A stretch of DNA of 64,000 bases, from assembly GCF_900119895.1 (NCBI RefSeq), contig NZ_FQLR01000002.1:62001-126000 (forward strand), in the 5' to 3' direction. The position numbers and the translations under genes were made by a program. Positions 1-64,000 of this stretch are shown one piece after another. The stretch comes from Collinsella phocaeensis. Lineage in GTDB: Bacteria > Actinomycetota > Coriobacteriia > Coriobacteriales > Coriobacteriaceae. Every line of letters starts with the position of its first letter. Position 1 is the stretch's first letter. The notes beneath the pieces were generated by a model. That model saw nothing but the letters and a program-made list of their open reading frames with translations, did not search any database and was not told the DNA's origin.

Positions 1-2
1 TG

Positions 3-473
3 TACGCCTCCACCAGCAACGGGAGCCTCGTTACGAAGAACGTCTCCGCCGCCAAGCTCGACGCGATCAACGAGAACGGCGACACCTTGCTCTCCGGCAT
101 CGAGGCCGAGGCGATCCTCGCGACCAACTTCAACGGCGACATCTCGCTTGGAGGTGCTGCGGCACGCAAGGCCCAGGTCGTGAACGAAAACGGCGACATC
201 ATGTTGGCGGACCTGGCGCTGCAGGATGACCTGCTGTGCGAATCCGCGAACGGGGATATCTCGGCGCAGAGGCTCGACATCACCACGAGTCGGATCGAGA
301 GCGTGAACGGGGACATCTACCTGTCGTACCTGGGGGCAGAAGACTCCTATCATATCGACGCCCACACCAACCAAGGCGACATCGTATCGCCGCAAGGTGC
401 CGACGACGCCGCGCGCACCATTAGCGTCGACAGTAACCTGGGCGACATCCAGATCAACTTCACCTCGAAATAG
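3..473 (+). CDS. DUF4097-like beta-solenoid protein, C-terminal part
   Basis: The reading frame is open from the window edge, so the N-terminus is missing. The visible 156 residues are built from a short repeat with the recurring core NGDI or GDI (ENGDT, FNGDI, ENGDI, ANGDI, VNGDI, NQGDI, NLGDI) spaced about 18-22 residues apart. This is the pattern of DUF4097 / adhesin-like right-handed beta proteins often encoded next to regulators and ABC transporters. No catalytic residue is evident. It ends in NFTSK just before a REP-like palindrome. The family call rests on repeat periodicity only. Confidence 0.6.
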   Translation, partial: YASTSNGSLVTKNVSAAKLDAINENGDTLLSGIEAEAILATNFNGDISLGGAAARKAQVVNENGDIMLADLALQDDLLCESANGDISAQRLDITTSRIESVNGDIYLSYLGAEDSYHIDAHTNQGDIVSPQGADDAARTISVDSNLGDIQINFTSK

Positions 474-481
474 GGGCACCC

Positions 482-518
482 CCACCTCAATTTAGGGACT
501 ATCCCTACATTGAGGTGG
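482..518. repeat. REP-like palindrome (divergent copy)
   Basis: Arms CCACCTCAAT and ATTGAGGTGG enclose TTAGGGACTATCCCTAC. It belongs to the dispersed family described at 13657-13790, but the core is shortened and lacks CAGGCAC. It lies between the DUF4097-like gene and the ABC trio. Confidence 0.6.
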
Positions 519-748
519 CGAGGGTGGCACCGAGACGAGGCGATTTACCCCCGTCCGCCTTCATCGAACGCAAGTCGGCATCACGCGCGTCATCTTTTGA
601 CGATTTGGAGCGCAATTTTGACGCTCGTGATGCCGACCGGGAGCACCTACGCCAAGGCCAAACGCCCTACTTAACCCATCCCTCTCAGAAATTCGATAAT
701 CGCCAACCCGATACAACCCAATCCAAACGCATCCAATTGGAGGCACCC

Positions 749-1543
749 ATGTCGCACACGGCCCTGCGCCTTGCTGACATCACTAAGCGTTACCGCTCGA
801 ACACCGTTTTGGGCCCCATTGACCTCTCGCTCGAAGAGGGGCGCATCTATGGCCTCATCGGCGAGAACGGCGCGGGGAAATCGACGCTCATCCGCATCCT
901 CATGGGACTGAGCAAGCCGACAAGCGGCACCATCGAGATCATGGACGCGTCCACTCCCGATGGACTTCGCCGATCACGGGCGCAAATCGGGTACGTCCCC
1001 GATTCGAGTGCGAGCTATCCGCTGCTCAGTGCTGCCGACAATCTCAAGGCGCGTTGCCTTGAATGGGGCTTTGACCAGCGGCAGATTCCCTGCATTCTCA
1101 ACATGGTCGGATTGACAGACACGGGCGGCAAACGGGCGCGGAGCTTCTCCCTCGGCATGCGCAAGCGCCTCGACCTGGGCATCGCGCTTTTAGGGCAGCC
1201 GCGCATGCTCGTGCTCGATGAACCCACCAACGGGCTCGACCCCCTCGGCACCATCGAGATTAGAAAACTCATAAAGCGCCTCAACCGCGAGCTTGGCACC
1301 ACGGTGCTTATATCGAGCCACAACCTATCCGAGCTTCATCAAACGGCGACCGACTACATCATCTTGAGTAGCGGTGCACTGGTGGCTCAGCTCACCGCGT
1401 ATGACGTCGACAACCTGAGCGGCGGCGATCTGGAAATGCTCTACGCACACATCATGTTGGGCCGTGGCGGCGGGGTCTCTTCGCGGCGTGGCAACCCCTG
1501 CGACTCCGCCTCGTCTTGGAAAGGCGACCGTCATGACCGATAG
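749..1543 (+). CDS. ABC transporter ATP-binding protein (peptide/antibiotic export type)
   Basis: 264-residue ATPase. Walker A is GENGAGKST, the signature is SLGMRKRLDLG (a divergent LSGGQ), Walker B is MLVLDEPTNGLDP, and the H-loop follows in ISSHNLSELH. The ATG at 749 is chosen because it follows GGAGGCACCC and starts the conserved N-terminal strand; the frame stays open upstream to 515 without family similarity. The fold resembles the bacitracin/lantibiotic-resistance ATPases (BcrA, LanF). It overlaps the first permease by 11 bases and should energise it together with the second permease. The C-terminal tail after about residue 235 is low complexity. Confidence 0.85.
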   Translation: MSHTALRLADITKRYRSNTVLGPIDLSLEEGRIYGLIGENGAGKSTLIRILMGLSKPTSGTIEIMDASTPDGLRRSRAQIGYVPDSSASYPLLSAADNLKARCLEWGFDQRQIPCILNMVGLTDTGGKRARSFSLGMRKRLDLGIALLGQPRMLVLDEPTNGLDPLGTIEIRKLIKRLNRELGTTVLISSHNLSELHQTATDYIILSSGALVAQLTAYDVDNLSGGDLEMLYAHIMLGRGGGVSSRRGNPCDSASSWKGDRHDR

Positions 1544-2411
1544 AGCAACGCGCCGACATGGCGTCCCGCATCGACAGAACAGCGACTCGGCCCTGAGATG
1601 CGCTCTGATCAGTGAGATCTTCCTCGCGAGCCGTATTGAGCGCATGGCACCCGTGGCCCTCATTGCCCTTTTGACCTGCGCAGCCACCGTTTTGAGTCCC
1701 GAAGGTGGGCCGTTGTTCATGGTGGCGGGCGACCCGAACGGCACCATGGGGGTCACCATCGGGTTCATCGGCAACGTCATCGACCACACCCATGTTGCTG
1801 AGTCCGCCGTGCGCGCGTCGCTCGTCTACACGGTTGCATGGATCCCCGCGGCGGTGATTCTCGGCATAACCGCGATTGGCGAAGGAGTCGCATCTAACAG
1901 CGCGCAGATTTCCCAGGCGAAGGGCATGCCAGGCGGGGCGGTCATTCTCACGAAGGTGGCACCGCAGGCGATGGCAATCGCAGTCGCATATCTCCTATCG
2001 TGCGGCATTGCCTTCGCAGCTACATCGGCTGCTTACGGTATAGCATCCGGTATAGCATCCAACGTCACTTGGCAGGTTGCGTTTGCGGTAATAACAACGA
2101 ACTGCCTCCTTCTGTGCGCCATCTACTTTGCGTCCGCCTGCGTTGCCGCCATATGCAGAATGCCCCTGCTCGCCATCCTCCTTGCCCTGCTATTGCACAT
2201 AGGGCCCCTGCTCGCGCACCCAAAAGTGTATGTCGCGGGGACTTCGCCGGAGATTGCCTGGGCAAGTCCCGTCGTTTGGCTCATGCACACGTGCTCCCTC
2301 AACATGGCGGGACCGACCTTCGCCTTCGGAGCGATGGTTGCCGCGGGCATATGCATTGCCAGCATGGCCCTCATGTATCTGGCTTGCAATCGTCAGGAGG
2401 CTTGTCGATGA
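1533..2411 (+). CDS. ABC transporter permease (first of pair)
   Basis: 292 residues with about six hydrophobic segments: roughly 38-58, 95-115, 145-175, 185-215, 220-240 and 262-285. The N-terminal 30 residues are polar. The ATG at 1533 lies inside the 3-prime end of the ATPase gene and follows GGAAAGGCG, which suggests translational coupling. Topology and position match LanE/BcrB-type permeases of immunity or detoxification transporters. No substrate can be read from the sequence. Its stop overlaps the start of the next permease (ATGA). Confidence 0.75.
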   Translation: MTDRATRRHGVPHRQNSDSALRCALISEIFLASRIERMAPVALIALLTCAATVLSPEGGPLFMVAGDPNGTMGVTIGFIGNVIDHTHVAESAVRASLVYTVAWIPAAVILGITAIGEGVASNSAQISQAKGMPGGAVILTKVAPQAMAIAVAYLLSCGIAFAATSAAYGIASGIASNVTWQVAFAVITTNCLLLCAIYFASACVAAICRMPLLAILLALLLHIGPLLAHPKVYVAGTSPEIAWASPVVWLMHTCSLNMAGPTFAFGAMVAAGICIASMALMYLACNRQEACR

Positions 2412-3271
2412 ACGATGGAACGCACTTCTCAACACCTCATGCGACCGTAAGAATCGGCGGATCTTCCTCGGGGCACGAACTCATAAAGCGCCCCCGTCCT
2501 GCCGTCGCGTCGTTGCTTATTGGATTGAAAGCCCATCTCGGACTTCTTGCGCTCGCAGGCAGTGTGGTCACATGTCTTATCTTCCTCTTCTTCGGCGATG
2601 GTTCATGGATGTTCGCTCTCACCGAAGCATCGGGTATCGGCTTTGCGCCCGACCCCGCATATTGGACAGCAAACGCCGGGATATCGACCGTCGACGCACT
2701 CGCGTGCTCGGCGCTTGCCGAAACGGTGTTCCTGCCGTTCATCGCGCTGGGAGTATGCGGGCGATTTTGCGGAGCCGTCTATACAACCGGTGCCCGGTCG
2801 GTCTCTCGGGCGCGCGGCACATCACCCCGGCGGCTGGCAGCGGGCGATCTTCTAGCCGTCTCGCTTCCCGTTCAGGTTCTCTATAGCGCAACTGTCCTCA
2901 TGACCGCAACGGCCCTCTGCCTACAGGCGGGGCAAGCCAACCTCCTTGGAACTGTCCTCGCATCACTCGCGCCGCGCCTCTTGCTCGCACTCGTCGTCAA
3001 CGAGTCGTTTATCGCTTGCGTACTTACGCTGTATCGGCTTATCCCCAACCGCGCCGCCGCGTTCGGGATCATGGCCGTCGGCTTCATCGCCTCCTGCGTG
3101 GCTCAGCTCTCGTTTCCCGGGGACATACTGCCGGCACATGCTGGGCTCTGGATGCATGCAAGCAGCACGACTGCTCTGCACGCGCTCACACTGCCGGTCG
3201 CCGTCTTCTCGAGTGTCACGGGGTTCGCCGCGCTTGCCCTCTGCGCGCGCGTGCAGCGATTACGGATCTAA
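2408..3271 (+). CDS. ABC transporter permease (second of pair)
   Basis: 287 residues. It starts at an ATGA overlap with the upstream permease, following CAGGAGGCTTG. Hydrophobic segments occur near residues 42-62, 92-118, 145-175, 180-205, 215-235 and 255-280. It completes a one-ATPase, two-permease transporter of the LanFEG/BcrABC layout. No regulator gene adjoins it on the same strand, and the DUF4097-like gene upstream may share its promoter. Pair partners of this type are poorly conserved, so homology is called from context and topology. Confidence 0.7.
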   Translation: MNDGTHFSTPHATVRIGGSSSGHELIKRPRPAVASLLIGLKAHLGLLALAGSVVTCLIFLFFGDGSWMFALTEASGIGFAPDPAYWTANAGISTVDALACSALAETVFLPFIALGVCGRFCGAVYTTGARSVSRARGTSPRRLAAGDLLAVSLPVQVLYSATVLMTATALCLQAGQANLLGTVLASLAPRLLLALVVNESFIACVLTLYRLIPNRAAAFGIMAVGFIASCVAQLSFPGDILPAHAGLWMHASSTTALHALTLPVAVFSSVTGFAALALCARVQRLRI

Positions 3272-3291
3272 CTTCGCAGGAAACGGTTTTG

Positions 3292-3648
3292 TTAACAAGA
3301 GAAGGCAAGGAAGAAGAGGTAGAAACAGCTCACGTCTAGCAAAACGGCAGACACAAGCACAATGATGGCAACAATTAGGTCTCGTTCCTCACGCGTGTGA
3401 ACACCGGGAACGTTGGAGAGCGAAAAATGCCGACAGCATATTCCAAAAATGATCACGCCAATGGAAAAGAGCGGCATGAAGAGATACTCCCACTTGCTTC
3501 CAAAGCGGGTTGGAACGTTCCCAAAACCAAAGTGGACGGGAACGACATCAGGCAGCTTCGATACCCGCAAAAGAAACCATGCGAGGGGAACCAGGCAAAT
3601 CACCAGACTGGCAACATCAATAATCAAACAGAGCCGTTTTCGATTCAT
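3292..3648 (-). CDS. DUF1648 membrane protein
   Basis: 118-residue membrane protein with segments at about 7-27, 55-75 and 90-113. Between the first two lies the DUF1648 signature LPDVVPVHFGFGNVPTRFGSK (cf. P..IP.HFn..G..dr.gsK), the N-terminal module of SdpI-type immunity proteins. Here the module stands alone, without the SdpI-like C-terminal part. Start ATG follows a GGGGTGGG-type SD. It lies 44 bases downstream of a 62-codon ORF on the same strand and is convergent with the ABC trio. Confidence 0.8.
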   Translation of the reverse strand: MNRKRLCLIIDVASLVICLVPLAWFLLRVSKLPDVVPVHFGFGNVPTRFGSKWEYLFMPLFSIGVIIFGICCRHFSLSNVPGVHTREERDLIVAIIVLVSAVLLDVSCFYLFFLAFSC

Positions 3649-3692
3649 GGTCCCACCCCATCGCTCAACCCTACATTGAGATCCGCGGTCTC

Positions 3693-3881
3693 CTATTCCC
3701 CGTTGCCCTTAAGCGCCCATTGCCATGCGAACCGACGGATACTCGTAATGACATGGCTGAGATTGAACGACGCGGGCTCGGCCAGCGCTTCGACAGCCTC
3801 GTGGCGCGGACGGGGGTTCGGAAACTCAAAGGCACGGGCCTCTTGCACCAGATCAGCATGGTCAAACGCAGTCAGCGACAT
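3693..3881 (-). CDS. Small hypothetical protein (62 aa)
   Basis: Start ATG is preceded by GGAAGGGAGGCACCC, a strong SD, which favours it over the in-frame ATG at 3905. The product MSLTAFDHADLVQEARAFEF... is mostly polar, contains several Phe/His/Arg residues and has no membrane segment or recognised motif. It precedes the DUF1648 gene by 44 bases and probably shares its transcript. It may be a genuine small protein or the front of a decayed gene. Confidence 0.4.
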   Translation of the reverse strand: MSLTAFDHADLVQEARAFEFPNPRPRHEAVEALAEPASFNLSHVITSIRRFAWQWALKGNGE

Positions 3882-3912
3882 TGGGTGCCTCCCTTCCTTC
3901 GCCATCAGTATA

Positions 3913-3941
3913 CAAACTTCTCTCTGATGGAGAGAAGTTTG
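3913..3941. promoter_or_regulatory. 12-bp perfect inverted repeat, possible operator
   Basis: CAAACTTCTCTC and GAGAGAAGTTTG flank a 5-base spacer, 32 bases upstream of the 62-codon ORF and just past the AAA ATPase stop. No T-run follows in either direction, so a regulator site fits better than an intrinsic terminator. Confidence 0.4.
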
Positions 3942-3965
3942 AGGTCTATCTTCGCTCAGTGCCTC

Positions 3966-5042
3966 CTACTCCCTCACGTGCTCAAGCAGGTATTCGCGCA
4001 TATAGGGGATCGCAAAGCTAACCACACCGTACGACGGAGCCTCGATGAGCGCCGCATCTACGAGGCGACGACGATAGGTGCTCACGGACGTGGGGGCGAC
4101 CCCCATCTCGCGCGCGATATCGCCAGACGCCACGGGGCCAGACCCACATCGCACCATGGCCGCAAGGTACTCGAACTGCTTGCCCGAGACGCGCCTGAGC
4201 GCCGGTTCAATCACCATGTTATCGAAGCTCTTGCGCGCCGTCGCGATGCCCTTTTGCGCATCGCGCAGCTCAATCGCATCAGAACCGCGGCGCGAAGCTG
4301 ACTGCCAGGTGTAATATCCGACAAGCTGAACCATGAAGGGATAGCCGGCAGCGGCGGCCGTGAGCACATCGGACACCCCAGTCGCAACAGATTTGCCCGC
4401 GCGCACCATCGTGTCCTCAAACGAATCTCCGACCTCAAAGTCCATAAGGCGCTTGAGCTCGACATGCTTGGCCCGCTGAAGAAACGTCAGGGTCTCATCC
4501 ACCACAACACCGTCGACTGAAGCGGGAAGACCCGCGAATGCAAAGGCAACGTTCGCACCCTGGCGCACCAGCAACTGGATCTCGTTACCAAGCTCGCGGA
4601 TCTCATCAAGCGGCGCATCTTGAATTTCATCGAGCGTGATGAGGAGGCCACCGTTGCGCGAAGCCTCGTACATCGCCTCCCCCAGCTGCGTCGCCGACTT
4701 GGATATCTCGACGGAACCCAAGCTCACGTCCAATATAGAAGGGGATACCGACAGCGAGGACACTTCGCGATTCCGCGAGAGGGCACCGAGAATGCGATCG
4801 CAAAAGCCCGCGTTCGCGGCGACGTCAACCACATGGAACCCATGCTCGCGCGCGATGTCTCCAAATGCGTTAAGGAGCATGGTCTTGCCCACGCCACGGA
4901 CCCCGGAAACGCGAAGTAATCTGTCAGGAGCTCCGGGGCCGTTTTCAAGCGCTTCGGTAAAGTCGTCGAGAATCTCGTCTCGACCGATAAGTTCAGGTGG
5001 ATTCATTCCAGCCGTCGGCTTGAACGGATTAACGCGCACCAC
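3966..5042 (-). CDS. AAA family ATPase with C-terminal winged helix
   Basis: 358-residue STAND/archaeal-type ATPase. Walker A is SGVRGVGKTML near residue 52, Walker B is LLITLDEIQDA near 137, and a winged-helix-like region follows from about 285 (VASGDIAREMGVAPTSVSTYR). The N-terminal FKPTAGMNPPELIGRDEILD is the usual family opening. Translation starts at tandem GTG codons (5042 and 5039) after GAGGGTGATGTGC. Family members are widespread stand-alone proteins without assigned substrates; a regulatory or defence role is possible but not shown. Two copies of a 17-bp sequence lie upstream. Confidence 0.8.
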   Translation of the reverse strand: MVRVNPFKPTAGMNPPELIGRDEILDDFTEALENGPGAPDRLLRVSGVRGVGKTMLLNAFGDIAREHGFHVVDVAANAGFCDRILGALSRNREVSSLSVSPSILDVSLGSVEISKSATQLGEAMYEASRNGGLLITLDEIQDAPLDEIRELGNEIQLLVRQGANVAFAFAGLPASVDGVVVDETLTFLQRAKHVELKRLMDFEVGDSFEDTMVRAGKSVATGVSDVLTAAAAGYPFMVQLVGYYTWQSASRRGSDAIELRDAQKGIATARKSFDNMVIEPALRRVSGKQFEYLAAMVRCGSGPVASGDIAREMGVAPTSVSTYRRRLVDAALIEAPSYGVVSFAIPYMREYLLEHVRE

Positions 5043-5069
5043 CGCACATCACCCTCTGCGGTCAAAGAA

Positions 5070-5105
5070 GTTTAACAAGTTGAACAGAGTTTAACAAGTT
5101 GAACA
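5070..5105. promoter_or_regulatory. Tandem 17-bp direct repeat upstream of AAA ATPase
   Basis: GTTTAACAAGTTGAACA occurs at 5070-5086 and again at 5089-5105, a 19-bp period. Each copy contains the imperfect dyad TTAACAAGTTGAA. The copies lie 28-63 bases upstream of the ATPase start, where an operator or promoter would be expected. Confidence 0.45.
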
Positions 5106-5167
5106 AAACTCATACCGAGGGCTCGATAGAAGAAACGCCCGCTCAATCAACACACTCGCAAATTCTG

Positions 5168-5395
5168 TCACTCATTGAGAAACCGCACCGGTGCGGTCCT
5201 GATCACGCGCAGCACCGGCATCAGCCCTGCTACGGCCAGCACGACGAAACCTGCGACGGCGATGAGGACGGCAGGGGCAAAACGCACGGACAGCATCGCG
5301 CTCCCAGCACCCAAGCCCAACGCATGGGCCGCGATCATTACGCACGCGAGGCGCGGATCGAGACCGAATCCGCTCCCGCTCGTCACGCAAGGCCA
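5168..5395 (-). pseudogene. Remnant of an FtsX-type ABC permease C-terminus
   Basis: Downstream of the XRE gene, in another frame, the last 70 or so codons encode a hydrophobic segment and the tail AVAGLMPVLRVIRTAPVRFLNE. This is typical of the last transmembrane helix and cytoplasmic end of FtsX/MacB permeases (alRviRtsPv..L.E). No start, ATPase or remaining permease is present. The upstream limit is approximate because the XRE frame ends at 5416. It probably records loss of an ABC transporter once controlled by the regulator. Confidence 0.45.
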
Positions 5396-5415
5396 TACGA
5401 GGCCTCGGCCAGCGG

Positions 5416-5817
5416 CTACTTCCAGCCGGGGATGTCGGCACCCGAGGAGAGTATCGTGGACAGGATGGTCAGGATAACGACAATCAGCAGGAACACAACC
5501 GCAGTGCCCGCGATGACCATGAGGGCGCTGAGGGCGAAGCGGTACTCGCGCGACAGCTCGCGCGGGGCGGACGCCGAGGGCGTCTCGCACACCGACGGGA
5601 CACTCGCCGAGCCCGTGAGGATGAAGTCCGTGCTCACACGGTAGATCTGCGCGAGCTTGACCACGTTGTCGACTTCAGGGCGGCCCTGGGCGCCCTCCCA
5701 CTTCGAGATGGCCTGACGGGAAACACCAAGCAGGTCCGCCAACTGCTCCTGCGAGTAACCGGCCTTGCGGCGAAGATCGAGCAGACGATCGGCTAGCTGC
5801 GTCGTCGCGTCATCCAT
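5416..5817 (-). CDS. XRE-family regulator with C-terminal membrane helix
   Basis: 133 residues. An HTH_3 domain spans about 7-62 (AGYSQEQLADLLGVSRQAISKWE, recognition helix with the typical RQAISKWE). A linker follows, then one long hydrophobic helix near residues 95-125. The ATG follows AAGGAGGCTTTCATT, an excellent SD. Such membrane-anchored XRE proteins usually sit next to small transporters. Here the neighbour is only a permease remnant, so the present target is unclear. Confidence 0.85.
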   Translation of the reverse strand: MDDATTQLADRLLDLRRKAGYSQEQLADLLGVSRQAISKWEGAQGRPEVDNVVKLAQIYRVSTDFILTGSASVPSVCETPSASAPRELSREYRFALSALMVIAGTAVVFLLIVVILTILSTILSSGADIPGWK

Positions 5818-6090
5818 AATGAAAGCCTCCTTGTAGCGCTGATATTCCGGGGCCCGACGGCAGCCGTCATGGGATGCTTTCGCCCCCTTTGGCCATCGGG
5901 CCTCAGCGCAAGACTATCCTCGCAACCGCCGTTGCGCTCCACCATCTAGCAGCGACAATTGTAGCAACACATCGCGACAATTCCGCCACCGCCCGTTGCG
6001 GTGCAGGCGCGAGGGTTTCGCAGCAAGGACGCCGCCTCATATTCGGCCCCGTTCTCCCCTGCGGCTTGAGAATCTGGGTTCATGATTGAC
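5818..6090. other. Intergenic region without recognisable genes
   Basis: 270 bp upstream of the XRE gene. Apart from the XRE ribosome-binding site at its left edge and a short direct repeat GCGACAATT, nothing coding or structured was recognised. Confidence 0.5.
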
Positions 6091-6282
6091 CTAGTGGTCA
6101 AAATACCCGTATTTCGCGCTTTTCTGATTCAAAAATCGTGCGTTACTTCCTAAAGAGTGGAGATGAGAGCGCTCCATGAAAAGAAAACCGCAGATAGGGA
6201 AAGACCAGGCAGCACCATCGCACCCAGAAAAAGGTTTAAACAACCAATCGAAAGCGCGAAATACGAGTATTTTGACCATCGA
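6091..6282. repeat. Element bounded by about 33-bp imperfect inverted repeats (MITE-like)
   Basis: The left arm at about 6092-6125 (TGGTCAAAATAC.CGTATTTCGCGC) recurs inverted at about 6249-6281 with one substitution and a small gap near the inner end. The roughly 120-bp interior encodes nothing convincing. Long near-identical arms and no ORF suggest a non-autonomous mobile element or a large RNA hairpin. Confidence 0.45.
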
Positions 6283-6370
6283 TGCCGATATTAACGAAAT
6301 CGAGCTCTCTCGCTTATCCCAAAAGAAGGTTACACGGTGCGCCAACGACCCAGATGAGTCATTTCGGAAG

Positions 6371-6560
6371 AACACTTCCGGCAAGGTCATCGGTGGGAAC
6401 AGTGCCATCGGCCTCGCTGATGCAATGGTTTCAGCCGGCAGAATCGCTATAACGGGGACGGGGCGCAGTGCCGACGGGCAAATCGTCCTGATCAAAATCG
6501 AGAAGGAGCTTGGTGCACCACAAATCACGGCACTGCGGCTCGACATGATCGCGGCGAGCC
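6371..6560 (+). pseudogene. Decayed short-chain dehydrogenase fragment
   Basis: The plus-strand frame reads SGKVIGGNSAIGLADAMV, then SAGRIAITGTGRSADG, KIEKELGAPQITALRLDM. This resembles the first 60 residues of an SDR Rossmann fold (TGGNSGIG, then the strand with GR), but residues are missing from the glycine loop and the rest of the enzyme is absent. The frame then runs antisense into the neighbouring minus-strand gene. Called as a remnant from motif spacing only. Confidence 0.35.
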
Positions 6561-6707
6561 GCACCGAGGGTTGGGCCTATCGAAGATCTCCGCCCACAGC
6601 GCGAACGCATCTATTACGACGAACAGCGCGATGATGCCGCAGGCGGCCTTCTTGCGCGCATCGATGGTGCGCCGCAGGATGCCGCTGATCCCCTCGGGCT
6701 CCATCTC
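6525..6707 (-). CDS. Possible small membrane protein (60 aa)
   Basis: Begins 17 bases after the LuxR-type regulator stop. MEPEGISGILRRTIDARKK is followed by one helix, AACGIIALFVVIDAFALWAEI, and a polar tail that overlaps the antisense SDR remnant. The SD is weak. It could be a real one-helix protein coupled to the regulator or the front end of a gene whose remainder was replaced. Confidence 0.3.
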   Translation of the reverse strand, partial: EMEPEGISGILRRTIDARKKAACGIIALFVVIDAFALWAEIFDRPNPRCGSPRSCRAAVP

Positions 6708-6723
6708 CGCGTAGCGGTCGGAA

Positions 6724-7605
6724 TCAACCCTCACGCGCTTGCCACCAGGCGACGGCGAGCTGCGTGCGGTTCTTGTAGCCCGTCTTCTGGAGCGACGAGC
6801 TGATGCGGTTGCGGACCGTACCCTCGCTGATGAACGCCGCAGCGGCAATCTCGTGATTGTCGAGTCCCTCGGCGATGAGGGCAACCACCTCGTATTCGCG
6901 ATCGGTAAGCTGGGAGAACGCAGCCCGGCAACGCCCATCGGTCGACAAGGCGGCAAGATGAGGCAACATAACCGCATGCGCCGGCTCAGCATCGGCAGCA
7001 GAGGTCCCATCAGGACGGTCCGCGGCGCCGGTGACACGGGAATCGAAATCGACGCGACCCCTTACCAAGCGACCTTCCACCTCGACCAGCTCGCGCTCGC
7101 GATACTCATCCCACGCCCGATGGCGAAGATCGCGCTGGGCGAGCAATGCGCTCGTGCGCATGGAGACAAGGGCGGCAAGGGCGCACAGCGCCGCGCTGAG
7201 CACGATGGCCCCCGCGGGCACATGGTGCACCGCGGCGGCACAGGCAAACGGAATGGGCACCGCTAGAGGCGCCGCGCGCCAAGGCAAAGGATCCCGGATG
7301 AAACGGCACAGTTCGTAGGTGGCAGCCGGCACGAAGAACAACCCCTCGGGCACGACGGCAGAGAGCGCGCAAAAGAAAACGGGGGCAAGCGAACGCCACC
7401 CGCTCCTCGCCCATTCGCATCCCAACACCGCGATGACAGCAACCAGCAAGCAGGCGACCACCGAAGCAGAAGCTGCAATATCCCCAAATGGCAGCAGCAC
7501 GCCAGCACCGGCAGTGTCCACGACCCCGGCGTCGAGCGTCGAATGTGCAACGAACGACACCGCGCATGCAGTGAAAACAACCAGTATGTCGACGATTCGT
7601 ACCAT
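6724..7605 (-). CDS. Membrane-anchored LuxR-type transcriptional regulator
   Basis: 293 residues. The N-terminal two thirds contain about six hydrophobic segments (residues 3-170). The C-terminal 60 residues form a LuxR helix-turn-helix (LTDREYEVVALIAEGLDNHE, then a scaffold helix and the recognition helix EGTVRNRISSSLQK). Start ATG 7605 follows GGGGAACC and opens directly into the first helix; the frame continues upstream to 7659. This architecture is very frequent in Coriobacteriia, where such regulators usually sit beside an enzyme or transporter. No receiver domain is present. The closest intact neighbour is the divergent ABC exporter at 7835. Confidence 0.85.
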   Translation of the reverse strand: MVRIVDILVVFTACAVSFVAHSTLDAGVVDTAGAGVLLPFGDIAASASVVACLLVAVIAVLGCEWARSGWRSLAPVFFCALSAVVPEGLFFVPAATYELCRFIRDPLPWRAAPLAVPIPFACAAAVHHVPAGAIVLSAALCALAALVSMRTSALLAQRDLRHRAWDEYRERELVEVEGRLVRGRVDFDSRVTGAADRPDGTSAADAEPAHAVMLPHLAALSTDGRCRAAFSQLTDREYEVVALIAEGLDNHEIAAAAFISEGTVRNRISSSLQKTGYKNRTQLAVAWWQAREG

Positions 7606-7720
7606 GGTTCCCCATGGTAGCAAAAGCAAGATACGGCAGGTAAAACCAAGTCGTGACAAATGTCACTACCGTCATTTCCGCCCGTCAGGCACCATGTTCC
7701 CAACATGACCGCACCCAACG

Positions 7721-7821
7721 ACCTCAATTTGGGGACAGGTACCGATCTTAGGCTCGACTCCAGCCGCAATGCGCGTGGCGAACGGCCGCTCAATTCAGTG
7801 CCTGTCCCTAAACTGAGGTGG
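7721..7821. repeat. REP-like inverted pair
   Basis: Copy 1 (7721-7752) has the GGGGACAGG orientation (ACCTCAATTTGGGGACAGGT). Copy 2 (7789-7821) has the opposite GTGCCTGTCCC orientation. They lie head to head with a 36-bp spacer, just upstream of the ABC ATPase SD, so they should fall within or next to its promoter or leader. Confidence 0.75.
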
Positions 7822-7834
7822 AGTGGAGGAAGCA

Positions 7835-8821
7835 ATGGACATCATCGCCGTCGACGGGCTCGTCAAGCGCTACGGCGAGCTGCTCGCGCTCGATCACTTC
7901 GACCTGCACGTCGCCGCGGGCGAGATCTTCGGCCTGCTGGGACCCAACGGATCGGGCAAAACCACGAGCATCAACTGCATGCTCAGCCTACTCGCCTACG
8001 ACCGAGGCAGCATCCGGCTGTTCGGCGAGGCGATGGCGCCCACCCGCTACGACCTCAAGCGCCGCATCGGCATCGTGCCGCAGCAGGTGGCCGTCTTCGA
8101 TGAGCTCACCGTGCGGGAGAACATCGATTACTTCTGCTCGCTCTACATAGGCGACCGCACGCAGCGGCGGGCGTTGGTCGAAGAGGCCATCGAGTTCGTG
8201 GGACTCGAGGAATTCGCGCGCTTCCGCCCTGGGAAGCTGTCGGGCGGCCTGCTGCGCCGTCTCAACATCGCCTGCGGCATTACACACAAACCCGAGCTGA
8301 TCTTCTTCGACGAACCCACCGTGGCGGTCGACCCGCAGAGCCGCAACGCCATTCTCGTCGGCATCCAACGCCTGCGCGCCGAGGGGGCGACCGTGGTGTA
8401 CACGAGCCATTACATGGAAGAGGTCGAGCAGATCTGCGACCGCGTGATGATCATGGATCACGGCCGCGCTCTCACCCAGGGCACCTGCGACGAGCTCAAG
8501 CGCTCGATTCGCACGGGAGAGCGCATCGTGGTGGAGCTGGAAGGAGCGAAGGGGCGTCGTGGGGCCGTACGCGATGCCGCCCCTACACCTCCCGCGATTC
8601 CGGAACGTGAGCTCGAACGCCTGCGTGCGCTTCCCCATGTGATCGACGTCGCGCTCGACGGCAACCTACTCACCGTCTCGTGCGAGGCGAGCGAGCACAA
8701 CCTCACCGACGTGCTCGCAGCGCTGCGCGCGGGCAAGGCGCGCCTGGGCCGCATCACGTGCGCCCCGCCCACCCTGAACGATGTGTTCCTCGAAATCACC
8801 GGCCGCGAGCTGCGCGACTAA
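7835..8821 (+). CDS. ABC-2 exporter ATP-binding protein
   Basis: 328 residues. Walker A GPNGSGKTTS (near residue 37), Q-loop IVPQQVAVF, signature LSGGLLRRL, Walker B LIFFDEPTVAVDP, H-loop TSHYMEE. The C-terminal 100 residues carry the accessory domain seen in DrrA/NatA-type exporters. ATG 7835 is preferred over the upstream in-frame GTG at 7823 because GGAGGAAGCA provides the SD. It is first in a three-gene operon with two large ABC-2 permeases. It should power export of a drug, lipid or peptide; the substrate is unknown. Confidence 0.88.
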   Translation: MDIIAVDGLVKRYGELLALDHFDLHVAAGEIFGLLGPNGSGKTTSINCMLSLLAYDRGSIRLFGEAMAPTRYDLKRRIGIVPQQVAVFDELTVRENIDYFCSLYIGDRTQRRALVEEAIEFVGLEEFARFRPGKLSGGLLRRLNIACGITHKPELIFFDEPTVAVDPQSRNAILVGIQRLRAEGATVVYTSHYMEEVEQICDRVMIMDHGRALTQGTCDELKRSIRTGERIVVELEGAKGRRGAVRDAAPTPPAIPERELERLRALPHVIDVALDGNLLTVSCEASEHNLTDVLAALRAGKARLGRITCAPPTLNDVFLEITGRELRD

Positions 8822-8830
8822 GGGGCGAAT

Positions 8831-10099
8831 ATGTGGACTACCTTCAAAACGACGGTGCACAGGCTCTTGCTCACGCCGAGCGCCGTCGTATGGACGCTCA
8901 TCTTTCCCATCATCCTCGCCACGGTCTTCAACTTCATGTTCGAGCCCATGCGCGCGACGACCTCCATCGAGGCGGTCGATGTGGCGGTGGTGGCTGACGA
9001 TTCCTGGAACGCGTCGCCGTTCTCGGCCGTGGTCGAAACGCTGGCGGAGGCCGATGAGCCCCTCATCGCGCTGCATGCCGTCGCAAGCGAGCAGGAGGCG
9101 CGCGATCTGATCGAACAAGGCGCGGTCGAAGGCGCGTACCTGGTCGAAGTTATCGACCACGGCGAGAAAACAGCCCTCGAAAAGGGCAATGATGCAGACG
9201 CATCCACCGCATCCGCAGTGACAAACGAAGCCGCGCCGGCTCCCCATGTGATCCTCGCCCCCGCTGGCAACGGCTCCGCCGACGCTATATCCCACGACGT
9301 GAACCGCTCGATCATCGAGTCCATCGTGACGGGCTACCTCCAGAGCGAAGCACTCACCCAGCAGGTCGCCGCAAGCAACCCCGCGGCGCCTGCAGATGCC
9401 GAAGCGGTCGAGCGGGCGCTCTCGCTCGATGCCCCCGTGCGCGAGGTCTCCCTCACGCACGCTCAGCCCGACGCCATGGTGCGCTACTACTACGCGTTGC
9501 TCGGCATGGCCTCGATGTTCGCTGCCCAGCTCGCCGAGGAACACGTGTGGCGCCTGCAGCCCATGGCATCCGCAGAGGGCGCCCGTCGGGCCGCATCCGG
9601 CACGAGCCGCATGCGGCAGCTCGTTCCCACCGTGGGCGCATGTTGGGCGGTTTCAAGCGCGTTTCTCGCCATCGCGTTCGGCTACATCTGCCTTACCGCG
9701 CATATCGACTTCGGCGGGCGCGAGGCGCTCTGCCTTGCAGGGATCACGGCGGCCAGCTTGCTCTCCAGCGGCATCGGTGCCGTGGTGGGGGCACTTCCCG
9801 GTAAGCTCGAGAGAGATTCGCGCAGCGGCCTGCTCACGGCGGCGACATGCCTGCTGTCGCTCTTCGCCGGCCTCTACGGCGCGCCCGCCATGCAGCTCGC
9901 CGATGCCGTTGCCCGCGCGTTTTCCGCGGCGGCTTGGCTCAACCCGGTCTGCTTGATCCGAGACATGTTCTACAGCGTCTATTACTACGACACGCTCGCC
10001 CCGTTTACGCTTCGCCTTCTTGCCTGCTGCGGTATCGCCGTTGCGCTGTTGGCGGGGGCGACGTGGCTCTTGAGGAGGTCCGCGCATGAACATCGCTAA
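8831..10099 (+). CDS. ABC-2 type permease
   Basis: 422 residues in the ABC2_membrane_3 layout: a first membrane helix at about 17-38 (TPSAVVWTLIFPIILATVFNF), a large extracytoplasmic domain of about 180 residues, then a cluster of five helices from about 215 to the end. It begins 9 bases after the ATPase stop. This is the usual partner of DrrA/linearmycin-type ATPases. It overlaps the next permease by 14 bases. Confidence 0.82.
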   Translation: MWTTFKTTVHRLLLTPSAVVWTLIFPIILATVFNFMFEPMRATTSIEAVDVAVVADDSWNASPFSAVVETLAEADEPLIALHAVASEQEARDLIEQGAVEGAYLVEVIDHGEKTALEKGNDADASTASAVTNEAAPAPHVILAPAGNGSADAISHDVNRSIIESIVTGYLQSEALTQQVAASNPAAPADAEAVERALSLDAPVREVSLTHAQPDAMVRYYYALLGMASMFAAQLAEEHVWRLQPMASAEGARRAASGTSRMRQLVPTVGACWAVSSAFLAIAFGYICLTAHIDFGGREALCLAGITAASLLSSGIGAVVGALPGKLERDSRSGLLTAATCLLSLFAGLYGAPAMQLADAVARAFSAAAWLNPVCLIRDMFYSVYYYDTLAPFTLRLLACCGIAVALLAGATWLLRRSAHEHR

Positions 10100-11288
10100 A
10101 CGAGCGCTCACCATCGCCCTCAGGCACCCGATATACCTCGTGATCTACATCGGTTTTCTGTCCGTGATGGGCGTTGCCCTTATGGGAGAGGTGGATGGCG
10201 GAGCGCATGCAAGCGAGACCGCCGGCACCGAGGGCGCCAGAACCCGGATCGCGTGGATCGACCGCGACGACTCGGCCGTTTCGCGCGGGGTAGAAAAGGC
10301 CCTTGCCCGGACCGATGAGCTCGTACCCTGCGAAGACGAGGAGGTGGCGCTCCAAGACGCCCTCGCCTCCGACCACGTCGATGCGGTGCTCATAGCCCCC
10401 GCGGGGTTTGGCGACGATCTGATCGACTCGGCGCGTTCCGGACGCGAGCTGCCCGCCCTCGAGGTCGCGACGGGAAGCGACATGCAGGCGACGGCACTGG
10501 CAAGTCAGCGGGCGAGCCGCTTGGCCTCGCTCGTCGCCTCCCAGGCGGCCATAGACCCGCGAGCGGACGTGGAGCAAATCCTGGCAAACGTTCGGGATCT
10601 CGATGACCTCGACGCGAACGTCGAGGTCATCGAGGCAACACAAGAAGATACAGCCGCATCGCGCCTGGCGTTCTACCTCACCTTTAGCTCCTACACGGTG
10701 ACCTCGTCCGTTGTCGTCATCGCCGGCGTCGTCCTTGCGGCGATGAGCAAACCCGGAGTGCGTCACAGGCAGCTCGCGTCGACGGTAAGCAGTTGGCGCA
10801 CGGGTGCCGAGAGCATCGCCGGGTGCGCCGTGCTGACGCTCGGCGTATGCGCCTGGGTTGCCACCGTGGGTATCGTGACGTCCGGAGCGACAGCGACCTT
10901 TGCTCAGATCGCACCTCAGATTTGTCTTGCCCTTACCTCGTTCCTCGTGTTCTCGATGGTCCCGCTTTCGCTCGCCTATACGCTCACGCAATGTGGCCTG
11001 CGCGAGGAGGCGCTCAACGCCATCGCCAACCTCGGCGGCATGATCATGTCGTTTTTGGGAGGAGCATGGGTCCCGCTGTCGCTGATGGGTCACGGCGTCC
11101 AAACCGCAGCGAGGCTCTCCCCCACCTTCTGGATGTACGACGCCGTGACTCGAGCGCTCGAAGCGCCCAGGGTAACGCCGCAACTTCTCGGCACCATTGG
11201 GGTCGACCTCGGCATCATCGCGCTGTTCGCCGCGGCCATCGCATCCGCGGGCCTCGTAGCGGCCCGCCTGCGCGTCCGCGAGAGGTGA
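10086..11288 (+). CDS. ABC-2 type permease, second subunit
   Basis: 400 residues with the same architecture as its neighbour: helix at about 15-35, an extracytoplasmic domain rich in Asp/Glu/Ala to about residue 195, then about six helices. The ATG lies inside the preceding gene and follows GAGGAGGTCCGCGC, so translation is coupled. Together the two proteins form a heterodimeric ABC-2 channel with the ATPase at 7835. Confidence 0.82.
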   Translation: MNIAKRALTIALRHPIYLVIYIGFLSVMGVALMGEVDGGAHASETAGTEGARTRIAWIDRDDSAVSRGVEKALARTDELVPCEDEEVALQDALASDHVDAVLIAPAGFGDDLIDSARSGRELPALEVATGSDMQATALASQRASRLASLVASQAAIDPRADVEQILANVRDLDDLDANVEVIEATQEDTAASRLAFYLTFSSYTVTSSVVVIAGVVLAAMSKPGVRHRQLASTVSSWRTGAESIAGCAVLTLGVCAWVATVGIVTSGATATFAQIAPQICLALTSFLVFSMVPLSLAYTLTQCGLREEALNAIANLGGMIMSFLGGAWVPLSLMGHGVQTAARLSPTFWMYDAVTRALEAPRVTPQLLGTIGVDLGIIALFAAAIASAGLVAARLRVRER

Positions 11289-11326
11289 AAAGCGCGGGCG
11301 CGTACCGCGAAACCAAAGATCCTTTC

Positions 11327-11446
11327 ACCTCAGATTAGGGATGGGCGCGTCTCTGAGACGGTGGATCGGGCGCGGATGTCGCACCCCGATCCGCCTCGCA
11401 GCCAGTCACCCCACCTCTATTTGGCACCTGTCCCCAAATCGAGGCG
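11327..11446. repeat. Degenerate REP-like pair
   Basis: A half-site CACCTCAGATTAGGG (from 11327) and a fuller copy at 11411-11446 (CACCTG TCCCC core between CCTCTATTT and AAATCGAGG) follow the ABC-2 operon. Both have diverged from the family core. Confidence 0.5.
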
Positions 11447-11456
11447 TGTGCGCGCA

Positions 11457-11672
11457 TTAGAAAGGCAGCCGCGATGTATGAGCGCGCTCGACGCGCGGGG
11501 TCTTCATCCGGAACAGGCCATGACGGTTGCAGTACAGATAGACCACGCCGCTGCCGCGCATGGCGAAGCGCGCCTCGGCGGCCTGTTCGGGGTAGAGCTT
11601 CTTCAGCCGAACCGTATCCGGTGTCACATAGGCGATGAAGCTGGCCGGCTCAATAGATGCGCACGCTTGCAT
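11457..11672 (-). pseudogene. Fragment resembling DUF1697 protein
   Basis: A 71-codon frame reads SFIAYVTPDTVRLKKLYPEQ and then EARFAMRGSGVVYLYCNRHG. The pattern of a strand followed by a glycine turn and VYLYC..G resembles the middle of DUF1697 proteins (REVYLhcPdGigrSKL). The N-terminal third and conserved C-terminal block are missing. It could equally be a short orphan gene. It sits in a repeat-rich gap between the exporter and pyrG. Confidence 0.3.
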
Positions 11673-11780
11673 TATGCGTGCCGGTTACCCGCGCGCCAAC
11701 CTACGCACCGTAGAGACGCGCCGTCCTCTCCCCGTCGCATGCGGCGTCCGGAACGCCCGCCGTCCTCGCCCGCCGCGCGG

Positions 11781-11913
11781 CTCGAATGAGTGCCCGCCCC
11801 AATTTGAGGCGGAGTCGCCCTTGCGCACGAAAGGGGGCTGCGGGCGTGGTTCACCTGCAGCCCCCTGAGCCTCAAACGAGGGTCTCAAATAAGTGCCTGT
11901 CCCCTATTTGAGA
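11781..11913. repeat. REP-like pair downstream of pyrG
   Basis: A good copy at 11883-11913 (TCTCAAATAAGTGCCTGTCC core, arms TCTCAAAT / ATTTGAGA) lies 12 bases past the pyrG stop. A degenerate copy at 11781-11811 has the same orientation. Confidence 0.65.
11831..11867 (-). terminator. Probable pyrG transcription terminator
   Basis: Inverted repeat AGGGGGCTGC (11832-11841) / GCAGCCCCCT (11857-11866) lies downstream of pyrG. Read on the minus strand it is followed by only TTTC, so the T-run is short. Confidence 0.45.
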
Positions 11914-11924
11914 ACGTGGCACGC

Positions 11925-13580
<1,656 letters not shown>

Positions 13581-13656
13581 TTAGTGTACTACCAGCCCAC
13601 AGCGCCGATAGGTAGCTCTGCAAGTTCACGCACTCGAAACGAAACCTCAGAAAGAA

Positions 13657-13790
13657 CCTCAGAAAGGGGACAGGCACTTTTTTGAGAGCTCGAAGCGACC
13701 GTCGCTTTCCCGAGCGCCAAGGCGGCCGCGAAGCGCACCGCTTCAAAGTGCGGTCCCTGTCTCAAAAAAGTGCCTGTCCCCTTTCTGAGG
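13657..13790. repeat. REP-like inverted pair (family reference copies)
   Basis: Copy 1 (13657-13688): CCTCAGAAAGGGGACAGGCA, then CTTTTTTGAGAG. Copy 2 (13760-13790) is its reverse complement type (TCTCAAAAAAGTGCCTGTCC, then CCTTTCTGAGG). Each copy is an imperfect palindrome with arms CTCA../..TGAG and the asymmetric core GGGACAGGCAC. The pair lies upstream of pyrG, 71 bp apart. A further half-site CCTCAGAAAG precedes copy 1. Confidence 0.85.
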
Positions 13791-13817
13791 GCCCTTTCCG
13801 AGGGCCTGCCGCCGAGG

Positions 13818-13979
13818 TCAGCGTGCGGTCTTGACGCCGAAAACGAAGTACGCGACGTGGCCAAGCCACACGATGACGAGCACCGCGCGGCCGACGGGCG
13901 CGCCGCCCATGAGCGCGAACCCGATCGAGAGCAGCAGCGTCACCATGACCATGATGCGGACCTTGGTGGCGACGCTCAT
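13818..13979 (-). pseudogene. DUF454 (YbaN-like) C-terminal fragment
   Basis: 53 codons encode MSVATKVRIMVMVTLLLSIG, a short loop, a second helix and YFVFGVKTAR. This corresponds to the last two helices of DUF454 inner-membrane proteins, normally about 120 residues. The frame stays open upstream for a few codons and meets a REP copy at 13999, exactly where the missing N-terminal half should be. It is probably a truncated gene, though a short functional form starting at ATG 13979 cannot be excluded. Confidence 0.5.
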
Positions 13980-13998
13980 CCCGCGGCCCGCCACAGAG

Positions 13999-14031
13999 CT
14001 CTCAAAAAAGTGCCTGTCCCCTTTCTGAGAG
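13999..14031. repeat. REP-like palindrome at a gene-truncation junction
   Basis: A perfect family member (arms CTCTCA / TGAGAG, core AGTGCCTGTCCCC). It is sandwiched between the truncated sensor kinase (ends 14046) and the truncated DUF454 gene (from about 13999). Confidence 0.85.
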
Positions 14032-14045
14032 GCACAATCCCTGGA

Positions 14046-15059
14046 CTACAGGCCGGCCAGCAGCTCGAAGACGCGCGCCGCCATGGCGTCGACCTCCTCG
14101 CGCATGTTGTCCAGCCAGCGGCGCTGGCTGCCGACGGTCTCCTCCTCGTTCGCCTCCAGCGCGTCGATCGTGGCGGAAAGCGACGCGAGGGGCGTCTTGA
14201 GCTCATGCGACGCCCGCACGATGAACGCGCGCTGCCGTTCGGCGGCATCCTCGGCGGGCTTGAGCGCGCGACGGACCATGCGACGGCACACGAGCGCCAA
14301 CAACAGGCAACCGACCGCCCCCAGCACAGCGAGCATCTTGGCCAGCGAGGTGAGGGAGACAACGTCGGGCGTCACGTCGAGCATGCCGAGCATGCGCCCG
14401 GCGAGGTGGCCGTCCGCCACGTAATCCTGCAAGTCGCCGCTCGCATACCACGCGGTGTCCGAATTCTCCCCCGTCTCGGGATCATAGTCCGGGTTGACGC
14501 AGGCCACCGCGCTGTCCCACAGGAACGTCCGACCGCCCACCGTGATCAGGCGCTCCCACCAGAAGCGCGCGCGACCGGACGCGAAGGCATCGCTCGCACG
14601 CTCGATCAGCTCGGCAGCCTCCCCGTCGGTGAAGTCCGAGTCCTCGCCCGTCGTCACGCGCGATGGGCGCCGCAGCAACGTCACCGTGTCATCTGGAGCG
14701 TACAGCGCGACGAAGGCCTCGTGGAACCCCGGCAGGCCGTCCCATGTCGCGATATCGCGTCCAACACTCATGGGCAGAAAATCGCCCCGCTCGGGCCATG
14801 TGTAGGCTGCGACGGCCTCGGATGCCGTGGCATATCCGCCGAGCAGCACGTCTGGCTCGGGCCTCTCGGAGGTCATGGTGCCGTACAGCAGGGTCGCGGC
14901 GGACTCGTACGCCGTCGTGGCGGAGAACCCCCAAGCGCCCGTGAGCGCCACCACGAGGACGGCGCATGCCAGCACGCTGGACGTCAGCCATAGGCGGCGA
15001 TACGTCGCGGCTAGCCCGTCCCTCTCTTTCGCACCGCTCGCATGCTTCGCGCCCATCAT
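14046..15059 (-). CDS. Sensor histidine kinase lacking its ATPase domain
   Basis: 337 residues. One helix near 26-48, a roughly 190-residue extracytoplasmic sensor domain, a second helix near 238-258, and a HisKA dimerisation domain with the phospho-acceptor in VRASHELKTPL (His285). Translation stops only 52 residues after that histidine, so the whole HATPase_c domain is missing and autophosphorylation is not expected. The stop lies 15 bases from a REP copy. Start ATG has SD GGGGAG and the gene follows the response regulator by 24 bases, so the pair was a normal two-component operon before truncation. Confidence 0.8.
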   Translation of the reverse strand: MMGAKHASGAKERDGLAATYRRLWLTSSVLACAVLVVALTGAWGFSATTAYESAATLLYGTMTSERPEPDVLLGGYATASEAVAAYTWPERGDFLPMSVGRDIATWDGLPGFHEAFVALYAPDDTVTLLRRPSRVTTGEDSDFTDGEAAELIERASDAFASGRARFWWERLITVGGRTFLWDSAVACVNPDYDPETGENSDTAWYASGDLQDYVADGHLAGRMLGMLDVTPDVVSLTSLAKMLAVLGAVGCLLLALVCRRMVRRALKPAEDAAERQRAFIVRASHELKTPLASLSATIDALEANEEETVGSQRRWLDNMREEVDAMAARVFELLAGL

Positions 15060-15083
15060 CGTCTCCCCTCTTCCCGACCCGCG

Positions 15084-15767
15084 TCACATCGCCCAGCGAT
15101 ACCCGACGCCGCGGACCGTCTCAATCCGGGGCATCGCGCCCGCCTTCTCAAGCTTCCCGCGCAGTGCATGCACGAGCACCTCGAGCCGGTTCTCGCCGCC
15201 GATGGTTGACGGACCCCAGAGGCTCGCGACGAGGTCGCCCTTCGCGACGGGCGCGCCGACGCGCGCCATAAGTCTCTCGAGCAGCTGCGCCTCGCGGGGC
15301 GTGAGAGCGATATCGCCGGCCCCCGCCGCCGTGGCGACGCGAAGCGAGAGGCCGCGCACATCGAGCTCGGCGCCGAAGGACGCGAGGGCGCGCGGGGGCC
15401 GTATCGCCAGCGGGCGGCGCGTCACCGCGCGGATCCGCGCGAGAAGCTCGCTTGCATGGAACGGCTTGGGCAGGTAGTCGTCCGCACCGGCGTCGAGGCC
15501 CGCGACGCGATCGTCCACGCCCGTGCGTGCGGTGAGCAGGATCACCGGTACCGATGAGCCCGCCGTCCGCAGGACCTGCAGAACCTCCAAGCCGCTCTTT
15601 TTCGGCAGCATGATATCGAGCAGCACGCAATCGTGCGCCCCGGTGAGGGCGAGCTCTTCAGCGCGCTCGCCATCCGTCGCGATGTCGACACCATAGCCCT
15701 GCTTGCGCAGGACCTCGGCCTCCGCCTCCGCCAAGCGCGGAGCATCCTCGCAAAGCAAGATGCGCAT
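15084..15767 (-). CDS. OmpR-family response regulator
   Basis: 227 residues. Receiver domain with acidic pocket ED (residues 7-8), phospho-acceptor Asp51 in VLLDIMLPK, Thr in LLTART and Lys in YLPKPF. The C-terminal winged helix (Trans_reg_C) ends in VRGVGYRWAM. ATG 15767 follows GGGAGGTGCCCG. It is encoded between a BceB-like permease and the truncated kinase and probably regulated that permease. With the local kinase broken it may be an orphan or take phosphate from elsewhere. Confidence 0.92.
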   Translation of the reverse strand: MRILLCEDAPRLAEAEAEVLRKQGYGVDIATDGERAEELALTGAHDCVLLDIMLPKKSGLEVLQVLRTAGSSVPVILLTARTGVDDRVAGLDAGADDYLPKPFHASELLARIRAVTRRPLAIRPPRALASFGAELDVRGLSLRVATAAGAGDIALTPREAQLLERLMARVGAPVAKGDLVASLWGPSTIGGENRLEVLVHALRGKLEKAGAMPRIETVRGVGYRWAM

Positions 15768-15870
15768 CGGGCACCTCCCCCATCGTCGATTCAAGAAGAA
15801 GGATACCCGAGCAAGCTGAGAAAAAGCTGTGACATGCGGAGCGCTCCGCCGGCGGGCAGCCTCAGAAAAG

Positions 15871-16017
15871 CCTCAGAAAGGGGACAGGCACTAATTTGAG
15901 GCGCAGACGAGACGAAGCCATCGTAGCGGACGGCGCGAGGGCCGTGACCTCAAAAAAGTGGTAGCGGACGGTGCGAGGGCCGCGACCTCAGAAAAGTGCC
16001 TGTCCCCTTTCTGAGGT
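15871..16017. repeat. REP-like inverted pair with 38-bp tandem duplication
   Basis: Copy 1 at 15871-15901 and oppositely oriented copy 2 at 15985-16017. Between them a 38-bp unit occurs twice in tandem (15923-15960 and 15961-15998, differing at about three positions). The second unit runs into copy 2, as if part of the element had been duplicated. Copy 2 overlaps the end of the permease gene. Confidence 0.8.
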
Positions 16018-17379
16018 TTCCAGCACCACGCGCTCGACGGCGCGGGCGGTGATCGCCCCGTACGCCGCCATGAGGCCGATCGTGAAGGCGAGCACGCCCG
16101 CGACGATCGCAAGCAAGCCCTCGGCACCGATCGCGAACGCGAGGAACGCCACGAGGAACAGCCCGAAGACGTCGTGGACGAGTGCCCCGGCGAGCGGCGC
16201 GGCGAAGTAGAGCGCGAGCTGCCGGCGCACGGACGCGCGCATGAGGGCGCGGTCGCACCCGAGCTGTCCCAGCACCCCGTACGCGCGCCGCGCATCGACC
16301 GCGCCCGAAAGCTGCTGGAGCGCGAGCACCGCGACGGCGCTCAGCAGGAACACCGCCCCGTAGAAGATGCCGATGTAGCCGATCGGCGCCATCGACGCCG
16401 CGATGCCGGCCGAGACCATCTCGGGCGTGCGCAGCCCGATGCTGAAGACGAATCCCGCGACCATCATGCACACGGCCACCGCGACGAGCACGCATACGCA
16501 GGCGAGCGCCATCGAGGTGCTGGACACGCGCGCCTCGACCTGCCGTACCGTGAAGGCGGTGAGCCCGTCCCAGTACCGCTCGGAGCGCCCGCGCACCCGA
16601 TCGCCCCACGCGGCCACGCCCAGGCGCGCGACGAGCGACGTGGCGAAGCAGGCGGCGAAGCCCATGGGGATGATGAACGCGATGAAGTACACCGGTTGGA
16701 ACACGCACGAGCCCCATACGACCGCGAGCAGGACCGCGGCGAGCACCGCCTGGCCGCCCCGCGCGACCCGGCCGCCGAGGCGCATGCGCTCCGGCGCGCG
16801 CTCGGCGGACATGAGCTCGATCAGCGGGCGCCGCGCGATGTCGCGCGCGCCGTCCGCCGCGTTCACCGCGAACACCACGGCGAAGCACCCGGCGGTCCAT
16901 ACCGCAGCGTCCGGCGAGAAGGAGAACGCGAGCCTCCAGGGAACGTCGAACACGAACGCCGCGACCGCGCCGAACGCGGGCGATAGCGCCGCGCCCGCCC
17001 CCAGGCCGCACGCCAGCGCCCCGGCGCCCACGAGCGCCGTCTCGGCCACGAGCACGCCCGATACCGCGCCGCGCCCCATGCCGCACAGCTCGTAGAGGGC
17101 GAACTCGCGCTTGCGCCGGCGCAGCAGGAAGCGGTTGGCGTAGCGCACCAGGAAGAGGAACACGAGCACCGTGAAGACGGAGAACGCCTGCAAGACGTCG
17201 CCCGCGCTCCCCAGCACGCCCATCTGCTCGGACGAGAGTCCCATGGCGCGCAGGTGGTCGGTCGACGCCACGAACGAGTACAGCAGGCACGCCGCGAACC
17301 CGAGCGTGACGAGGTACACCGAGTAGTCGCGCGCGCTGCGGCGCACGTTGCCGATGGCGAGCTTGAGAAGCAGTCGCAT
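15988..17379 (-). CDS. FtsX-type ABC permease (BceB-like), no cognate ATPase nearby
   Basis: 463 residues. Opening MRLLLKLAIGNVRRSARDYSVYL and an FtsX block from about 50 to 160 with ANRFLLRRRKREFALYELCG, which is characteristic of bacitracin-type (BceB/VraG) permeases. Ten or so hydrophobic segments are visible, but the long extracytoplasmic domain is short compared with the usual 600-plus residues. ATG 17379 follows CGGAGGGATCATC. The last residues (TSERGQALF) are encoded by the REP copy at 15985. A BceA-like ATPase, normally adjacent, is absent, consistent with a decaying Bce module. Confidence 0.7.
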   Translation of the reverse strand: MRLLLKLAIGNVRRSARDYSVYLVTLGFAACLLYSFVASTDHLRAMGLSSEQMGVLGSAGDVLQAFSVFTVLVFLFLVRYANRFLLRRRKREFALYELCGMGRGAVSGVLVAETALVGAGALACGLGAGAALSPAFGAVAAFVFDVPWRLAFSFSPDAAVWTAGCFAVVFAVNAADGARDIARRPLIELMSAERAPERMRLGGRVARGGQAVLAAVLLAVVWGSCVFQPVYFIAFIIPMGFAACFATSLVARLGVAAWGDRVRGRSERYWDGLTAFTVRQVEARVSSTSMALACVCVLVAVAVCMMVAGFVFSIGLRTPEMVSAGIAASMAPIGYIGIFYGAVFLLSAVAVLALQQLSGAVDARRAYGVLGQLGCDRALMRASVRRQLALYFAAPLAGALVHDVFGLFLVAFLAFAIGAEGLLAIVAGVLAFTIGLMAAYGAITARAVERVVLETSERGQALF

Positions 17380-17620
17380 GATGATCCCTCCGAACGTCTT
17401 GACGGCATCCATTCTCGCGGGCGCATGGTACGGTCGCCATCGATTCTGCTTACACGTGGCGAACAAAACCGTAAGGTTCCTGCGAGGCGCGGAGGCACAG
17501 GATGCGGGAGAACGCTCCGAAACCGCTTATCGCCGGCAGGGAATAACATCATGCCCTGCCCCTACCCGCAGGCCGTCTCCCTGCGGACGGACCGCCGACG
17601 GAGGGGCCAGAAGGGCCCCG
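17380..17620. other. Intergenic region upstream of BceB-like permease
   Basis: About 240 bp separate the permease start from the terminator of the small protein at 17692. A hairpin GGGGCC / GGCCCC occurs near 17603-17619. No gene, and no trace of the expected ATPase gene, was recognised. Confidence 0.45.
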
Positions 17621-17658
17621 AAAACGAAACGGGCGCGGACCCGAAGGCCCGCGCCCCG
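17621..17658 (-). terminator. Intrinsic terminator of small membrane-protein gene
   Basis: Stem GGGCGCGG (17631-17638) / CCGCGCCC (17649-17656). On the minus strand it is followed by GTTTCGTTTT. It lies 34 bases downstream of the 80-residue gene. Confidence 0.7.
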
Positions 17659-17691
17659 TCGCACGGCGCCCCATGCAGGGCATCAACCGTC

Positions 17692-17934
17692 CTACAGCTG
17701 GCGAATCGGCGCGCCCTCGATCTCGCGATGGCCAGCGCGCTCGCGCTCACCCCTCGCCGTGGGCGCCGAACCCTGGTCGACCGCCTTGCCGACCTGGGCG
17801 GCGTACTCGAGGCGCTCGTCCGCGGGCGACGTCGCCGCCGACCATGTGCGCATGACGCGCGGGACGGCGAAGAACGCCGCGATCGCGAGCAGCGCGACAA
17901 CCGCCAACAGCATCAAGATCTCGTATCCAGACAT
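17692..17934 (-). CDS. Small single-helix membrane protein (80 aa)
   Basis: MSGYEILMLLAVVALLAIAAFFAVPRVMR forms one N-terminal membrane helix. A charged cytoplasmic tail rich in Ala/Glu/Arg follows without recognised motifs. It has its own strong SD (GGAAAGGAGCCATC) and its own terminator, which supports a real monocistronic gene. Function unknown. Confidence 0.65.
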   Translation of the reverse strand: MSGYEILMLLAVVALLAIAAFFAVPRVMRTWSAATSPADERLEYAAQVGKAVDQGSAPTARGERERAGHREIEGAPIRQL

Positions 17935-18075
17935 GATGGCTCCTTTCCGTCATCGCCTTCGCGCCGAACCCCGGTGCTATCCGGAGTCCTACCCACCTCG
18001 TCCGCCGCAAGACCGATAACTCGGCGAATGAAGCCGAACCGCCGCTCACGGACCCTCCGCATCAACCGGCACCCG

Positions 18076-18256
18076 CCTCTCAAAAAGGGGACAGGCACCA
18101 AATTGAGAGGTTCGATACCGTGTCAAAGGGAGCCCCCGCCAACCTCCCTCAAAAAGGGGACAGGCACTTTTTCGAGAAGAGCGCGGTCTTCAGCTGCCGC
18201 CCCTTCGTTCAAAGCCCCGTCCGCCTCAGAAAAGTGCCTGTCCCCAATCTGAGAGG
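18076..18256. repeat. Three REP-like copies, including a 113-bp paired element
   Basis: Copies at 18076-18110, 18144-18179 and 18224-18256. The last two face each other. Their 44-bp spacer (AGCGCGGTCTTCAGC...CCCCGTC) is nearly the same as the spacer of the pair at 28119-28228, so the pair plus spacer moves or duplicates as a unit of about 110 bp. Confidence 0.85.
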
Positions 18257-18380
18257 CCCACCCACAGCCCCCTCTGGCCATACCCGGAGGCCTGTCGCCC
18301 ACTCGAAGCGAATCAAAGTAAAGACAACCGCTCCGTTCGCGGCCAAAAACGCCCGTGCTTTGAGGGCCGGATCGGATTCC

Positions 18381-19436
18381 CTACACCGAACCCACGGCCT
18401 TCCATTTCTCCAAGAACGAACGGTAGGCAGGGACTGCGCGCACAAAAGCATACTCGTCTTCACTCTCGACTTCCGAAAGCAGCAGTGCGCCCATTCTGGA
18501 GGTCAAATCTGTCAGGTCGTTCAGGTCCGAGTAGCGGTAGAGCGGTCCTTGGAGCGATGCGGAGTCATTCCCGTGCAGCGAAGCCATAACGGCATCAAGA
18601 AGCTCGATTGCCTCATCGGCGTCGCCCGCCACCGTCACGGCCGCCAGCCGCGGCATCAGACCCATCCATACAGGCTGACCAAGTGCCTCGAATGCCAACT
18701 GAGCGCGGTGCGCGCATTCGAGCGCATCATCTTTGCGGCCATCCCTCAAGGCAATTTCGATCAACCCGACAATCGCCCCCATCAAATCGGCGGCGATGCG
18801 AATCACGCGGGCCTCCCAAGTGCGTGCGGCGTCCTCGTCTCTCCCCTCGCGCGCATACAAGATAGCCTGGCGCTCCTCCTTATCCACCGTGCGGTCGGGG
18901 ATGCCGTCCAGGATACGCTGAGCGTCCTCATACCGTTCTTTCTGCATGGCTTTCGCGATGAGCATTGCGGACGCCTGATCCCTCACCGCCGGCACGGCGC
19001 TCTTCGCCAAACGCGCATACGCATCGTCAAGCGCTGGCCGATACCCCTCGGCATCCGCTACTTGCCGAAGCGTGAGCGAGCCGTCGAGATACTGCGTAAG
19101 AACGATGGCCAGCTCATCGCTCGTCGGATATAGGCGCATCTTCTCCTGCGCGTAATCGAAGCCCGCATCGTATCCCTCTTCACGCACCAGTCGATCGACT
19201 TCGCGCTGTATTGCCAGGCTCTCTTCCTCTCCCAACTCCGGCTCGAACGACAGCAGCGTATTTGCATCCGTTTCGAACAGGCGAGCAAGCGAAGGGATGA
19301 GCGTGATATCCGGATAGCATATCCCGCGCTCCCATTTGTTGACCGCAGGGGCCGAAACACCGAGACGCTGCGCCACTTGCTCCTGAGTCATACCGAGCTC
19401 GCGACGGCGAGAGCGAATAATCTCTGAGATGTGCAT
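18381..19436 (-). CDS. XRE-family regulator with helical repeat domain
   Basis: 351 residues. An HTH_3 domain spans 4-58 (LGMTQEQVAQRLGVSAPAVN, then KWERG). The remaining 290 residues are alpha-helical and TPR-like, with recurring pairs such as YEDAQRILDG and DEAIELLDAV. This is the layout of peptide-sensing or conformational XRE regulators (Rgg/PlcR-like in architecture). ATG 19436 follows GAAAGGAAAGAC; the frame is open further upstream but HTH homology begins here. No obvious target operon lies beside it. Confidence 0.82.
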   Translation of the reverse strand: MHISEIIRSRRRELGMTQEQVAQRLGVSAPAVNKWERGICYPDITLIPSLARLFETDANTLLSFEPELGEEESLAIQREVDRLVREEGYDAGFDYAQEKMRLYPTSDELAIVLTQYLDGSLTLRQVADAEGYRPALDDAYARLAKSAVPAVRDQASAMLIAKAMQKERYEDAQRILDGIPDRTVDKEERQAILYAREGRDEDAARTWEARVIRIAADLMGAIVGLIEIALRDGRKDDALECAHRAQLAFEALGQPVWMGLMPRLAAVTVAGDADEAIELLDAVMASLHGNDSASLQGPLYRYSDLNDLTDLTSRMGALLLSEVESEDEYAFVRAVPAYRSFLEKWKAVGSV

Positions 19437-19552
19437 GTCTTTCCTTTCGCCTAAGGACGATATACCGCAGCTGCTTGGCATCTATTTCATCAGCTAGCGA
19501 CCGCCAACACAATTGACACGCCCTCATGTTTTCGGCAGGAAATCTAACCGCT

Positions 19553-19597
19553 GGTTAAAACAAGCATGCCCCCGGCGCGACCGCACCGGGGGCATGC
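19553..19597 (-). terminator. Terminator of the kdp operon
   Basis: Perfect 12-bp stem GCATGCCCCCGG (19564-19575) / CCGGGGGCATGC (19586-19597) with a 10-base loop. On the minus strand it is followed by TTGTTTTAACC. It lies 26 bases after kdpC. Confidence 0.85.
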
Positions 19598-19622
19598 AAG
19601 CATCTCTAGTCGAAAACGCCGC

Positions 19623-20213
19623 CTACAGCACACCATCCAACATGAGGTTCACCTTGAGCACGTTGACCGTGGGCTCACCGAAGACGCCCAGGAATCGGCC
19701 CTTGGTGCATTGGGCGATGATCTCGCGCACCTCGTCCTCGCTCTTGCCGGTAGCCTTGGCCAGGCGCGGAACCTGATACTCGGCCGCATCCGGAGAGATC
19801 TCGGGATCGAGGCCGGAACCGGAGCAGGTCACCAGGTCCACCGGGACCGCATCCATGTCGGCATCGGGGTTCGCGGCGCGAATCTTCTCGACGCGCGCAT
19901 CCACGAGCTCCTGATACTCCTCACTTGCCGGAGACAGGTTGGACGGAGCGGAGTAGGCCATGAGCTCACCGTTCTCATCCTCGACCACCGACACGTTCTG
20001 GATGCGGCCCCACATGTGGTCCTCATCCTCGAAGTTCTGACCGATCAGCTCGGAGCCCACGATCTTGTCGTCGACCTTGATGAGCGAACCGTTCGCCTGA
20101 TACGGGAACGCAACCTGGGCGATGCCGGTCACGACGAGCGTATAGCCCAGGCCGCAGACAACGGTAAACAGCGCGAACACGCCCAGTGCGCGCGATGCAA
20201 CACCTTTGAACAT
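19623..20213 (-). CDS. kdpC: Potassium-transporting ATPase subunit KdpC
   Basis: 196 residues. One N-terminal helix (about 7-30) and a periplasm-side domain carrying the family motifs LIGQNFEDEDHMWGR, VTCSGSGLDPEISPDAAEYQ (DLVT.SaSGLDP.ISp.aA..Q) and RLAKATGKSEDEVR. KdpC stabilises the KdpFABC complex and assists K+ capture. ATG 20213 follows GTGGAGGTCTGT. It is last gene of kdpFABC, 12 bases after kdpB, followed by a strong terminator. Confidence 0.96.
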   Translation of the reverse strand: MFKGVASRALGVFALFTVVCGLGYTLVVTGIAQVAFPYQANGSLIKVDDKIVGSELIGQNFEDEDHMWGRIQNVSVVEDENGELMAYSAPSNLSPASEEYQELVDARVEKIRAANPDADMDAVPVDLVTCSGSGLDPEISPDAAEYQVPRLAKATGKSEDEVREIIAQCTKGRFLGVFGEPTVNVLKVNLMLDGVL

Positions 20214-20225
20214 ACAGACCTCCAC

Positions 20226-22280
20226 TTACATAATGCCGCAGAACGCGAGCAGCATGTCGATGAGCTTGATGAATACGAACGGGGCAATGATGCCGCCCAG
20301 ACCCCACACGAGCAGGTTGTGGGTCAGCAGCTGTCCGGACGGGACCTCGCGGTACTTAACGCCCTTCAGCGCGGCCGGGATCAGCGCGACGATAACGAGC
20401 GCGTTATAGATGATGGCCGAAAGAACCGCGGACAGCGGGCTTGCCAGACCGAGGATGTTGAGCGCGCCAAGGCCCGGGTAGATCGGCGAGAACAGGGCCG
20501 GGATGATAGCGAAGTACTTCGCCACGTCGTTGGCCACCGAGAAGGTCGTGAGCGAACCGCGGGTCATGAGCAGCTGCTTGCCGATGCGCACGATATCGAT
20601 GAGCTTGGTGGGGCTGGAGTCGAGGTCGACCATGTTGCCGGCCTCCTTGGCAGCCTGGGTGCCCGTGTTCATGGCCACGGCGACGTCGGCCTGAGCCAGA
20701 GCCGGTGCGTCGTTGGTGCCGTCGCCGGTCATGGCGACCAGGTGACCCTCGCGCTGGAACTCGCGGATCTTCTCGAGCTTGCCCTCGGGGGTGGCCTCGG
20801 CCAGGAAGTCGTCCACGCCGGCCTCGGCGGCGATTGCCGCGGCAGTGAGCGGGTTGTCGCCCGTCACCATGATGGTCTTGATGCCCATCTTGCGCAGGTC
20901 GGCGAACTTCTCCTTAACGCCGGACTTGATGATGTCCTTGAGGTACACAACGCCCAGCACGCGGCGGTTCTTGGCCACGACCAGCGGGGTGCCGCCGGCC
21001 TTGGCGATGCGCTCAACGACCTCGTCGCACTCGGCGGAGAACACGCCGCCGGCTGCCTCCACATAGGCGCGCACGGAATCGGCAGCGCCCTTGCGGATCT
21101 CATTGCCCTCGTAGTTCACGCCGGACATACGCGTCGCCGCGGTGAACGGGATGAACTCCATGCCCTTGTCCTCGAGCGTGCGTCCGCGCAGGCCGAACTG
21201 CTCCTTGGCGAGCACGACGATGGATCTGCCCTCGGGGGTCTCGTCGGCCAGCGAGGAGAGCTGCGCGGCGTCGGCGAGTTCCGCGGGATCGACGCCGTCG
21301 ACCGGGATGAACTCAGACGCCTGGCGATTACCCAGGGTGATGGTGCCGGTCTTGTCGAGCATGAGGATGTCGACGTCGCCGGCGGCCTCGATGGCGCGGC
21401 CGGACATGGCCAGCACGTTGGCCTCGTTCAGACGGCTCATGCCGGCGATGCCGATGGCGGACAGCAGCGCGCCGATGGTGGTGGGAGCCAGGCACACGAG
21501 CAGCGCCACGAGCGTGGTCACAGACGTGGGGTTGGCCATGTCGTTAAGGCCGGCCGAGAAGCAGGAGTAGCAATAGAGGGCCAGCGTGACCAAGATGAAG
21601 ACGATGGAGAGGGCCACCAGGAAGATCTCCAGGGCGATCTCGTTAGGGGTCTTCTTGCGCGCGGCGCCCTCGACCATCGCGATCATCTTGTCCAGGAAGC
21701 TCTGGCCGGGCTCGCTGGAGATCTTGACAATGATCCAGTCGGACAGCACCGTGGTACCGCCGGTAACGGCAGAGCGGTCGCCGCCAGCCTCGCGGACCAC
21801 GGGGGCGGACTCGCCGGTGATGGCGGACTCGTCAACGGAGGCAGCGCCCTCGATGACGTCGCCGTCGCCGGGAATCTGCTCGCCGGCGCGTACGATCACC
21901 AGGTCGCCGCGCGTGAGCTCGGTGCCGGGAACGACGGTGAAGTGCTCCTTGTCCTCGACGGACTCGATGCGATGGGCCTCGACATCCTTCTTGGCCGCAC
22001 GCAGGGAATCGGCCTGAGCCTTACCGCGGCCCTCGGCAAGCGCCTCGGCAAAGTTCGAGAACAGGTCGGTGAGCCACAGGATGACCGCGATGGCGACCAC
22101 ATAGTAGGTGGGCACACCCGCGTCCTGCACACCGAAGACGGAAGCGACGGCCAGGACGGAGGTCATGACGGCGGAAAGCCACACCAGGAACATGACCGGG
22201 TTTTGAATCTGGACGCGAGGATCCAGCTTGGCAAACGAGTCGCGGACCGCGCGGCCCATCATGTCTTTTTGCATAGCCAT
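20226..22280 (-). CDS. kdpB: Potassium-transporting P-type ATPase subunit KdpB
   Basis: 684 residues, normal for the family. Phosphorylation site Asp309 in [12 protein letters not shown], actuator loop AITGESAPV, hinge [20 protein letters not shown] and [16 protein letters not shown]. It hydrolyses ATP to drive KdpA-mediated K+ import. ATG 22280 follows GGAGGGCGCAGATTT. It is the third gene of kdpFABC, 16 bases after kdpA. Confidence 0.98.
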
Positions 22281-22296
22281 AAATCTGCGCCCTCCT

Positions 22297-24120
22297 TTAC
22301 GCAATCATCTGGAAGAACTCGGCAACGGGGCCAAGCGCCAGGGCCGGGAAGAAGCTCAGGGCACCGATCAGCAGAACGATGAACACGAGCAGGAATACGA
22401 ACATGCCGTTGGTGGTAGACAGGGTACCGGCGCTCTCGGCGACCTTACCCTTCTTGGCCAGCGAGCCGGCGATGGCCAGCGTACCGACGATGGGCATGAA
22501 GCGGGCGAACAGCATCTCAAGGCCGAGTATGACGTTGATCCAGGGAATGTTGCAGTTCATGCCCGCAAACGCCGAGCCGTTGTTGCCGCCGCATGAGGTG
22601 AAGGCATACAGCACCTCGGAGAAGCCGTGCGCGCCACCATTGTTGAGCTGGTCGGCAAGACCGGGCACCATGCAGGCGATGGCCGAGCACACCAGAATGG
22701 CAAACGGAGTTGCCAGGCACAGGACAACTGCCCAGCGCATCTCACCCGGCTCGATCTTCTTGCCCAGGAACTCAGGCGTGCGTCCGACCATGAGGCCGGC
22801 GATGAACACCGTGAGGATGGCGAAGCCGATCATGCCGTACAAGCCGCAGCCCACGCCGCCGAAGACGACCTCGCCCAGAGCCATCTGGAGCATCTGGACA
22901 AAACCGCCCAGCGGGGTGTAGGAATCGTGCATGGAGTTAACCGAGCCGTTGGAAGCGGCGGTGGTGTAAGCCGACCACGTGGAGGAGGTGGCGATGCCGA
23001 AGCGGCTCTCCTTGCCCTCCATGTTGCCGCCGGCCTGGCCGTCGGTCATCTCGATATTGACCGCGCCGCTATCGGCCAGCTGCGGGGTGCCCGCATGCTC
23101 GTTGACGGCGATGACGCCGGTGAAGATCACCAGCAGGATGAACATGGCGGCAAAGATGGCCTTGCCCTGCTTGGTGTTCTTGACGCCGATACCGAAGGTG
23201 AAGCAGCAGGCGGCCGGAATCAGCAGCAGGCTGGTCATCTCAATGATGTTGGTGAAGGCGCTGGGGTTCTCATACGGATGGGCGGAGTTCACGCCGAAGA
23301 AGCCGCCGCCGTTGGTGCCGGACTGCTTGATGGCGACCTGGGGGGCCGCGGGGCCCTGGGGCAGGAACTGCTCGGTGACCACGCGCGCGTCCTCGACAAC
23401 CTTGCCGTCGACCTTGACGGTGTCGCCCTCGATCTGGGCGCCGTCGATAACGCTCCAGCCACCGTCGGCATTGGGCTGAACGGCAACGGGCTCGACGAGC
23501 TCGGCCTTCTGAGCCGGCTGGAAGTTGGAGATGACGCCACCGGCAGCCAGGCAGATGCCGAACACGAGGTTCAGCGGGATGAGCACGTACAGGACGGTAC
23601 GGGTGAGGTCGACCCAGAAGGAACCCAGACCCTGCTCCTTGACCTGACGGAAACCGCGGATCAGAGCGAACATGACCGCGATGCCGGTACCGGCGGAAAC
23701 GAAGTTCTGCACGGTGAGGCCCATGAACTGCACGAGGTAGGACAGGGTGGTCTCACCGGAGTAGGACTGCCAGTTGGTATTGGTGATGAAGGAGGCCGCC
23801 GTGTTGAACGACAGGTCCCACGACACGCCCGGCAGGTGCTGCGGGTTGCCCGGCAGGACGGCCTGGAGCATCTGGAGCGCGATGAGCACCACGAGCCCGA
23901 TACCCGAGAAGGCGAGGACGCTCGCCAGATAGCGCTTCCAGCCCATCTGCTCCCCCGCGTCAATGCGGAGCAGGCGATAGACGCCTCGCTCGACCGGGGC
24001 AAGCACGGGCGACAGAAACGTATGCTCACCGTCCATGACGCGCGCCATGAACTTCCCCAGGGGGATGGCGAGCGCGATGAGGACGGCAAAGTACAGAGCG
24101 TACTGAATGATGGCACTCAT
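22297..24120 (-). CDS. kdpA: Potassium-transporting ATPase subunit KdpA
   Basis: 607 residues, slightly longer than the about 560 common in other phyla. Integral membrane K+-selective subunit of the Trk/Ktr superfamily with four degenerate pore loops, including [36 protein letters not shown] and [15 protein letters not shown]. It receives K+ that KdpB pumps. Three bases separate it from kdpF. An insertion of about 35 residues near 210-245 ([20 protein letters not shown]) in an extracellular loop explains the extra length. Confidence 0.97.
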
Positions 24121-24123
24121 GCT

Positions 24124-24210
24124 TTACGAATCACTCCTCATGAGAATGTAGATGTAGTAGATAAGAAGTCCGATGCATGTGATTCCGATGATCGGAATGA
24201 GGACGTCCAT
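24124..24210 (-). CDS. kdpF: Potassium-transporting ATPase small subunit KdpF
   Basis: A 28-codon gene. The sequence is one membrane helix, MDVLIPIIGITCIGLLIYYI followed by YILMRSDS. Start ATG follows CGAAAGGAGCGGGCGC, and the stop is 3 bases before kdpA. KdpF is a one-helix lipid-like stabiliser of KdpFABC and always precedes kdpA when present. Size, helix and position fit exactly. Confidence 0.85.
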   Translation of the reverse strand: MDVLIPIIGITCIGLLIYYIYILMRSDS

Positions 24211-24685
24211 GCGCCCGCTCCTTTCGAAGAAGCCTCTTTCCCTCACGCTGCGTCCGAAGGGGACGCGGCATGAGAATAGTAAACGCCCGTGCGCATTAAA
24301 GCGGTGTTAGGGTTGCGCGCCCACGCATTAAGATACCGTAAAGATGCAGGTAGGTGTACATAAAAGCAAGCTTTGGACAGCTATACTCATCCCATGCGCC
24401 AGCCCGTGGGCCATATCATCCCGTGCTCGAACCGTCCTGCTCGCGCGAAGGACCCACCGGGTCCTTCGGCTCGTGCGGAACTGCGCGCGGAATGATATGG
24501 CCCACGGGCTGGCGCGACGCACTTAATCGCAGCACTCTATAGCGAGCTGTTCCCCCGAGCGGCATGCAAGGTCCGTCGCGAGTTCCGCACGCAAAGGAGC
24601 GCCCGGCGGACGCTCCGTCTTGCGCAGGACCGTCCGGGCAGCGGACGTTGCGGGCCCGCCGAGGGAACCCACGGAAGGGAGTCTC
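24211..24685. promoter_or_regulatory. kdpF-kdpD divergent control region
   Basis: A 475-bp intergenic region between two divergent operons. The kdpF side holds a leader hairpin GCGTCC / GGACGC near 24246-24266. A TATACT box at about 24382 with upstream TTTGGA could drive kdpD with a long leader. The palindrome at 24396-24515 is listed separately. KdpE sites are expected here by analogy but could not be assigned. Confidence 0.45.
24396..24515. repeat. 120-bp palindromic element with 24-bp perfect arms
   Basis: Arms at 24396-24419 and 24492-24515 are exact reverse complements (ends GCGCCAGCCCGTGGGCC). Inside is a second perfect hairpin, CGAAGGACCC (24446-24455) / GGGTCCTTCG (24459-24468), with a 3-base loop, and further partial complementarity links the rest. 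Transcribed from either side it would fold into one long hairpin in the kdpD leader. Confidence 0.7.
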
Positions 24686-27421
24686 ATGCCACGTGACACA
24701 ACCGATGGCCGCGTCGATCCCGATGCGCTTCTCAAGGCCATCGAGCACGATGCCGACGGCGACGAGGAGCATGCACGGCGCGGACATCTCAAGATCTTCT
24801 TCGGCTATGCGGCCGGCGTGGGCAAGACCTATGCCATGCTGCAAGCGGCCCACGCCGCGAAACGACGCGGCGTGGACGTGGTGGCCGGCTACATCGAACC
24901 CCACGAGCGGCCGGCGACGGCGCGCCTCGTGCGGGGCCTCGAGCAGGTGCCGCACGAGCTCGTCGAGCACAACGGCATCACCCTCACCGAGTTCGATTTG
25001 GACGCCGCGATCGTGCGCGCGCCGCAGCTCATCCTCGTCGACGAGCTCGCCCACACGAACGCCCCGGGCTGCCGGCATGAGAAGCGCTACCAGGACGTCG
25101 AGGAGCTCCTGCGCGCAGGGATAGACGTGTACACCACCGTCAACGTCCAGCATATCGAGAGCCTGAACGACATGGTGGCCTCCATCACCGGCGTCGTCGT
25201 GCGCGAGCGCATCCCCGACCGCGTCTTTGACGACGCCGACCAGGTTGAACTTGTGGACATCGAGCCCGCCGACCTCCTCGAGCGCCTGCAAGCGGGGCTC
25301 GTCTACCGCGAGGCTCAGGCGGAACGGGCGCAAGACCACTTCTTCACCGTCGAGAACCTCACCGCCCTGCGCGAGATCGCCCTGCGCAAGTGCGCCGACC
25401 GCATGGGGCACCTGGCAGACGCCGCGCGCGTGCTCGGCAACCGCGACTATTACACGAGCGAGCGCATCCTCGTGTGCGTCTCCCCGGCGCCGACCAATCC
25501 CCGCATCGTCCGGGCAGCCGCGCGCATGGCCAAGGCGTTTCGCGGAGAGCTGGTCGCCCTTTTCGTGGAAAGCCCGCGCACGCAGGCGATGAGCGAGCAG
25601 GAACGCGGTAGGCTGTCGGGCAACATCGCCCTCGCCGAGCAGCTCGGGGCCCACATGGAGACGGTGTACGGCGACGACATCGCCTTCCAGATCGCCGAGT
25701 TCGCCCGCCTCTCGGGCATCTCCAAGATCGTCATGGGGCGGACCGGCGAGCTGAAGGGTGCCCATAACGTCCTCTTCGGGCGCAAATCCCTCGTGGAGCA
25801 GCTCATCTCCATAGCTCCCAACCTCGACATCTACATCATCCCCGACCGGGCGGCGCCCGAGTCGCGCCCGGACGACCGTCGCGAGCACGGCGGCTTTCGC
25901 CCGCCGAGAGGGCGCGACATGGCGCGGACCCTCGGCCTCTCCCTTCTCGCCACCGCCATCGGGACGTACTTCAGGCATCTCGGCTTCGCCGACTCGAGCA
26001 TCATCTCGCTCTACATCCTCACGGCCCTGCTCACCGCCGTCACCACCGAGGGGCGCGCCTGCACCCTGCTGTCGAGCGTGCTCTCCGTGGTGCTCTACAA
26101 CTTCTGCTTCGTCACGCCGCTGTTCTCGCTCAACAGCTACGACCGAAGCTACCTCGTGACGTTCGCCATCATGTTCGTAACCGCCATGGTGGCGGCCGAG
26201 CTCACCGCGCGCCTCACCAACAACGCCCGCGCGAGCGCCAAGAACGCGTTCCGCACCCGCGTGCTGCTCGAGACGAACCAGCTCCTTCAGCAGGCCGAGG
26301 GTATGGAGGCCCGCGCCCGCGTGGCCATGAGCCAGCTCATCAAGCTCCTGCGGCTCGACATCGTCTTCTACCCGGCAAGCGGAGACCTGCTGGGAGACGC
26401 GCTCTACGAGCCCGCCGGGACGCAGGACCGATCTGCGAGCATTCTCACGGAGTACGAGCGCGCGGTCGCCACCTGGACCTTCACCAACAACAAGCACGCG
26501 GGCGCGAGCACCCGCACCCTGCCCGAGGCGCAGTGCCTCTACCTGGCCGTCCGCGCGGGAAAGGAGGTGTTCGGCGTCATCGGCATCGCGCTGGAGGGAC
26601 GCGAGCTCGAGGCATTCGAGAACTCGATCGTGCTGTCCATCGTGGGCGAGTGCGCGCTTGCGCTAGAGAGCGACAAGGCGGCTCGCGAGCGCGAGGAGGC
26701 GGCCGTGCTCGCTAAGAACGAGCAGCTCCGCGCCAACCTGCTGCGCTCGCTCGGGCATGATCTACGTACCCCGCTCACCGCCATCTCGGGGTCGGCCGCC
26801 GTCCTGCGCGAGAGCGGCGATCAGCTGCCGCCGGCAAAGCGCCGCGAACTCGCCGATGCCATCTACGATGATTCGCTTTGGCTCATCGACACCGTGGAGA
26901 ACCTGCTCGCCATCACGCGCGTCGAGGACGGCGACCTGCATCTCAATCTCACGACGGAGCTCATGGACGAGGTCATCGCGGGCGCGATGACCCATGTGGC
27001 ACGCGAGGCGCACGGGCACCATCTCGTGGTGGAGCACACCGACGACATCTTGCTGGCACGGATCGACGTCCACCTCATCATGCAGGTCCTCACGAACCTC
27101 ATCGTGAATGCGTTCAAGTACACGCCGCGGGGATCGACCGTCACCGTAGGGGCGCGTCGATCGGGTGCGGACATCGTGGTAACGGTGGCCGACGATGGGC
27201 CGGGCGTCGCAGACGCCGACAAGCCGCATGTCTTCGACCGCTTCTTCATCGCCGATAGGAACAGGCCAGTCGATTCGCACCGCAGCTTCGGGCTGGGGCT
27301 GTCGCTCTGCCGCGCGATCGTCGAGGCGCATGGGGGTATCATCGAGGTCGGAGATAATCAGCCCCATGGGGCCGTCTTCAAGTTCACCCTTCCCGCCGAG
27401 GAGGTAGAGATACATGAGTGA
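24686..27421 (+). CDS. kdpD: Sensor histidine kinase KdpD
   Basis: 911 residues, canonical domain order: N-terminal KdpD domain with P-loop YAAGVGKTYAML (about 37-48) and LILVDELAHTNAPG, a Usp domain (about 250-370), four-helix DUF4118 membrane block (about 415-510), GAF-like region, HisKA with His691 in LGHDLRTPLTAIS, and HATPase_c (NLIVNAFKY, DDGPGV, FGLGLSLCRAI). It senses K+ limitation or osmotic stress and phosphorylates KdpE. ATG 24686 follows GGAAGGGAGTCTC. It overlaps kdpE by 8 bases and diverges from kdpFABC. Confidence 0.96.
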   Translation: MPRDTTDGRVDPDALLKAIEHDADGDEEHARRGHLKIFFGYAAGVGKTYAMLQAAHAAKRRGVDVVAGYIEPHERPATARLVRGLEQVPHELVEHNGITLTEFDLDAAIVRAPQLILVDELAHTNAPGCRHEKRYQDVEELLRAGIDVYTTVNVQHIESLNDMVASITGVVVRERIPDRVFDDADQVELVDIEPADLLERLQAGLVYREAQAERAQDHFFTVENLTALREIALRKCADRMGHLADAARVLGNRDYYTSERILVCVSPAPTNPRIVRAAARMAKAFRGELVALFVESPRTQAMSEQERGRLSGNIALAEQLGAHMETVYGDDIAFQIAEFARLSGISKIVMGRTGELKGAHNVLFGRKSLVEQLISIAPNLDIYIIPDRAAPESRPDDRREHGGFRPPRGRDMARTLGLSLLATAIGTYFRHLGFADSSIISLYILTALLTAVTTEGRACTLLSSVLSVVLYNFCFVTPLFSLNSYDRSYLVTFAIMFVTAMVAAELTARLTNNARASAKNAFRTRVLLETNQLLQQAEGMEARARVAMSQLIKLLRLDIVFYPASGDLLGDALYEPAGTQDRSASILTEYERAVATWTFTNNKHAGASTRTLPEAQCLYLAVRAGKEVFGVIGIALEGRELEAFENSIVLSIVGECALALESDKAAREREEAAVLAKNEQLRANLLRSLGHDLRTPLTAISGSAAVLRESGDQLPPAKRRELADAIYDDSLWLIDTVENLLAITRVEDGDLHLNLTTELMDEVIAGAMTHVAREAHGHHLVVEHTDDILLARIDVHLIMQVLTNLIVNAFKYTPRGSTVTVGARRSGADIVVTVADDGPGVADADKPHVFDRFFIADRNRPVDSHRSFGLGLSLCRAIVEAHGGIIEVGDNQPHGAVFKFTLPAEEVEIHE

Positions 27422-28118
27422 TGCATCGCGGCAGCGTATTTTGGTGGTAGAGGACGACCCGGCTGTCCGCAACCTCGTCACGACGGCGCTCGACCTGCAT
27501 GGCTACGATGTCGAGCGGGCCGAGACCGGAGAGAGCGCCGTCATGGAGGCCGCCTCGCGCAACCCGGACCTCATCATGCTCGACCTCGGCCTGCCCGATA
27601 TCGACGGTGTCGAGGTCATCTCCAAGATTCGCGGCTGGTCGGCGGTGCCCATCATCGTCATATCCGCGCGCACCGAGGATTCCGACAAGATCGGCGCGCT
27701 CGACGCCGGTGCGGATGACTACCTCACCAAGCCGTTCTCCGTCGAGGAGCTGCTTGCGCGCGTCCGCGCGAGCCTGCGGCGATCGGGGATGGCGGGGACG
27801 GACGCGGTCGAGGCGAGCACGTTCGACAACGGCCCGCTTCATATCGACTTCGCCGCGGGCTGCGCCAGCATCGCGGGGCAGGAGCTCCAGCTCACACCCA
27901 CCGAGTACAAGCTGCTCGCACTGCTCGCCAAGAACGTGGGCAAGGTGCTCACGCATACGTTCATCACGCATGAGATCTGGGGAACAAGCTGGGACAGCGA
28001 CATCGCGAGCCTGCGCGTGTTCATGCGGACGCTGCGCAAGAAGATCGAGGCCGACCCGTCGCATCCCACCATGATCCAGACGCACGTGGGCGTTGGCTAC
28101 CGCATGCAGCGCCTCTAG
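27414..28118 (+). CDS. kdpE: Response regulator KdpE
   Basis: 234 residues. Receiver domain with phospho-acceptor Asp57 in IMLDLGLPD, and YLTKPFSVEELLAR. OmpR-type winged helix with ELQLTPTEYKLLALLAKN and terminal MIQTHVGVGYRMQ. It activates kdpFABC, which starts about 3.2 kb away in the opposite orientation. The start overlaps the kdpD stop by 8 bases, giving coupled translation. A paired REP element starts at its stop codon and may shape the 3-prime end of the mRNA. Confidence 0.95.
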   Translation: MSDASRQRILVVEDDPAVRNLVTTALDLHGYDVERAETGESAVMEAASRNPDLIMLDLGLPDIDGVEVISKIRGWSAVPIIVISARTEDSDKIGALDAGADDYLTKPFSVEELLARVRASLRRSGMAGTDAVEASTFDNGPLHIDFAAGCASIAGQELQLTPTEYKLLALLAKNVGKVLTHTFITHEIWGTSWDSDIASLRVFMRTLRKKIEADPSHPTMIQTHVGVGYRMQRL

Positions 28119-28228
28119 CCTCCCTCAAAAAGGGGACAGGCACTTTTTTGAGAGGAGCGCGGCCTTCAGCCGCCCCTTCGTCCAAAGCCCCGTCTGCCTC
28201 AAAAAAGTGCCTGTCCCCAATTTGAGGC
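28119..28228. repeat. 110-bp paired REP-like element
   Basis: Copies at 28119-28155 and 28196-28228 face each other around a 40-bp spacer with CTTCAGC.GCCCCTTCGT. The element is homologous along its length to 18144-18256. It fills the gap between the convergent kdpE and MacB-like genes and could act as a bidirectional terminator. Confidence 0.85.
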
Positions 28229-28240
28229 TCCGCATCGAGG

Positions 28241-31200
28241 CTATTCGCTGCGCAGGGCCTCGACGGGATCGCGACGGGCGGCACTGCGGCTCGGGATGAG
28301 GCCGGCCACCACCGTGAGCAGCACGGAGATGAGGATCAGCCCCAGCGCAGACGCCACCGGCAGCTGCATCACGTTCTCCACCTGGTGCTCGGCGAGCGCC
28401 CAGGCGTTGACGGGGAACGAGACGGCAACCACCACGCCGATGGCGAGCGCGCCGGCGATCAGGCCCTCGATGAAGGTCTCGGCGTTGAACACGTTGGCGA
28501 TATTGCGCTTGGAGGCGCCCATCGCGCGCAGGATGCCGATCTCCTTCTTGCGCTCGAGCACGCTGATGTAGGTGATGATGCCGATCATGATCGAGCTCAC
28601 CACGAGCGAGATACTCACGAAGGCGATGAGCACGAGCGAGATCATGTTGACGATGCTCGTCACGCTGCCCATGAGCACGCCCATGTAGTCGGTGTAGACG
28701 ATCGTCTTGTCCTCCTGCCCGGAGTCGCGCATCTCCTGGTTGTAGCGGTCGATCGCGGAAAGCACCGCATCCTTCGCCTGGAAGTCCACCGGATAGATGC
28801 TCACCGCCTGCGGATCGGACTGATCGGCGTAGCCGAGCGTCGACAGGTTGTTCGCATACGTCAGCTTGCCCGCGTTGGCGTAGCTCGCCATGAGCGACGC
28901 CAGGTCCTCGGCATCCATGTTGAAATGGATCGCGTTCGCGAACGCGGCTCCGTCCACCGAGAACGCGCTCTGCATATTCGCGGCGAGCCGCTGGGCGAGG
29001 TGCGGGGCCATGGCCGCCATGGCGCGCCCGAGCCCCTCTTGGAGCTGGGCGCCGATAGCCGCGGAAAGCTGCGCGCCCACCTGCTCCGCCATGCCTTGAA
29101 GCGCCGTCGCCATATAGGGCGCGAGGTCGTTCTCCACGTAGGCGCGCACGATCTGCTCCAGGCGCTCCGACACGGGCTTGCCCGCGACCTCGCCCACCTG
29201 CTCGAGCAGCGCGGTGCCGCCCTCCGGCGCATCGCTCGTCGCATACGCGGCGAACTGCTCTACCAGCTTCTTGCCGAAATCGGGGTCGGTGGGGCGAAGC
29301 CCCTCGCCATGCGCGGGCAGCCATGCCGTCAGGAACCGCTGGACGAATTGACCCGAAAGATCCACCACCTGCTCGAGCTGGGTCTTGTCGAGCACCGAGT
29401 CGTTCTGCAGATCGCCCAGGATCCCCTCGAGGTCGGGCATCGGGGCGCCGGCGAGAACGGAGGAGAGGTCGATCGACCCCAGCGCGCCCGAGACATCGAT
29501 GTCGATACCGCCCAGGTCGACGCCGGCCAGATTGAAGCCCGATAGGTCGAGGCCCGCCGTCAGCTTCGATGCATCGACCTTGAACGCGCTGCGCAGGCCG
29601 GATTCATCCACCGTGAACAGGCTCGACAGATCGACGCCCTGCTTCGCCTCCTCCTGCAGGGTGGCGAAAGGCTTGTCGGTGAAGACGTCGACCTCCGGGT
29701 CGGCGAGCTGCTGGCGCACGATCTCGGAGTTCGCGGCGCGCGCCATGAGCTCCTCGGTGAGCCCGTGCGTGTAGGCGATGCCCTGCGAGAGCGCGGCGGA
29801 CTTCGCCGTGGGGCTCGGCTGCACCACGCCCACCACCTTGAGGTCCAAGCCGTTCGCGACTTGCCGCGCCATGAACGCGGCGTCGTCGGACATGTCGGTC
29901 CAGCCGCCCGTCTCGGCGTTCCTGCGATAGGAGTCCGACGGGCTCAGGACCTTGAAGCTCGTGCCCAGCGCGTCGTCGTAGGTGAAATCGGCCTTGACCG
30001 CAGGCACGTCGACCTCGCCGGACCCGCTCATGGTACTGTCCACCATGCGATTCAGCTCCGCGGGATCGAGCGCGCCGATGCTGTAGAGGGTGAAATCGGA
30101 GATCTTCCCGCGCACGGAGAGCACGAGCACGCATTCATCCGCCGCCTCGGCCCAACGGCCCGCCACCACGTCGTACTGCTCGTCGAGCAGCTCGGGGTTG
30201 TCGATCATCTCGCTGAACGCCGTGGTGCCGCTCATCATGGTCCCCGCCATGGCCCCACTCGAAGCGCCGCCGGACATGGCGGTCGACATCGCGTTAGGTG
30301 AAACCTGCACGGGATCGCCGCCGTCCGCGTCCGCACGGTACACGAGCGGCGTGATCCCGTAGTCGTACTGGATGGCGGAAACCTCGCCGTCGAGCTCCTT
30401 GGCATCCCCGTCGAGAAAGGTCTTGAAGCTCGCCATGTCGTTGGACTTCACGCTCGCGAACATGTCCGAAAGCATCGTGAACACCGGGATGGGCTTGCTG
30501 GGATCCACCGTTTCGGGCGCCACGTCCTTCGAGGTCGATCCCTGCTCCGCACCATCGTCCGCATCCGCATCGGCGCCATCATCGGTCTCCGCAGCGCCCG
30601 CGTCCCCGGTCATCATGCTCGTGAGGTCGTAGCTCTGCCGCGCGATGGTGAGCGGATAGCTCGAAAGCGTGTCCTGCTCGACCTTCGCGATGTAGCCGTT
30701 CACGCCGTTGGACAGCGCCAAGATCGCCGCGATGCCCATGATGCCGATCGATCCCGCGAAGGCCGTCATGATCGTGCGGCCCTTCTTCGTCATCAGGTTG
30801 TTGAATGAAAGCGACAGCGCCGTTAGCAGGCTCATCGAGGATCGGCGCGACGGGGCCGCATCGGGATGCGCGGCCTCGGCGGCGCGCGCGGCGGAGAGCT
30901 CGTCGGCCGTCACCGGATTGGTGTCGCCCACCATGTGCCCGTCCTGGATCCGCACGATGCGCGAAGCATAGTCCTCGGCGAGCTGGGGGTTGTGCGTGAC
31001 CATGATGACGAGCCGCTCGCGCGCGACCTCGGCGAGCAGGTCCATCACCTGGATGCCCGTCTCGGTGTCGAGGGCGCCGGTGGGCTCGTCGGCCAGCACG
31101 ATCTCGGGGTCGTTCACCAGGGCGCGGGCGATGGCCACGCGCTGCATCTGCCCGCCGGAAAGCTGCGAGGGCTTCTTGTTCACGTGCGCGCCCAGCCCCA

Positions 31201-31585
31201 CGCGCTCGAGCGCGGCAATCGCCCGGCGGGTGCGCTCGGCGCGGTCCACGCCCGCCAGCGTGAGGGCGAGCTCCACGTTGGCGAGCACCGTCTGGTGCGG
31301 GATGAGGTTGTAGCTCTGGAAGATGAAGCCCACGCGGTGGTTGCGGTAGGTGTCCCATTCGGCATCGCCATAGTCGCGCGTCGAGACGCCGTTCACCACG
31401 ATGTCGCCCGAGTCCGCATGGTCGAAGCCGCCCAGGATGTTGAGGAACGTGGTCTTGCCCGAGCCCGAGGGCCCCAGCACGGCCACGAACTCGTTGGCGC
31501 GGAAGGTCACGGACACGCCGTCCAGCGCCCGCTGGACCAAGTCGCCCGTAGTGTAGGTCTTGGTGATGTCCCTGATCTCGATCAT
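28241..31585 (-). CDS. Fused ABC transporter ATPase-permease (MacB/LolCDE superfamily)
   Basis: 1114 residues. The N-terminal ATPase (1-225) has Walker [11 protein letters not shown], signature [15 protein letters not shown], Walker [13 protein letters not shown] and H-loop VTHN. A linker leads to one helix near 268-295 ([20 protein letters not shown]). A very large extracytoplasmic domain (about 300-960) follows, with acidic low-complexity stretches and a pentapeptide-like run ([20 protein letters not shown]) near 670-690. The C-terminal FtsX domain has three helices. Such fusions are common in Actinobacteria and Firmicutes; roles range from peptide export to cell-envelope stress. It converges with kdpE across a REP pair. 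Confidence 0.88.
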
Positions 31586-31806
31586 GCTCGCACGTTCCCA
31601 TCGATCGGTTGCGTCACCTGTTGATACCCCGAATCGATGCGCTTATCCGAGCGAACGCCTTAAATTCCCGCGCGCCAGCCACCCCGCCAGGCCGAGACGA
31701 ACGGGTCGAAACCCCTCCCCAGCCGGTCGATTCAACACGGGCGCGCCCACCCGACAGGCGGCGGCCGACGGGAGCCGGCGCACGAGACGCGCCCGCGTCG
31801 ACACGG
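31586..31806. other. Intergenic, nothing recognised
   Basis: 220 bp of very GC-rich sequence between the AI-2E-family gene stop and the MacB-like start. It must contain the MacB-like promoter. No motif or repeat could be assigned. Confidence 0.4.
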
Positions 31807-32958
31807 CTACGCGCGCTCGGGTCCCTCCGAGGCACGGGCGGCAAGCCGGGCGTTCGTCCACTCGCGGAACAGCTCGTAGAGCACCGCGACGATGGGGATG
31901 AAGAAGACGATGCCCACCACGCCGAACAGGTTGCCGCCGACGAGCGCCGCGATCAGCGTCCACAGCGCGGACAGCCCGACCGAAGACCCCACGACGTGCG
32001 GATAGATGAACTGGTTCTCGACGAACTGCACGACCAGGTACACGATCACGCACAGAATCGCCTGCTCAGGCGCAGCGAGCAGGGTGAGGAACGCGCCGAT
32101 CGCGCACGAGGCGAAGGCGCCCACGTAGGGAATGAACGCGAAGAGCGCCGTCAGGAATCCGATGAGGCCCGCATACGGCAAGCCGACGACCGAGAAGGCG
32201 AAAAAGATGAGGGTTCCCAGGATGCACGCCTCGAGACACTGGCCGGAAAGGAACTTGGAGTAGGTGTCCGACGCGAGAGCGGCGACATGGCGGATGCGGA
32301 ACGCGACCCGGGGGTCGAGGTGCGCATCCATCACGCGGACGGCCTGACGGCCGAGGGTTCGCTTGCTCGCCAGCACGTACACCGCGATGACGAACGCGAA
32401 GATGAAGCTCGAGACCATGGAGACGGTCGAGCGGGCCGCCGCGAAGACCGAGTTGGCGATCGAGCCGAGCCCGAAGTTGAGCAGCCCTTGGACGCTGCCC
32501 GCCGCGACGCCGGAAGCCGGCTTGAAGAGGCGGGCGAGCTCGTCGACATCGACCCCGTTGGCGGCGAGCGCGCGCTCGATCTCCGGCAGGCGCTCGGTGA
32601 GCAGCGGGGCGACGGAGCGCGCGGAGGCGACGAGCTGGGGCACGAGCATGGTGACCGCGAGGACCGCGACGCCGACGATCGCAAGAAGCGCCAGCACGAT
32701 GCTCACGGCGGAGATGGCGCCGTCGCCGGGGCGGCGCCCCTCGGGAAGCGCGGAGGCGGCACGACGCAGCAGGCGCTCCATACCGGAGACGGGAACGTTC
32801 AGGACGAACGCCACGCCCAGGCCGAGCAGCACCGGGAAGAATATGTCGACGACCGCGGAGAGCACGCCGAGCACGACGTCGAGATGGCTGAGGCCGACAT
32901 ACAGGCAGACGCCGAACGCCACGAGGGCGGCGGCTCGACGGGTTTGCGTATCGAACAT
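31807..32958 (-). CDS. AI-2E family transporter (PerM/YhhT-like)
   Basis: 383 residues. Helices near 8-45, 68-92 and 150-180, then a cluster of four from about 215 to 345, with the family hallmark GLPYAGLIGFLTALFAFIPY followed by GAF and, near the end, LSALWTLIAALVGGNLFGVV. The family includes quorum-signal exporters and Na+/H+ antiporters, so the substrate is not predictable. ATG 32958 follows GCGAAAGGCTCCT; the upstream in-frame extension to 33075 has no similarity. Monocistronic. Confidence 0.88.
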   Translation of the reverse strand: MFDTQTRRAAALVAFGVCLYVGLSHLDVVLGVLSAVVDIFFPVLLGLGVAFVLNVPVSGMERLLRRAASALPEGRRPGDGAISAVSIVLALLAIVGVAVLAVTMLVPQLVASARSVAPLLTERLPEIERALAANGVDVDELARLFKPASGVAAGSVQGLLNFGLGSIANSVFAAARSTVSMVSSFIFAFVIAVYVLASKRTLGRQAVRVMDAHLDPRVAFRIRHVAALASDTYSKFLSGQCLEACILGTLIFFAFSVVGLPYAGLIGFLTALFAFIPYVGAFASCAIGAFLTLLAAPEQAILCVIVYLVVQFVENQFIYPHVVGSSVGLSALWTLIAALVGGNLFGVVGIVFFIPIVAVLYELFREWTNARLAARASEGPERA

Positions 32959-33155
32959 AGGAGCCTTTCGCGCAGACGGCGCCGGCTGCGTGGCGCCCGA
33001 GGAAGCGTGGAACTCCTTATACCCGCACTCGAACGCGGTATTCCCCCGCAGGGCGGCGATCGCCGCCACCGACACCGCATCTTCGGCACGGCTTAGCCGC
33101 CCTCCCTTCCAGGATCGGGACGGAGACGCTGGGGGCGGCTGAACGAATTAATCCA

Positions 33156-33377
33156 TAACCCCCTGCTGAATTGGACAAATATGGCAAATATAGGTCTGAC
33201 CGGCAGGGATCGCCCCATGAGAGCGTCCGAAGCGCGCTCGAGGTGCGCGCGAGCGGGTTAATATTACTCGTCCTCATGGCTGTGCGCACCTTCTGATAAA
33301 TCACGGGAATCGATGGGCCGCGTGCTCGCGCAAACGACTTATATAATTGCCAAATTTGCCCAAGAAAGCAGGGGGTT
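33156..33377. repeat. 222-bp element with about 38-bp imperfect inverted ends
   Basis: Left arm 33156-33193 (TAACCCCCTGCT...TTGGACAAATATGGCAA) recurs inverted at about 33338-33377 (TTGCCAAATTTGCCC...AGCAGGGGGTTA), with the outer 12 bp identical. The interior has no coding character. It lies in the 559-bp gap (32959-33517) upstream of the AI-2E-family gene and downstream of dltD. The rest of that gap shows nothing else. Confidence 0.5.
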
Positions 33378-33517
33378 AAGCAAAAAAATCGATGTAACCC
33401 GTTGCGGAGGGGAGCGGAGCCGGGCGCCAGCGCACTTCGGCGTCCGTCCGAACCGGGCCGACAACCCCGCGCGCCCATCCGTACGACCCGCATCCCGCGC
33501 GTCGCCCATGTCGAACC

Positions 33518-34726
33518 CTACTCCCGCCAGAACCCGTACAGCGCCTGGGAGTAGAGCGCGGCTCCGTAGTCCGACGGATGCGAATAGTCGCGCAGGAAGA
33601 GCGGGTCATACTCGCGATCCGAGAAATCCGCCGTGCGCACGCCCGCCCGCGCGCACGCCGAGCGCACCATGTCGTAATATCGGGCGCGCACGTCCCGCGT
33701 ATAGGCCGTCTGGTCGTAGACGGCGCCCTTGACGGGCTGGATCACCACGAGCGGCTCGACGCCCGTCGCCCGGCACACCTCGAGCATCAGCTCGAAGTCC
33801 TCGAGCTCCTGCTCGCTGAAATACCCTTCCTCTCCGATTTTCCAGCCGCTCTGGGCACCGGAAAGCCAGGCGTCGTACTTCTTCTCGTACCACGCATCGT
33901 ATAGGCCGAGGTCGTTCGACGAGGAGGCCTCCACCGCGCGCTCGCGCGCCGCGGCGACGATCCCCTCCCAATCCGGCTCCCCCGAAGCGGTCTCGGGAAG
34001 GTCGTCGGGACCGGGCCCCGATCCGTCCGCCGCGGCGCCGTCCTCCCCTGGGGCCCCTGCGCCCCCGTTCGCGCGGAGCCTCCAGGCGAGGCGCAGGTCG
34101 TCGACGCGCTCGCGCGCGGCGCGGTCGACGGCGGATGTCGCGCGGGCCAGCGGGCAGGCGTCCGAACCGCCCGAGACGTGCGCCCCGTACTCCTCTGCGC
34201 GCTCCGCCACGCGGCGCTTGATGCCGTCGGGAATCGAGGCGTTCGCCATGAAGGCGTCGTAGGCGCCCTGCGAGAAGACGCCCGGGAAGCTGGACTGCGG
34301 GTCCCGGTAGCACATGAACCACTGCATGCTGACGAAGACGACCGCGCGCCGGCTCCCTTCGGGCAGGCGCGGGGCGAGGGCGCCGAGCTCGATGGCCTGC
34401 CAGAAGTCGTTCGCGCCCGCGCGGCCCGCAACGACCGACGTCGCCCCGAAACGGCCGTCCGAAAACATCGCTGCAGGATGGGCCGGGCCGGCAGGGCCCG
34501 GCTTGAGCTCGGAGGAGCCCAGCACGACCTCCGGGGACGCGCCCGCCTCGGCGAGCGCGTCGTATTCGCCCGACATGAATTCCCAGCTCGCCACCTCGTC
34601 GTACCCGGGATACTCCGAGCGGAGCAGCTCCGACGGGAGCCCGGCGACGCCGCCCCCGGTGAACGCGATGGCGCAGGCGCCCGCCGCGAGCGCAAGCGCG
34701 ATGCCGATAGCGGCAAGACGCCTCAT
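33518..34726 (-). CDS. dltD: D-alanyl-lipoteichoic acid biosynthesis protein DltD
   Basis: 402 residues. An N-terminal signal-anchor helix (about 4-24), then an SGNH-hydrolase-like extracytoplasmic domain: block I serine in VVLGSSELKP, and the C-terminal catalytic pair in RDYSHPSDYG. DltD acts at the outer membrane face in D-alanine transfer to teichoic acids. ATG 34726 follows AGGAGGTGCAC, better placed than the in-frame GTG at 34732. An Ala/Gly/Asp-rich insert near 225-250 (GGAGAPGEDGAAADGSGPGP) is unusual. Last gene of dltABCXD. Confidence 0.88.
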   Translation of the reverse strand: MRRLAAIGIALALAAGACAIAFTGGGVAGLPSELLRSEYPGYDEVASWEFMSGEYDALAEAGASPEVVLGSSELKPGPAGPAHPAAMFSDGRFGATSVVAGRAGANDFWQAIELGALAPRLPEGSRRAVVFVSMQWFMCYRDPQSSFPGVFSQGAYDAFMANASIPDGIKRRVAERAEEYGAHVSGGSDACPLARATSAVDRAARERVDDLRLAWRLRANGGAGAPGEDGAAADGSGPGPDDLPETASGEPDWEGIVAAARERAVEASSSNDLGLYDAWYEKKYDAWLSGAQSGWKIGEEGYFSEQELEDFELMLEVCRATGVEPLVVIQPVKGAVYDQTAYTRDVRARYYDMVRSACARAGVRTADFSDREYDPLFLRDYSHPSDYGAALYSQALYGFWRE

Positions 34727-34735
34727 GTGCACCTC

Positions 34736-35080
34736 CTAGAACTCAGCGTAGACCGGGGCCGCCGGCGCGCCGTAGGGCGAGCAGACGAAGAACCATGCGA
34801 GGACGGCCAGCAGGGCAAGCGCCGCGAGCGCCCAGGCCGCGGCGGAGCCAATCGAATCGGAGCCGAGAACCTCGCGGCAGCGCGCGCGGCGGCGCGCAAG
34901 GCGAGCCCTCCACCGGCACCAGACGCACCCGGGGTCCGGCGACGAAGGCGACGCGCCGCGGGACCCGCGCCCCTTCCCGCCCGCCCCAGGCGAAACCCGG
35001 AACGGCCGGACGGACGGGCCCGAGGCGAGAGCCGGCGAGGCGGCCCCATCCCCTGCAGGCGCGGACCCGATCGCCCTCAC
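34736..35080 (-). CDS. dltX: DltX-like small membrane protein
   Basis: 114 codons between dltC and dltD. It starts at a GTG overlapping the dltC stop (GTGA), and its stop overlaps the dltD SD. A basic, Arg/Pro-rich N-terminal stretch of about 75 residues is followed by one helix (AAAWALAALALLAVLAWFFV) and the C-terminal end PVYAEF. DltX proteins are short one-helix proteins ending in a conserved F-I-Y-N-E-F-like motif needed for teichoic-acid D-alanylation. The Y.EF end and operon location match, but they are normally only about 50 residues and lie upstream of dltA. The assignment is an inference. Confidence 0.55.
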   Translation of the reverse strand: MRAIGSAPAGDGAASPALASGPSVRPFRVSPGAGGKGRGSRGASPSSPDPGCVWCRWRARLARRRARCREVLGSDSIGSAAAWALAALALLAVLAWFFVCSPYGAPAAPVYAEF

Positions 35081-35322
35081 AGGCGCACCGCGATCTGCTC
35101 GATGATCTTGTTCACCGTGTTCATCTCCTCGCGCTCGACCGCGGTCGGGGCTATGTCGACGCCGAACGCCTCCTCGATGCCCACGAGCACCTCGATGGCG
35201 GCGAGCGAGTCGAGCAGGCCCGCCTCGAACAGGTCGACATCGCGCTCCTCGCGCACCGCGTCGTCCTCGCAGATGTCCTCGAGCATATCGAGCACCCTGT
35301 TCTCGAGTTCGTTTCTCTCCAT
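35077..35322 (-). CDS. dltC: D-alanyl carrier protein DltC
   Basis: 81 residues, the standard acyl-carrier size. The phosphopantetheine attachment serine is in FEAGLLDSLAAIEVLVGIEE, and the last helix begins EMNTVNKIIEQI. It carries D-alanine as a thioester from DltA to the membrane enzymes. ATG 35322 follows GAAGGGAAACGAC, about 104 bases after dltB, and the stop overlaps the downstream DltX-like start. Confidence 0.93.
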   Translation of the reverse strand: MERNELENRVLDMLEDICEDDAVREERDVDLFEAGLLDSLAAIEVLVGIEEAFGVDIAPTAVEREEMNTVNKIIEQIAVRL

Positions 35323-35426
35323 GTCGTTTCCCTTCTCGCATGCGCGCCGCGGGGCGCGCATTGATAGACGTCGGATGTGCCGCCCCGCCGGCGGCGCCCC
35401 GAGCCGTCGAGGCCCGGGGCCGTGGG

Positions 35427-36635
35427 TCACGCTGCGAACGCGCGGGCGAGCAGGCCGCCCACCTGGCCGGAGAACAGTGCGAAGCCGAGCACCACGAGCT
35501 GCAGCGTCACGAACCACGTGAGCACCCGGTACCAGGCCTTCTTGCGGTAGCGCTTATGGAACCCGCAGCGCTTCTGGTAGACCTCGGTCGCCGCCAGCAG
35601 GACGCCGTGATAGGCACCGTAGGCGAGGTAGTCGGGCGTGAGCCCGTGCCACGCGCCCATGAGGAGCATGTCGACGGCATAGGCGGCGCACGCCGTCGAC
35701 AGGCGGCTCGAGAAGACCTTGCGCCTCGTCGCGGCGCGCACGAAGCGCATGAACACGAAGTCCCTCAGCCACGTCGACAGCGTGATGTGCCAGCGGTTCC
35801 AGAAGTCCTTCATGTCGAGCGCGCGGTACGGGGCGCGAAAGTTCGCCGGAGTCTCGATACCGAAGCACGCGCTCGCCCCCATCGCCATGAGCGAGTAGCC
35901 GGCGAAATCGCAGAAGAGGTACACGGCGTACCCGTAGGCGCGCAGGACCTCGCGGGCGGCGACGGGCAGGCCGAGCGCATCGACGGTGAGCGTGCCGGCG
36001 GGGGCGGAGGCCGGGTCGTAGAACCCGCGCGCGACCGTGGCGAGCACCAGCTGCAGGACCGCTCCGGCGAGAAGCATCATGGTCCCGCGCGCGAGCAGGT
36101 CGGCGTACGCGGAGCGCGGGCGCGGCGCGGCGAGGTCCGAGGCGAAGCGCCGGGACCGATCGATGGGCCCGGAGGTGAACGTCGCGAAGAACGTGAGGAA
36201 GTACAGGTAGTCCAGGGGCGCGATATCGCGAATGAGGCCGTCGCGGATCTCGATGACCACCTGCACCGCGCGGAACGTCGCGTAGCTGATCCCGATGAAG
36301 CCGAGCAGGTTGCAGTCGAACACCGCCCCGACCTTGCAGGCGACGAGCGGGGCGAGGCACGCCGCGAGGGCAAGGCGGTACACCGCCATGCTCCTGTTGC
36401 CGCCCTCTCGCGCCCAGCTGCGCCAAACCGCATACGTCGCGACCGACGCCGCCGCGACGAACAGGGCGAACGCGCAGGCGCCCCGCGGGTCGCCGGCGAA
36501 CAGCAGCGCGAGCATCGCCCACGAGGCGACCATGCCGTAGCCCCTGACGGAGCGCCCCGCGAGCCCCAGCGCCACCGCGGGCGCGGACACAGCCGCGAGC
36601 GCGATGAAGAAGGACGGGGACGTGTAGAACCCCAT
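35427..36635 (-). CDS. dltB: D-alanyl transfer protein DltB (MBOAT)
   Basis: 402 residues with about eleven membrane segments. MBOAT signatures: RAPYRALDMKDFWNRWHITLSTWLRDF and the invariant active-site histidine in MLLMGAWHGLTPDYLAYGAYHG. DltB moves D-alanine from DltC across the membrane for lipoteichoic acid. Four bases after dltA, so tightly coupled. Length is typical. Confidence 0.94.
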   Translation of the reverse strand: MGFYTSPSFFIALAAVSAPAVALGLAGRSVRGYGMVASWAMLALLFAGDPRGACAFALFVAAASVATYAVWRSWAREGGNRSMAVYRLALAACLAPLVACKVGAVFDCNLLGFIGISYATFRAVQVVIEIRDGLIRDIAPLDYLYFLTFFATFTSGPIDRSRRFASDLAAPRPRSAYADLLARGTMMLLAGAVLQLVLATVARGFYDPASAPAGTLTVDALGLPVAAREVLRAYGYAVYLFCDFAGYSLMAMGASACFGIETPANFRAPYRALDMKDFWNRWHITLSTWLRDFVFMRFVRAATRRKVFSSRLSTACAAYAVDMLLMGAWHGLTPDYLAYGAYHGVLLAATEVYQKRCGFHKRYRKKAWYRVLTWFVTLQLVVLGFALFSGQVGGLLARAFAA

Positions 36636-36639
36636 GGGG

Positions 36640-38175
36640 CTACCGCGCCGTCTCGGCGAGTGCGCGACGGTCCACCTTGCCGTTGCCCGTCATGGGCAGT
36701 GCGTCGAGAAAGGCCACCTTCTTGGGGATCATGTAGTGCGGCAGAGCGCCGCGCAGGCGCTCCTTGAGGGCGAGGCCAGCGCGGAACGGCGTCGTGGAGA
36801 GCGGGGCGGCGGGCACCACGTGCGCGACGAGGTGCGAGACCCGTCCCTCGCGGACGGCGGGGACCACCGCTGCGGCGGCCACCTCGGGCAGGCGCCGCAG
36901 ATGCTCCTCGATGTCGCCGAGCTCGATGCGGAACCCGTTGAGCTTGACCTGCAGGTCGAGGCGGCCGCGATAATGAAGCATGCCCGCGCCGTCCAGCCAT
37001 CCCTCATCCCCCGTGCGGTACGTGCGGACGGGCGCTCCGGCCAGCTCGCAGGCACCGAAAGACCGTTCCGTCAGATCCGGCCGGCGATAGTAGCCACGCG
37101 CCACCGTATCGCCCTCGATGACGACCTCGCCGAGGGAGCCGGGCGCGCACTCCGCGCCCGAAGCGTCCACGATGCGGATGCGCGTGCCCGGCCGCGCGGA
37201 CCCTACGGGCAGCGGGTCGGAGGCGCCGGCCATCTCGTCCGTCACCTCGACGGAGGTCACGGCGACCGTCGACTCGGTCGGACCGTAGGTGTTAAGCACG
37301 CGTGCCGAGGGGAAGCGCTCGAGAAGCCGCGCGGCGGTGGCGTTCGGCAGGGTCTCTCCGCAAAAGATGGACAAGCGAAGGTCGGCCATGAGGCCTTGGC
37401 CGAACTCCGGGTTCGCCAGGCAGAGGGATGCGAACGCCGGGGTGGAGACCCACACCTCGATGCCGGACGACGCGAGGGCGGCGAGCAGGGCCGATGCGCT
37501 TTGCTGGGAATCGTGGACCAGCGAGAAGAGCGTGCCGCCGCTCGCCAGCGCACCCGCGAGCTCAAAGACGGAGAGGTCGAACGAGAACGGGGCCTGATCG
37601 AGCCACACCGCGGGACTCCCGCCCGAGAGCTCGAGGTCCCAGGCACAGAAGTTGTCGAAACAGTCCGCCGTCACCTCAACGCCCTTGGGGGCGCCGGTCG
37701 AGCCCGAGGTGAACAGGATGTACGCGAGATCCTCGCCGGAGATCCAGCGGGAACGGTCCGAGAAGCCGCCCTCCGAGACGATGCGGAAGAGTTCGTCGCC
37801 ATCGAACAGCTCGACGGCGCATGCGCCCTCCACGCCGGGAAACGGCTCGCTCGCGAGCACCGGCAACGGCGCGTTCCCCGCTATCTGGGCCGCAATCGAC
37901 GCCACGCGCTCGGGCGGGACCGAGAACCGGTCGACCGGCACGTACGGGCAGCCCGCCTTCATGCAGGCGAGAAAGCACGCGACCATGAGCGGATGCTTGT
38001 TGCCGTAGACCATGACCGGCTGACCCGGGGCCGCGATGCCCGCGATCCGGGACGCCAGGGCCTCCGACGCGAGCCAGAGCTCGAGATACGTCATGCGGTC
38101 CCCCGCGGACGTGCGCAGCGCCGGCGTCTGAGGCAGCGTCCGCGCCGTGTACTCAATGCTCTCCAGGTACTTCAT
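36640..38175 (-). CDS. dltA: D-alanine--D-alanyl carrier protein ligase DltA
   Basis: 511 residues. Adenylate-forming enzyme with A3 motif LAYILFTSGSTGAPKGVEV, A5 NTYGPTEST, A7 YRTGDEG, A8 YRGRLDLQVKLNGFRIELGD and A10 lysine in PMTGNGKVDRRAL. It activates D-alanine with ATP and loads DltC. ATG 38175 follows GGTGGAAGAGGC. First gene of the dlt operon; the promoter should lie in the 483-bp gap shared with divergent purL. Confidence 0.94.
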   Translation of the reverse strand: MKYLESIEYTARTLPQTPALRTSAGDRMTYLELWLASEALASRIAGIAAPGQPVMVYGNKHPLMVACFLACMKAGCPYVPVDRFSVPPERVASIAAQIAGNAPLPVLASEPFPGVEGACAVELFDGDELFRIVSEGGFSDRSRWISGEDLAYILFTSGSTGAPKGVEVTADCFDNFCAWDLELSGGSPAVWLDQAPFSFDLSVFELAGALASGGTLFSLVHDSQQSASALLAALASSGIEVWVSTPAFASLCLANPEFGQGLMADLRLSIFCGETLPNATAARLLERFPSARVLNTYGPTESTVAVTSVEVTDEMAGASDPLPVGSARPGTRIRIVDASGAECAPGSLGEVVIEGDTVARGYYRRPDLTERSFGACELAGAPVRTYRTGDEGWLDGAGMLHYRGRLDLQVKLNGFRIELGDIEEHLRRLPEVAAAAVVPAVREGRVSHLVAHVVPAAPLSTTPFRAGLALKERLRGALPHYMIPKKVAFLDALPMTGNGKVDRRALAETAR

Positions 38176-38658
38176 GCCTCTTCCACCCCTCCGCACGCAA
38201 GCGGCGTACGCCGCGGCGAATTCGATACACAGACGAGAAGGCTACCCCCCCCCGACCCCGATCTGGCAAGTACCGAATCGGGTCCGCGGGCGAGGTCGCC
38301 GCCAACCATTCTGGTCTGCCAACCTTTACGCATCCTTACCGGCAGATGACAAATAAGTAAGTATTAATCGGGACGCAGCCCGCCGGGCTGCTCCCCGAAG
38401 GCCCTCGCCAAGAGGGGCGTACCCTAACGGCGCACCGTGCCATTAGGGTACGCCCCTCTTGGCGAGGGCCTGTCCCCCTTGGCACAGCCGGCAGGCGACA
38501 TGCAATTAGGATGCCGGACGCACAAGCACGAGCCTGCGCACGACGGGGTGACGTATCATGGAGAGGTTAGCAATCCGCCGGCTCAAGGCGGTCCGCGCAC
38601 CGCGCGGCCGGCCGCTGCCGCGCGGCACCGACCCGTCCACAAAGAAGGGCAGGACTCC
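38176..38658. promoter_or_regulatory. dltA-purL divergent intergenic region
   Basis: 483 bp. It holds the promoters of dlt (minus strand) and purL (plus strand), neither assignable with confidence. TATCAT at about 38553 could be a purL -10. The perfect hairpin at 38399-38471 lies in the middle. No purine riboswitch aptamer was recognised. Confidence 0.4.
38399..38471. terminator. Perfect 29-bp inverted repeat with 15-base loop
   Basis: Arms 38399-38427 and 38443-38471 are exact reverse complements (outer end AGGCCCTCGCCAAGAGGGGC, inner end TACCCTAA). The right arm runs into CCTGTCCCCCTT, reminiscent of the REP core. The structure may insulate the two divergent operons or be a mobile palindrome; no long T-run follows. 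Confidence 0.55.
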
Positions 38659-41600
38659 ATGGTCTCTCGTGTGTACGTAGAGAAGAAACCCGGCTTCGAC
38701 GTCGAGGCCCGGCAGCTCAAGGGCGAGCTGACCGCGATCCTGGGGATTTCGGGCCTCACCGGCCTCCGCCTCATCAACCGCTACGACGTCGAGGGCATCG
38801 ACGAGGAGCTGTTCGCTCGCTGCGTGCCCACCGTGTTCTCCGAGCCGCAGGTCGACGTCGTGTACGACGAGCTGCCGGCGGACGACGCCGCGACCGTCTT
38901 CGCCGTCGAAGCCCTGCCTGGCCAGTTCGACCAGCGCGCCGCCTCCGCCGCCGAGTGCGTGCAGTTGATCTCCCAGGGCGAGCGGCCTGCCGTTCGCTGC
39001 GCCAAGGTGTACGTGCTCTCCGGCAACCTTTCCGCAGAGGACCTCGACGCCATCAAGGGCTACGTCGTCAACCCGGTCGAGTCGCGCCTGGCGTCCCTCG
39101 AGTGCCCTGAGACCCTCACCCAGGAGATCCCCGACCCCGAGCCGGTCGAGGTCATCGACGGCTTCCGCGAGCTCGACGAGGGCGGCCTCGCCGCCTTCAT
39201 CGCCGAGCGCGGCCTGGCCATGGACGAGGCGGACATCACCTTCTGCCAGCAGTACTTCATCGACGAGGGCCGCGACCCCTCGATCACCGAGATCCGCGTG
39301 ATCGACACCTACTGGTCCGACCACTGCCGCCACACCACCTTCGGCACCGTCCTCGAGAACATCGAGATCGACGACGCGACCGTCCAGGCGGCCTTCGACC
39401 GCTACCTCGAGATGCGCTCGCAGCTCGGCCGTGACGAGAAGCCCATCTGCCTCATGGACATGGGCACCATCGGCGCCAAGTGGCTCAAGAAGCAGGGCAT
39501 CCTCACCAACCTCGACGAGTCCGAGGAGATCAACGCCTGCACCGTCAAGGTGACGGTCGACGTGGACGGCGAGGACCAGGACTGGCTGTTCCTCTTCAAG
39601 AACGAGACGCACAACCACCCCACCGAGATCGAGCCCTTCGGCGGCGCGGCCACCTGCGTGGGCGGCGCGATCCGCGACCCGCTCTCGGGCCGTTCCTACG
39701 TCTACCAGGCCATGCGCGTCACCGGCGCGGCCGACCCGACCGTGCCGGTGTCCGAGACCATCGCCGGCAAGCTGCCCCAGCGCAAGCTCGTGACCACCGC
39801 GGCGGCCGGCTACTCCTCCTACGGCAACCAGATCGGCCTGGCCACCGGCCAGGTCTCCGAGCTCTACCACCCCGGCTACATGGCCAAGCGCATGGAGGTC
39901 GGCGCCGTGGTGGGCGCCGCGCCCGCGAGCCACGTCCGCCGCGAGTGCCCCGCCCCCGGCGACAAGATCATCCTGCTCGGCGGCCGAACCGGCCGTGACG
40001 GCATCGGCGGCGCCACCGGCTCCTCCAAGGCCCACAACGTCGAGTCCATCGAGAAGGACGGCGCCGAGGTCCAGAAGGGCAACGCCCCCATGGAGCGCAA
40101 GCTGCAGCGCCTGTTCCGCCGCGGCGACGCCTGCCGCCTGATCAAGCGCTGCAACGACTTCGGCGCGGGCGGCGTCTCCGTCGCCGTGGGCGAGCTGGCC
40201 GACGGCCTCTACATCGACCTCGACATGGTCACCAAGAAGTACGACGGCCTGGACGGCACCGAGCTCGCCATCTCCGAGTCCCAGGAGCGCATGGCCGTCG
40301 CCGTGGCCGAGGCCGACGTCGACGAGTTCATGGGCTACGCCGAGGAGGAGAACCTCGAGGCGACCGTGATCGCCGAGGTCACCGCCGAGCCCCGCGTCCG
40401 CATGGCATGGCAGGGCGACGCCATCGTCGACCTCTCCCGCGCGTTCCTCAACTCCAACGGCGCGCCGAAGTTCCAGGACGTCCACGTCCCCGCGCAGGGC
40501 GTCGCGCCCATCGACCCCGAGAGCGAGCTGGCACAGGCCGCGCTCGAGGAGTTTGACAGCCTCGAGAACGTCTTCGAGAGCACCGTGCCCATGGTCCCGG
40601 GCGCCGAGGAGGTCGATTCCTTCGCCGAGGCCATGCGCCTGCTCGTGAGCGACCTCAACGTCTGCTCCAACAAGGGCCTGTCCGAGCGCTTCGACTCCAC
40701 CATCGGCGCCGCGACCGTCCTCATGCCCTTCGGCGGCGAGCGCCAGCTCACCCCGAGCCAGGCCATGGTCGCCAAGTTCCCGGTCGACGGCGAGACCACC
40801 ACGGTCTCCGGCATGGCCTGGGGCTTCAACCCCTACATCATGGAGGCCGACCAGTACCGCGGCGCCTACCTCTCCGTCGTCGAGAGCATCGCGCGCCTCG
40901 TGGCCACCGGCTTCGACCACACCAAGGCGTACCTCTCCTTCCAGGAGTACTTCGAGCGTCTGCGCGACGTCCCCGAGCGCTGGGGCAAGCCCATGGCCGC
41001 CGTCCTGGGCGCCCTCATGGCCCAGGTCGAGCTCGGCGCCGGCGCCATCGGCGGCAAGGACTCCATGTCCGGCTCCTTCGAGGACCTCGACGTCCCGCCC
41101 ACGCTGATCTCCTTCGCCGTCGCGGTCGATAAGCTCGCCAACATCGTGTCGCCCGAGTTCAAGCGCGCGGGCAGCCGCGTCGCGCTGATCCAGCCCGCCT
41201 ACCAGATGGACGACCTCCTGCCCGAGACCGACTCGCTGCTCGCCGCCTTCGGCGCCGTCGAGGAGCTCGTCCGCGAGGGCAGCGCGCTCTCCGTCTCCAC
41301 GCCCGGCTTCGGCGGCCTGGCCGAGGTCCTGTTCAAGGCCTGCCTGGGCAACCGCATCGGCTTCACCGTCGCGGACGCCTACTACGAGGCCGACGCGCGC
41401 GACCTGTTCGACCACGCCTACGGCTGCTTCATCGTGGAGCTCGCCGAGGGCGCGGAACTGCCCGAGGTCGACGGCGTGACCGTGGTCGAGCTCGGCACCA
41501 CCACCGAGGCCTACGAGCTCGCCGCCTACGACGAGACCCTCGATATGGCCGAGCTGCAGGAGGCTTGGGAGTCCGGCATCGAGTCCGTGTTCCCCTACCG

Positions 41601-42507
41601 CAGCGCAGCCGACGACGTCGACGCCCCCGAGGAGCTCGTGCCCGAGGAGCGCTACCGCTGCGAGGAGGAGGGCCGCGTCCGCGCGACCTACGGCGGCCTC
41701 AAGATCGCCCGTCCGCGCGTGATCATCCCGGTCTTCCCCGGCAACAACTGCGAGTTCGACTCCGCCCGCGCCTTTACCGCCGCCGGCGCCGAGGCCGATG
41801 TCTTCGTGATCAACAACCTCACGCCCGAGCACGTCGCCGAGTCCACCCGCGAGCTGGCGCGCCACATCCGCGAGTCCCAGATCGTCATGATCCCCGGCGG
41901 CTTCTCCGGCGGCGACGAGCCCGACGGCTCCGCCAAGTTCATCACCGCGTTCTTCCGCGCACCCGAGGTCACCGAAGCCGTTCGCGACCTGCTGCAGTCC
42001 CGCGACGGCCTGATGCTCGGCATCTGCAACGGCTTCCAGGCGCTCGTCAAACTCGGCCTGGTGCCCTACGGCGACATCGTGGACGCCACGGCTGACGCCC
42101 CGACGCTCACCTTCAACGAGATCGGCCGTCACCAGAGCCGCCTGGTGCGCACGCGCATCTGCAGCGACCTGTCGCCGTGGCTCTCCCAGTGCGACCCCGA
42201 GGAGCTCTACACCGTGGCCATCTCCCACGGCGAGGGCCGCTTCGTCGCTAACGACGAGGTGCTCGCGCAGCTGCGCGCCGGCGGCCAGATCGCCACGCAA
42301 TACGTGGACGTGGCGGGCATGCCGTCCATGGACCTCGACGTGAACCCCAACGGCTCCGTGGCGTGCATCGAGGGCATCACCAGCCCCGACGGCCGCGTGT
42401 TCGGCAAGATGGGCCACGTGGAGCGCCGCGGCGACGGCCTGTACAAGAACGTCCCCGGCGAGAAGTTCATGCCGCTGTTCGAGAGCGGCGTCGCGTACTT
42501 CTCGTAA
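38659..42507 (+). CDS. purL: Phosphoribosylformylglycinamidine synthase, single polypeptide
   Basis: 1282 residues. Fourth step of purine synthesis: FGAR + glutamine + ATP to FGAM. N-terminal and linker domains, two AIRS-like halves (DTYWSDHCRHTTF, KNETHNHPTEIEPFGGAATC, GGRTGRDGIGGATGSS, DFGAGGVSVAVGELADG), then a class I glutaminase from about 1025 (VIIPVFPGNNCEFDSARAF, nucleophile in GICNGFQALVKLG, His-Glu in SHGEGRF). This is the Clostridia/Coriobacteria long form, not the PurLQS split. ATG 38659 follows AGGGCAGGACTCC. Its extreme C/G third-position bias exceeds that of its neighbours, suggesting high expression. Monocistronic with a strong terminator. Confidence 0.97.
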   Translation: MVSRVYVEKKPGFDVEARQLKGELTAILGISGLTGLRLINRYDVEGIDEELFARCVPTVFSEPQVDVVYDELPADDAATVFAVEALPGQFDQRAASAAECVQLISQGERPAVRCAKVYVLSGNLSAEDLDAIKGYVVNPVESRLASLECPETLTQEIPDPEPVEVIDGFRELDEGGLAAFIAERGLAMDEADITFCQQYFIDEGRDPSITEIRVIDTYWSDHCRHTTFGTVLENIEIDDATVQAAFDRYLEMRSQLGRDEKPICLMDMGTIGAKWLKKQGILTNLDESEEINACTVKVTVDVDGEDQDWLFLFKNETHNHPTEIEPFGGAATCVGGAIRDPLSGRSYVYQAMRVTGAADPTVPVSETIAGKLPQRKLVTTAAAGYSSYGNQIGLATGQVSELYHPGYMAKRMEVGAVVGAAPASHVRRECPAPGDKIILLGGRTGRDGIGGATGSSKAHNVESIEKDGAEVQKGNAPMERKLQRLFRRGDACRLIKRCNDFGAGGVSVAVGELADGLYIDLDMVTKKYDGLDGTELAISESQERMAVAVAEADVDEFMGYAEEENLEATVIAEVTAEPRVRMAWQGDAIVDLSRAFLNSNGAPKFQDVHVPAQGVAPIDPESELAQAALEEFDSLENVFESTVPMVPGAEEVDSFAEAMRLLVSDLNVCSNKGLSERFDSTIGAATVLMPFGGERQLTPSQAMVAKFPVDGETTTVSGMAWGFNPYIMEADQYRGAYLSVVESIARLVATGFDHTKAYLSFQEYFERLRDVPERWGKPMAAVLGALMAQVELGAGAIGGKDSMSGSFEDLDVPPTLISFAVAVDKLANIVSPEFKRAGSRVALIQPAYQMDDLLPETDSLLAAFGAVEELVREGSALSVSTPGFGGLAEVLFKACLGNRIGFTVADAYYEADARDLFDHAYGCFIVELAEGAELPEVDGVTVVELGTTTEAYELAAYDETLDMAELQEAWESGIESVFPYRSAADDVDAPEELVPEERYRCEEEGRVRATYGGLKIARPRVIIPVFPGNNCEFDSARAFTAAGAEADVFVINNLTPEHVAESTRELARHIRESQIVMIPGGFSGGDEPDGSAKFITAFFRAPEVTEAVRDLLQSRDGLMLGICNGFQALVKLGLVPYGDIVDATADAPTLTFNEIGRHQSRLVRTRICSDLSPWLSQCDPEELYTVAISHGEGRFVANDEVLAQLRAGGQIATQYVDVAGMPSMDLDVNPNGSVACIEGITSPDGRVFGKMGHVERRGDGLYKNVPGEKFMPLFESGVAYFS

Positions 42508-42558
42508 GCGAGTCATGTTGGGGCGGGTTTTGCCCCGCCCCTCCCCGTGGCAGCATGA

Positions 42559-42602
42559 AGGCCGCCGCCTGGAACACATCCAGGCGGCGGCCTCTTTTTT
42601 CC
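42559..42602 (+). terminator. purL intrinsic terminator
   Basis: Perfect 15-bp stem AGGCCGCCGCCTGGA (42559-42573) / TCCAGGCGGCGGCCT (42579-42593), 5-base loop, then CTTTTTTCCC. A smaller GGGGCGGG / CCCGCCCC hairpin lies just upstream at about 42520-42543. Confidence 0.92.
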
Positions 42603-42833
42603 CGCCTCAAAAAGGGGACAGGCACTTTTTTGAGGCGCGGGCCTTGTCCGGGGACCGCACAGGGCACGCGAAACCTCAAATTGGGGACAGGCACTAAATT
42701 GAGGTCTGTCAGCGGCACGGAAATCGGCATCGGCCGCGGCATCAAGGGCAGTCTCCGGACACCGAATCGGAAACCTTGGAAAAGCGCCCGCCCCTAAACC
42801 TCAAATTCGTGCCTGTCCCTAATTTGAGGTGCA
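42603..42833. repeat. Cluster of three REP-like palindromes
   Basis: Copies at 42603-42637, 42673-42705 and 42798-42830 follow the purL terminator. The first two share one orientation, the third is inverted. The third, with its 5-prime flank AAAAGCGCCCGCCC, is nearly identical over about 54 bp to the copy bordering the insertion sequence (49075-49129). Confidence 0.85.
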
Positions 42834-42875
42834 CGCCCTAACTGCACGCGGTTCTCACGATTGCCCGCTGAGCGC

Positions 42876-44030
42876 CTATCTCGCATCGCATCGACGTTCT
42901 CGCATGCAGGAGAACACGCAGCTCACGATAGCCACCAGCGCGATCACTGCAACGAACGCCAACTCGCCGCCCACCGGCAGCCAGCCCGTTGAGAAGGGAT
43001 TGGCGCTCCCCGGCACCGACCGCTCGCACAGCGCATGGTCGAACAGCACGGGCACAAGCAGCCATCCGAAACCCGCGCACACGGGCACAACGCGCACGAG
43101 CATGCCAACATAGCCCGCACTCATCCGGGCAAGCACGAACGACAGGAGCCCCGCAGCAAGACCCAGGCCCACCATCAGCGCGACGCGAGCAGCTACATAA
43201 GCCCCCAGCGTCATGTCCCAGCCGCAGACATAACCGCTCAACGGACCCGTGATAACGCAGTCCATCAGGGCACCAATCCCAGCACCGGCAAGGGGAACGG
43301 CCCAGGCGCACAGGCTCACGGCAAGAACGAGCGCCGCCGACAACACCGCAGCCGCCAGCTGCGCGCCGAACACCTTGCGACCGATGCGCGATGACCACTG
43401 GACCGCCCGCATGCGATGCAGCTGGTCGCTCACCGCGACAGGAGCCATCACAAACATGGGTGCGACCACAAGCCACGTTGAGAGACGGTTGAGATACGTC
43501 TCGATATCCTGCAACCACATGTGCGAGAGATAGCCGCGTGCGCCCCCTTCCCCCTCTAAAGCCTGAAGCCAAAGGTCCATCTCATACGCCCTCTCATGGG
43601 AAGGCAAGGCAAGGATCCGCTCGCTCAAAGCGATATCCGCCTTGAGCGCATCATCGGGCTCGCCTCCCGCTTGCTGTACCCCATATTCGCGATCGAGCAC
43701 CTCGATTGAAAAGGCATCGAAGTCCGCCCGCGTGCGAAGGTCGCGCTCGGCAGCCCCATCGAGCGTCGCCAAATCAGACTCGAACGCCGTCTCCGCAGCG
43801 CGTGCTTCCGCACGGATTTCACGCATCTCGGCATCATCGATCGAGGCCCCGAATCTATCCGCCCACTCCTGGGCAAGCTCGAAATGAAAGGTCGCCTGGC
43901 TCCCGTTGGGAAAAGCGACTATCCCAGGCCCCTTTCCGACAAGAAACCAGAAAGCGATGCCGGACACCAGAAGCGCCGCAAAGATACCCGGGCGCCATAT
44001 CCTACTCAGCTCCTGCGCGAACAGACTCAT
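42876..44030 (-). CDS. ABC transporter permease (sigma-operon, subunit 2)
   Basis: 384 residues. Helix at about 13-35, a roughly 130-residue extracytoplasmic domain rich in Asp/Glu/Arg/Ala, then six helices from about 185 to 375. This is ABC-2-like topology with a large loop after the first helix. It starts immediately after the preceding permease stop. Last gene of the sigma-factor operon. It closely resembles the upstream permease in layout, suggesting an old duplication. Substrate unknown. Confidence 0.72.
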   Translation of the reverse strand: MSLFAQELSRIWRPGIFAALLVSGIAFWFLVGKGPGIVAFPNGSQATFHFELAQEWADRFGASIDDAEMREIRAEARAAETAFESDLATLDGAAERDLRTRADFDAFSIEVLDREYGVQQAGGEPDDALKADIALSERILALPSHERAYEMDLWLQALEGEGGARGYLSHMWLQDIETYLNRLSTWLVVAPMFVMAPVAVSDQLHRMRAVQWSSRIGRKVFGAQLAAAVLSAALVLAVSLCAWAVPLAGAGIGALMDCVITGPLSGYVCGWDMTLGAYVAARVALMVGLGLAAGLLSFVLARMSAGYVGMLVRVVPVCAGFGWLLVPVLFDHALCERSVPGSANPFSTGWLPVGGELAFVAVIALVAIVSCVFSCMRERRCDAR

Positions 44031-45218
44031 CTATGCCACATCCTTATCGAACCACATGCGCCGCAGCACCGGATGCATGCACCACAGGACAGCGATGCCG
44101 CAAATCACAGCTGCAGCTTCTTGCAATGGGATGAACGAACGAAGCCCCAAGTCGGTAAACCACTGGCCGCTCACGGAAAGCAAGGGCGCTGGAAAGACGT
44201 GCATGAGTGCACGGGCGACGTGCCATCCGTTGAGCGCGCATGCCGCCTGCGCCCCCAGCGGCGCGATCAAGAGCACGCAAGCCGTTACAGCGGCACGGAC
44301 CACGCTATAACCGGTTGCCAGCAGGACCGCTTGGACCGTAAGGCACAGCAGCGCCACGAAGCCCGACCCCAGCAGCAGGGTCCACATGAGGTACGAGCCG
44401 ATCGAGCAATCGAACCACGTCACGAACGGCCGCGCGGAGCCTCCGTCCACCACAACGTTGAACAAGCTCGAAACGCTGCTCTCCCACACGGGACCGATTC
44501 CCCATCCGGACAGCGCGGCAACCGCTCCGAAGGTCAGCACCGCGAACGCTGCGTACATCGTCAACGCCCATATCAAGGATGCGGTGAGCCTTGTTGCAAC
44601 GACGCCGCGCCCGACGGGACTCGACAGCGCGATCGACCGCGCCCCCGTTCGCTCGTCCAGCTCGCACATAGCAAGCAGCGCGGCCATTCCTATGGCAGAA
44701 GCCTCCAAGATAACCACGGGCACGAGCGTCCCGAATAAGAATTGGTGCACGTCGAACGTGTAGGCGGCACCGTATACGTCCCGCTCCTGCCTCGACGCCC
44801 GCACCGCATCGACCCGATCCTCCCAAGCCGCATATTTCGAAGCCACCAAGTGCGACGCCAACGGCGCATCCATATCGATCGCCGCCGCGGTACCGGCCTC
44901 GCCCGCATCAAAGGCGGCAAGTATGCCCTGGGCGTGGGACACGGACCATGCGAGCTGGTCGCGAGCACCGGTCGCCGGACGTGCCATCACCGCATCCAAG
45001 AATTCCTGATCCATATGAACACCCACCAGCTGGGCGACCGAAGCGACTTCCGCCATATGCGGAAACAGCCACGAGTTGCCAAAGATGAGCGCACCGTTCA
45101 AAACGAGGAAGGCGAACGGCAACGCGACAAGCAGGGGCATGCGAACGATCCGGCGCAACTCTTCCGCAAGCAGTGACAACCCTAGCGAGCGCGATATCGC
45201 CGCGCTCAGCGCCGTCAT
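44031..45218 (-). CDS. ABC transporter permease (sigma-operon, subunit 1)
   Basis: 395 residues. Helix at about 24-48, an extracytoplasmic domain of about 120 residues, then six helices. ATG 45218 follows GGTGAGGAAA, where the ATPase stop TGA lies within the SD. Encoded between the ATPase and the second permease, so a heterodimeric channel is likely. The upstream in-frame extension to 45299 overlaps the ATPase gene and is rejected. Confidence 0.75.
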   Translation of the reverse strand: MTALSAAISRSLGLSLLAEELRRIVRMPLLVALPFAFLVLNGALIFGNSWLFPHMAEVASVAQLVGVHMDQEFLDAVMARPATGARDQLAWSVSHAQGILAAFDAGEAGTAAAIDMDAPLASHLVASKYAAWEDRVDAVRASRQERDVYGAAYTFDVHQFLFGTLVPVVILEASAIGMAALLAMCELDERTGARSIALSSPVGRGVVATRLTASLIWALTMYAAFAVLTFGAVAALSGWGIGPVWESSVSSLFNVVVDGGSARPFVTWFDCSIGSYLMWTLLLGSGFVALLCLTVQAVLLATGYSVVRAAVTACVLLIAPLGAQAACALNGWHVARALMHVFPAPLLSVSGQWFTDLGLRSFIPLQEAAAVICGIAVLWCMHPVLRRMWFDKDVA

Positions 45219-45223
45219 TTTCC

Positions 45224-46072
45224 TCACCGCCCCTCGCGATACCGCACCAGAAACGCATCCTCCAAGGTGGGGGAAACGGCGCGCGCACCCTCGGGGCACC
45301 GTGTCGCGCAGATGCGAAGCATCGTGCGTCCATCGCGCTCCCGCTCTCCCAGCACCTGACAGCCACGGGGAAGTTCCGCATGAACCGGCATCTCGAATAT
45401 CATTCCAGCAAGCTCGGCGCAGAGTTCCGCGCTGCCCGGATACGCCTTCACGCGACCGTTTTGGATGAATACGATCTGGCCGGCAATCGCCTCGATGTCC
45501 GACACGATATGCGTCGACAGAATCACCGTGCGCTCTTTTGCGAGCTCATGAATGATGTTGCGAAAGCGCACGCGCTCGCGCGGATCAAGCCCCGCGGTGG
45601 GCTCATCAAGAATGAGGATCTGGGGATCGGCAAGCAGCGCGGTCGCGATTCCGATGCGCTGGACCATGCCGCCCGAGAACTCGCGCATGCGGCGGTCTGC
45701 CGCGTCGGCAAGACCTACCAGCTCGAGCAGCTCGTCGCATCTCCGCGCGATGTCGTGCTTGCCCATTCGCTGCAGGACGCCCACGTAGCGCAGGAACGCC
45801 CGGGGCGTATAGCTCGGATAATATCCAAACTGCTGGGGCAGGTAGCCTAGCACGGCACGGTAGCGCTCCCCCATCGCATGAATGTCCTCGCCGTTCCAGC
45901 AGATTCTTCCCTCGGTTGGAAAGGTAAGCGTGGCGAGCATCTTCAGAAGCGTCGACTTACCCGCTCCGTTTGGCGCTATCAACCCGGTAACGCCCGTGGA
46001 AAACGCAAGCGTCGCGTCCTCGATCACAACGTTGCTCTTGAATCGTTTGGTCACGTGTTCGACGGTAAGCAT
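45224..46072 (-). CDS. ABC transporter ATP-binding protein
   Basis: 282 residues. Walker A APNGAGKSTL (unusual Ala in place of Gly at the first position), Q-loop YLPQQFGYYP, signature FSGGMVQRIGIATALL, Walker B ILILDEPTAGLDPRERVR, H-loop STHIVSDIE, then a regulatory C-terminus. Similar to ATPases paired with bacteriocin-type or heme-type permeases. It lies between a membrane protein gene and two permease genes in a tightly spaced five-gene operon led by a sigma factor. Confidence 0.88.
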   Translation of the reverse strand: MLTVEHVTKRFKSNVVIEDATLAFSTGVTGLIAPNGAGKSTLLKMLATLTFPTEGRICWNGEDIHAMGERYRAVLGYLPQQFGYYPSYTPRAFLRYVGVLQRMGKHDIARRCDELLELVGLADAADRRMREFSGGMVQRIGIATALLADPQILILDEPTAGLDPRERVRFRNIIHELAKERTVILSTHIVSDIEAIAGQIVFIQNGRVKAYPGSAELCAELAGMIFEMPVHAELPRGCQVLGERERDGRTMLRICATRCPEGARAVSPTLEDAFLVRYREGR

Positions 46073-46084
46073 AGCGCATCTCCC

Positions 46085-46849
46085 CTACGCGTATTCTGCG
46101 AACGACATCGTGCAGGCATCAGCAATAAGGCGGACAAATAGGATCGTCGCGGCCGCTGCGACCGCGAAGAACACCACCGCGGGAACGGCGAGCAGCGCCG
46201 TGGCGGCTGCAGGGAGCATTGCCAGCAGCATGCCTGCAAGCGCCCAGATGACAATCGGCATCAGCGGGACGACAACCGCCTGAGCCGCCCCGTACATTCG
46301 CCCAGCCACGTTAAGCCGAAAGATCAGAAGCGAAAAGGCGCCGAAGGTCGCGAGGCTCGCCGCGGCAAGGGACAGCATCCACCAAAACGAGACCATGCGC
46401 GCGCTCGCGACCCAGGCCGCAGCGGCAAGCGGCACGGTAAGCAGAATCGCCATCGCCCCAAACGCCAGCATGCGGGCAGCATGGAACTCGAGAACCGTCA
46501 TGCGACATGCCGCGCGCCACGCGATTGTTCCGCTCTCGCGGTCCTTCCACGCAACAAGTCCCTGAAGCGCCGCAAAAAACAACGGAGCCAGCATAAAGAC
46601 CGCGAGCGCCGCGTCCCCGGGTTCTGCGATGAACGCCAAAGGAGCCGCGCCGGCAAGAGTGATGATTCCTGCCAGAATCGCGCAGTCCTCGATCCCGAAG
46701 AACAGCGCGCGCAAAGACAGGGCGGCGAAATTGCCCCGCATACGGCCGTATGACGCTTCGCATGAAGGCAGCGCCTCATCGAGAATCGATTCGATGGCGC
46801 GATCGCGCTCCTCGCTGCTCAACCCTTCGCGCCATTCCGCTTTGCTCAT
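46085..46849 (-). CDS. Six-helix membrane protein, possible anti-sigma or permease component
   Basis: 254 residues. A polar N-terminal segment of about 45 residues (WREGLSSEERDRAIESILDE) is followed by six hydrophobic helices from about 47 to 245. It starts at an ATGA overlap with the sigma factor gene, the classical location of an anti-sigma factor. No zinc-finger anti-sigma motif (HxxxCxxC) is present, so inhibition of sigma is only suggested by position. It could instead be a third permease. Confidence 0.55.
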   Translation of the reverse strand: MSKAEWREGLSSEERDRAIESILDEALPSCEASYGRMRGNFAALSLRALFFGIEDCAILAGIITLAGAAPLAFIAEPGDAALAVFMLAPLFFAALQGLVAWKDRESGTIAWRAACRMTVLEFHAARMLAFGAMAILLTVPLAAAAWVASARMVSFWWMLSLAAASLATFGAFSLLIFRLNVAGRMYGAAQAVVVPLMPIVIWALAGMLLAMLPAAATALLAVPAVVFFAVAAAATILFVRLIADACTMSFAEYA

Positions 46850-47412
46850 AGTCGCTCCTCCCGCTCAATGCATGCCCTCATCGCCTTGACCGCCCGGTAG
46901 TACTGGGCCTTGGCGGCTGCTTCGCCTTGCTGGGTCGCCCGAGCGATCTCGGCGAAGCTGCTCCCGGCAAACACCCGCAAGCGCACCACCGCCTGCACTC
47001 TGGGCTCAAGCCCCAACAAGAGCCCCATCGCCCTCCGCGCCCTGTCCTCGCTCCAAGAGCGATCGATGAGCTCCTCGTATTCATCGCGCATATCCACGGG
47101 ATCGATCTCTACCCCATCTATGGATAGCGGCGTGAAGCGCATCCGCGCGCGATGCCAATCGATGATCCTATTGGCGGCGATGCGGTAGAGCCACGTTCGA
47201 AACGAGGCGCGCCGCTCGTCGAAGGATGCAAGCGCGCGCATCGCCGCAACGAAGACATCCTGCGTCACGTCGAGCGCCTCGTCCTTATCTCGCATCTGAT
47301 GGGCGACAAACCGGTAGATGTCGTCATAGTGCCTGCGAATCAACTTGTCCGCGCATCGGCGCGATCCTGTTCGAACGATCTTGCGCACCAGCGCGACATC
47401 CCCGTCCGCCAT
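46846..47412 (-). CDS. ECF-type RNA polymerase sigma factor
   Basis: 188 residues. Region 2 has IRRHYDDIYRFVAHQM, DVTQDVFVAAMRAL and FRTWLYRIAANRIIDWHRAR; region 4 has GLEPRVQAVVRLRVFAGSSF, AEIARATQ and an Ala-rich recognition helix. ATG 47412 follows GAGGAGGTGATCGA, a near-perfect SD. First gene of an operon with a membrane protein and an ABC transporter. It probably controls its own operon; promoter elements upstream (47413-47540) were not assignable. Confidence 0.9.
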   Translation of the reverse strand: MADGDVALVRKIVRTGSRRCADKLIRRHYDDIYRFVAHQMRDKDEALDVTQDVFVAAMRALASFDERRASFRTWLYRIAANRIIDWHRARMRFTPLSIDGVEIDPVDMRDEYEELIDRSWSEDRARRAMGLLLGLEPRVQAVVRLRVFAGSSFAEIARATQQGEAAAKAQYYRAVKAMRACIEREERL

Positions 47413-47658
47413 TCGATCACCTCCTCGCACGGCATCGCGGCCCCTTGCTATGAGACTATACGTGCGCTCCCTCCATACGTTGCAAATTGGCCCTCGTTCG
47501 ATTTCCGTATCATGCGCGCGACGGCGCAAGCCCTACCTCGAGACGATATGAGTTGAACATTGGGAGCCCCTCCCCTTGTAGCTCTATCGTGGGTCGGGCG
47601 ACAATGGTCGTAACGCCAACCGTGGCCGCGCGCCACATGCGACGGAGAGGGGCCCGCC

Positions 47659-48762
47659 ATGTCCAATTATGTCACAGCCATCGGTCTCGACGTCCACGCG
47701 AGGAGCATCTCCGCATGCGCCTTCGACCCCATGACCGGCGAGGTGGTCCGGGCCAGGTTCGGCTACGACCCGGCGTCGGTCGCCGAGTGGGTCCTGGGGT
47801 TCGAGTCGCCCAGGGCGGTGTACGAGAGCGGCCCGACCGGCTTCCACCTGTGCCGCGCCCTGCGCGCCCTCGGCGTCGACTGCGCCGTGGGCGCCGTCTC
47901 CAAGATGCACCGGCCCGCGGCCGACCGGGGCCGCAAGAACGACCGGCGCGACGCCGAGTGGCTGGCCAGGCTCCTCGCCTGCCGCAACGTCGTCGAGGTG
48001 TGGGTGCCCGATGACCGCACCGAGGCCGCCCGGGACCTCTCCCGCGCGCTCGAGGACGCCCGCGACGACCTGCAGCGCGCCAGGCAGCGCATGTCCAAGT
48101 TCCTGCTCAGGCACGGCCTGGTGTTCGACGAGACGACGCCGGCCGGGCGCCGCAGGTCGAACTGGACCGAGGCGTACTGGAGGTGGGCGAGGTCGATCGA
48201 GTTCGGCGAGGCCGACGACGCGGCCGCCTACGAGCACTACATGGACGCCGTGGAGCGCTGCGCCGAGGCCAAGAGGGAGCTCGAGCGCAAGGTGGAGGAG
48301 GCCGCCGCGCGCCCCGAGTGGGCGCCTGTCGTCGACGCGCTCTGCCTGGTGAAGGGCATCGACGTCGCGAGTGCCTTCCTGCTCGCCGCCGAGGCCGGCG
48401 ACTTCTCGAGGTTCCCGACCGCGCCGTCGTTCGCCTCGTGGTGCGGCCTGGCCCCCTCGGAGCGCTCGAGCGGCGAGACGGAGTCGCGCGGCGGGATCAC
48501 CCGCGCCGGTAACGGCCACGTCCGGCGCGCGCTGGTCGAGGCGTCCTGGCACGTCCCGATGTCGACGAGGCACCCCAAGAAGCCGAGGCCGGGCCACGGG
48601 GTCGCGCCGGCCGTGTCGAGGCACGCCGCGAAGTGCAACCGCCGCCTGCAGGACAGGCGGGACGCCATGTCCCAGGCGGGGAAGAGGCCGTGCGTGGCGA
48701 ACTGCGCGACGGCCCGCGAGATGGCCTGCTGGGTCTGGGCGATAGCGCTCATGGCCCGGTAG
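47659..48762 (+). CDS. IS110-family transposase (DEDD recombinase)
   Basis: 367 residues. The N-terminal RuvC-like DEDD domain shows Asp11 in IGLDVHARS, Glu56 in VYESGPTG, and Asp95/Asp98 in KNDRRDAEWLARLL. A helical linker (about 120-235) leads to the C-terminal transposase_20 domain with FASWCGLAPSERSSG (candidate nucleophilic serine) and ITRAGNGHVRRALVEASWHV. All key residues are intact, so the protein could be active. ATG 47659 follows GGAGAGGGGCCCGCC. The gene has higher GC and stronger C/G third-position bias than the adjoining sigma operon. Confidence 0.93.
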   Translation: MSNYVTAIGLDVHARSISACAFDPMTGEVVRARFGYDPASVAEWVLGFESPRAVYESGPTGFHLCRALRALGVDCAVGAVSKMHRPAADRGRKNDRRDAEWLARLLACRNVVEVWVPDDRTEAARDLSRALEDARDDLQRARQRMSKFLLRHGLVFDETTPAGRRRSNWTEAYWRWARSIEFGEADDAAAYEHYMDAVERCAEAKRELERKVEEAAARPEWAPVVDALCLVKGIDVASAFLLAAEAGDFSRFPTAPSFASWCGLAPSERSSGETESRGGITRAGNGHVRRALVEASWHVPMSTRHPKKPRPGHGVAPAVSRHAAKCNRRLQDRRDAMSQAGKRPCVANCATAREMACWVWAIALMAR

Positions 48763-49004
48763 CGCCCGCGGCCCCATAGGAGTCCGACCCCGGGGGCTCG
48801 CCGCGCTCGAGGCCGTTGGGAGGCCGTTCCAGTCCTTTTTCTGGGCGGCGGGAGACCGCCACGCCCGCCACGAGACTGCGACCGAGCGGAGGCCCCCAGC
48901 CGTAGCAACGAGATGCGGTTCCGACCCGCGGATATTAGAGTGCCGAACGTGCGTCGAGCAGACACGCCCTCAAGCGGCGCGGCCACCGGGTGAAGATAGA
49001 TGGA
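48763..49004 (+). ncRNA. Candidate bridge-RNA region of the insertion sequence
   Basis: Noncoding right end of the IS between the transposase stop and the terminal hairpin. IS1111-type elements encode a structured RNA here that pairs with target and donor DNA. GC-rich self-complementary segments are present (CTTTTTCTGGGCGGCGGGAG and CGCCACGCCCGCC near 48834-48870). A fold, loops and ends could not be defined by eye. Confidence 0.4.
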
Positions 49005-49046
49005 CCCTGCCCTCCGCGGTAGCTCCGCGGAGGGCAGGGCCTTTTT
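49005..49046 (+). terminator. Strong terminator hairpin inside the right end of the IS
   Basis: Perfect 15-bp stem CCCTGCCCTCCGCGG (49005-49019) / CCGCGGAGGGCAGGG (49025-49039) with loop TAGCT, then CCTTTTTG. It lies 10 bases inside the right inverted repeat and would stop transposase or bridge-RNA transcription at the element edge. Confidence 0.8.
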
Positions 49047-49093
49047 GCCACTTGACAATGTTCAACTCATATTAAAAAGCGCCCGCCCCCTAA

Positions 49094-49126
49094 ATCTCAA
49101 ATTCGTGCCTGTCCCTTATTTGAGGT
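49094..49126. repeat. REP-like palindrome bordering the IS
   Basis: A family member in the GTGCCTGTCCC orientation, 21 bases outside the right IS repeat. With its flank AAAAGCGCCCGCCCC it matches the copy at 42780-42833. Confidence 0.8.
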
Positions 49127-49173
49127 GCTACCCTCAAAAGGACCGCACCGCCGTCGCCATGAAGGGACCCACC

Positions 49174-49704
49174 ATGCACCAACCCATGAAGCAACTGCCC
49201 AAACGCGCGATCTCCGAAGACGAGGCGCGCGAAATCCTGTACGACGGCGAGTACTGCGTCGTCGCCACCGTCGACGCGGACGGCCACCCCTATGCCACGC
49301 CGCTCTCCTACGTGCTCGACGGCGACGTCCTCCTCATCCACACCGGTGCCGCCGGCGGCCAGAAGACCGACGACTGGGAGCGCGACCCGCGCGTCTGCGT
49401 TACCGTCGCCGTGGACATGGAGCCCGTCTTCGTGGAGAAGAACGGCGAGCCCGGGTTCTTCACCACGCGCTACGCCAGCGTCATCGCCACGGGCGTCGTG
49501 CGACGCGTCACCGACGCCGCCCAGATCCGTCGCGCACTGGCCCAGCTCTGCCTGAAGTACGCGCCCGAATACAAGGACGAGATCGGCGGCGCCATCGAGC
49601 GGGAGCTGCCCGTCACCGCCGTATGGGCCATCGACCTCGAGCACATTTCGGGGAAGGCCGGACGCCGCGTCCCCAACGGCAAGGGGGCCGTCGCGCGTCG
49701 CTAA
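49174..49704 (+). CDS. Pyridoxamine 5-phosphate oxidase-like flavin-binding protein
   Basis: 176 residues. A split beta-barrel of the Pyridox_ox_2/NimA type: AREILYDGEYCVVATVDADG, HPYATPLSYVLDGDVLLIHT, GGQKTDDWERDPRVCVTV. These proteins bind FMN or related cofactors and some reduce nitroimidazoles. ATG 49174 follows GAAGGGACCCACC. The stop overlaps the convergent MFS gene by 4 bases. Specific activity is not predictable. Confidence 0.82.
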   Translation: MHQPMKQLPKRAISEDEAREILYDGEYCVVATVDADGHPYATPLSYVLDGDVLLIHTGAAGGQKTDDWERDPRVCVTVAVDMEPVFVEKNGEPGFFTTRYASVIATGVVRRVTDAAQIRRALAQLCLKYAPEYKDEIGGAIERELPVTAVWAIDLEHISGKAGRRVPNGKGAVARR

Positions 49705-50963
49705 ACCGCGGAGCGAACCGGCCCCGCCTGCCGACGGCGCAGAAACCGGCGCCACGCCCCGGCGACGACCGCCAACTCGAGCGCGGTCGCGAGCGCGATC
49801 GTCCACGCCGGCAGCACGTCGAACAGGACGCCGAAGACGGCCTGGCCGAGCGGCGTGGCGCAGTTCACCAGCGTCATGAAGAGCGCGATGAGCTTGCCCA
49901 CCAAAGCCGACGGAGCCCCTGCCTGCAACTCCGCCAGCATGCAGGAGCCCATGAGGCCGCCGGACATCGTCGCGAACGCATAGCTCGCCGTCAGGACCAG
50001 AAACACCGCCATGGGCGCCATGAAGGCCGCAGGGGACAGCACCCAGGCGGCGACGCCTATGGCCGCCGCGATTCCGCCCACGTAGGGCGCCGAACGCCTC
50101 AACGAGAAGCGCCGCGGCGCGATGGCCAGCAGGCTGTGGCCCACCAGGCTTCCCGCCCCCATCGCCATCTGGGCAAACGAAGCATACGCCGCGGGGAGCC
50201 CCAGCGTGATGGTGACCACGTACACGGTGCCCACGCTGATGAGCGCGCCCGCCGACACGTTCACGAAGGTCGCCGTCGCCATACCGCCCAGCAGCAGCGG
50301 CTTGTCGCGCAGATAACGGACCGCCTCGGCCAGGTCGTCGCGGACCATGGCGATCGCACCGCCCTCCCACGAAGCGGGCTCGCAGGGAAACCGCACCGCG
50401 AGCGCCACCACCGCGCCGGACAGCGCGAACGCGGCGAGCGACACCCAGACCACGGGCACCAGCCCCACCGCACCGTAGACCGCCGCACCCACCACGGGTC
50501 CGCTGAGCGTGGTCAGGCTGCCGATCTGGCTGACGAGCGCCACGCCGCGCGGCACGTCGGGGGCGGCGAGGACGAACGGCACCGTCGACTGGATCGACGG
50601 CTGGTAGAGCGCCTGCGCCATGAACGAGGCCATGGTGGCGAACACCACCAGCGCAAAGGGGTCCCCGGTATCCTTGAGCGCGAGAAACACCAGCAGCACG
50701 GCGACCAGCGCGGCGTTCACGCCCATCATGATGCCGCGCTTGCGCGTGCGGTCCGCCAGCACGCCGCCGATCGGGCTCAGCAGCGTATAGGGCACGAAGC
50801 CGCATGCGATCGCCAAGCCGAAGCGCGTGCCGGAGCCCGTCACGTCGAGCAGGTAGAGCGGCAGGACGAACTGCAGCACCTCCTGGCCCAGCAGCGAGCA
50901 GAACTGCGCGAGCAGGATCAGCGCGAACGTGCGCCTATCCGATTTCCCAACCATCGTTCCCAT
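49701..50963 (-). CDS. MFS transporter, drug-efflux type
   Basis: 420 residues with about 12 helices. The loop 2-3 motif is PIGGVLADRTRKRGIMMGVN (G-x-x-x-D-R-x-x-R), and motif C-like glycines are in LTTLSGPVVGAAVYG. Similar in layout to MefA/Tet(V)-like exporters (DUF894/MFS_3). The start region reads MGTMVGKSDRR after GGAGGGCGGCCTCG. It is preceded by a palindromic operator (50987-51007) that matches one before the upstream TetR gene, so it is very likely repressed by that protein. Confidence 0.88.
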   Translation of the reverse strand: MGTMVGKSDRRTFALILLAQFCSLLGQEVLQFVLPLYLLDVTGSGTRFGLAIACGFVPYTLLSPIGGVLADRTRKRGIMMGVNAALVAVLLVFLALKDTGDPFALVVFATMASFMAQALYQPSIQSTVPFVLAAPDVPRGVALVSQIGSLTTLSGPVVGAAVYGAVGLVPVVWVSLAAFALSGAVVALAVRFPCEPASWEGGAIAMVRDDLAEAVRYLRDKPLLLGGMATATFVNVSAGALISVGTVYVVTITLGLPAAYASFAQMAMGAGSLVGHSLLAIAPRRFSLRRSAPYVGGIAAAIGVAAWVLSPAAFMAPMAVFLVLTASYAFATMSGGLMGSCMLAELQAGAPSALVGKLIALFMTLVNCATPLGQAVFGVLFDVLPAWTIALATALELAVVAGAWRRFLRRRQAGPVRSAV

Positions 50964-50986
50964 CGAGGCCGCCCTCCCGTACGTTT

Positions 50987-51007
50987 ATACATACTGTTGG
51001 TATGTTA
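50987..51007. promoter_or_regulatory. TetR operator, site 2 (MFS promoter)
   Basis: CATAC TGTTG GTATG palindrome, 24 bases upstream of the MFS start. It shares 13 of 15 central positions with the site at 51767-51787. Confidence 0.75.
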
Positions 51008-51062
51008 TTTACTGCTGAGAAAAACCGCCGCAGCGGTTCCTCTCCCACATGCGCCCGCGGGG

Positions 51063-51749
51063 CTATCCCCGGGGCCGCGCGCCTTCATCCGCGAGCGAGC
51101 CTCCATAACGGCGCCGCCAGGTTTCCAAGCTCACCTGCGGATCCAGCACGATGTCCAACCCCATGCCCTTCATAAAGGCATTCATGAACGCCACGCGCCG
51201 TGCCTGCTCCTCCTCATCGTGTGCAGGGAAGAAGGCCGGAACGCACCACAAGTTGTTGAGCAGGGCGATCGCCTCGGCAAGCTCGCGCGGATACTCGGTC
51301 TGGATGGTCCCGTCCTCCACGCCCTGCTCGATCACGGGCACCATGAGCTCATGGGCGCTCACGGCGAACAAATCGCGATACTCGGTGGCGAGCATCCGCG
51401 GGTTCCTCATGGGATCCAGCTCGGGGTCGGCCTGGGAGAAGAAGGCCGAGTCCACTCCGCGCGCACCGTTGTCGAACATCGCCTGAATCTTCTCGCGACC
51501 GGTCATGCCCTCGGCATCGCGAATCTTACGCAACCGCTCCACGCCGGGCGCCATCACGCGGTCCATGGCGGCGAAGAAGATCTCCTCCTTACTCGAGAAA
51601 TGATGGTAGACCGCCCCCTTGGTGAGCCCGCCGAGCTCGTCGATGATGTTTTGCATGCTCGTCTGCTCGTAGCCGCGCTCGACGAACAGGCGCATCGCGA
51701 CGTCGAGGATCTTCGCGACCGTCTCCTCGGGGTGCTTGTTTCTCGCCAT
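51063..51749 (-). CDS. TetR-family repressor
   Basis: 228 residues. The N-terminal HTH (VAKILDVAMRLFVERGYEQT, then SMQNIIDELGGLTKGAVYHH, FSSKEE) is the classical TetR domain. The C-terminal ligand-binding part is helical and unassigned. ATG 51749 follows GAGGCGGGCACGCT. Palindromic sites before this gene and before the downstream MFS gene imply autoregulation plus control of efflux. Confidence 0.93.
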   Translation of the reverse strand: MARNKHPEETVAKILDVAMRLFVERGYEQTSMQNIIDELGGLTKGAVYHHFSSKEEIFFAAMDRVMAPGVERLRKIRDAEGMTGREKIQAMFDNGARGVDSAFFSQADPELDPMRNPRMLATEYRDLFAVSAHELMVPVIEQGVEDGTIQTEYPRELAEAIALLNNLWCVPAFFPAHDEEEQARRVAFMNAFMKGMGLDIVLDPQVSLETWRRRYGGSLADEGARPRG

Positions 51750-51766
51750 AGCGTGCCCGCCTCCTC

Positions 51767-51787
51767 ATACATACTATTGGTATGTAT
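51767..51787. promoter_or_regulatory. TetR operator, site 1 (autoregulatory)
   Basis: Perfect 8-bp arms ATACATAC / GTATGTAT around TATTG, 17 bases upstream of the repressor start. Confidence 0.8.
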
Positions 51788-51857
51788 AGTAGTCTTGAAT
51801 GCACCCCGCCGCAAGAGACGAGACGATGCAGCATGCGCGGGGCGGCTCCGCACGGGA

Positions 51858-51987
51858 ACCTCAGAAAAGGGACAGGCACTAATCTGAGGCAGAGGTTAAT
51901 CCGAGACTGCTGGCTGCGATGACTGTCGGCTTCGCATGTTACGTCGAACGTCCCGCCTCAAATTAGTGCCTGTCCCCTTTTTGAGGC
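51858..51987. repeat. REP-like inverted pair
   Basis: Copies at 51858-51890 and 51954-51987 face each other around 63 bp. They occupy the divergent region between the TetR gene and the methyltransferase gene, 34 bases before the latter starts. Confidence 0.85.
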
Positions 51988-52021
51988 GGCCATCCGAACC
52001 AGGCGAAGGGAAGAAGCAACC

Positions 52022-52900
52022 ATGAACAGCGAGCAAATCCGCATCGACGAGAACCGCGCCAGCTGGGACGACCGCGCCGAGGTCCACGCGCGCGGCGGAT
52101 ACGGCGACCTCTCCGCCCTCACGGACGACCCGCGCGCCATCACGAGCGTCGCCCGCAGGGACTACGAGGCGTTGAAACCGCACCTGCCGCGCAACTCGAT
52201 CGAGGGCCTCAAGCTACTCCATCTGCAATGCCACATCGGCACCGACACCCTCTGCTGGCCGCGTCTGGGCGCGGCCGAGACCTGGGGGCTGGACTTCTCG
52301 CCGTGCGCCCTCGCCCACGCGCGCGAATTCGCACGCCAGGCGAACGTCGCGGTTCACTACGTGGAGGGCGATGCGCGATGCGCGGTAGATGCGCTCCACG
52401 ATCACGCCGGCACCTTCGACGCCATCGTGACCAGCGCCGGCACGATCACCTGGCTGCCCGATCTTATCGATTGGGCGCGCTCCATCGAGCGGCTCCTCGC
52501 TCCCGGCGGCGTCTTCATGATCCGCGACGACCACCCGCTGCTCGCCGCGCTCGGCTTCAGCGGCATGGGCATCTGCGGCGACTATAAAACCGGCGCGCTC
52601 AGCTCCTACGACATGGACGTCACCTACACCACCGATCCCGGCAACGACGCCGCGCAGAAGCTCGCGCACACCAGGAACCACAACTGGACGCACGACTTCG
52701 CAGAGATCGTGGGAGCGCTCTTGGGCGCCGGCCTCTCCATCGAAGCGCTCACCGAAGACGAGGTGGCCGAGTGGCGATCGCTCCCCATGCTCGAGTTCCA
52801 CGCCGCAGACGAGTCGTGGCGCCTACCCGAAGGGTCGCCGCGGCTGCCCCTCATGTTCACCATCGTGGCCCGCAAACCTCAGAAAGGGGACAGGCACTAA
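52022..52900 (+). CDS. Class I SAM-dependent methyltransferase
   Basis: 292 residues. The SAM-binding fold starts at about residue 63: motif I LLHLQCHIGTDTLCWPRLGA, motif II TWGLDFSPCALAHA, acidic loop VEGDAR, and a post-motif SAGTITWLPD. The N-terminus NRASWDDRAEVHA is typical of this family of small-molecule methyltransferases. ATG 52022 follows GGGAAGAAGCAACC. The last residues (KPQKGDRH) come from the REP copy at 52876, which supplies the stop codon. Substrate unknown. Confidence 0.85.
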   Translation: MNSEQIRIDENRASWDDRAEVHARGGYGDLSALTDDPRAITSVARRDYEALKPHLPRNSIEGLKLLHLQCHIGTDTLCWPRLGAAETWGLDFSPCALAHAREFARQANVAVHYVEGDARCAVDALHDHAGTFDAIVTSAGTITWLPDLIDWARSIERLLAPGGVFMIRDDHPLLAALGFSGMGICGDYKTGALSSYDMDVTYTTDPGNDAAQKLAHTRNHNWTHDFAEIVGALLGAGLSIEALTEDEVAEWRSLPMLEFHAADESWRLPEGSPRLPLMFTIVARKPQKGDRH

Positions 52901-53023
52901 TCTGAGGCGGGGCTCCGGCAGGAAGCGGCACGCAAGCAGCCTGCGCCCTCGACATCACGCCCGTTTGCAGACCACCGCCTTCGATGCGGCGTCTCGATTT
53001 GTCGCCATCCTCAATTTGAGGTT
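52876..53023. repeat. REP-like copy plus degenerate partner
   Basis: A good copy at 52876-52907 overlaps the methyltransferase 3-prime end. A worn copy (TCTCGATTT...TCAATTTGAGGT) lies at about 52992-53023. The rest of the gap to 53178 shows nothing. Confidence 0.7.
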
Positions 53024-53178
53024 TCACGCCCCTGGCGCTAGACTAGCAAGGACATATTCGCCCCCTTCTCCGGATGGGAGCGGCGCGCGAGCGCTCACGT
53101 GCCGGCACCGTAGGACGTTGAAGGTGGCCGGCGGGTGGGCGCTCCTTTTCATAGCGCCCGATGGAATAGGAGTGCATC

Positions 53179-53903
53179 ATGAAGAAGTTCGTCACCGACA
53201 CCTCATTTTGGAAGCTCTTTCCCGGCGCGTCGTTCGGCGTCGTCGTCGCGCACGGCATGAGGCCCGCGGCGGACGTGGCGCCCGAGGACGCCGCGGCCAT
53301 CGAGCAGCTGCTCGCGCGCGCCAACGCGCAAGCCGAGCGCCACCTGGAGTCGCCCACGCTCTCCGAGAACGCCCCGGTGCGCGTATGGCGCCAGGCCTAC
53401 CAGCGGTTCAAGACCAAGCGAGGCGCCCGCCGCTCCATCGAGAACCTGCTCAAGCGCGTCCTCAAGGGCATCCCGTAGGTAGCATCTCGCCGTCCGTCGA
53501 CATCTACAATGCGATCTCGCTCAAGTACGCGCTGCCCCTCGGCGGCGAGGACATCGACGCCTTCCAGGGCGACCTCGTCCTGCGCGTCACCGAAGGCGGT
53601 GACGACTTCACGCCGCTTGGCGAGGGCGCCGAGAACGACCCGACGCTCTCCGGCGAACTCGCCTACCTGGACGATGCCGGCGCCGTCTGCCGCTGCTGGA
53701 ACTGGCGCGACGGCGTGCGCACCGCGCTCACCGACGAAACCGAGAACGCCTTCCTCATCGTGGAGTGCGCCGACCCCGCGCGCGTCGAAGACTGCCGCGC
53801 CGCGACCGATGAGCTCGCCGAGCTGGTGGAGCGCCACCTGGGCGCGACGATCGCCGTCCAGGAACTCGTGACGAGCGAGAACCGCGAGGTCGTCATCGCC
53901 TGA
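53179..53903 (+). pseudogene. B3/B4 tRNA-binding domain protein, single-base frameshift
   Basis: Two adjoining frames form one protein. The first (53179-53478) reads MKKFVTDTSFWKLFPGASFG and ends ENLLKRVLKGIP-stop. The second continues PVGSISPSVDIYNAISLKYA, LPLGGEDIDAFQGD, and runs to 53903. This matches stand-alone proteins resembling the B3/B4 editing domain of phenylalanyl-tRNA synthetase beta. Restoring one base near 53477 (CCG to CCGG before TAGG) would rejoin them into about 241 residues. Otherwise both halves are well preserved, so the lesion is recent or a sequencing error. Confidence 0.78.
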
Positions 53904-54331
53904 CCCCGGACCCTCGAAACTGCCCAGCGATGGACGCGGTGACCGTCCTGCTGCGTCCATTCTGTACAAACTGGTCAGAATAGGTTGATTTCGCGCCGAT
54001 AGGACCTCTCTGAGTCCGTCCTGGAGACCACTCCATCGACCCAGCGCGCACCGACCGCGTCAAATTGAGGCGCTTCCGCATCAGGAGCCGCATATCTTGG
54101 GTCTCTTGACCATTTCAACCGCAACGCGCTGCCTTTCCCAAGAGATAAAGGGCCATCACCGGCGCGATATTGATCCATTTTGACCACACTTTGAAACACG
54201 AAGCGGTGAAACAGGAATGCTCAGGTACATCCGGCGCTGCGACCGGCTAAGCCCACGGGCAACGCACGGACGCGGGCCGAAAACAACAGGCACGCCTTCG
54301 CCCCCGTCTCCGTGCCAGCCCCTTCAGCACC
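53904..54331. other. 428-bp gap with no recognised gene
   Basis: A weak hairpin ATGGACGC (53930-53937) / GCGTCCAT (53953-53960) could terminate the preceding gene. A minus-strand 74-codon frame (54199-53975) has no recognisable similarity. A stray REP arm TCAAATTGAGGCGC occurs near 54060. Confidence 0.45.
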
Positions 54332-54835
54332 CTAAGGCGCTCGCAAGCCTTCCCGCCAGCATTCAATCAAGCGTCCTTCGGACCATGCGGCGTTGGCGGG
54401 ACTCGTCGAGGGCAGCACGACGGCCCGCATACCCGTTTGCACCTCAAGGTGGCGCTTGTAGAGACGCGCGGACGTCGCGCCGTTGCAAATCACCCGCTCG
54501 ATGGGAGCCACCTCGAGAATGCACTCGATACGCGCAGGCACGACATTTCTGATCGACGCATCGCTCGAGCCTTTAATATCGCAGCTCTCGATCACGTCCC
54601 ACAGCGCGATGCCGTGCCGAAGCAGCAGCATCCGCTTGGCCGCAAGGTCATGATCGCCCGGCACCTCTTCACCCAAGCAGGCGGCGATCACGCGCCAAAA
54701 ACGATTGCGCGGGTTGCCGTAGTAGAACTCATTCGTACGAGAAAGGGCCGAAGGAAACGATCCGAGCACGAGCGTACGGCTGTGCCTATCGAACACCGGA
54801 TCGAACGGCTGAACGATATGCTGGTACTCTGCCAT
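54332..54835 (-). CDS. DNA-deoxyinosine glycosylase (Mug/UDG superfamily)
   Basis: 167 residues. Characteristic blocks: HIVQPFDPVFDRHSRTLVLG, SFPSALSRTNEFYYGNPRNR (motif 1 with the G-N-P-x-N active-site loop), FWRVIAACL, ALWDVIESCDIKGSSDASIR, and motif 2 LPSTSPANAAW. It removes hypoxanthine (deaminated adenine) and possibly uracil from DNA. ATG 54835 follows GGATGGGTTGAG. The gene stands alone. Confidence 0.9.
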   Translation of the reverse strand: MAEYQHIVQPFDPVFDRHSRTLVLGSFPSALSRTNEFYYGNPRNRFWRVIAACLGEEVPGDHDLAAKRMLLLRHGIALWDVIESCDIKGSSDASIRNVVPARIECILEVAPIERVICNGATSARLYKRHLEVQTGMRAVVLPSTSPANAAWSEGRLIECWREGLRAP

Positions 54836-54964
54836 CTCAACCCATCCTTTCAGCCCGAACCCGCGATGGCCGAATGCGCATCGCGCCCGCATCCCCACCC
54901 GCAACTGATGCGCGCCGGTGCCCGGTGTGCCCGAATTCGGCCGCCCGCGCTCGAGTCAAGCGCC

Positions 54965-55729
54965 TCAGCGCGCATGGGCATCTATCGCGTCACGCAACCA
55001 GGCGGCGCAGCCCGCAAGCCTTCGGTCGTAATACGCGCGAAAGCGGTCGTCGCGCATGTACATTTCAGCAAGGCCCCGATGGGCGGCGGGGCTATACGAC
55101 GGCCAGGTGTACCCCAGCCACTCCCTATGCAGCGCGCACAGATGCGCACCGAGCTCCCCCTCCGGGTCCGCGCCGAATTCGACCGCACGCTCGACGTCGG
55201 TACGGATCTCCTCCTCAAGCCGCCTCCATCTCTCGAATTCGGCAGGCCCGAGCCCCATGACCTTCTGTGCGGAAGCATCGACCGCAACGTCCCCGTAGCG
55301 CGCACGCGCCTCCATGCCGTGAGCCTCTTCGTTGCTCTCGACCATCGCGCGCTTCATGCCTTCGAACTTCTCTCGATCGCTCATGGCTACCCCTTCCCTC
55401 TCACAGCGCAACGTCGCCTCCACCGTCTCAATCAGGCGATCGATCTCGTCGCGTTCGCGGCGCAAGCGCTCCAGATGCTTAATAAGAAAACCTGCCCGTT
55501 CAGACGGCTCGGCGCACAGGCACTCGGCGATCCGCGACAGCGGCACCCCCGCTCTGCGGAGCAGCAGGATCTCCTGGAGACGGTCAAGATCGCTCGACAT
55601 GTAGCGCCGATACCCGTTCGCCATCCGCCTGGGAGCGATCAGCCCCGCCTCCTCGTACAAGCGCAGGGCGCGCGGACTCACTCCGCTCATCCGCGACACC
55701 GCGCCGATACCGTACCCCTCATGCGCCAT
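54965..55729 (-). CDS. MerR-family regulator with TipAS-like domain
   Basis: 254 residues. N-terminal MerR HTH (GYGIGAVSRMSGVSPRALRL, then YEEAGLIAPRR and NGYRRY), a dimerisation coil (about 85-115), then a TipAS-like helical antibiotic-binding domain (REKFEGMKRAMVESNEEAHG, ...WLGYTWPSYSPAAHRGLAEMY). TipA-type regulators sense thiopeptides and other drugs and often activate their own gene. Its own promoter has MerR geometry (see 55759-55789). Confidence 0.92.
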   Translation of the reverse strand: MAHEGYGIGAVSRMSGVSPRALRLYEEAGLIAPRRMANGYRRYMSSDLDRLQEILLLRRAGVPLSRIAECLCAEPSERAGFLIKHLERLRRERDEIDRLIETVEATLRCEREGVAMSDREKFEGMKRAMVESNEEAHGMEARARYGDVAVDASAQKVMGLGPAEFERWRRLEEEIRTDVERAVEFGADPEGELGAHLCALHREWLGYTWPSYSPAAHRGLAEMYMRDDRFRAYYDRRLAGCAAWLRDAIDAHAR

Positions 55730-55758
55730 CGGACACGTCCTTCCCTCTTGTCATGCCC

Positions 55759-55789
55759 AGCTTAAACCCTAACTCTACGTTAAGGTCAA
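55759..55789 (-). promoter_or_regulatory. MerR-type promoter with 19-bp spacer
   Basis: On the minus strand, -35 TTGACC (55789-55784) and -10 TAAGCT (55764-55759) are separated by 19 bp containing the imperfect dyad ACCTTAACGTAGAGTTAGGG. The over-long spacer is diagnostic of promoters untwisted by MerR-family activators. It lies 30 bases upstream of the TipAS-like gene, indicating autoactivation. Confidence 0.75.
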
Positions 55790-55877
55790 GGGCAGACGGC
55801 AGCTGGACAGAAGATGCCGCCGGAGCGCCACTGAGATACACTGACCGGATAAAGTCCCGAGTCGAAAGGAAGCAACC

Positions 55878-56396
55878 ATGGATATCCACACGGACCGCCT
55901 CGTCCTGCGCCCATGGGACGATGCGGACGCACCCGCCCTGTTCGAACTCGCCCGCGATCCGCGCGTGGGGACGGCGGCGGGCTGGCCTCCGCACACCGCG
56001 GTTGAAGAGAGCCTGGAGATCATTCGCAACGTCCTGCGCGGTCCGGAGCAGTACGCGATCGCGCGCAAGGACGGTACGCTCGTCGGAGCAATCGGCCTGA
56101 TCGGCCACGAACGCTGCAGCTATGTCGAGGCGGAAGATGAGTTCAGCGTGGGCTATTGGATCGGAGCGCCGTTCTGGGGACACGGTTACGCCCCCGAGGC
56201 CCTCCGAGCCCTCATGGAGCACGCGAAACGCGACTTAGCGGCCCGCGCGATCTGGGCGGACCATTTCGAGCAGAACGAAGCTTCCCATCGCGTGATGGAG
56301 AAATGCGGACTCGAATACGTGCGTCGCCAGCCCGCAGCAGAAATGCCCTTCACCGGCGAAAACAGCACGATCGTCATCATGCGCCGGGAGCTTTAA
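55878..56396 (+). CDS. GNAT family N-acetyltransferase (RimJ/RimL type)
   Basis: 172 residues. Opening TDRLVLRPWDDADAPALFEL, acetyl-CoA loop region in FSVGYWIGAPFWGHGYAPEA (R/Q-x-x-G-x-G/A variant GHGYAPEA) and NEASHRVMEKCGLEYV. Acceptors in this subfamily include ribosomal proteins, antibiotics and amino acids; none is identifiable here. ATG 55878 follows CGAAAGGAAGCAACC. Confidence 0.9.
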   Translation: MDIHTDRLVLRPWDDADAPALFELARDPRVGTAAGWPPHTAVEESLEIIRNVLRGPEQYAIARKDGTLVGAIGLIGHERCSYVEAEDEFSVGYWIGAPFWGHGYAPEALRALMEHAKRDLAARAIWADHFEQNEASHRVMEKCGLEYVRRQPAAEMPFTGENSTIVIMRREL

Positions 56397-56438
56397 CGCA
56401 AAAAGCGCGAGCCCTGAACCGCCTCCAGTCGCATCACG

Positions 56439-56473
56439 AAAACGCGCGCAGACGTCAACGGCGTCTGCGCGCG
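56439..56473 (-). terminator. Terminator of the 56.5-62 kb operon
   Basis: 12-bp stem CGCGCGCAGACG (56443-56454) / CGTCTGCGCGCG (56462-56473) with a 7-base loop. On the minus strand it is followed by TTTTCG. It lies 42 bases beyond the aldolase stop. Confidence 0.8.
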
Positions 56474-56515
56474 GCGTGTGCATATGATAGAGGAGCGTGT
56501 ATTTCGGCTGCGGGA

Positions 56516-57259
56516 CTAGCCGACGAGCTCCCTGACAATCACCATGAGGTTCTCGACCTCGTCAATCTTCGTGCAGCCGGTCTCCTTATCGATAATGGAG
56601 CTGTACACATGCGGGATGATCTTGGGCACGCCGGCGTCCAGGATGATCTGCATGATCTCGCGGAAGTTCTCGGGCGTGATGCCACCGGTGGGCTCGAGGC
56701 AGAAATCAGCCTCGGCGCAGGCCTGCGCGACGACGCGAAGCTCGTCGGCGCACTTCAGTCCTCCCATGGGGAAGAACTTAATGGAGTTTCCGCCCATCTC
56801 CTTAATCATGGCGATGGCGGTCGCCACGGGGATGTCGGCAGGCTCGGAGCACTCGCGGGACAGCGGGCCGGTGGAGACGCGCACGAGGCCGGGCGTCCCC
56901 GAGGGCGAGATCATGGCATTGATGTGGCAGTCGTCGTTGCCCACGTTGGCGCGCGTCCAGCCCACGGCGCAGAAGGCCTGGTTGAAGTGGTGCGCCTTGA
57001 TCTTCTTGGCCACTTCGGCCACGGCGCGCCACTGGTTGGGGTTGCCGCCGCCCAGGCCGACCGAGAGGTTGCCCTCGAGCACGTCCATGTACTTCTCCAT
57101 GTCCTCGATCGCGCTCGAGACATCCGGGTAGTCGGCGGTCAGGACGCCGACCTCGACGTGCTTCTCGGCGGCCGCGTAGATCTCGCGGGCGTTGTCCAAG
57201 CTTCCCGCCAGGACATTGAGGCACACGCGGTCGTTGTAGTAGTTGATTCCAGTGGCCAT
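56516..57259 (-). CDS. KDGP aldolase family protein (DgaF-like)
   Basis: 247 residues, TIM-barrel aldolase of the EF_0839/DgaF type. The Schiff-base lysine is probably Lys161 in GGNSIKFFPMGG, as in KDPG aldolases. Other conserved blocks are VCLNVLAGSLDNAREIYAAA, GLGGGNPNQW and LEPTGGITPENF. Family members cleave 2-keto-3-deoxygluconate 6-phosphate to pyruvate and glyceraldehyde 3-phosphate. Last gene of the operon, 4 bases after the PLP enzyme, completing its catabolic arm. Confidence 0.88.
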   Translation of the reverse strand: MATGINYYNDRVCLNVLAGSLDNAREIYAAAEKHVEVGVLTADYPDVSSAIEDMEKYMDVLEGNLSVGLGGGNPNQWRAVAEVAKKIKAHHFNQAFCAVGWTRANVGNDDCHINAMISPSGTPGLVRVSTGPLSRECSEPADIPVATAIAMIKEMGGNSIKFFPMGGLKCADELRVVAQACAEADFCLEPTGGITPENFREIMQIILDAGVPKIIPHVYSSIIDKETGCTKIDEVENLMVIVRELVG

Positions 57260-57263
57260 AGTG

Positions 57264-58376
57264 TTATCCCTCCATAATAATCGATTGAAGTTTCTCGACG
57301 ATGAGCTCCTTATCGCCCTCGACGAGCGGACGCGGATCGAAGTCGATCTTGCCGAGGTTCAGGAACTCCGTGCGGGTCCACACGGTCGGATCGCCCGCCA
57401 ACAGCGCGTCGTTGACCTCCGACATCGTCCTGCCGACAACGGCGCCAGCATCGAGCTCCACGCGGCAGCGCCAGATGGCACGCCCCGCCTCGTCCTGAAT
57501 CACCTGGGCCTTCAGGCCCCCGATGGCTCCGATATGGTCGGCAAGCCACGTCGCGGTGTCGAGGTTATGGCGCGCCTGCGCCTCGTGATCGCGCTCGTCG
57601 TACTGGTCGAGCGCTTCGAGCAGGCCCATGATCTGCTCCTTGCCGACCTTCATGGCGCGGCCGATGCCGTGGTACTGCTTGCGGACCGCATCGATGATGT
57701 CCGCGCGGCCGCAGACGAACCCGGACGTCGTCGCCTCGAGCGCCTTCGCGCCGCTGTAGCAGACCAGGTCGGCGCCGAGCGCGATGTACTTGCGGAAATC
57801 CTCCTCCGCGGCGCAGTCCATCATGAACGGAAGGCCATGCTTGTGTGCGATATCGCGCATGGTCTCGATGTCGACCATGCCCTTCTGGACGCAATGGTGG
57901 CTCTTCACGTAGAAGAGAGCGGCCGTCTTGGCAGTGATCGCCTCCTCGATATCGGCCGGCACGACCTCGTTCGCGCAACCGACCTCGACCGGAACGCCTC
58001 CGCCCAGGCGAATCATCGTGGGCATGGGTGCGCCATACTCCACCGAATGGCCCTTCTGGATAACGATCTCGTTAGGCAGGCCCGTCGAATCGGGCAGACG
58101 AGCAACGTCACTCCACCTGCCGCGCGTGACAAGCGCGGCAACCGATAGCGCGATGGCGGCCGATGCGCACGAGGTGGGGCAGGCGTCCTCCGCCCCCGTG
58201 TGCTCGGCGATCAGCTCCCCCGCACGCTTCATAAGGTCGTCGATCACCACGTAGGACTGACCGCCCGCCACAGCCGCCCGAGCGACCCTGTCGCTGATGG
58301 TGGACACGCCGAGCTTCGTCATGCGGCCGCTCGCGTTGATGACGCGGGGCAGGCCGATCTCCGTGTAAACGCTCAT
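57264..58376 (-). CDS. DgaE-family PLP-dependent ammonia-lyase
   Basis: 370 residues, SelA-related fold-type I PLP enzyme. The internal aldimine lysine is Lys211 in DLVCYSGAKALEATTSG, and Asp187 in FMMDCAAEED pairs with the pyridine nitrogen. Characterised DgaE converts D-glucosaminate 6-phosphate to 2-keto-3-deoxygluconate 6-phosphate and ammonia, which feeds the adjacent aldolase. Exact substrate stereochemistry here is inferred. It follows the membrane protein genes after 72 bases and precedes the aldolase gene by 4. Confidence 0.88.
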   Translation of the reverse strand: MSVYTEIGLPRVINASGRMTKLGVSTISDRVARAAVAGGQSYVVIDDLMKRAGELIAEHTGAEDACPTSCASAAIALSVAALVTRGRWSDVARLPDSTGLPNEIVIQKGHSVEYGAPMPTMIRLGGGVPVEVGCANEVVPADIEEAITAKTAALFYVKSHHCVQKGMVDIETMRDIAHKHGLPFMMDCAAEEDFRKYIALGADLVCYSGAKALEATTSGFVCGRADIIDAVRKQYHGIGRAMKVGKEQIMGLLEALDQYDERDHEAQARHNLDTATWLADHIGAIGGLKAQVIQDEAGRAIWRCRVELDAGAVVGRTMSEVNDALLAGDPTVWTRTEFLNLGKIDFDPRPLVEGDKELIVEKLQSIIMEG

Positions 58377-58448
58377 GTTCCCCTCCTTATCGCGCGCCCG
58401 GCAGTATCACCGGGCGCGCAGCGTTCGTTACATGGATGCGAGAATCGT

Positions 58449-59105
58449 CTAGGGGATGAAGATCGCGCCCATGATCATGGCACCCAGGATCGCGCCGCCG
58501 GTCATCTCCTTGCCCCACTTGTAGAAAATGGCGGAGCCGATGATCGCGCCGATGCCTGCGTACACGTTATAGGAGGCGGCGCAGATGACGATCATGGGAG
58601 CGAGATAGCGTCCGGACGCGTTGCCCGCGCCCATCATGATGCCCGTGCCGCCCACGGCGACACCACTCGGGACGAGCTTGCGGATCGCGATGATCACGCC
58701 ACCGATGACGACGCCCACGATGGCACCGAACAGGAGCGCGACGAAGAAGTTGGACAACGGGAAATCCCAGCCCATGGAGAGCAGCAGGCCCGGGATACCG
58801 ATGCCCACGCCGGTCATGAGGGAGCCGCCGATATCGAGAAGACCGACGAGCGGGCCCTCGAGGATGCGCGCAATCAGGAAGCCGGCGGCGAAGCCCGCGG
58901 CGGCGCTATAATCGCCCGTCTCCATGCCACCCTGAAGCATGGCCACAATGGAGACCTCGTTGAAAGCGCCGGTGCCATGGCTGATATACAGATACGTGCC
59001 GGCGAAGATCGAGGCCGCCGCACCCATGACGAGCAGGATGAAAGTCCAATCCTTCATCAGGAGTTCGTTAAGCTTGTCCATGAAGGACAGGTTTTCCTTT
59101 TCCAT
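58449..59105 (-). CDS. DUF4310 integral membrane protein (EF_0833 type)
   Basis: 218 residues, about seven membrane segments after a charged N-terminal 15. Glycine-rich repeats occur in the membrane (GGSLMTGVGIGIPGLLLSMG, GVAVGGTGIMMGAGNASGRY, GGAILGAMIMGA). These match the DUF4310 family, known only from this operon type. With DUF4311 it is presumed to form the channel of an uncharacterised transporter. ATG 59105 follows AGGGGAGTGAACGGA, 16 bases after the DUF4311 stop. Confidence 0.85.
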   Translation of the reverse strand: MEKENLSFMDKLNELLMKDWTFILLVMGAAASIFAGTYLYISHGTGAFNEVSIVAMLQGGMETGDYSAAAGFAAGFLIARILEGPLVGLLDIGGSLMTGVGIGIPGLLLSMGWDFPLSNFFVALLFGAIVGVVIGGVIIAIRKLVPSGVAVGGTGIMMGAGNASGRYLAPMIVICAASYNVYAGIGAIIGSAIFYKWGKEMTGGAILGAMIMGAIFIP

Positions 59106-59121
59106 TCCGTTCACTCCCCTC

Positions 59122-59847
59122 TTAAGCCGCGGCAACGAAGAACTGATCGAAGAACCCGCGGAAATACGCAATGGCCACGAACATGATGACGACGACCGCG
59201 ATCAGGATACGCACGACGTTGGACTTGTAGCCGTTCTCCTCGGCGGACTTGCCGACCAGGATGCCGAGCACGAGGCCGGGCAGCGCGTTACCGGTGACCA
59301 ACGCGGAAACGCCGCCGAGGACCGTCGCCCACATGCCGCACATCTTGCCGCCGTCGATCGCCGCCAGCCAGAAGATGGCAGGCATGACGGGATTGATGAG
59401 ATAGGTGGTCGCGGGCACCAGGACCTCGGAAGCGATCGTGGAGAGCTTCTCGGGGATAACCGCGGACAGGGTGTTCAGGAACGCAACCACGACGGCACCC
59501 ACACCCGCTCCGGCGAAGAGCATCTTCGCGGGATTCTGCAGGGTTTCCTCGACATTCTTGTTGCCGAACAGCAGGATGCTCGCCGCCCAGTTGGGGACGA
59601 TGCGGTGGAAGACGTCCTGGGTGAGCGCGCCTGCCGCGACGGCGGATGCTGCGGACGAGAACAGGAAGCCCAGGCCGAACGAGAAGTGCGAGATCGGGTC
59701 CCCGCCACAGGCGTTCAGCTCGCCCAGGGTGCGGAACGACCCCATGGCCTGGACCTCGGGGGCGCGGAACATGCGCGCCGCGCCCGCTGCCAGGCAGCCT
59801 CCGCCGACCGCACCGATGATCAGCGAATAGATGAGTACCTCAATCAT
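59122..59847 (-). CDS. DUF4311 integral membrane protein (EF_0832 type)
   Basis: 241 residues with about six to seven hydrophobic segments: MIEVLIYSLIIGAVGGGCLA at the N-terminus, then FSFGLGFLFSSAASAVAAGA, GAGVGAVVVAFLNTL, PVMPAIFWLAAIDGGKMCGM, and a final helix. The ELNACGGDPISHFSFG loop between helices is a plausible substrate-site signature. Found only beside DUF4310, DUF4312 and the SFCGS protein. Begins 4 bases after DUF4312. Confidence 0.85.
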   Translation of the reverse strand: MIEVLIYSLIIGAVGGGCLAAGAARMFRAPEVQAMGSFRTLGELNACGGDPISHFSFGLGFLFSSAASAVAAGALTQDVFHRIVPNWAASILLFGNKNVEETLQNPAKMLFAGAGVGAVVVAFLNTLSAVIPEKLSTIASEVLVPATTYLINPVMPAIFWLAAIDGGKMCGMWATVLGGVSALVTGNALPGLVLGILVGKSAEENGYKSNVVRILIAVVVIMFVAIAYFRGFFDQFFVAAA

Positions 59848-59851
59848 GTGT

Positions 59852-60181
59852 CTATCCCCTTTCGTTGATGTTCAGGTATTTCACATCCACGACGATGCGA
59901 GCCGTCACCTCATAGGTCTTTTTCTGACGAGGCCAGAAGAACAGCATGAAGTGCTCGGTGGTCTCCTCCACATCGACCTGATCGAAATACACGGCTTTCG
60001 CCTCCATGTGGATAATGGGCTGCGAAATCTCCTGGAAGATCTGTTTGCGCATCTTCTGGAACAGCTTTCCCGTGAGATCCTGGAGCGACTCGCCCCGGGC
60101 GCTCACGGTCATGGTGTGCTCCATTTCCTCCAAAAGCTGCACATCCGATCCGTCTGCAGCGACGCGCTTATCGCTACTCAT
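59852..60181 (-). CDS. DUF4312 small soluble protein (EF_0831 type)
   Basis: 109 residues with no membrane helix. The central block TVSARGESLQDLTGKLFQKM then RKQIFQEIS is followed by IIHMEAKAVYFDQV and a C-terminal strand ARIVVDVKYLNI. Members occur only in this operon type. Starts overlap: ATG 60181 lies across the upstream SFCGS stop (ATGAGTAG). Possibly a cytosolic adaptor or coupling subunit of the transporter; no catalytic residue is obvious. Confidence 0.82.
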   Translation of the reverse strand: MSSDKRVAADGSDVQLLEEMEHTMTVSARGESLQDLTGKLFQKMRKQIFQEISQPIIHMEAKAVYFDQVDVEETTEHFMLFFWPRQKKTYEVTARIVVDVKYLNINERG

Positions 60182-60542
60182 CCCCATGCGCCTCGCGGTA
60201 GGCCTGCACGAGACGCTCACCCAGCTCCTCGGTATCCAAAAATCCCAGCCCGACGACCTTGCAACCCTCCTTGACGGCAGTGCATGCCGCATCAACACTG
60301 CGAAGCTCGTAGCGTGCCGGGTAACCGTACTTGGTCTGAGCGGTCAGCGCACCGGCGCCACCGCTACCGCACTGGCTGACGCCCAAATCGGCGCCCATCT
60401 CATTCATGACGTCACCAAGCTTCATATCCGCCGCCATGCCCGGAATCACGTACGCCTTGCCGCCGGCCTTCTCCACACCTCGGGCAATCGCATCACCCTT
60501 GCCCAGCCGGTGTCCGATAACGACGAGTATTTCCTTACTCAT
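60174..60542 (-). CDS. SFCGS-family glycine-rich protein (EF_0830 / DUF2620-like)
   Basis: 122 residues. The small alpha/beta fold opens EILVVIGHRLGKGDAIARGV, then LGVSQCGSGGAGALTAQTKY, the family hallmark S-x-C-G-S-G-G with a single conserved cysteine, and KVVGLGFLDTEELGERLVQA. Size, fold order and the lone Cys in a glycine loop recall PTS IIB components, but no phosphotransfer has been shown. ATG 60542 overlaps the PRD gene by 8 bases. Confidence 0.85.
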   Translation of the reverse strand: MSKEILVVIGHRLGKGDAIARGVEKAGGKAYVIPGMAADMKLGDVMNEMGADLGVSQCGSGGAGALTAQTKYGYPARYELRSVDAACTAVKEGCKVVGLGFLDTEELGERLVQAYREAHGDE

Positions 60543-60906
60543 TGCCCTGATCCCCTTTCTTCGCCATGGCAACATCAAGATGCGTCGCGAGCATTAACAC
60601 CTCGGTCTTGTCGGGCTCCTGACCCGCTTTCTTGAACGCACCGCCCACGAGTTCCTCTGCCATGGAGCGGGCGCGATCGGTCAGCTCCGAGAACAGTCCC
60701 TCGTCCATGGGCGGCACGTACTCGCCCGTTTGGATGCGCTTGAGCAGGCACATCACGTGGTTGGAAAACATCAAGTCGGCGACCTCATCCATCGTCACGC
60801 CCAACGTATCGTAGATGCGTCCAATTGCCTCGTACTCCGCGCAGATAGCCTCATCGACATCGGCGAGGTTCTGGCAGCGCTCCTTAAGCTCGGTCGATGA
60901 CAGCAC
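60535..60906 (-). CDS. PRD-domain protein (EF_0829 type)
   Basis: 123 residues, a single PTS-regulation domain without DNA-binding region. Candidate phosphorylatable histidines are His50 (MFSNHVMCLLKRI) and His109 (LMLATHLDVAMAKK), in the two positions typical of PRDs. Start is GTG 60906, following CAGGGGTGATACGA and overlapping the amidohydrolase by 23 bases. A stand-alone PRD encoded with transport proteins suggests a link to HPr or EI phosphorylation. Confidence 0.83.
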   Translation of the reverse strand: MLSSTELKERCQNLADVDEAICAEYEAIGRIYDTLGVTMDEVADLMFSNHVMCLLKRIQTGEYVPPMDEGLFSELTDRARSMAEELVGGAFKKAGQEPDKTEVLMLATHLDVAMAKKGDQGNE

Positions 60907-62008
60907 TCGTATCACCCCTGCTGTAAATCGTCGTGTGCACGCGCATGCGCCGATCGAGCACCACGCGCTCCCCCATCGCGTCCTCGACGGTCTCGCAGAC
61001 CTCATCGACCGTGACGATGTTGAGGTCGGCGACCATGCCAGGCGCTATTTCGCCCAAGCCAGAGAGTCCGAAGTAGCGCGCGGGCGCACTCGTGCATTTT
61101 GAAATAGCGTCCTCGAAAGGCTCGCCACATGCCATGACTTTAGAGAGCGTCGTGGCCATATCGAAAACCGGGCCGCCCCAGTTCTGCACATGGAGGTCGC
61201 TCGAGATGGAATCGCAGTCGAATCCCGCCGCCATGGCGCGCTGATACGTCTTGAACGCGAAGCTCGCCACACCGTGGCCCACATCGAAGCGGACGCCGCG
61301 CTGGCGACCCCTTACGGCCTGCGCAATGATCGTGCCGTCCTCGTTCAGGATGCCGCCCGGCTTCCCGTGGAAGGCATGCGTGATGATGTCCCCGGTGTCG
61401 AGCAGGTCGATGACCTCGCCAAGCGCCGGAGGATAGTTGCCCACATGGACCATGAGCGGGAGCTTAAGCTCATGAGCGGTCTGAGCCGCCACGGAAATCG
61501 GCGCAAGGCCCTGGTCGCCGACGACGCTCGCACTCGCGCGCGCCTTCAGTCCCACGATGTTGTCCGCATGCGCCCGCGCACACGCCATCGCCGATGCGAC
61601 GTCGACCTTCGCCGGGTCGTCGAGCTCGTGCCCCCGGATAAGGCCCTCGCGCGATATGTTCAAAAGCGTGAACACCTTTGTCTGGGCGGTATCGATATAG
61701 TTGGATCTGAAATCATCATAGGTATCCGATCCGCTGCTGCCCGCGTCCACGATCGTCGTGGCGCCGCGGTCCAGACCCAGGACATCGGGGGACAGACCTA
61801 AAAACGCCTTGGGATAGCAATGGGTGTGGATGTCGATGAACCCGGGCGTGACGTAGCGCCCCTTCGCGTCGATGACCTCCCCCTGAGCCTCCAGGTCGCT
61901 GCCAACCTCCGCAATGCGACCGTCCTTGACAACGATGTCGCCAGCATCGCCGTGCAGCCCGTTGACCGGTGATATCAACCGTCCGTTCTTGATGGTCAGA
62001 GTCTTCAC
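60884..62008 (-). CDS. Amidohydrolase/deacetylase family metallohydrolase (EF_0837 type)
   Basis: 374 residues, dihydroorotase-like superfamily. Metal ligands: His61 and His63 in FIDIHTHCYPK, probable carbamylated Lys155 in IVGLKARASA, His188 (LMVHVG), His211 (ITHAFHG) and Asp in ISSDLHVQNWG. Likely removes an N-acyl or N-carbamoyl group from an amino-sugar acid or amino acid before the PLP enzyme acts. GTG 62008 follows AAGGAGGGCGATTGC. First gene of the operon, divergent from the GntR gene. Confidence 0.88.
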   Translation of the reverse strand: MKTLTIKNGRLISPVNGLHGDAGDIVVKDGRIAEVGSDLEAQGEVIDAKGRYVTPGFIDIHTHCYPKAFLGLSPDVLGLDRGATTIVDAGSSGSDTYDDFRSNYIDTAQTKVFTLLNISREGLIRGHELDDPAKVDVASAMACARAHADNIVGLKARASASVVGDQGLAPISVAAQTAHELKLPLMVHVGNYPPALGEVIDLLDTGDIITHAFHGKPGGILNEDGTIIAQAVRGRQRGVRFDVGHGVASFAFKTYQRAMAAGFDCDSISSDLHVQNWGGPVFDMATTLSKVMACGEPFEDAISKCTSAPARYFGLSGLGEIAPGMVADLNIVTVDEVCETVEDAMGERVVLDRRMRVHTTIYSRGDTSAVIDRA

Positions 62009-62288
62009 GCAATCGCCCTCCTTGTGTTGAGAACCCTGGCTTGCGCCCCTCGCCGACCAGCACGGATCCGATACGCCCGTTCCTCCTTCGTAACCGCGAC
62101 GCTTCATGATCCGTATCAGTACGGTTTGAATATTATCCCGGTATACTTTCAAATGTGTTTCGATTTATATAAACGGTCATAACGAGACGGTAAAAGGCTG
62201 TATGTCGGTTTTATAAGACCCGATTTCACATGCAGGGGTAGAATGATTAGAAGTTTCGAAGCCACACTGTAAGGAGGGGCGGCAGCCG
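62009..62288. promoter_or_regulatory. Divergent promoter region, GntR regulator and catabolic operon
   Basis: 280 bp, AT-rich compared with the genes. It holds TTTGAA...TTCAAA half-sites at about 62125-62153 around a central TATTATCCCGGTATA, a possible GntR/UTRA operator over the operon promoter. A second AT-rich stretch (TTTATATAAACGG) lies near 62164. Boxes could not be fixed with confidence. Confidence 0.45.
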
Positions 62289-63008
62289 GTGTATAAGTAC
62301 GAGGAGATCGCTGAAGATATCGAAAACGCCATCAACGACGGCCTCCTCAAGGCATATGACCAGCTGCCCACCGTCAAGGAGCTCTGCCAGACCTATAACG
62401 TCAGCAAGAGCACGATCACGCAGGTCATAAACGAGCTTTCGAACCGAGGCCTCATCGCGCGCCGCCGCGGGTCGGGCATGTACGTCAAGAGCATCGCCAC
62501 TGAGGCCGACTCCTATTGGAACAAGTACAACCAGATCGTTAACGATGCCGGCGACGACGCTCGAGGTGGCGAAAAGCCCGTGACGATCGAGGTCTACGAC
62601 TTCAACGTCGTACAGCCGGAACCCGCCGTCTGCCGCGCACTCGACCTAGAGAAGAAGAGCTTCACGTACAGCGTCACGCGCGGACGCAAGCAGGCGGGCG
62701 AAACGTTCCTACTCGAGTACATCTTCATCCCGCTCGAGCTGGCGGCGAGATTCAAGTACGAGTACGCGAGCAAGCCTATCCGGACGTTCATCGAGCGCAA
62801 TCTAGGCCTGAAGATAGGAAGCGCCCACAAATCGGTCCGCGCCGTTATGCCCACCACGGAGGAGCGGGCGCGGATGCAGATCGCCTACGGCACACCTCTC
62901 CTGGAGATTGAGCAGATTGGCTTCTTGGCGGACGGTCGGCCGTTCGAGTACATCCTGTCGCACTACCGAGGCGATAAATATGAGTTTCGAACCGTTGACA
63001 GCCTGTAG
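62289..63008 (+). CDS. GntR-family regulator with UTRA domain
   Basis: 239 residues. N-terminal winged helix (YDQLPTVKELCQTYNVSKST, ITQVINELSNRGLIARRRGSG), linker, then a UTRA effector domain (SYSVTRGR-like strand, LLEYIFIPLELAARF, PLLEIEQIGFLADGRPFEYI). UTRA domains bind sugar phosphates or amino-sugar derivatives, matching the adjoining operon. GTG 62289 follows AAGGAGGGGCGGCAGCCG. Probably the repressor of the divergent operon, relieved by a pathway intermediate. Confidence 0.9.
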   Translation: MYKYEEIAEDIENAINDGLLKAYDQLPTVKELCQTYNVSKSTITQVINELSNRGLIARRRGSGMYVKSIATEADSYWNKYNQIVNDAGDDARGGEKPVTIEVYDFNVVQPEPAVCRALDLEKKSFTYSVTRGRKQAGETFLLEYIFIPLELAARFKYEYASKPIRTFIERNLGLKIGSAHKSVRAVMPTTEERARMQIAYGTPLLEIEQIGFLADGRPFEYILSHYRGDKYEFRTVDSL

Positions 63009-63104
63009 AACCTTTTAATCGGCAACGCTCAACGCCCTTTTATCCGACGAAGGGTCAAACCCCCTGGGCCAACCGAGGTCGAAGCAAGGCTACGGACAAC
63101 CGCC

Positions 63105-63899
63105 CTATGCGCGGCCCACACGCATGCCGCGCAGCACGGCTTCGCGAAGGGCGGGTATGCGCGCCTTGTCCATAGGCTCCACGCCCGCAAGGCGATAGGG
63201 TATCCCTAGCTGCTCGTATTTCGAGACCCCCATCACGTGGTAAGGCAAAAGCTCGAGCCCCACCACGTTGCGCCACGGGGCGATCAGACGCCCGAGGGCC
63301 TCGCATTCCTCCTCGCTGTCCGTGATGCCGGGGACGATGACGTGACGAATCACCGTCTTGATGCCGCGGCGCGCCAGCTCGGCGCCGAACGCAAGGATGC
63401 GCTCGGGGTCGCGCCCCGTGAGCTCGCGATGGCCCGCGGGGTCGGAATGCTTGATGTCGAGAAGCACCATGTCCGTCTCGTCGAGGACGGCGGAGAAGCG
63501 CTCGAGGTGCTCCGGGTCATACGCGTACCCGCAGCTGTCGAGACAGGTATGGACGCGCCCGGCAGGGCGCTCGTGCATCGCACGGAACAGGTCGGCGATG
63601 AACTCGGGCTGGAGCAACGGCTCTCCACCGGAAACCGTGATGCCGCCCGAACGATAGAAGGCGCGGTTGCTCTCGAATTCCGAAACGAGGGTCTCGACCG
63701 ATACGAGGCTCCCCGCATCGACGGCCCAGGTGTCGGGGTTGTGGCAGTATGCGCAACGCATGGGGCACCCCTGTGTGAAGACCACGAAGCGGATCCCCGG
63801 CCCATCGACCGTGCCCATGCTCTCGATCGAATGGATGCGGCCGATTGCATAGGCGGAATCCTCCGCGTGCGCGTCCGTCTCGATTACCCTCTGCGCCAT
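63105..63899 (-). CDS. pflA: Pyruvate formate-lyase activating enzyme
   Basis: 264 residues. Radical-SAM enzyme with CX3CX2C cluster motif in TQGCPMRCAYCHNPDTW, GGE motif in ITVSGGEPLLQPEF, and HVIVPGITDSEEE near the C-terminus. It installs the glycyl radical on pyruvate formate-lyase under anaerobic conditions. ATG 63899 follows GAAAGGGCGGCGGC. pflB would be expected just upstream, beyond the window edge. Convergent with the GntR gene. Confidence 0.93.
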   Translation of the reverse strand: MAQRVIETDAHAEDSAYAIGRIHSIESMGTVDGPGIRFVVFTQGCPMRCAYCHNPDTWAVDAGSLVSVETLVSEFESNRAFYRSGGITVSGGEPLLQPEFIADLFRAMHERPAGRVHTCLDSCGYAYDPEHLERFSAVLDETDMVLLDIKHSDPAGHRELTGRDPERILAFGAELARRGIKTVIRHVIVPGITDSEEECEALGRLIAPWRNVVGLELLPYHVMGVSKYEQLGIPYRLAGVEPMDKARIPALREAVLRGMRVGRA

Positions 63900-64000
63900 G
63901 CCGCCGCCCTTTCAATCTCCTATGTGATCGCAGCCATTTTAGACGAAACGCGACGGCCCCTCATCAAGAAGGACCGCCGCGAAGCAATCGACGCTAGAGC

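Follow-up and report, generated by a model that had tools for sequence, protein, structure and literature searches.

The window, the 64 kb stretch of DNA analysed here, carries between pyrG and an FtsX-type permease gene a block that holds a response regulator gene, a short membrane sensor gene and the remnant of a third gene, with REP and REPIN repeats at its edges and at its internal junction. The features of this locus are as follows.

11925 to 13574, minus strand: pyrG (CTP synthase), the neighbourhood anchor, which lies with phosphoesterase, FtsX and kdp genes in the relatives G028, G005 and G020
13655 to 13795: REPIN upstream of pyrG, an inverted pair of exact REP copies (13658 to 13681, minus strand; 13766 to 13789, plus strand)
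13818 to 13993, minus strand: 3' remnant of a DUF454 (YbaN-like) gene, a partial match to PF04304 with the N-terminal half absent
13999 to 14031, plus strand: single REP between the DUF454 remnant and the kinase-like sensor gene, an exact 24-mer match
14046 to 15059, minus strand: HATPase-less membrane sensor (type A), with HisKA as its only Pfam domain and an AlphaFold2 model; its architecture is common to G028, G005 and G031
15084 to 15767, minus strand: cognate OmpR-type response regulator (RR) with Response_reg and Trans_reg_C domains, 24 bp upstream of the sensor gene
15872 to 16015: REPIN joined to the FtsX gene at its 3' end, a hairpin-forming pair of REP copies (15872 to 15895, minus strand; 15992 to 16015, plus strand)
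15988 to 17466, minus strand: FtsX-type permease (PF02687), aligned with its orthologues in G028, G005 and G020

Searching with the REP 24-mer AAAAGTGCCTGTCCCCTTTCTGAG and allowing up to 3 mismatches, we found 14 copies in the 64 kb window against 0.00 expected from shuffled sequences. Many of these form inverted pairs (REPINs), and both REPINs tested fold into strong hairpins; the one upstream of pyrG reaches -59.1 kcal/mol as DNA (z -11.5), and the 33-nt hairpin of the single REP at 13999-14031 reaches -4.1 kcal/mol (z -2.8). Short palindromes that are numerous and mostly paired in inverted orientation, together with a RAYT (Y1_Tnp) gene flanked by copies, identify the repeats as a REP/REPIN population. 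The RAYT gene itself (G000:C1:1412437, L217) has five REPs within ~1.2 kb and one in-frame TAA, which may mean that the REPs here have been left without a transposase.

Comparison with relatives shows what the block displaced. The order in G028, G005 and G020 is kdp genes, XRE gene, FtsX permease, metallophosphoesterase and pyrG, whereas in the window the metallophosphoesterase gene is absent from the FtsX-pyrG site and a block of REPIN, RR, sensor, REP, DUF454 remnant and REPIN stands in its place. Homology of the FtsX gene ends at 16021, three residues short of the natural stop and exactly where the REPIN begins, so that the REP-coded tail ETSERGQALF stands in for its last three native residues (PRV); at 15988-16020 the REPIN thus supplies both the new C-terminal codons and the stop of the interrupted gene. 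At the pyrG edge, the REPIN at 13655-13795 aligns with the REP-like palindrome CCTCAAATTAGGGACWGTCCCTCATTTGAGG that all three relatives have at this position, which makes it an ancestral REP-like site. The window genome does hold a phosphoesterase elsewhere, at 75% identity compared with 96-97% between the relatives' copies, and this greater divergence indicates that it is probably a paralogue. Two further observations concern the relatives' own loci: G028 has a second, split metallophosphoesterase gene copy that is apparently frameshifted (G028:C1:984376-985076), and G020 has, inserted between kdpC and the XRE gene of this conserved neighbourhood, a gene for a 639-aa protein similar to elongation factor G and to tetracycline ribosomal-protection proteins, accompanied by a short recombinase-like piece (L164 9769-11965, G020:C28).

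The DUF454 gene is a real 5' truncation ending at a REP. The remnant matches only positions 62-114 of the 115-position PF04304 model; the match that scores 20 bits, against a gathering cut-off of 35.1 bits, covers positions 67-114, and the gene is thus a fragment and not a full-length domain. Its homology extends to ~6 bp from the central REP, it is the sole DUF454 match in its genome, and nine congeners have the full-length domain. The remnant (13818-14048 region) also lies in the reading frame of the kinase-like gene, separated from it by one TAG and REP-coded codons; nothing supports readthrough of this TAG from the one into the other. An earlier note, made from the DNA of the window by itself, had proposed that one deletion between two REP copies clipped both this gene and its kinase neighbour, and the DUF454 half of that proposal stands. 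Synteny also bears out the idea that REPs mark rearrangement breakpoints here, although in the event it reveals a REP-bounded block took the place of the phosphoesterase gene that lay between FtsX and pyrG, and a single deletion joining the kinase and DUF454 genes is not supported. The coincidence of both block edges and the cut DUF454 end with REP or REPIN copies points to REP-associated recombination as the candidate process that produced the block, one that would account well for the arrangement; this reading is drawn from breakpoint position only, and the REPs could instead have entered at the breakpoints later.

The sensor gene encodes 337 aa, with HisKA at residues 276-330 (PF00512, 31.5 bits against a cut-off of 26.9), the phospho-His in an HELKTP box and no HATPase_c by Pfam. 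Its stop codon occupies 14046-14048, leaving 14 bp to the REP at 13999-14031, so the earlier description of a sensor kinase without HATPase domain ending near a REP is accurate; the wording that the kinase loses this domain is interpretation and finds no support. The protein has two TM helices and, outside the cytoplasm, an alpha/beta domain; a complete DHp hairpin follows, and the stop comes directly after it. In the AlphaFold2 model (mean pLDDT 73), the DHp helices span residues 230-303 and 310-336, such that the hairpin reaches nearly to the final residue and the protein ends where DHp helix 2 naturally ends. A Foldseek search of the PDB with this model returned no confident match, only weak HAMP-DHp matches to the helical part. 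The protein is accordingly not an orthodox histidine kinase, having the DHp and phospho-His but lacking HATPase_c (the CA domain), and it corresponds in architecture to the archaeal-type "HisKA, no HATPase" class, in which a sensor and a DHp with conserved His occur without HATPase.

Whole-genome searches within the genus recovered type A kinases in G028, G005 and G031 at 34-39% identity to the window sensor. These proteins of 361-388 aa end soon after the DHp with HATPase absent, and compared with them the window sensor is missing only an unconserved tail. None of the three genes has a REP at its 3' end, and six-frame whole-genome PF02518 scans detected no HATPase near type A genes in any frame, which also rules out a frameshift or a separate HATPase gene downstream of the kinase. 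A second, shorter group of the same architecture (type B) occurs in G013, G005 and G017; for G013 and G017 the HATPase check covered the neighbouring genes by ORF calling only. The short architecture thus totals seven loci in six congeneric genomes, which rules out misassembly of a single genome as its source. Counting from the phospho-His, the open frames of these seven run for another 53-91 residues, compared with at least ~190 in almost every full-length relative, and this length was our criterion for CA loss since the HATPase G1 box of the group reads NTGPG rather than DxGxG. The family is known here from one genus: a scan of named genomes gave DHp-level matches to other kinases only and confirmed the short architecture in none of them. 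One further candidate, L185 (G366), was rejected as an apparent ordinary truncation: it stops inside the CA linker, and its locus comes from a genome in fragments.

An OmpR-type response regulator gene adjoins all seven sensor genes. The five regulators aligned with the window RR are 43-66% identical to it, and D8, D51, T79 and K101 are invariant across the six, meaning that all phosphorylation residues are kept. Two type A loci are adjoined by an MFS transporter gene, a possible target. DHp-only fragments with an HDLVTP box lie beside complete two-component genes at L127 6914-7165 (G028) and L128 5885-6145 (G021) and are probably decayed type B sensors. In all three type B loci a small protein of 104-116 aa that looks exported is encoded ahead of the RR and sensor; it is possibly the signal or an accessory protein, and the two that were scanned have no Pfam match:

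L125 8240 to 8590: small exported-looking protein, type B
L126 4627 to 4941: small exported-looking protein, type B
L211 4254 to 4604: small exported-looking protein, type B

The DHp sequences carry both conserved and altered positions. All seven HATPase-less sensors keep the HELKTP box, with the H-box H, E(+1), K(+3), T(+4) and P(+5) invariant (7/7). The Asp/Asn at H-3, by comparison, is lost in 7/7 of these sensors while being kept in 117/120 full-length relatives, including 41/41 from the genus, family and order of the window; given that the seven proteins stem from at most two lineages, this does not amount to seven independent events. The change at H-3 and at neighbouring helix positions suggests that contact with a CA domain has been lost. 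Where tested, the DHp domain is under purifying selection, with dN/dS of ~0.14 (L002-L003) and ~0.22 (L125-L211) and non-synonymous change clearly lower in the DHp than in the sensor part. In a tree of 135 columns, type A and type B each form one clade and full-length kinases of G021 and G001 lie between them, suggesting at the limited resolution of this tree either two losses of HATPase or, less parsimoniously, a single one. The nearest relatives found for the HATPase-less sensors are full-length kinases of the same genus, making it likely that they arose independently of the archaeal "HisKA, no HATPase" proteins. The kinase-like gene is, then, complete and intact, and belongs to a small family in bacteria whose members are HATPase-less membrane sensors.

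Without a CA domain, such a sensor can neither autophosphorylate nor itself use ATP. The family lost its HATPase/CA domain long ago while keeping the sensor, TM helices, DHp and paired RR. We propose that an external signal would alter the conformation of the DHp and thereby set the rate of RR dephosphorylation, and that the phosphate on the RR would come from a small-molecule donor or another kinase. The sensor is most likely a signal-gated response-regulator phosphatase: EnvZ and NtrB need no more than their DHp to act as phosphatases (PMC3510030), and the present sensors retain Thr at H+4, the position on which this activity depends in HisKA proteins (PMC3510030). Counting against this model, CA strongly increases the phosphatase activity of the EnvZ and NtrB DHp (PMC3510030). 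The best joint explanation of the locus, which we hold with about as much confidence as doubt, is that a signal-gated RR phosphatase sensor resides in a block swapped in with REP-associated recombination. In more general terms, and with doubt somewhat outweighing confidence, we suggest a two-component system without a kinase of its own, in which CA was lost, H-3 was re-specialised and the signal acts only through controlled RR dephosphorylation, having arisen once or twice in one genus and been kept by selection.

The reading of the earlier note, in which the 3' end of a normal kinase gene (its HATPase) and the 5' end of DUF454 were lost together in one deletion from REP to REP, draws on the true cut of DUF454 at a REP and on the other breakpoints here, which also lie at REPs. 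By the criterion that the note itself set, the kinase part is refuted by comparison with the congeners: three of them have an equally short HATPase-less kinase whose 3' end lacks a REP and has no HATPase nearby, and it follows that the REP did not remove this domain. Moreover, the window protein runs on to where DHp helix 2 naturally ends and lacks nothing but the unconserved tails of its relatives, its H-3 change is common to the other HATPase-less proteins, and a type A kinase and DUF454 are neighbours in no other genome examined. We regard this as the least probable of the readings. Decay of the short kinases into genes without function is nearly as hard to sustain and very improbable; that genes of this kind decay is evident in G028 and G021, where DHp fragments lie beside other two-component genes, but here open frames persist at ~35% identity, all H-box residues are kept, the RR partner retains every phosphorylation residue, and the low DHp dN/dS contradicts this reading. 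In two-component systems both reverse phosphotransfer and binding of the RR proceed without ATP, and the kept DHp surface and His would suit a phosphate sink or a non-catalytic RR-binding protein, acting through RR sequestration or through transfer from RR~P back to the His; we consider this improbable, as the Thr at H+4, the phosphatase position, is kept in 7/7.

A split kinase, in which the sensor His is phosphorylated in trans by the CA of another protein, or within a heterodimer with a complete kinase, and the phosphate then passes to the RR, is unlikely overall yet stays a serious rival because the acidic residue at H+1 is kept together with the His in 7/7. In CrdS this acidic residue is needed for kinase but not for phosphatase activity (PMC3510030), so phospho-acceptance may still matter in these proteins. 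Split kinases do exist, as CheA3/CheA4 (PMC3591291) and Hik36/Hik43 (PMC7656254) illustrate. Against such an arrangement, no CA-only partner gene was found near type A genes, three of the four HATPase hits in this genome that stand unpaired and were inspected are not obvious partners, being a STAS-type fusion, a LytS-type kinase and an ATPase with helix-turn-helix, and the changes at H-3 and its neighbouring helix positions speak for a lost CA contact.

Short HisKA proteins are usually classed as broken or misannotated kinases. Seven conserved RR-linked sensors make the phosphatase-only (or half-kinase) sensor testable in natural bacterial proteins, and the DHp positions that changed without CA (H-3, H-4 and H+8) may mark the CA-contact residues of ordinary kinases. 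For the locus as a whole, synteny with relatives revealed REPs exactly at the breakpoints of a gene replacement. Its repeats resemble known REP/REPIN and RAYT systems (PMC3116915, PMC8266576) in being short palindromes, often in inverted pairs with long hairpins, with a flanked Y1_Tnp gene, but differ in having a motif centred on GTGCCTGTCCCC and a RAYT gene interrupted by a stop in frame.

Among signalling proteins, CheA3/CheA4 (PMC3591291) and Hik36/Hik43 (PMC7656254) likewise have their phospho-accepting His on a protein that carries no CA itself; those, however, are of CheA/Hpt type with a known CA-bearing partner, of which we found none here. The DHp of EnvZ and NtrB without CA is also of HisKA type and dephosphorylates the RR (Zhu et al. 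2000, cited in PMC7005713; PMC3510030), but those are laboratory constructs, whereas here the natural protein is CA-less. Another parallel is with the archaeal "HisKA, no HATPase" proteins, the P2CS "possible incomplete histidine kinase" class of Archaeoglobi and Methanomicrobia with PAS/GAF sensors (PMC5847659). These nonenzymatic HK-like proteins also combine a sensor region and a DHp with conserved His in the absence of HATPase, and a phosphatase role has been proposed for them too (PMC5847659). Unlike them, the present proteins have a bacterial two-TM sensor, an adjacent OmpR-type RR, two distinguishable groups and a shared H-3 change. The phosphatase idea therefore has an archaeal precedent, while a bacterial family that is conserved, linked to an RR and marked by a common change in the DHp appears to be new in the literature searched.
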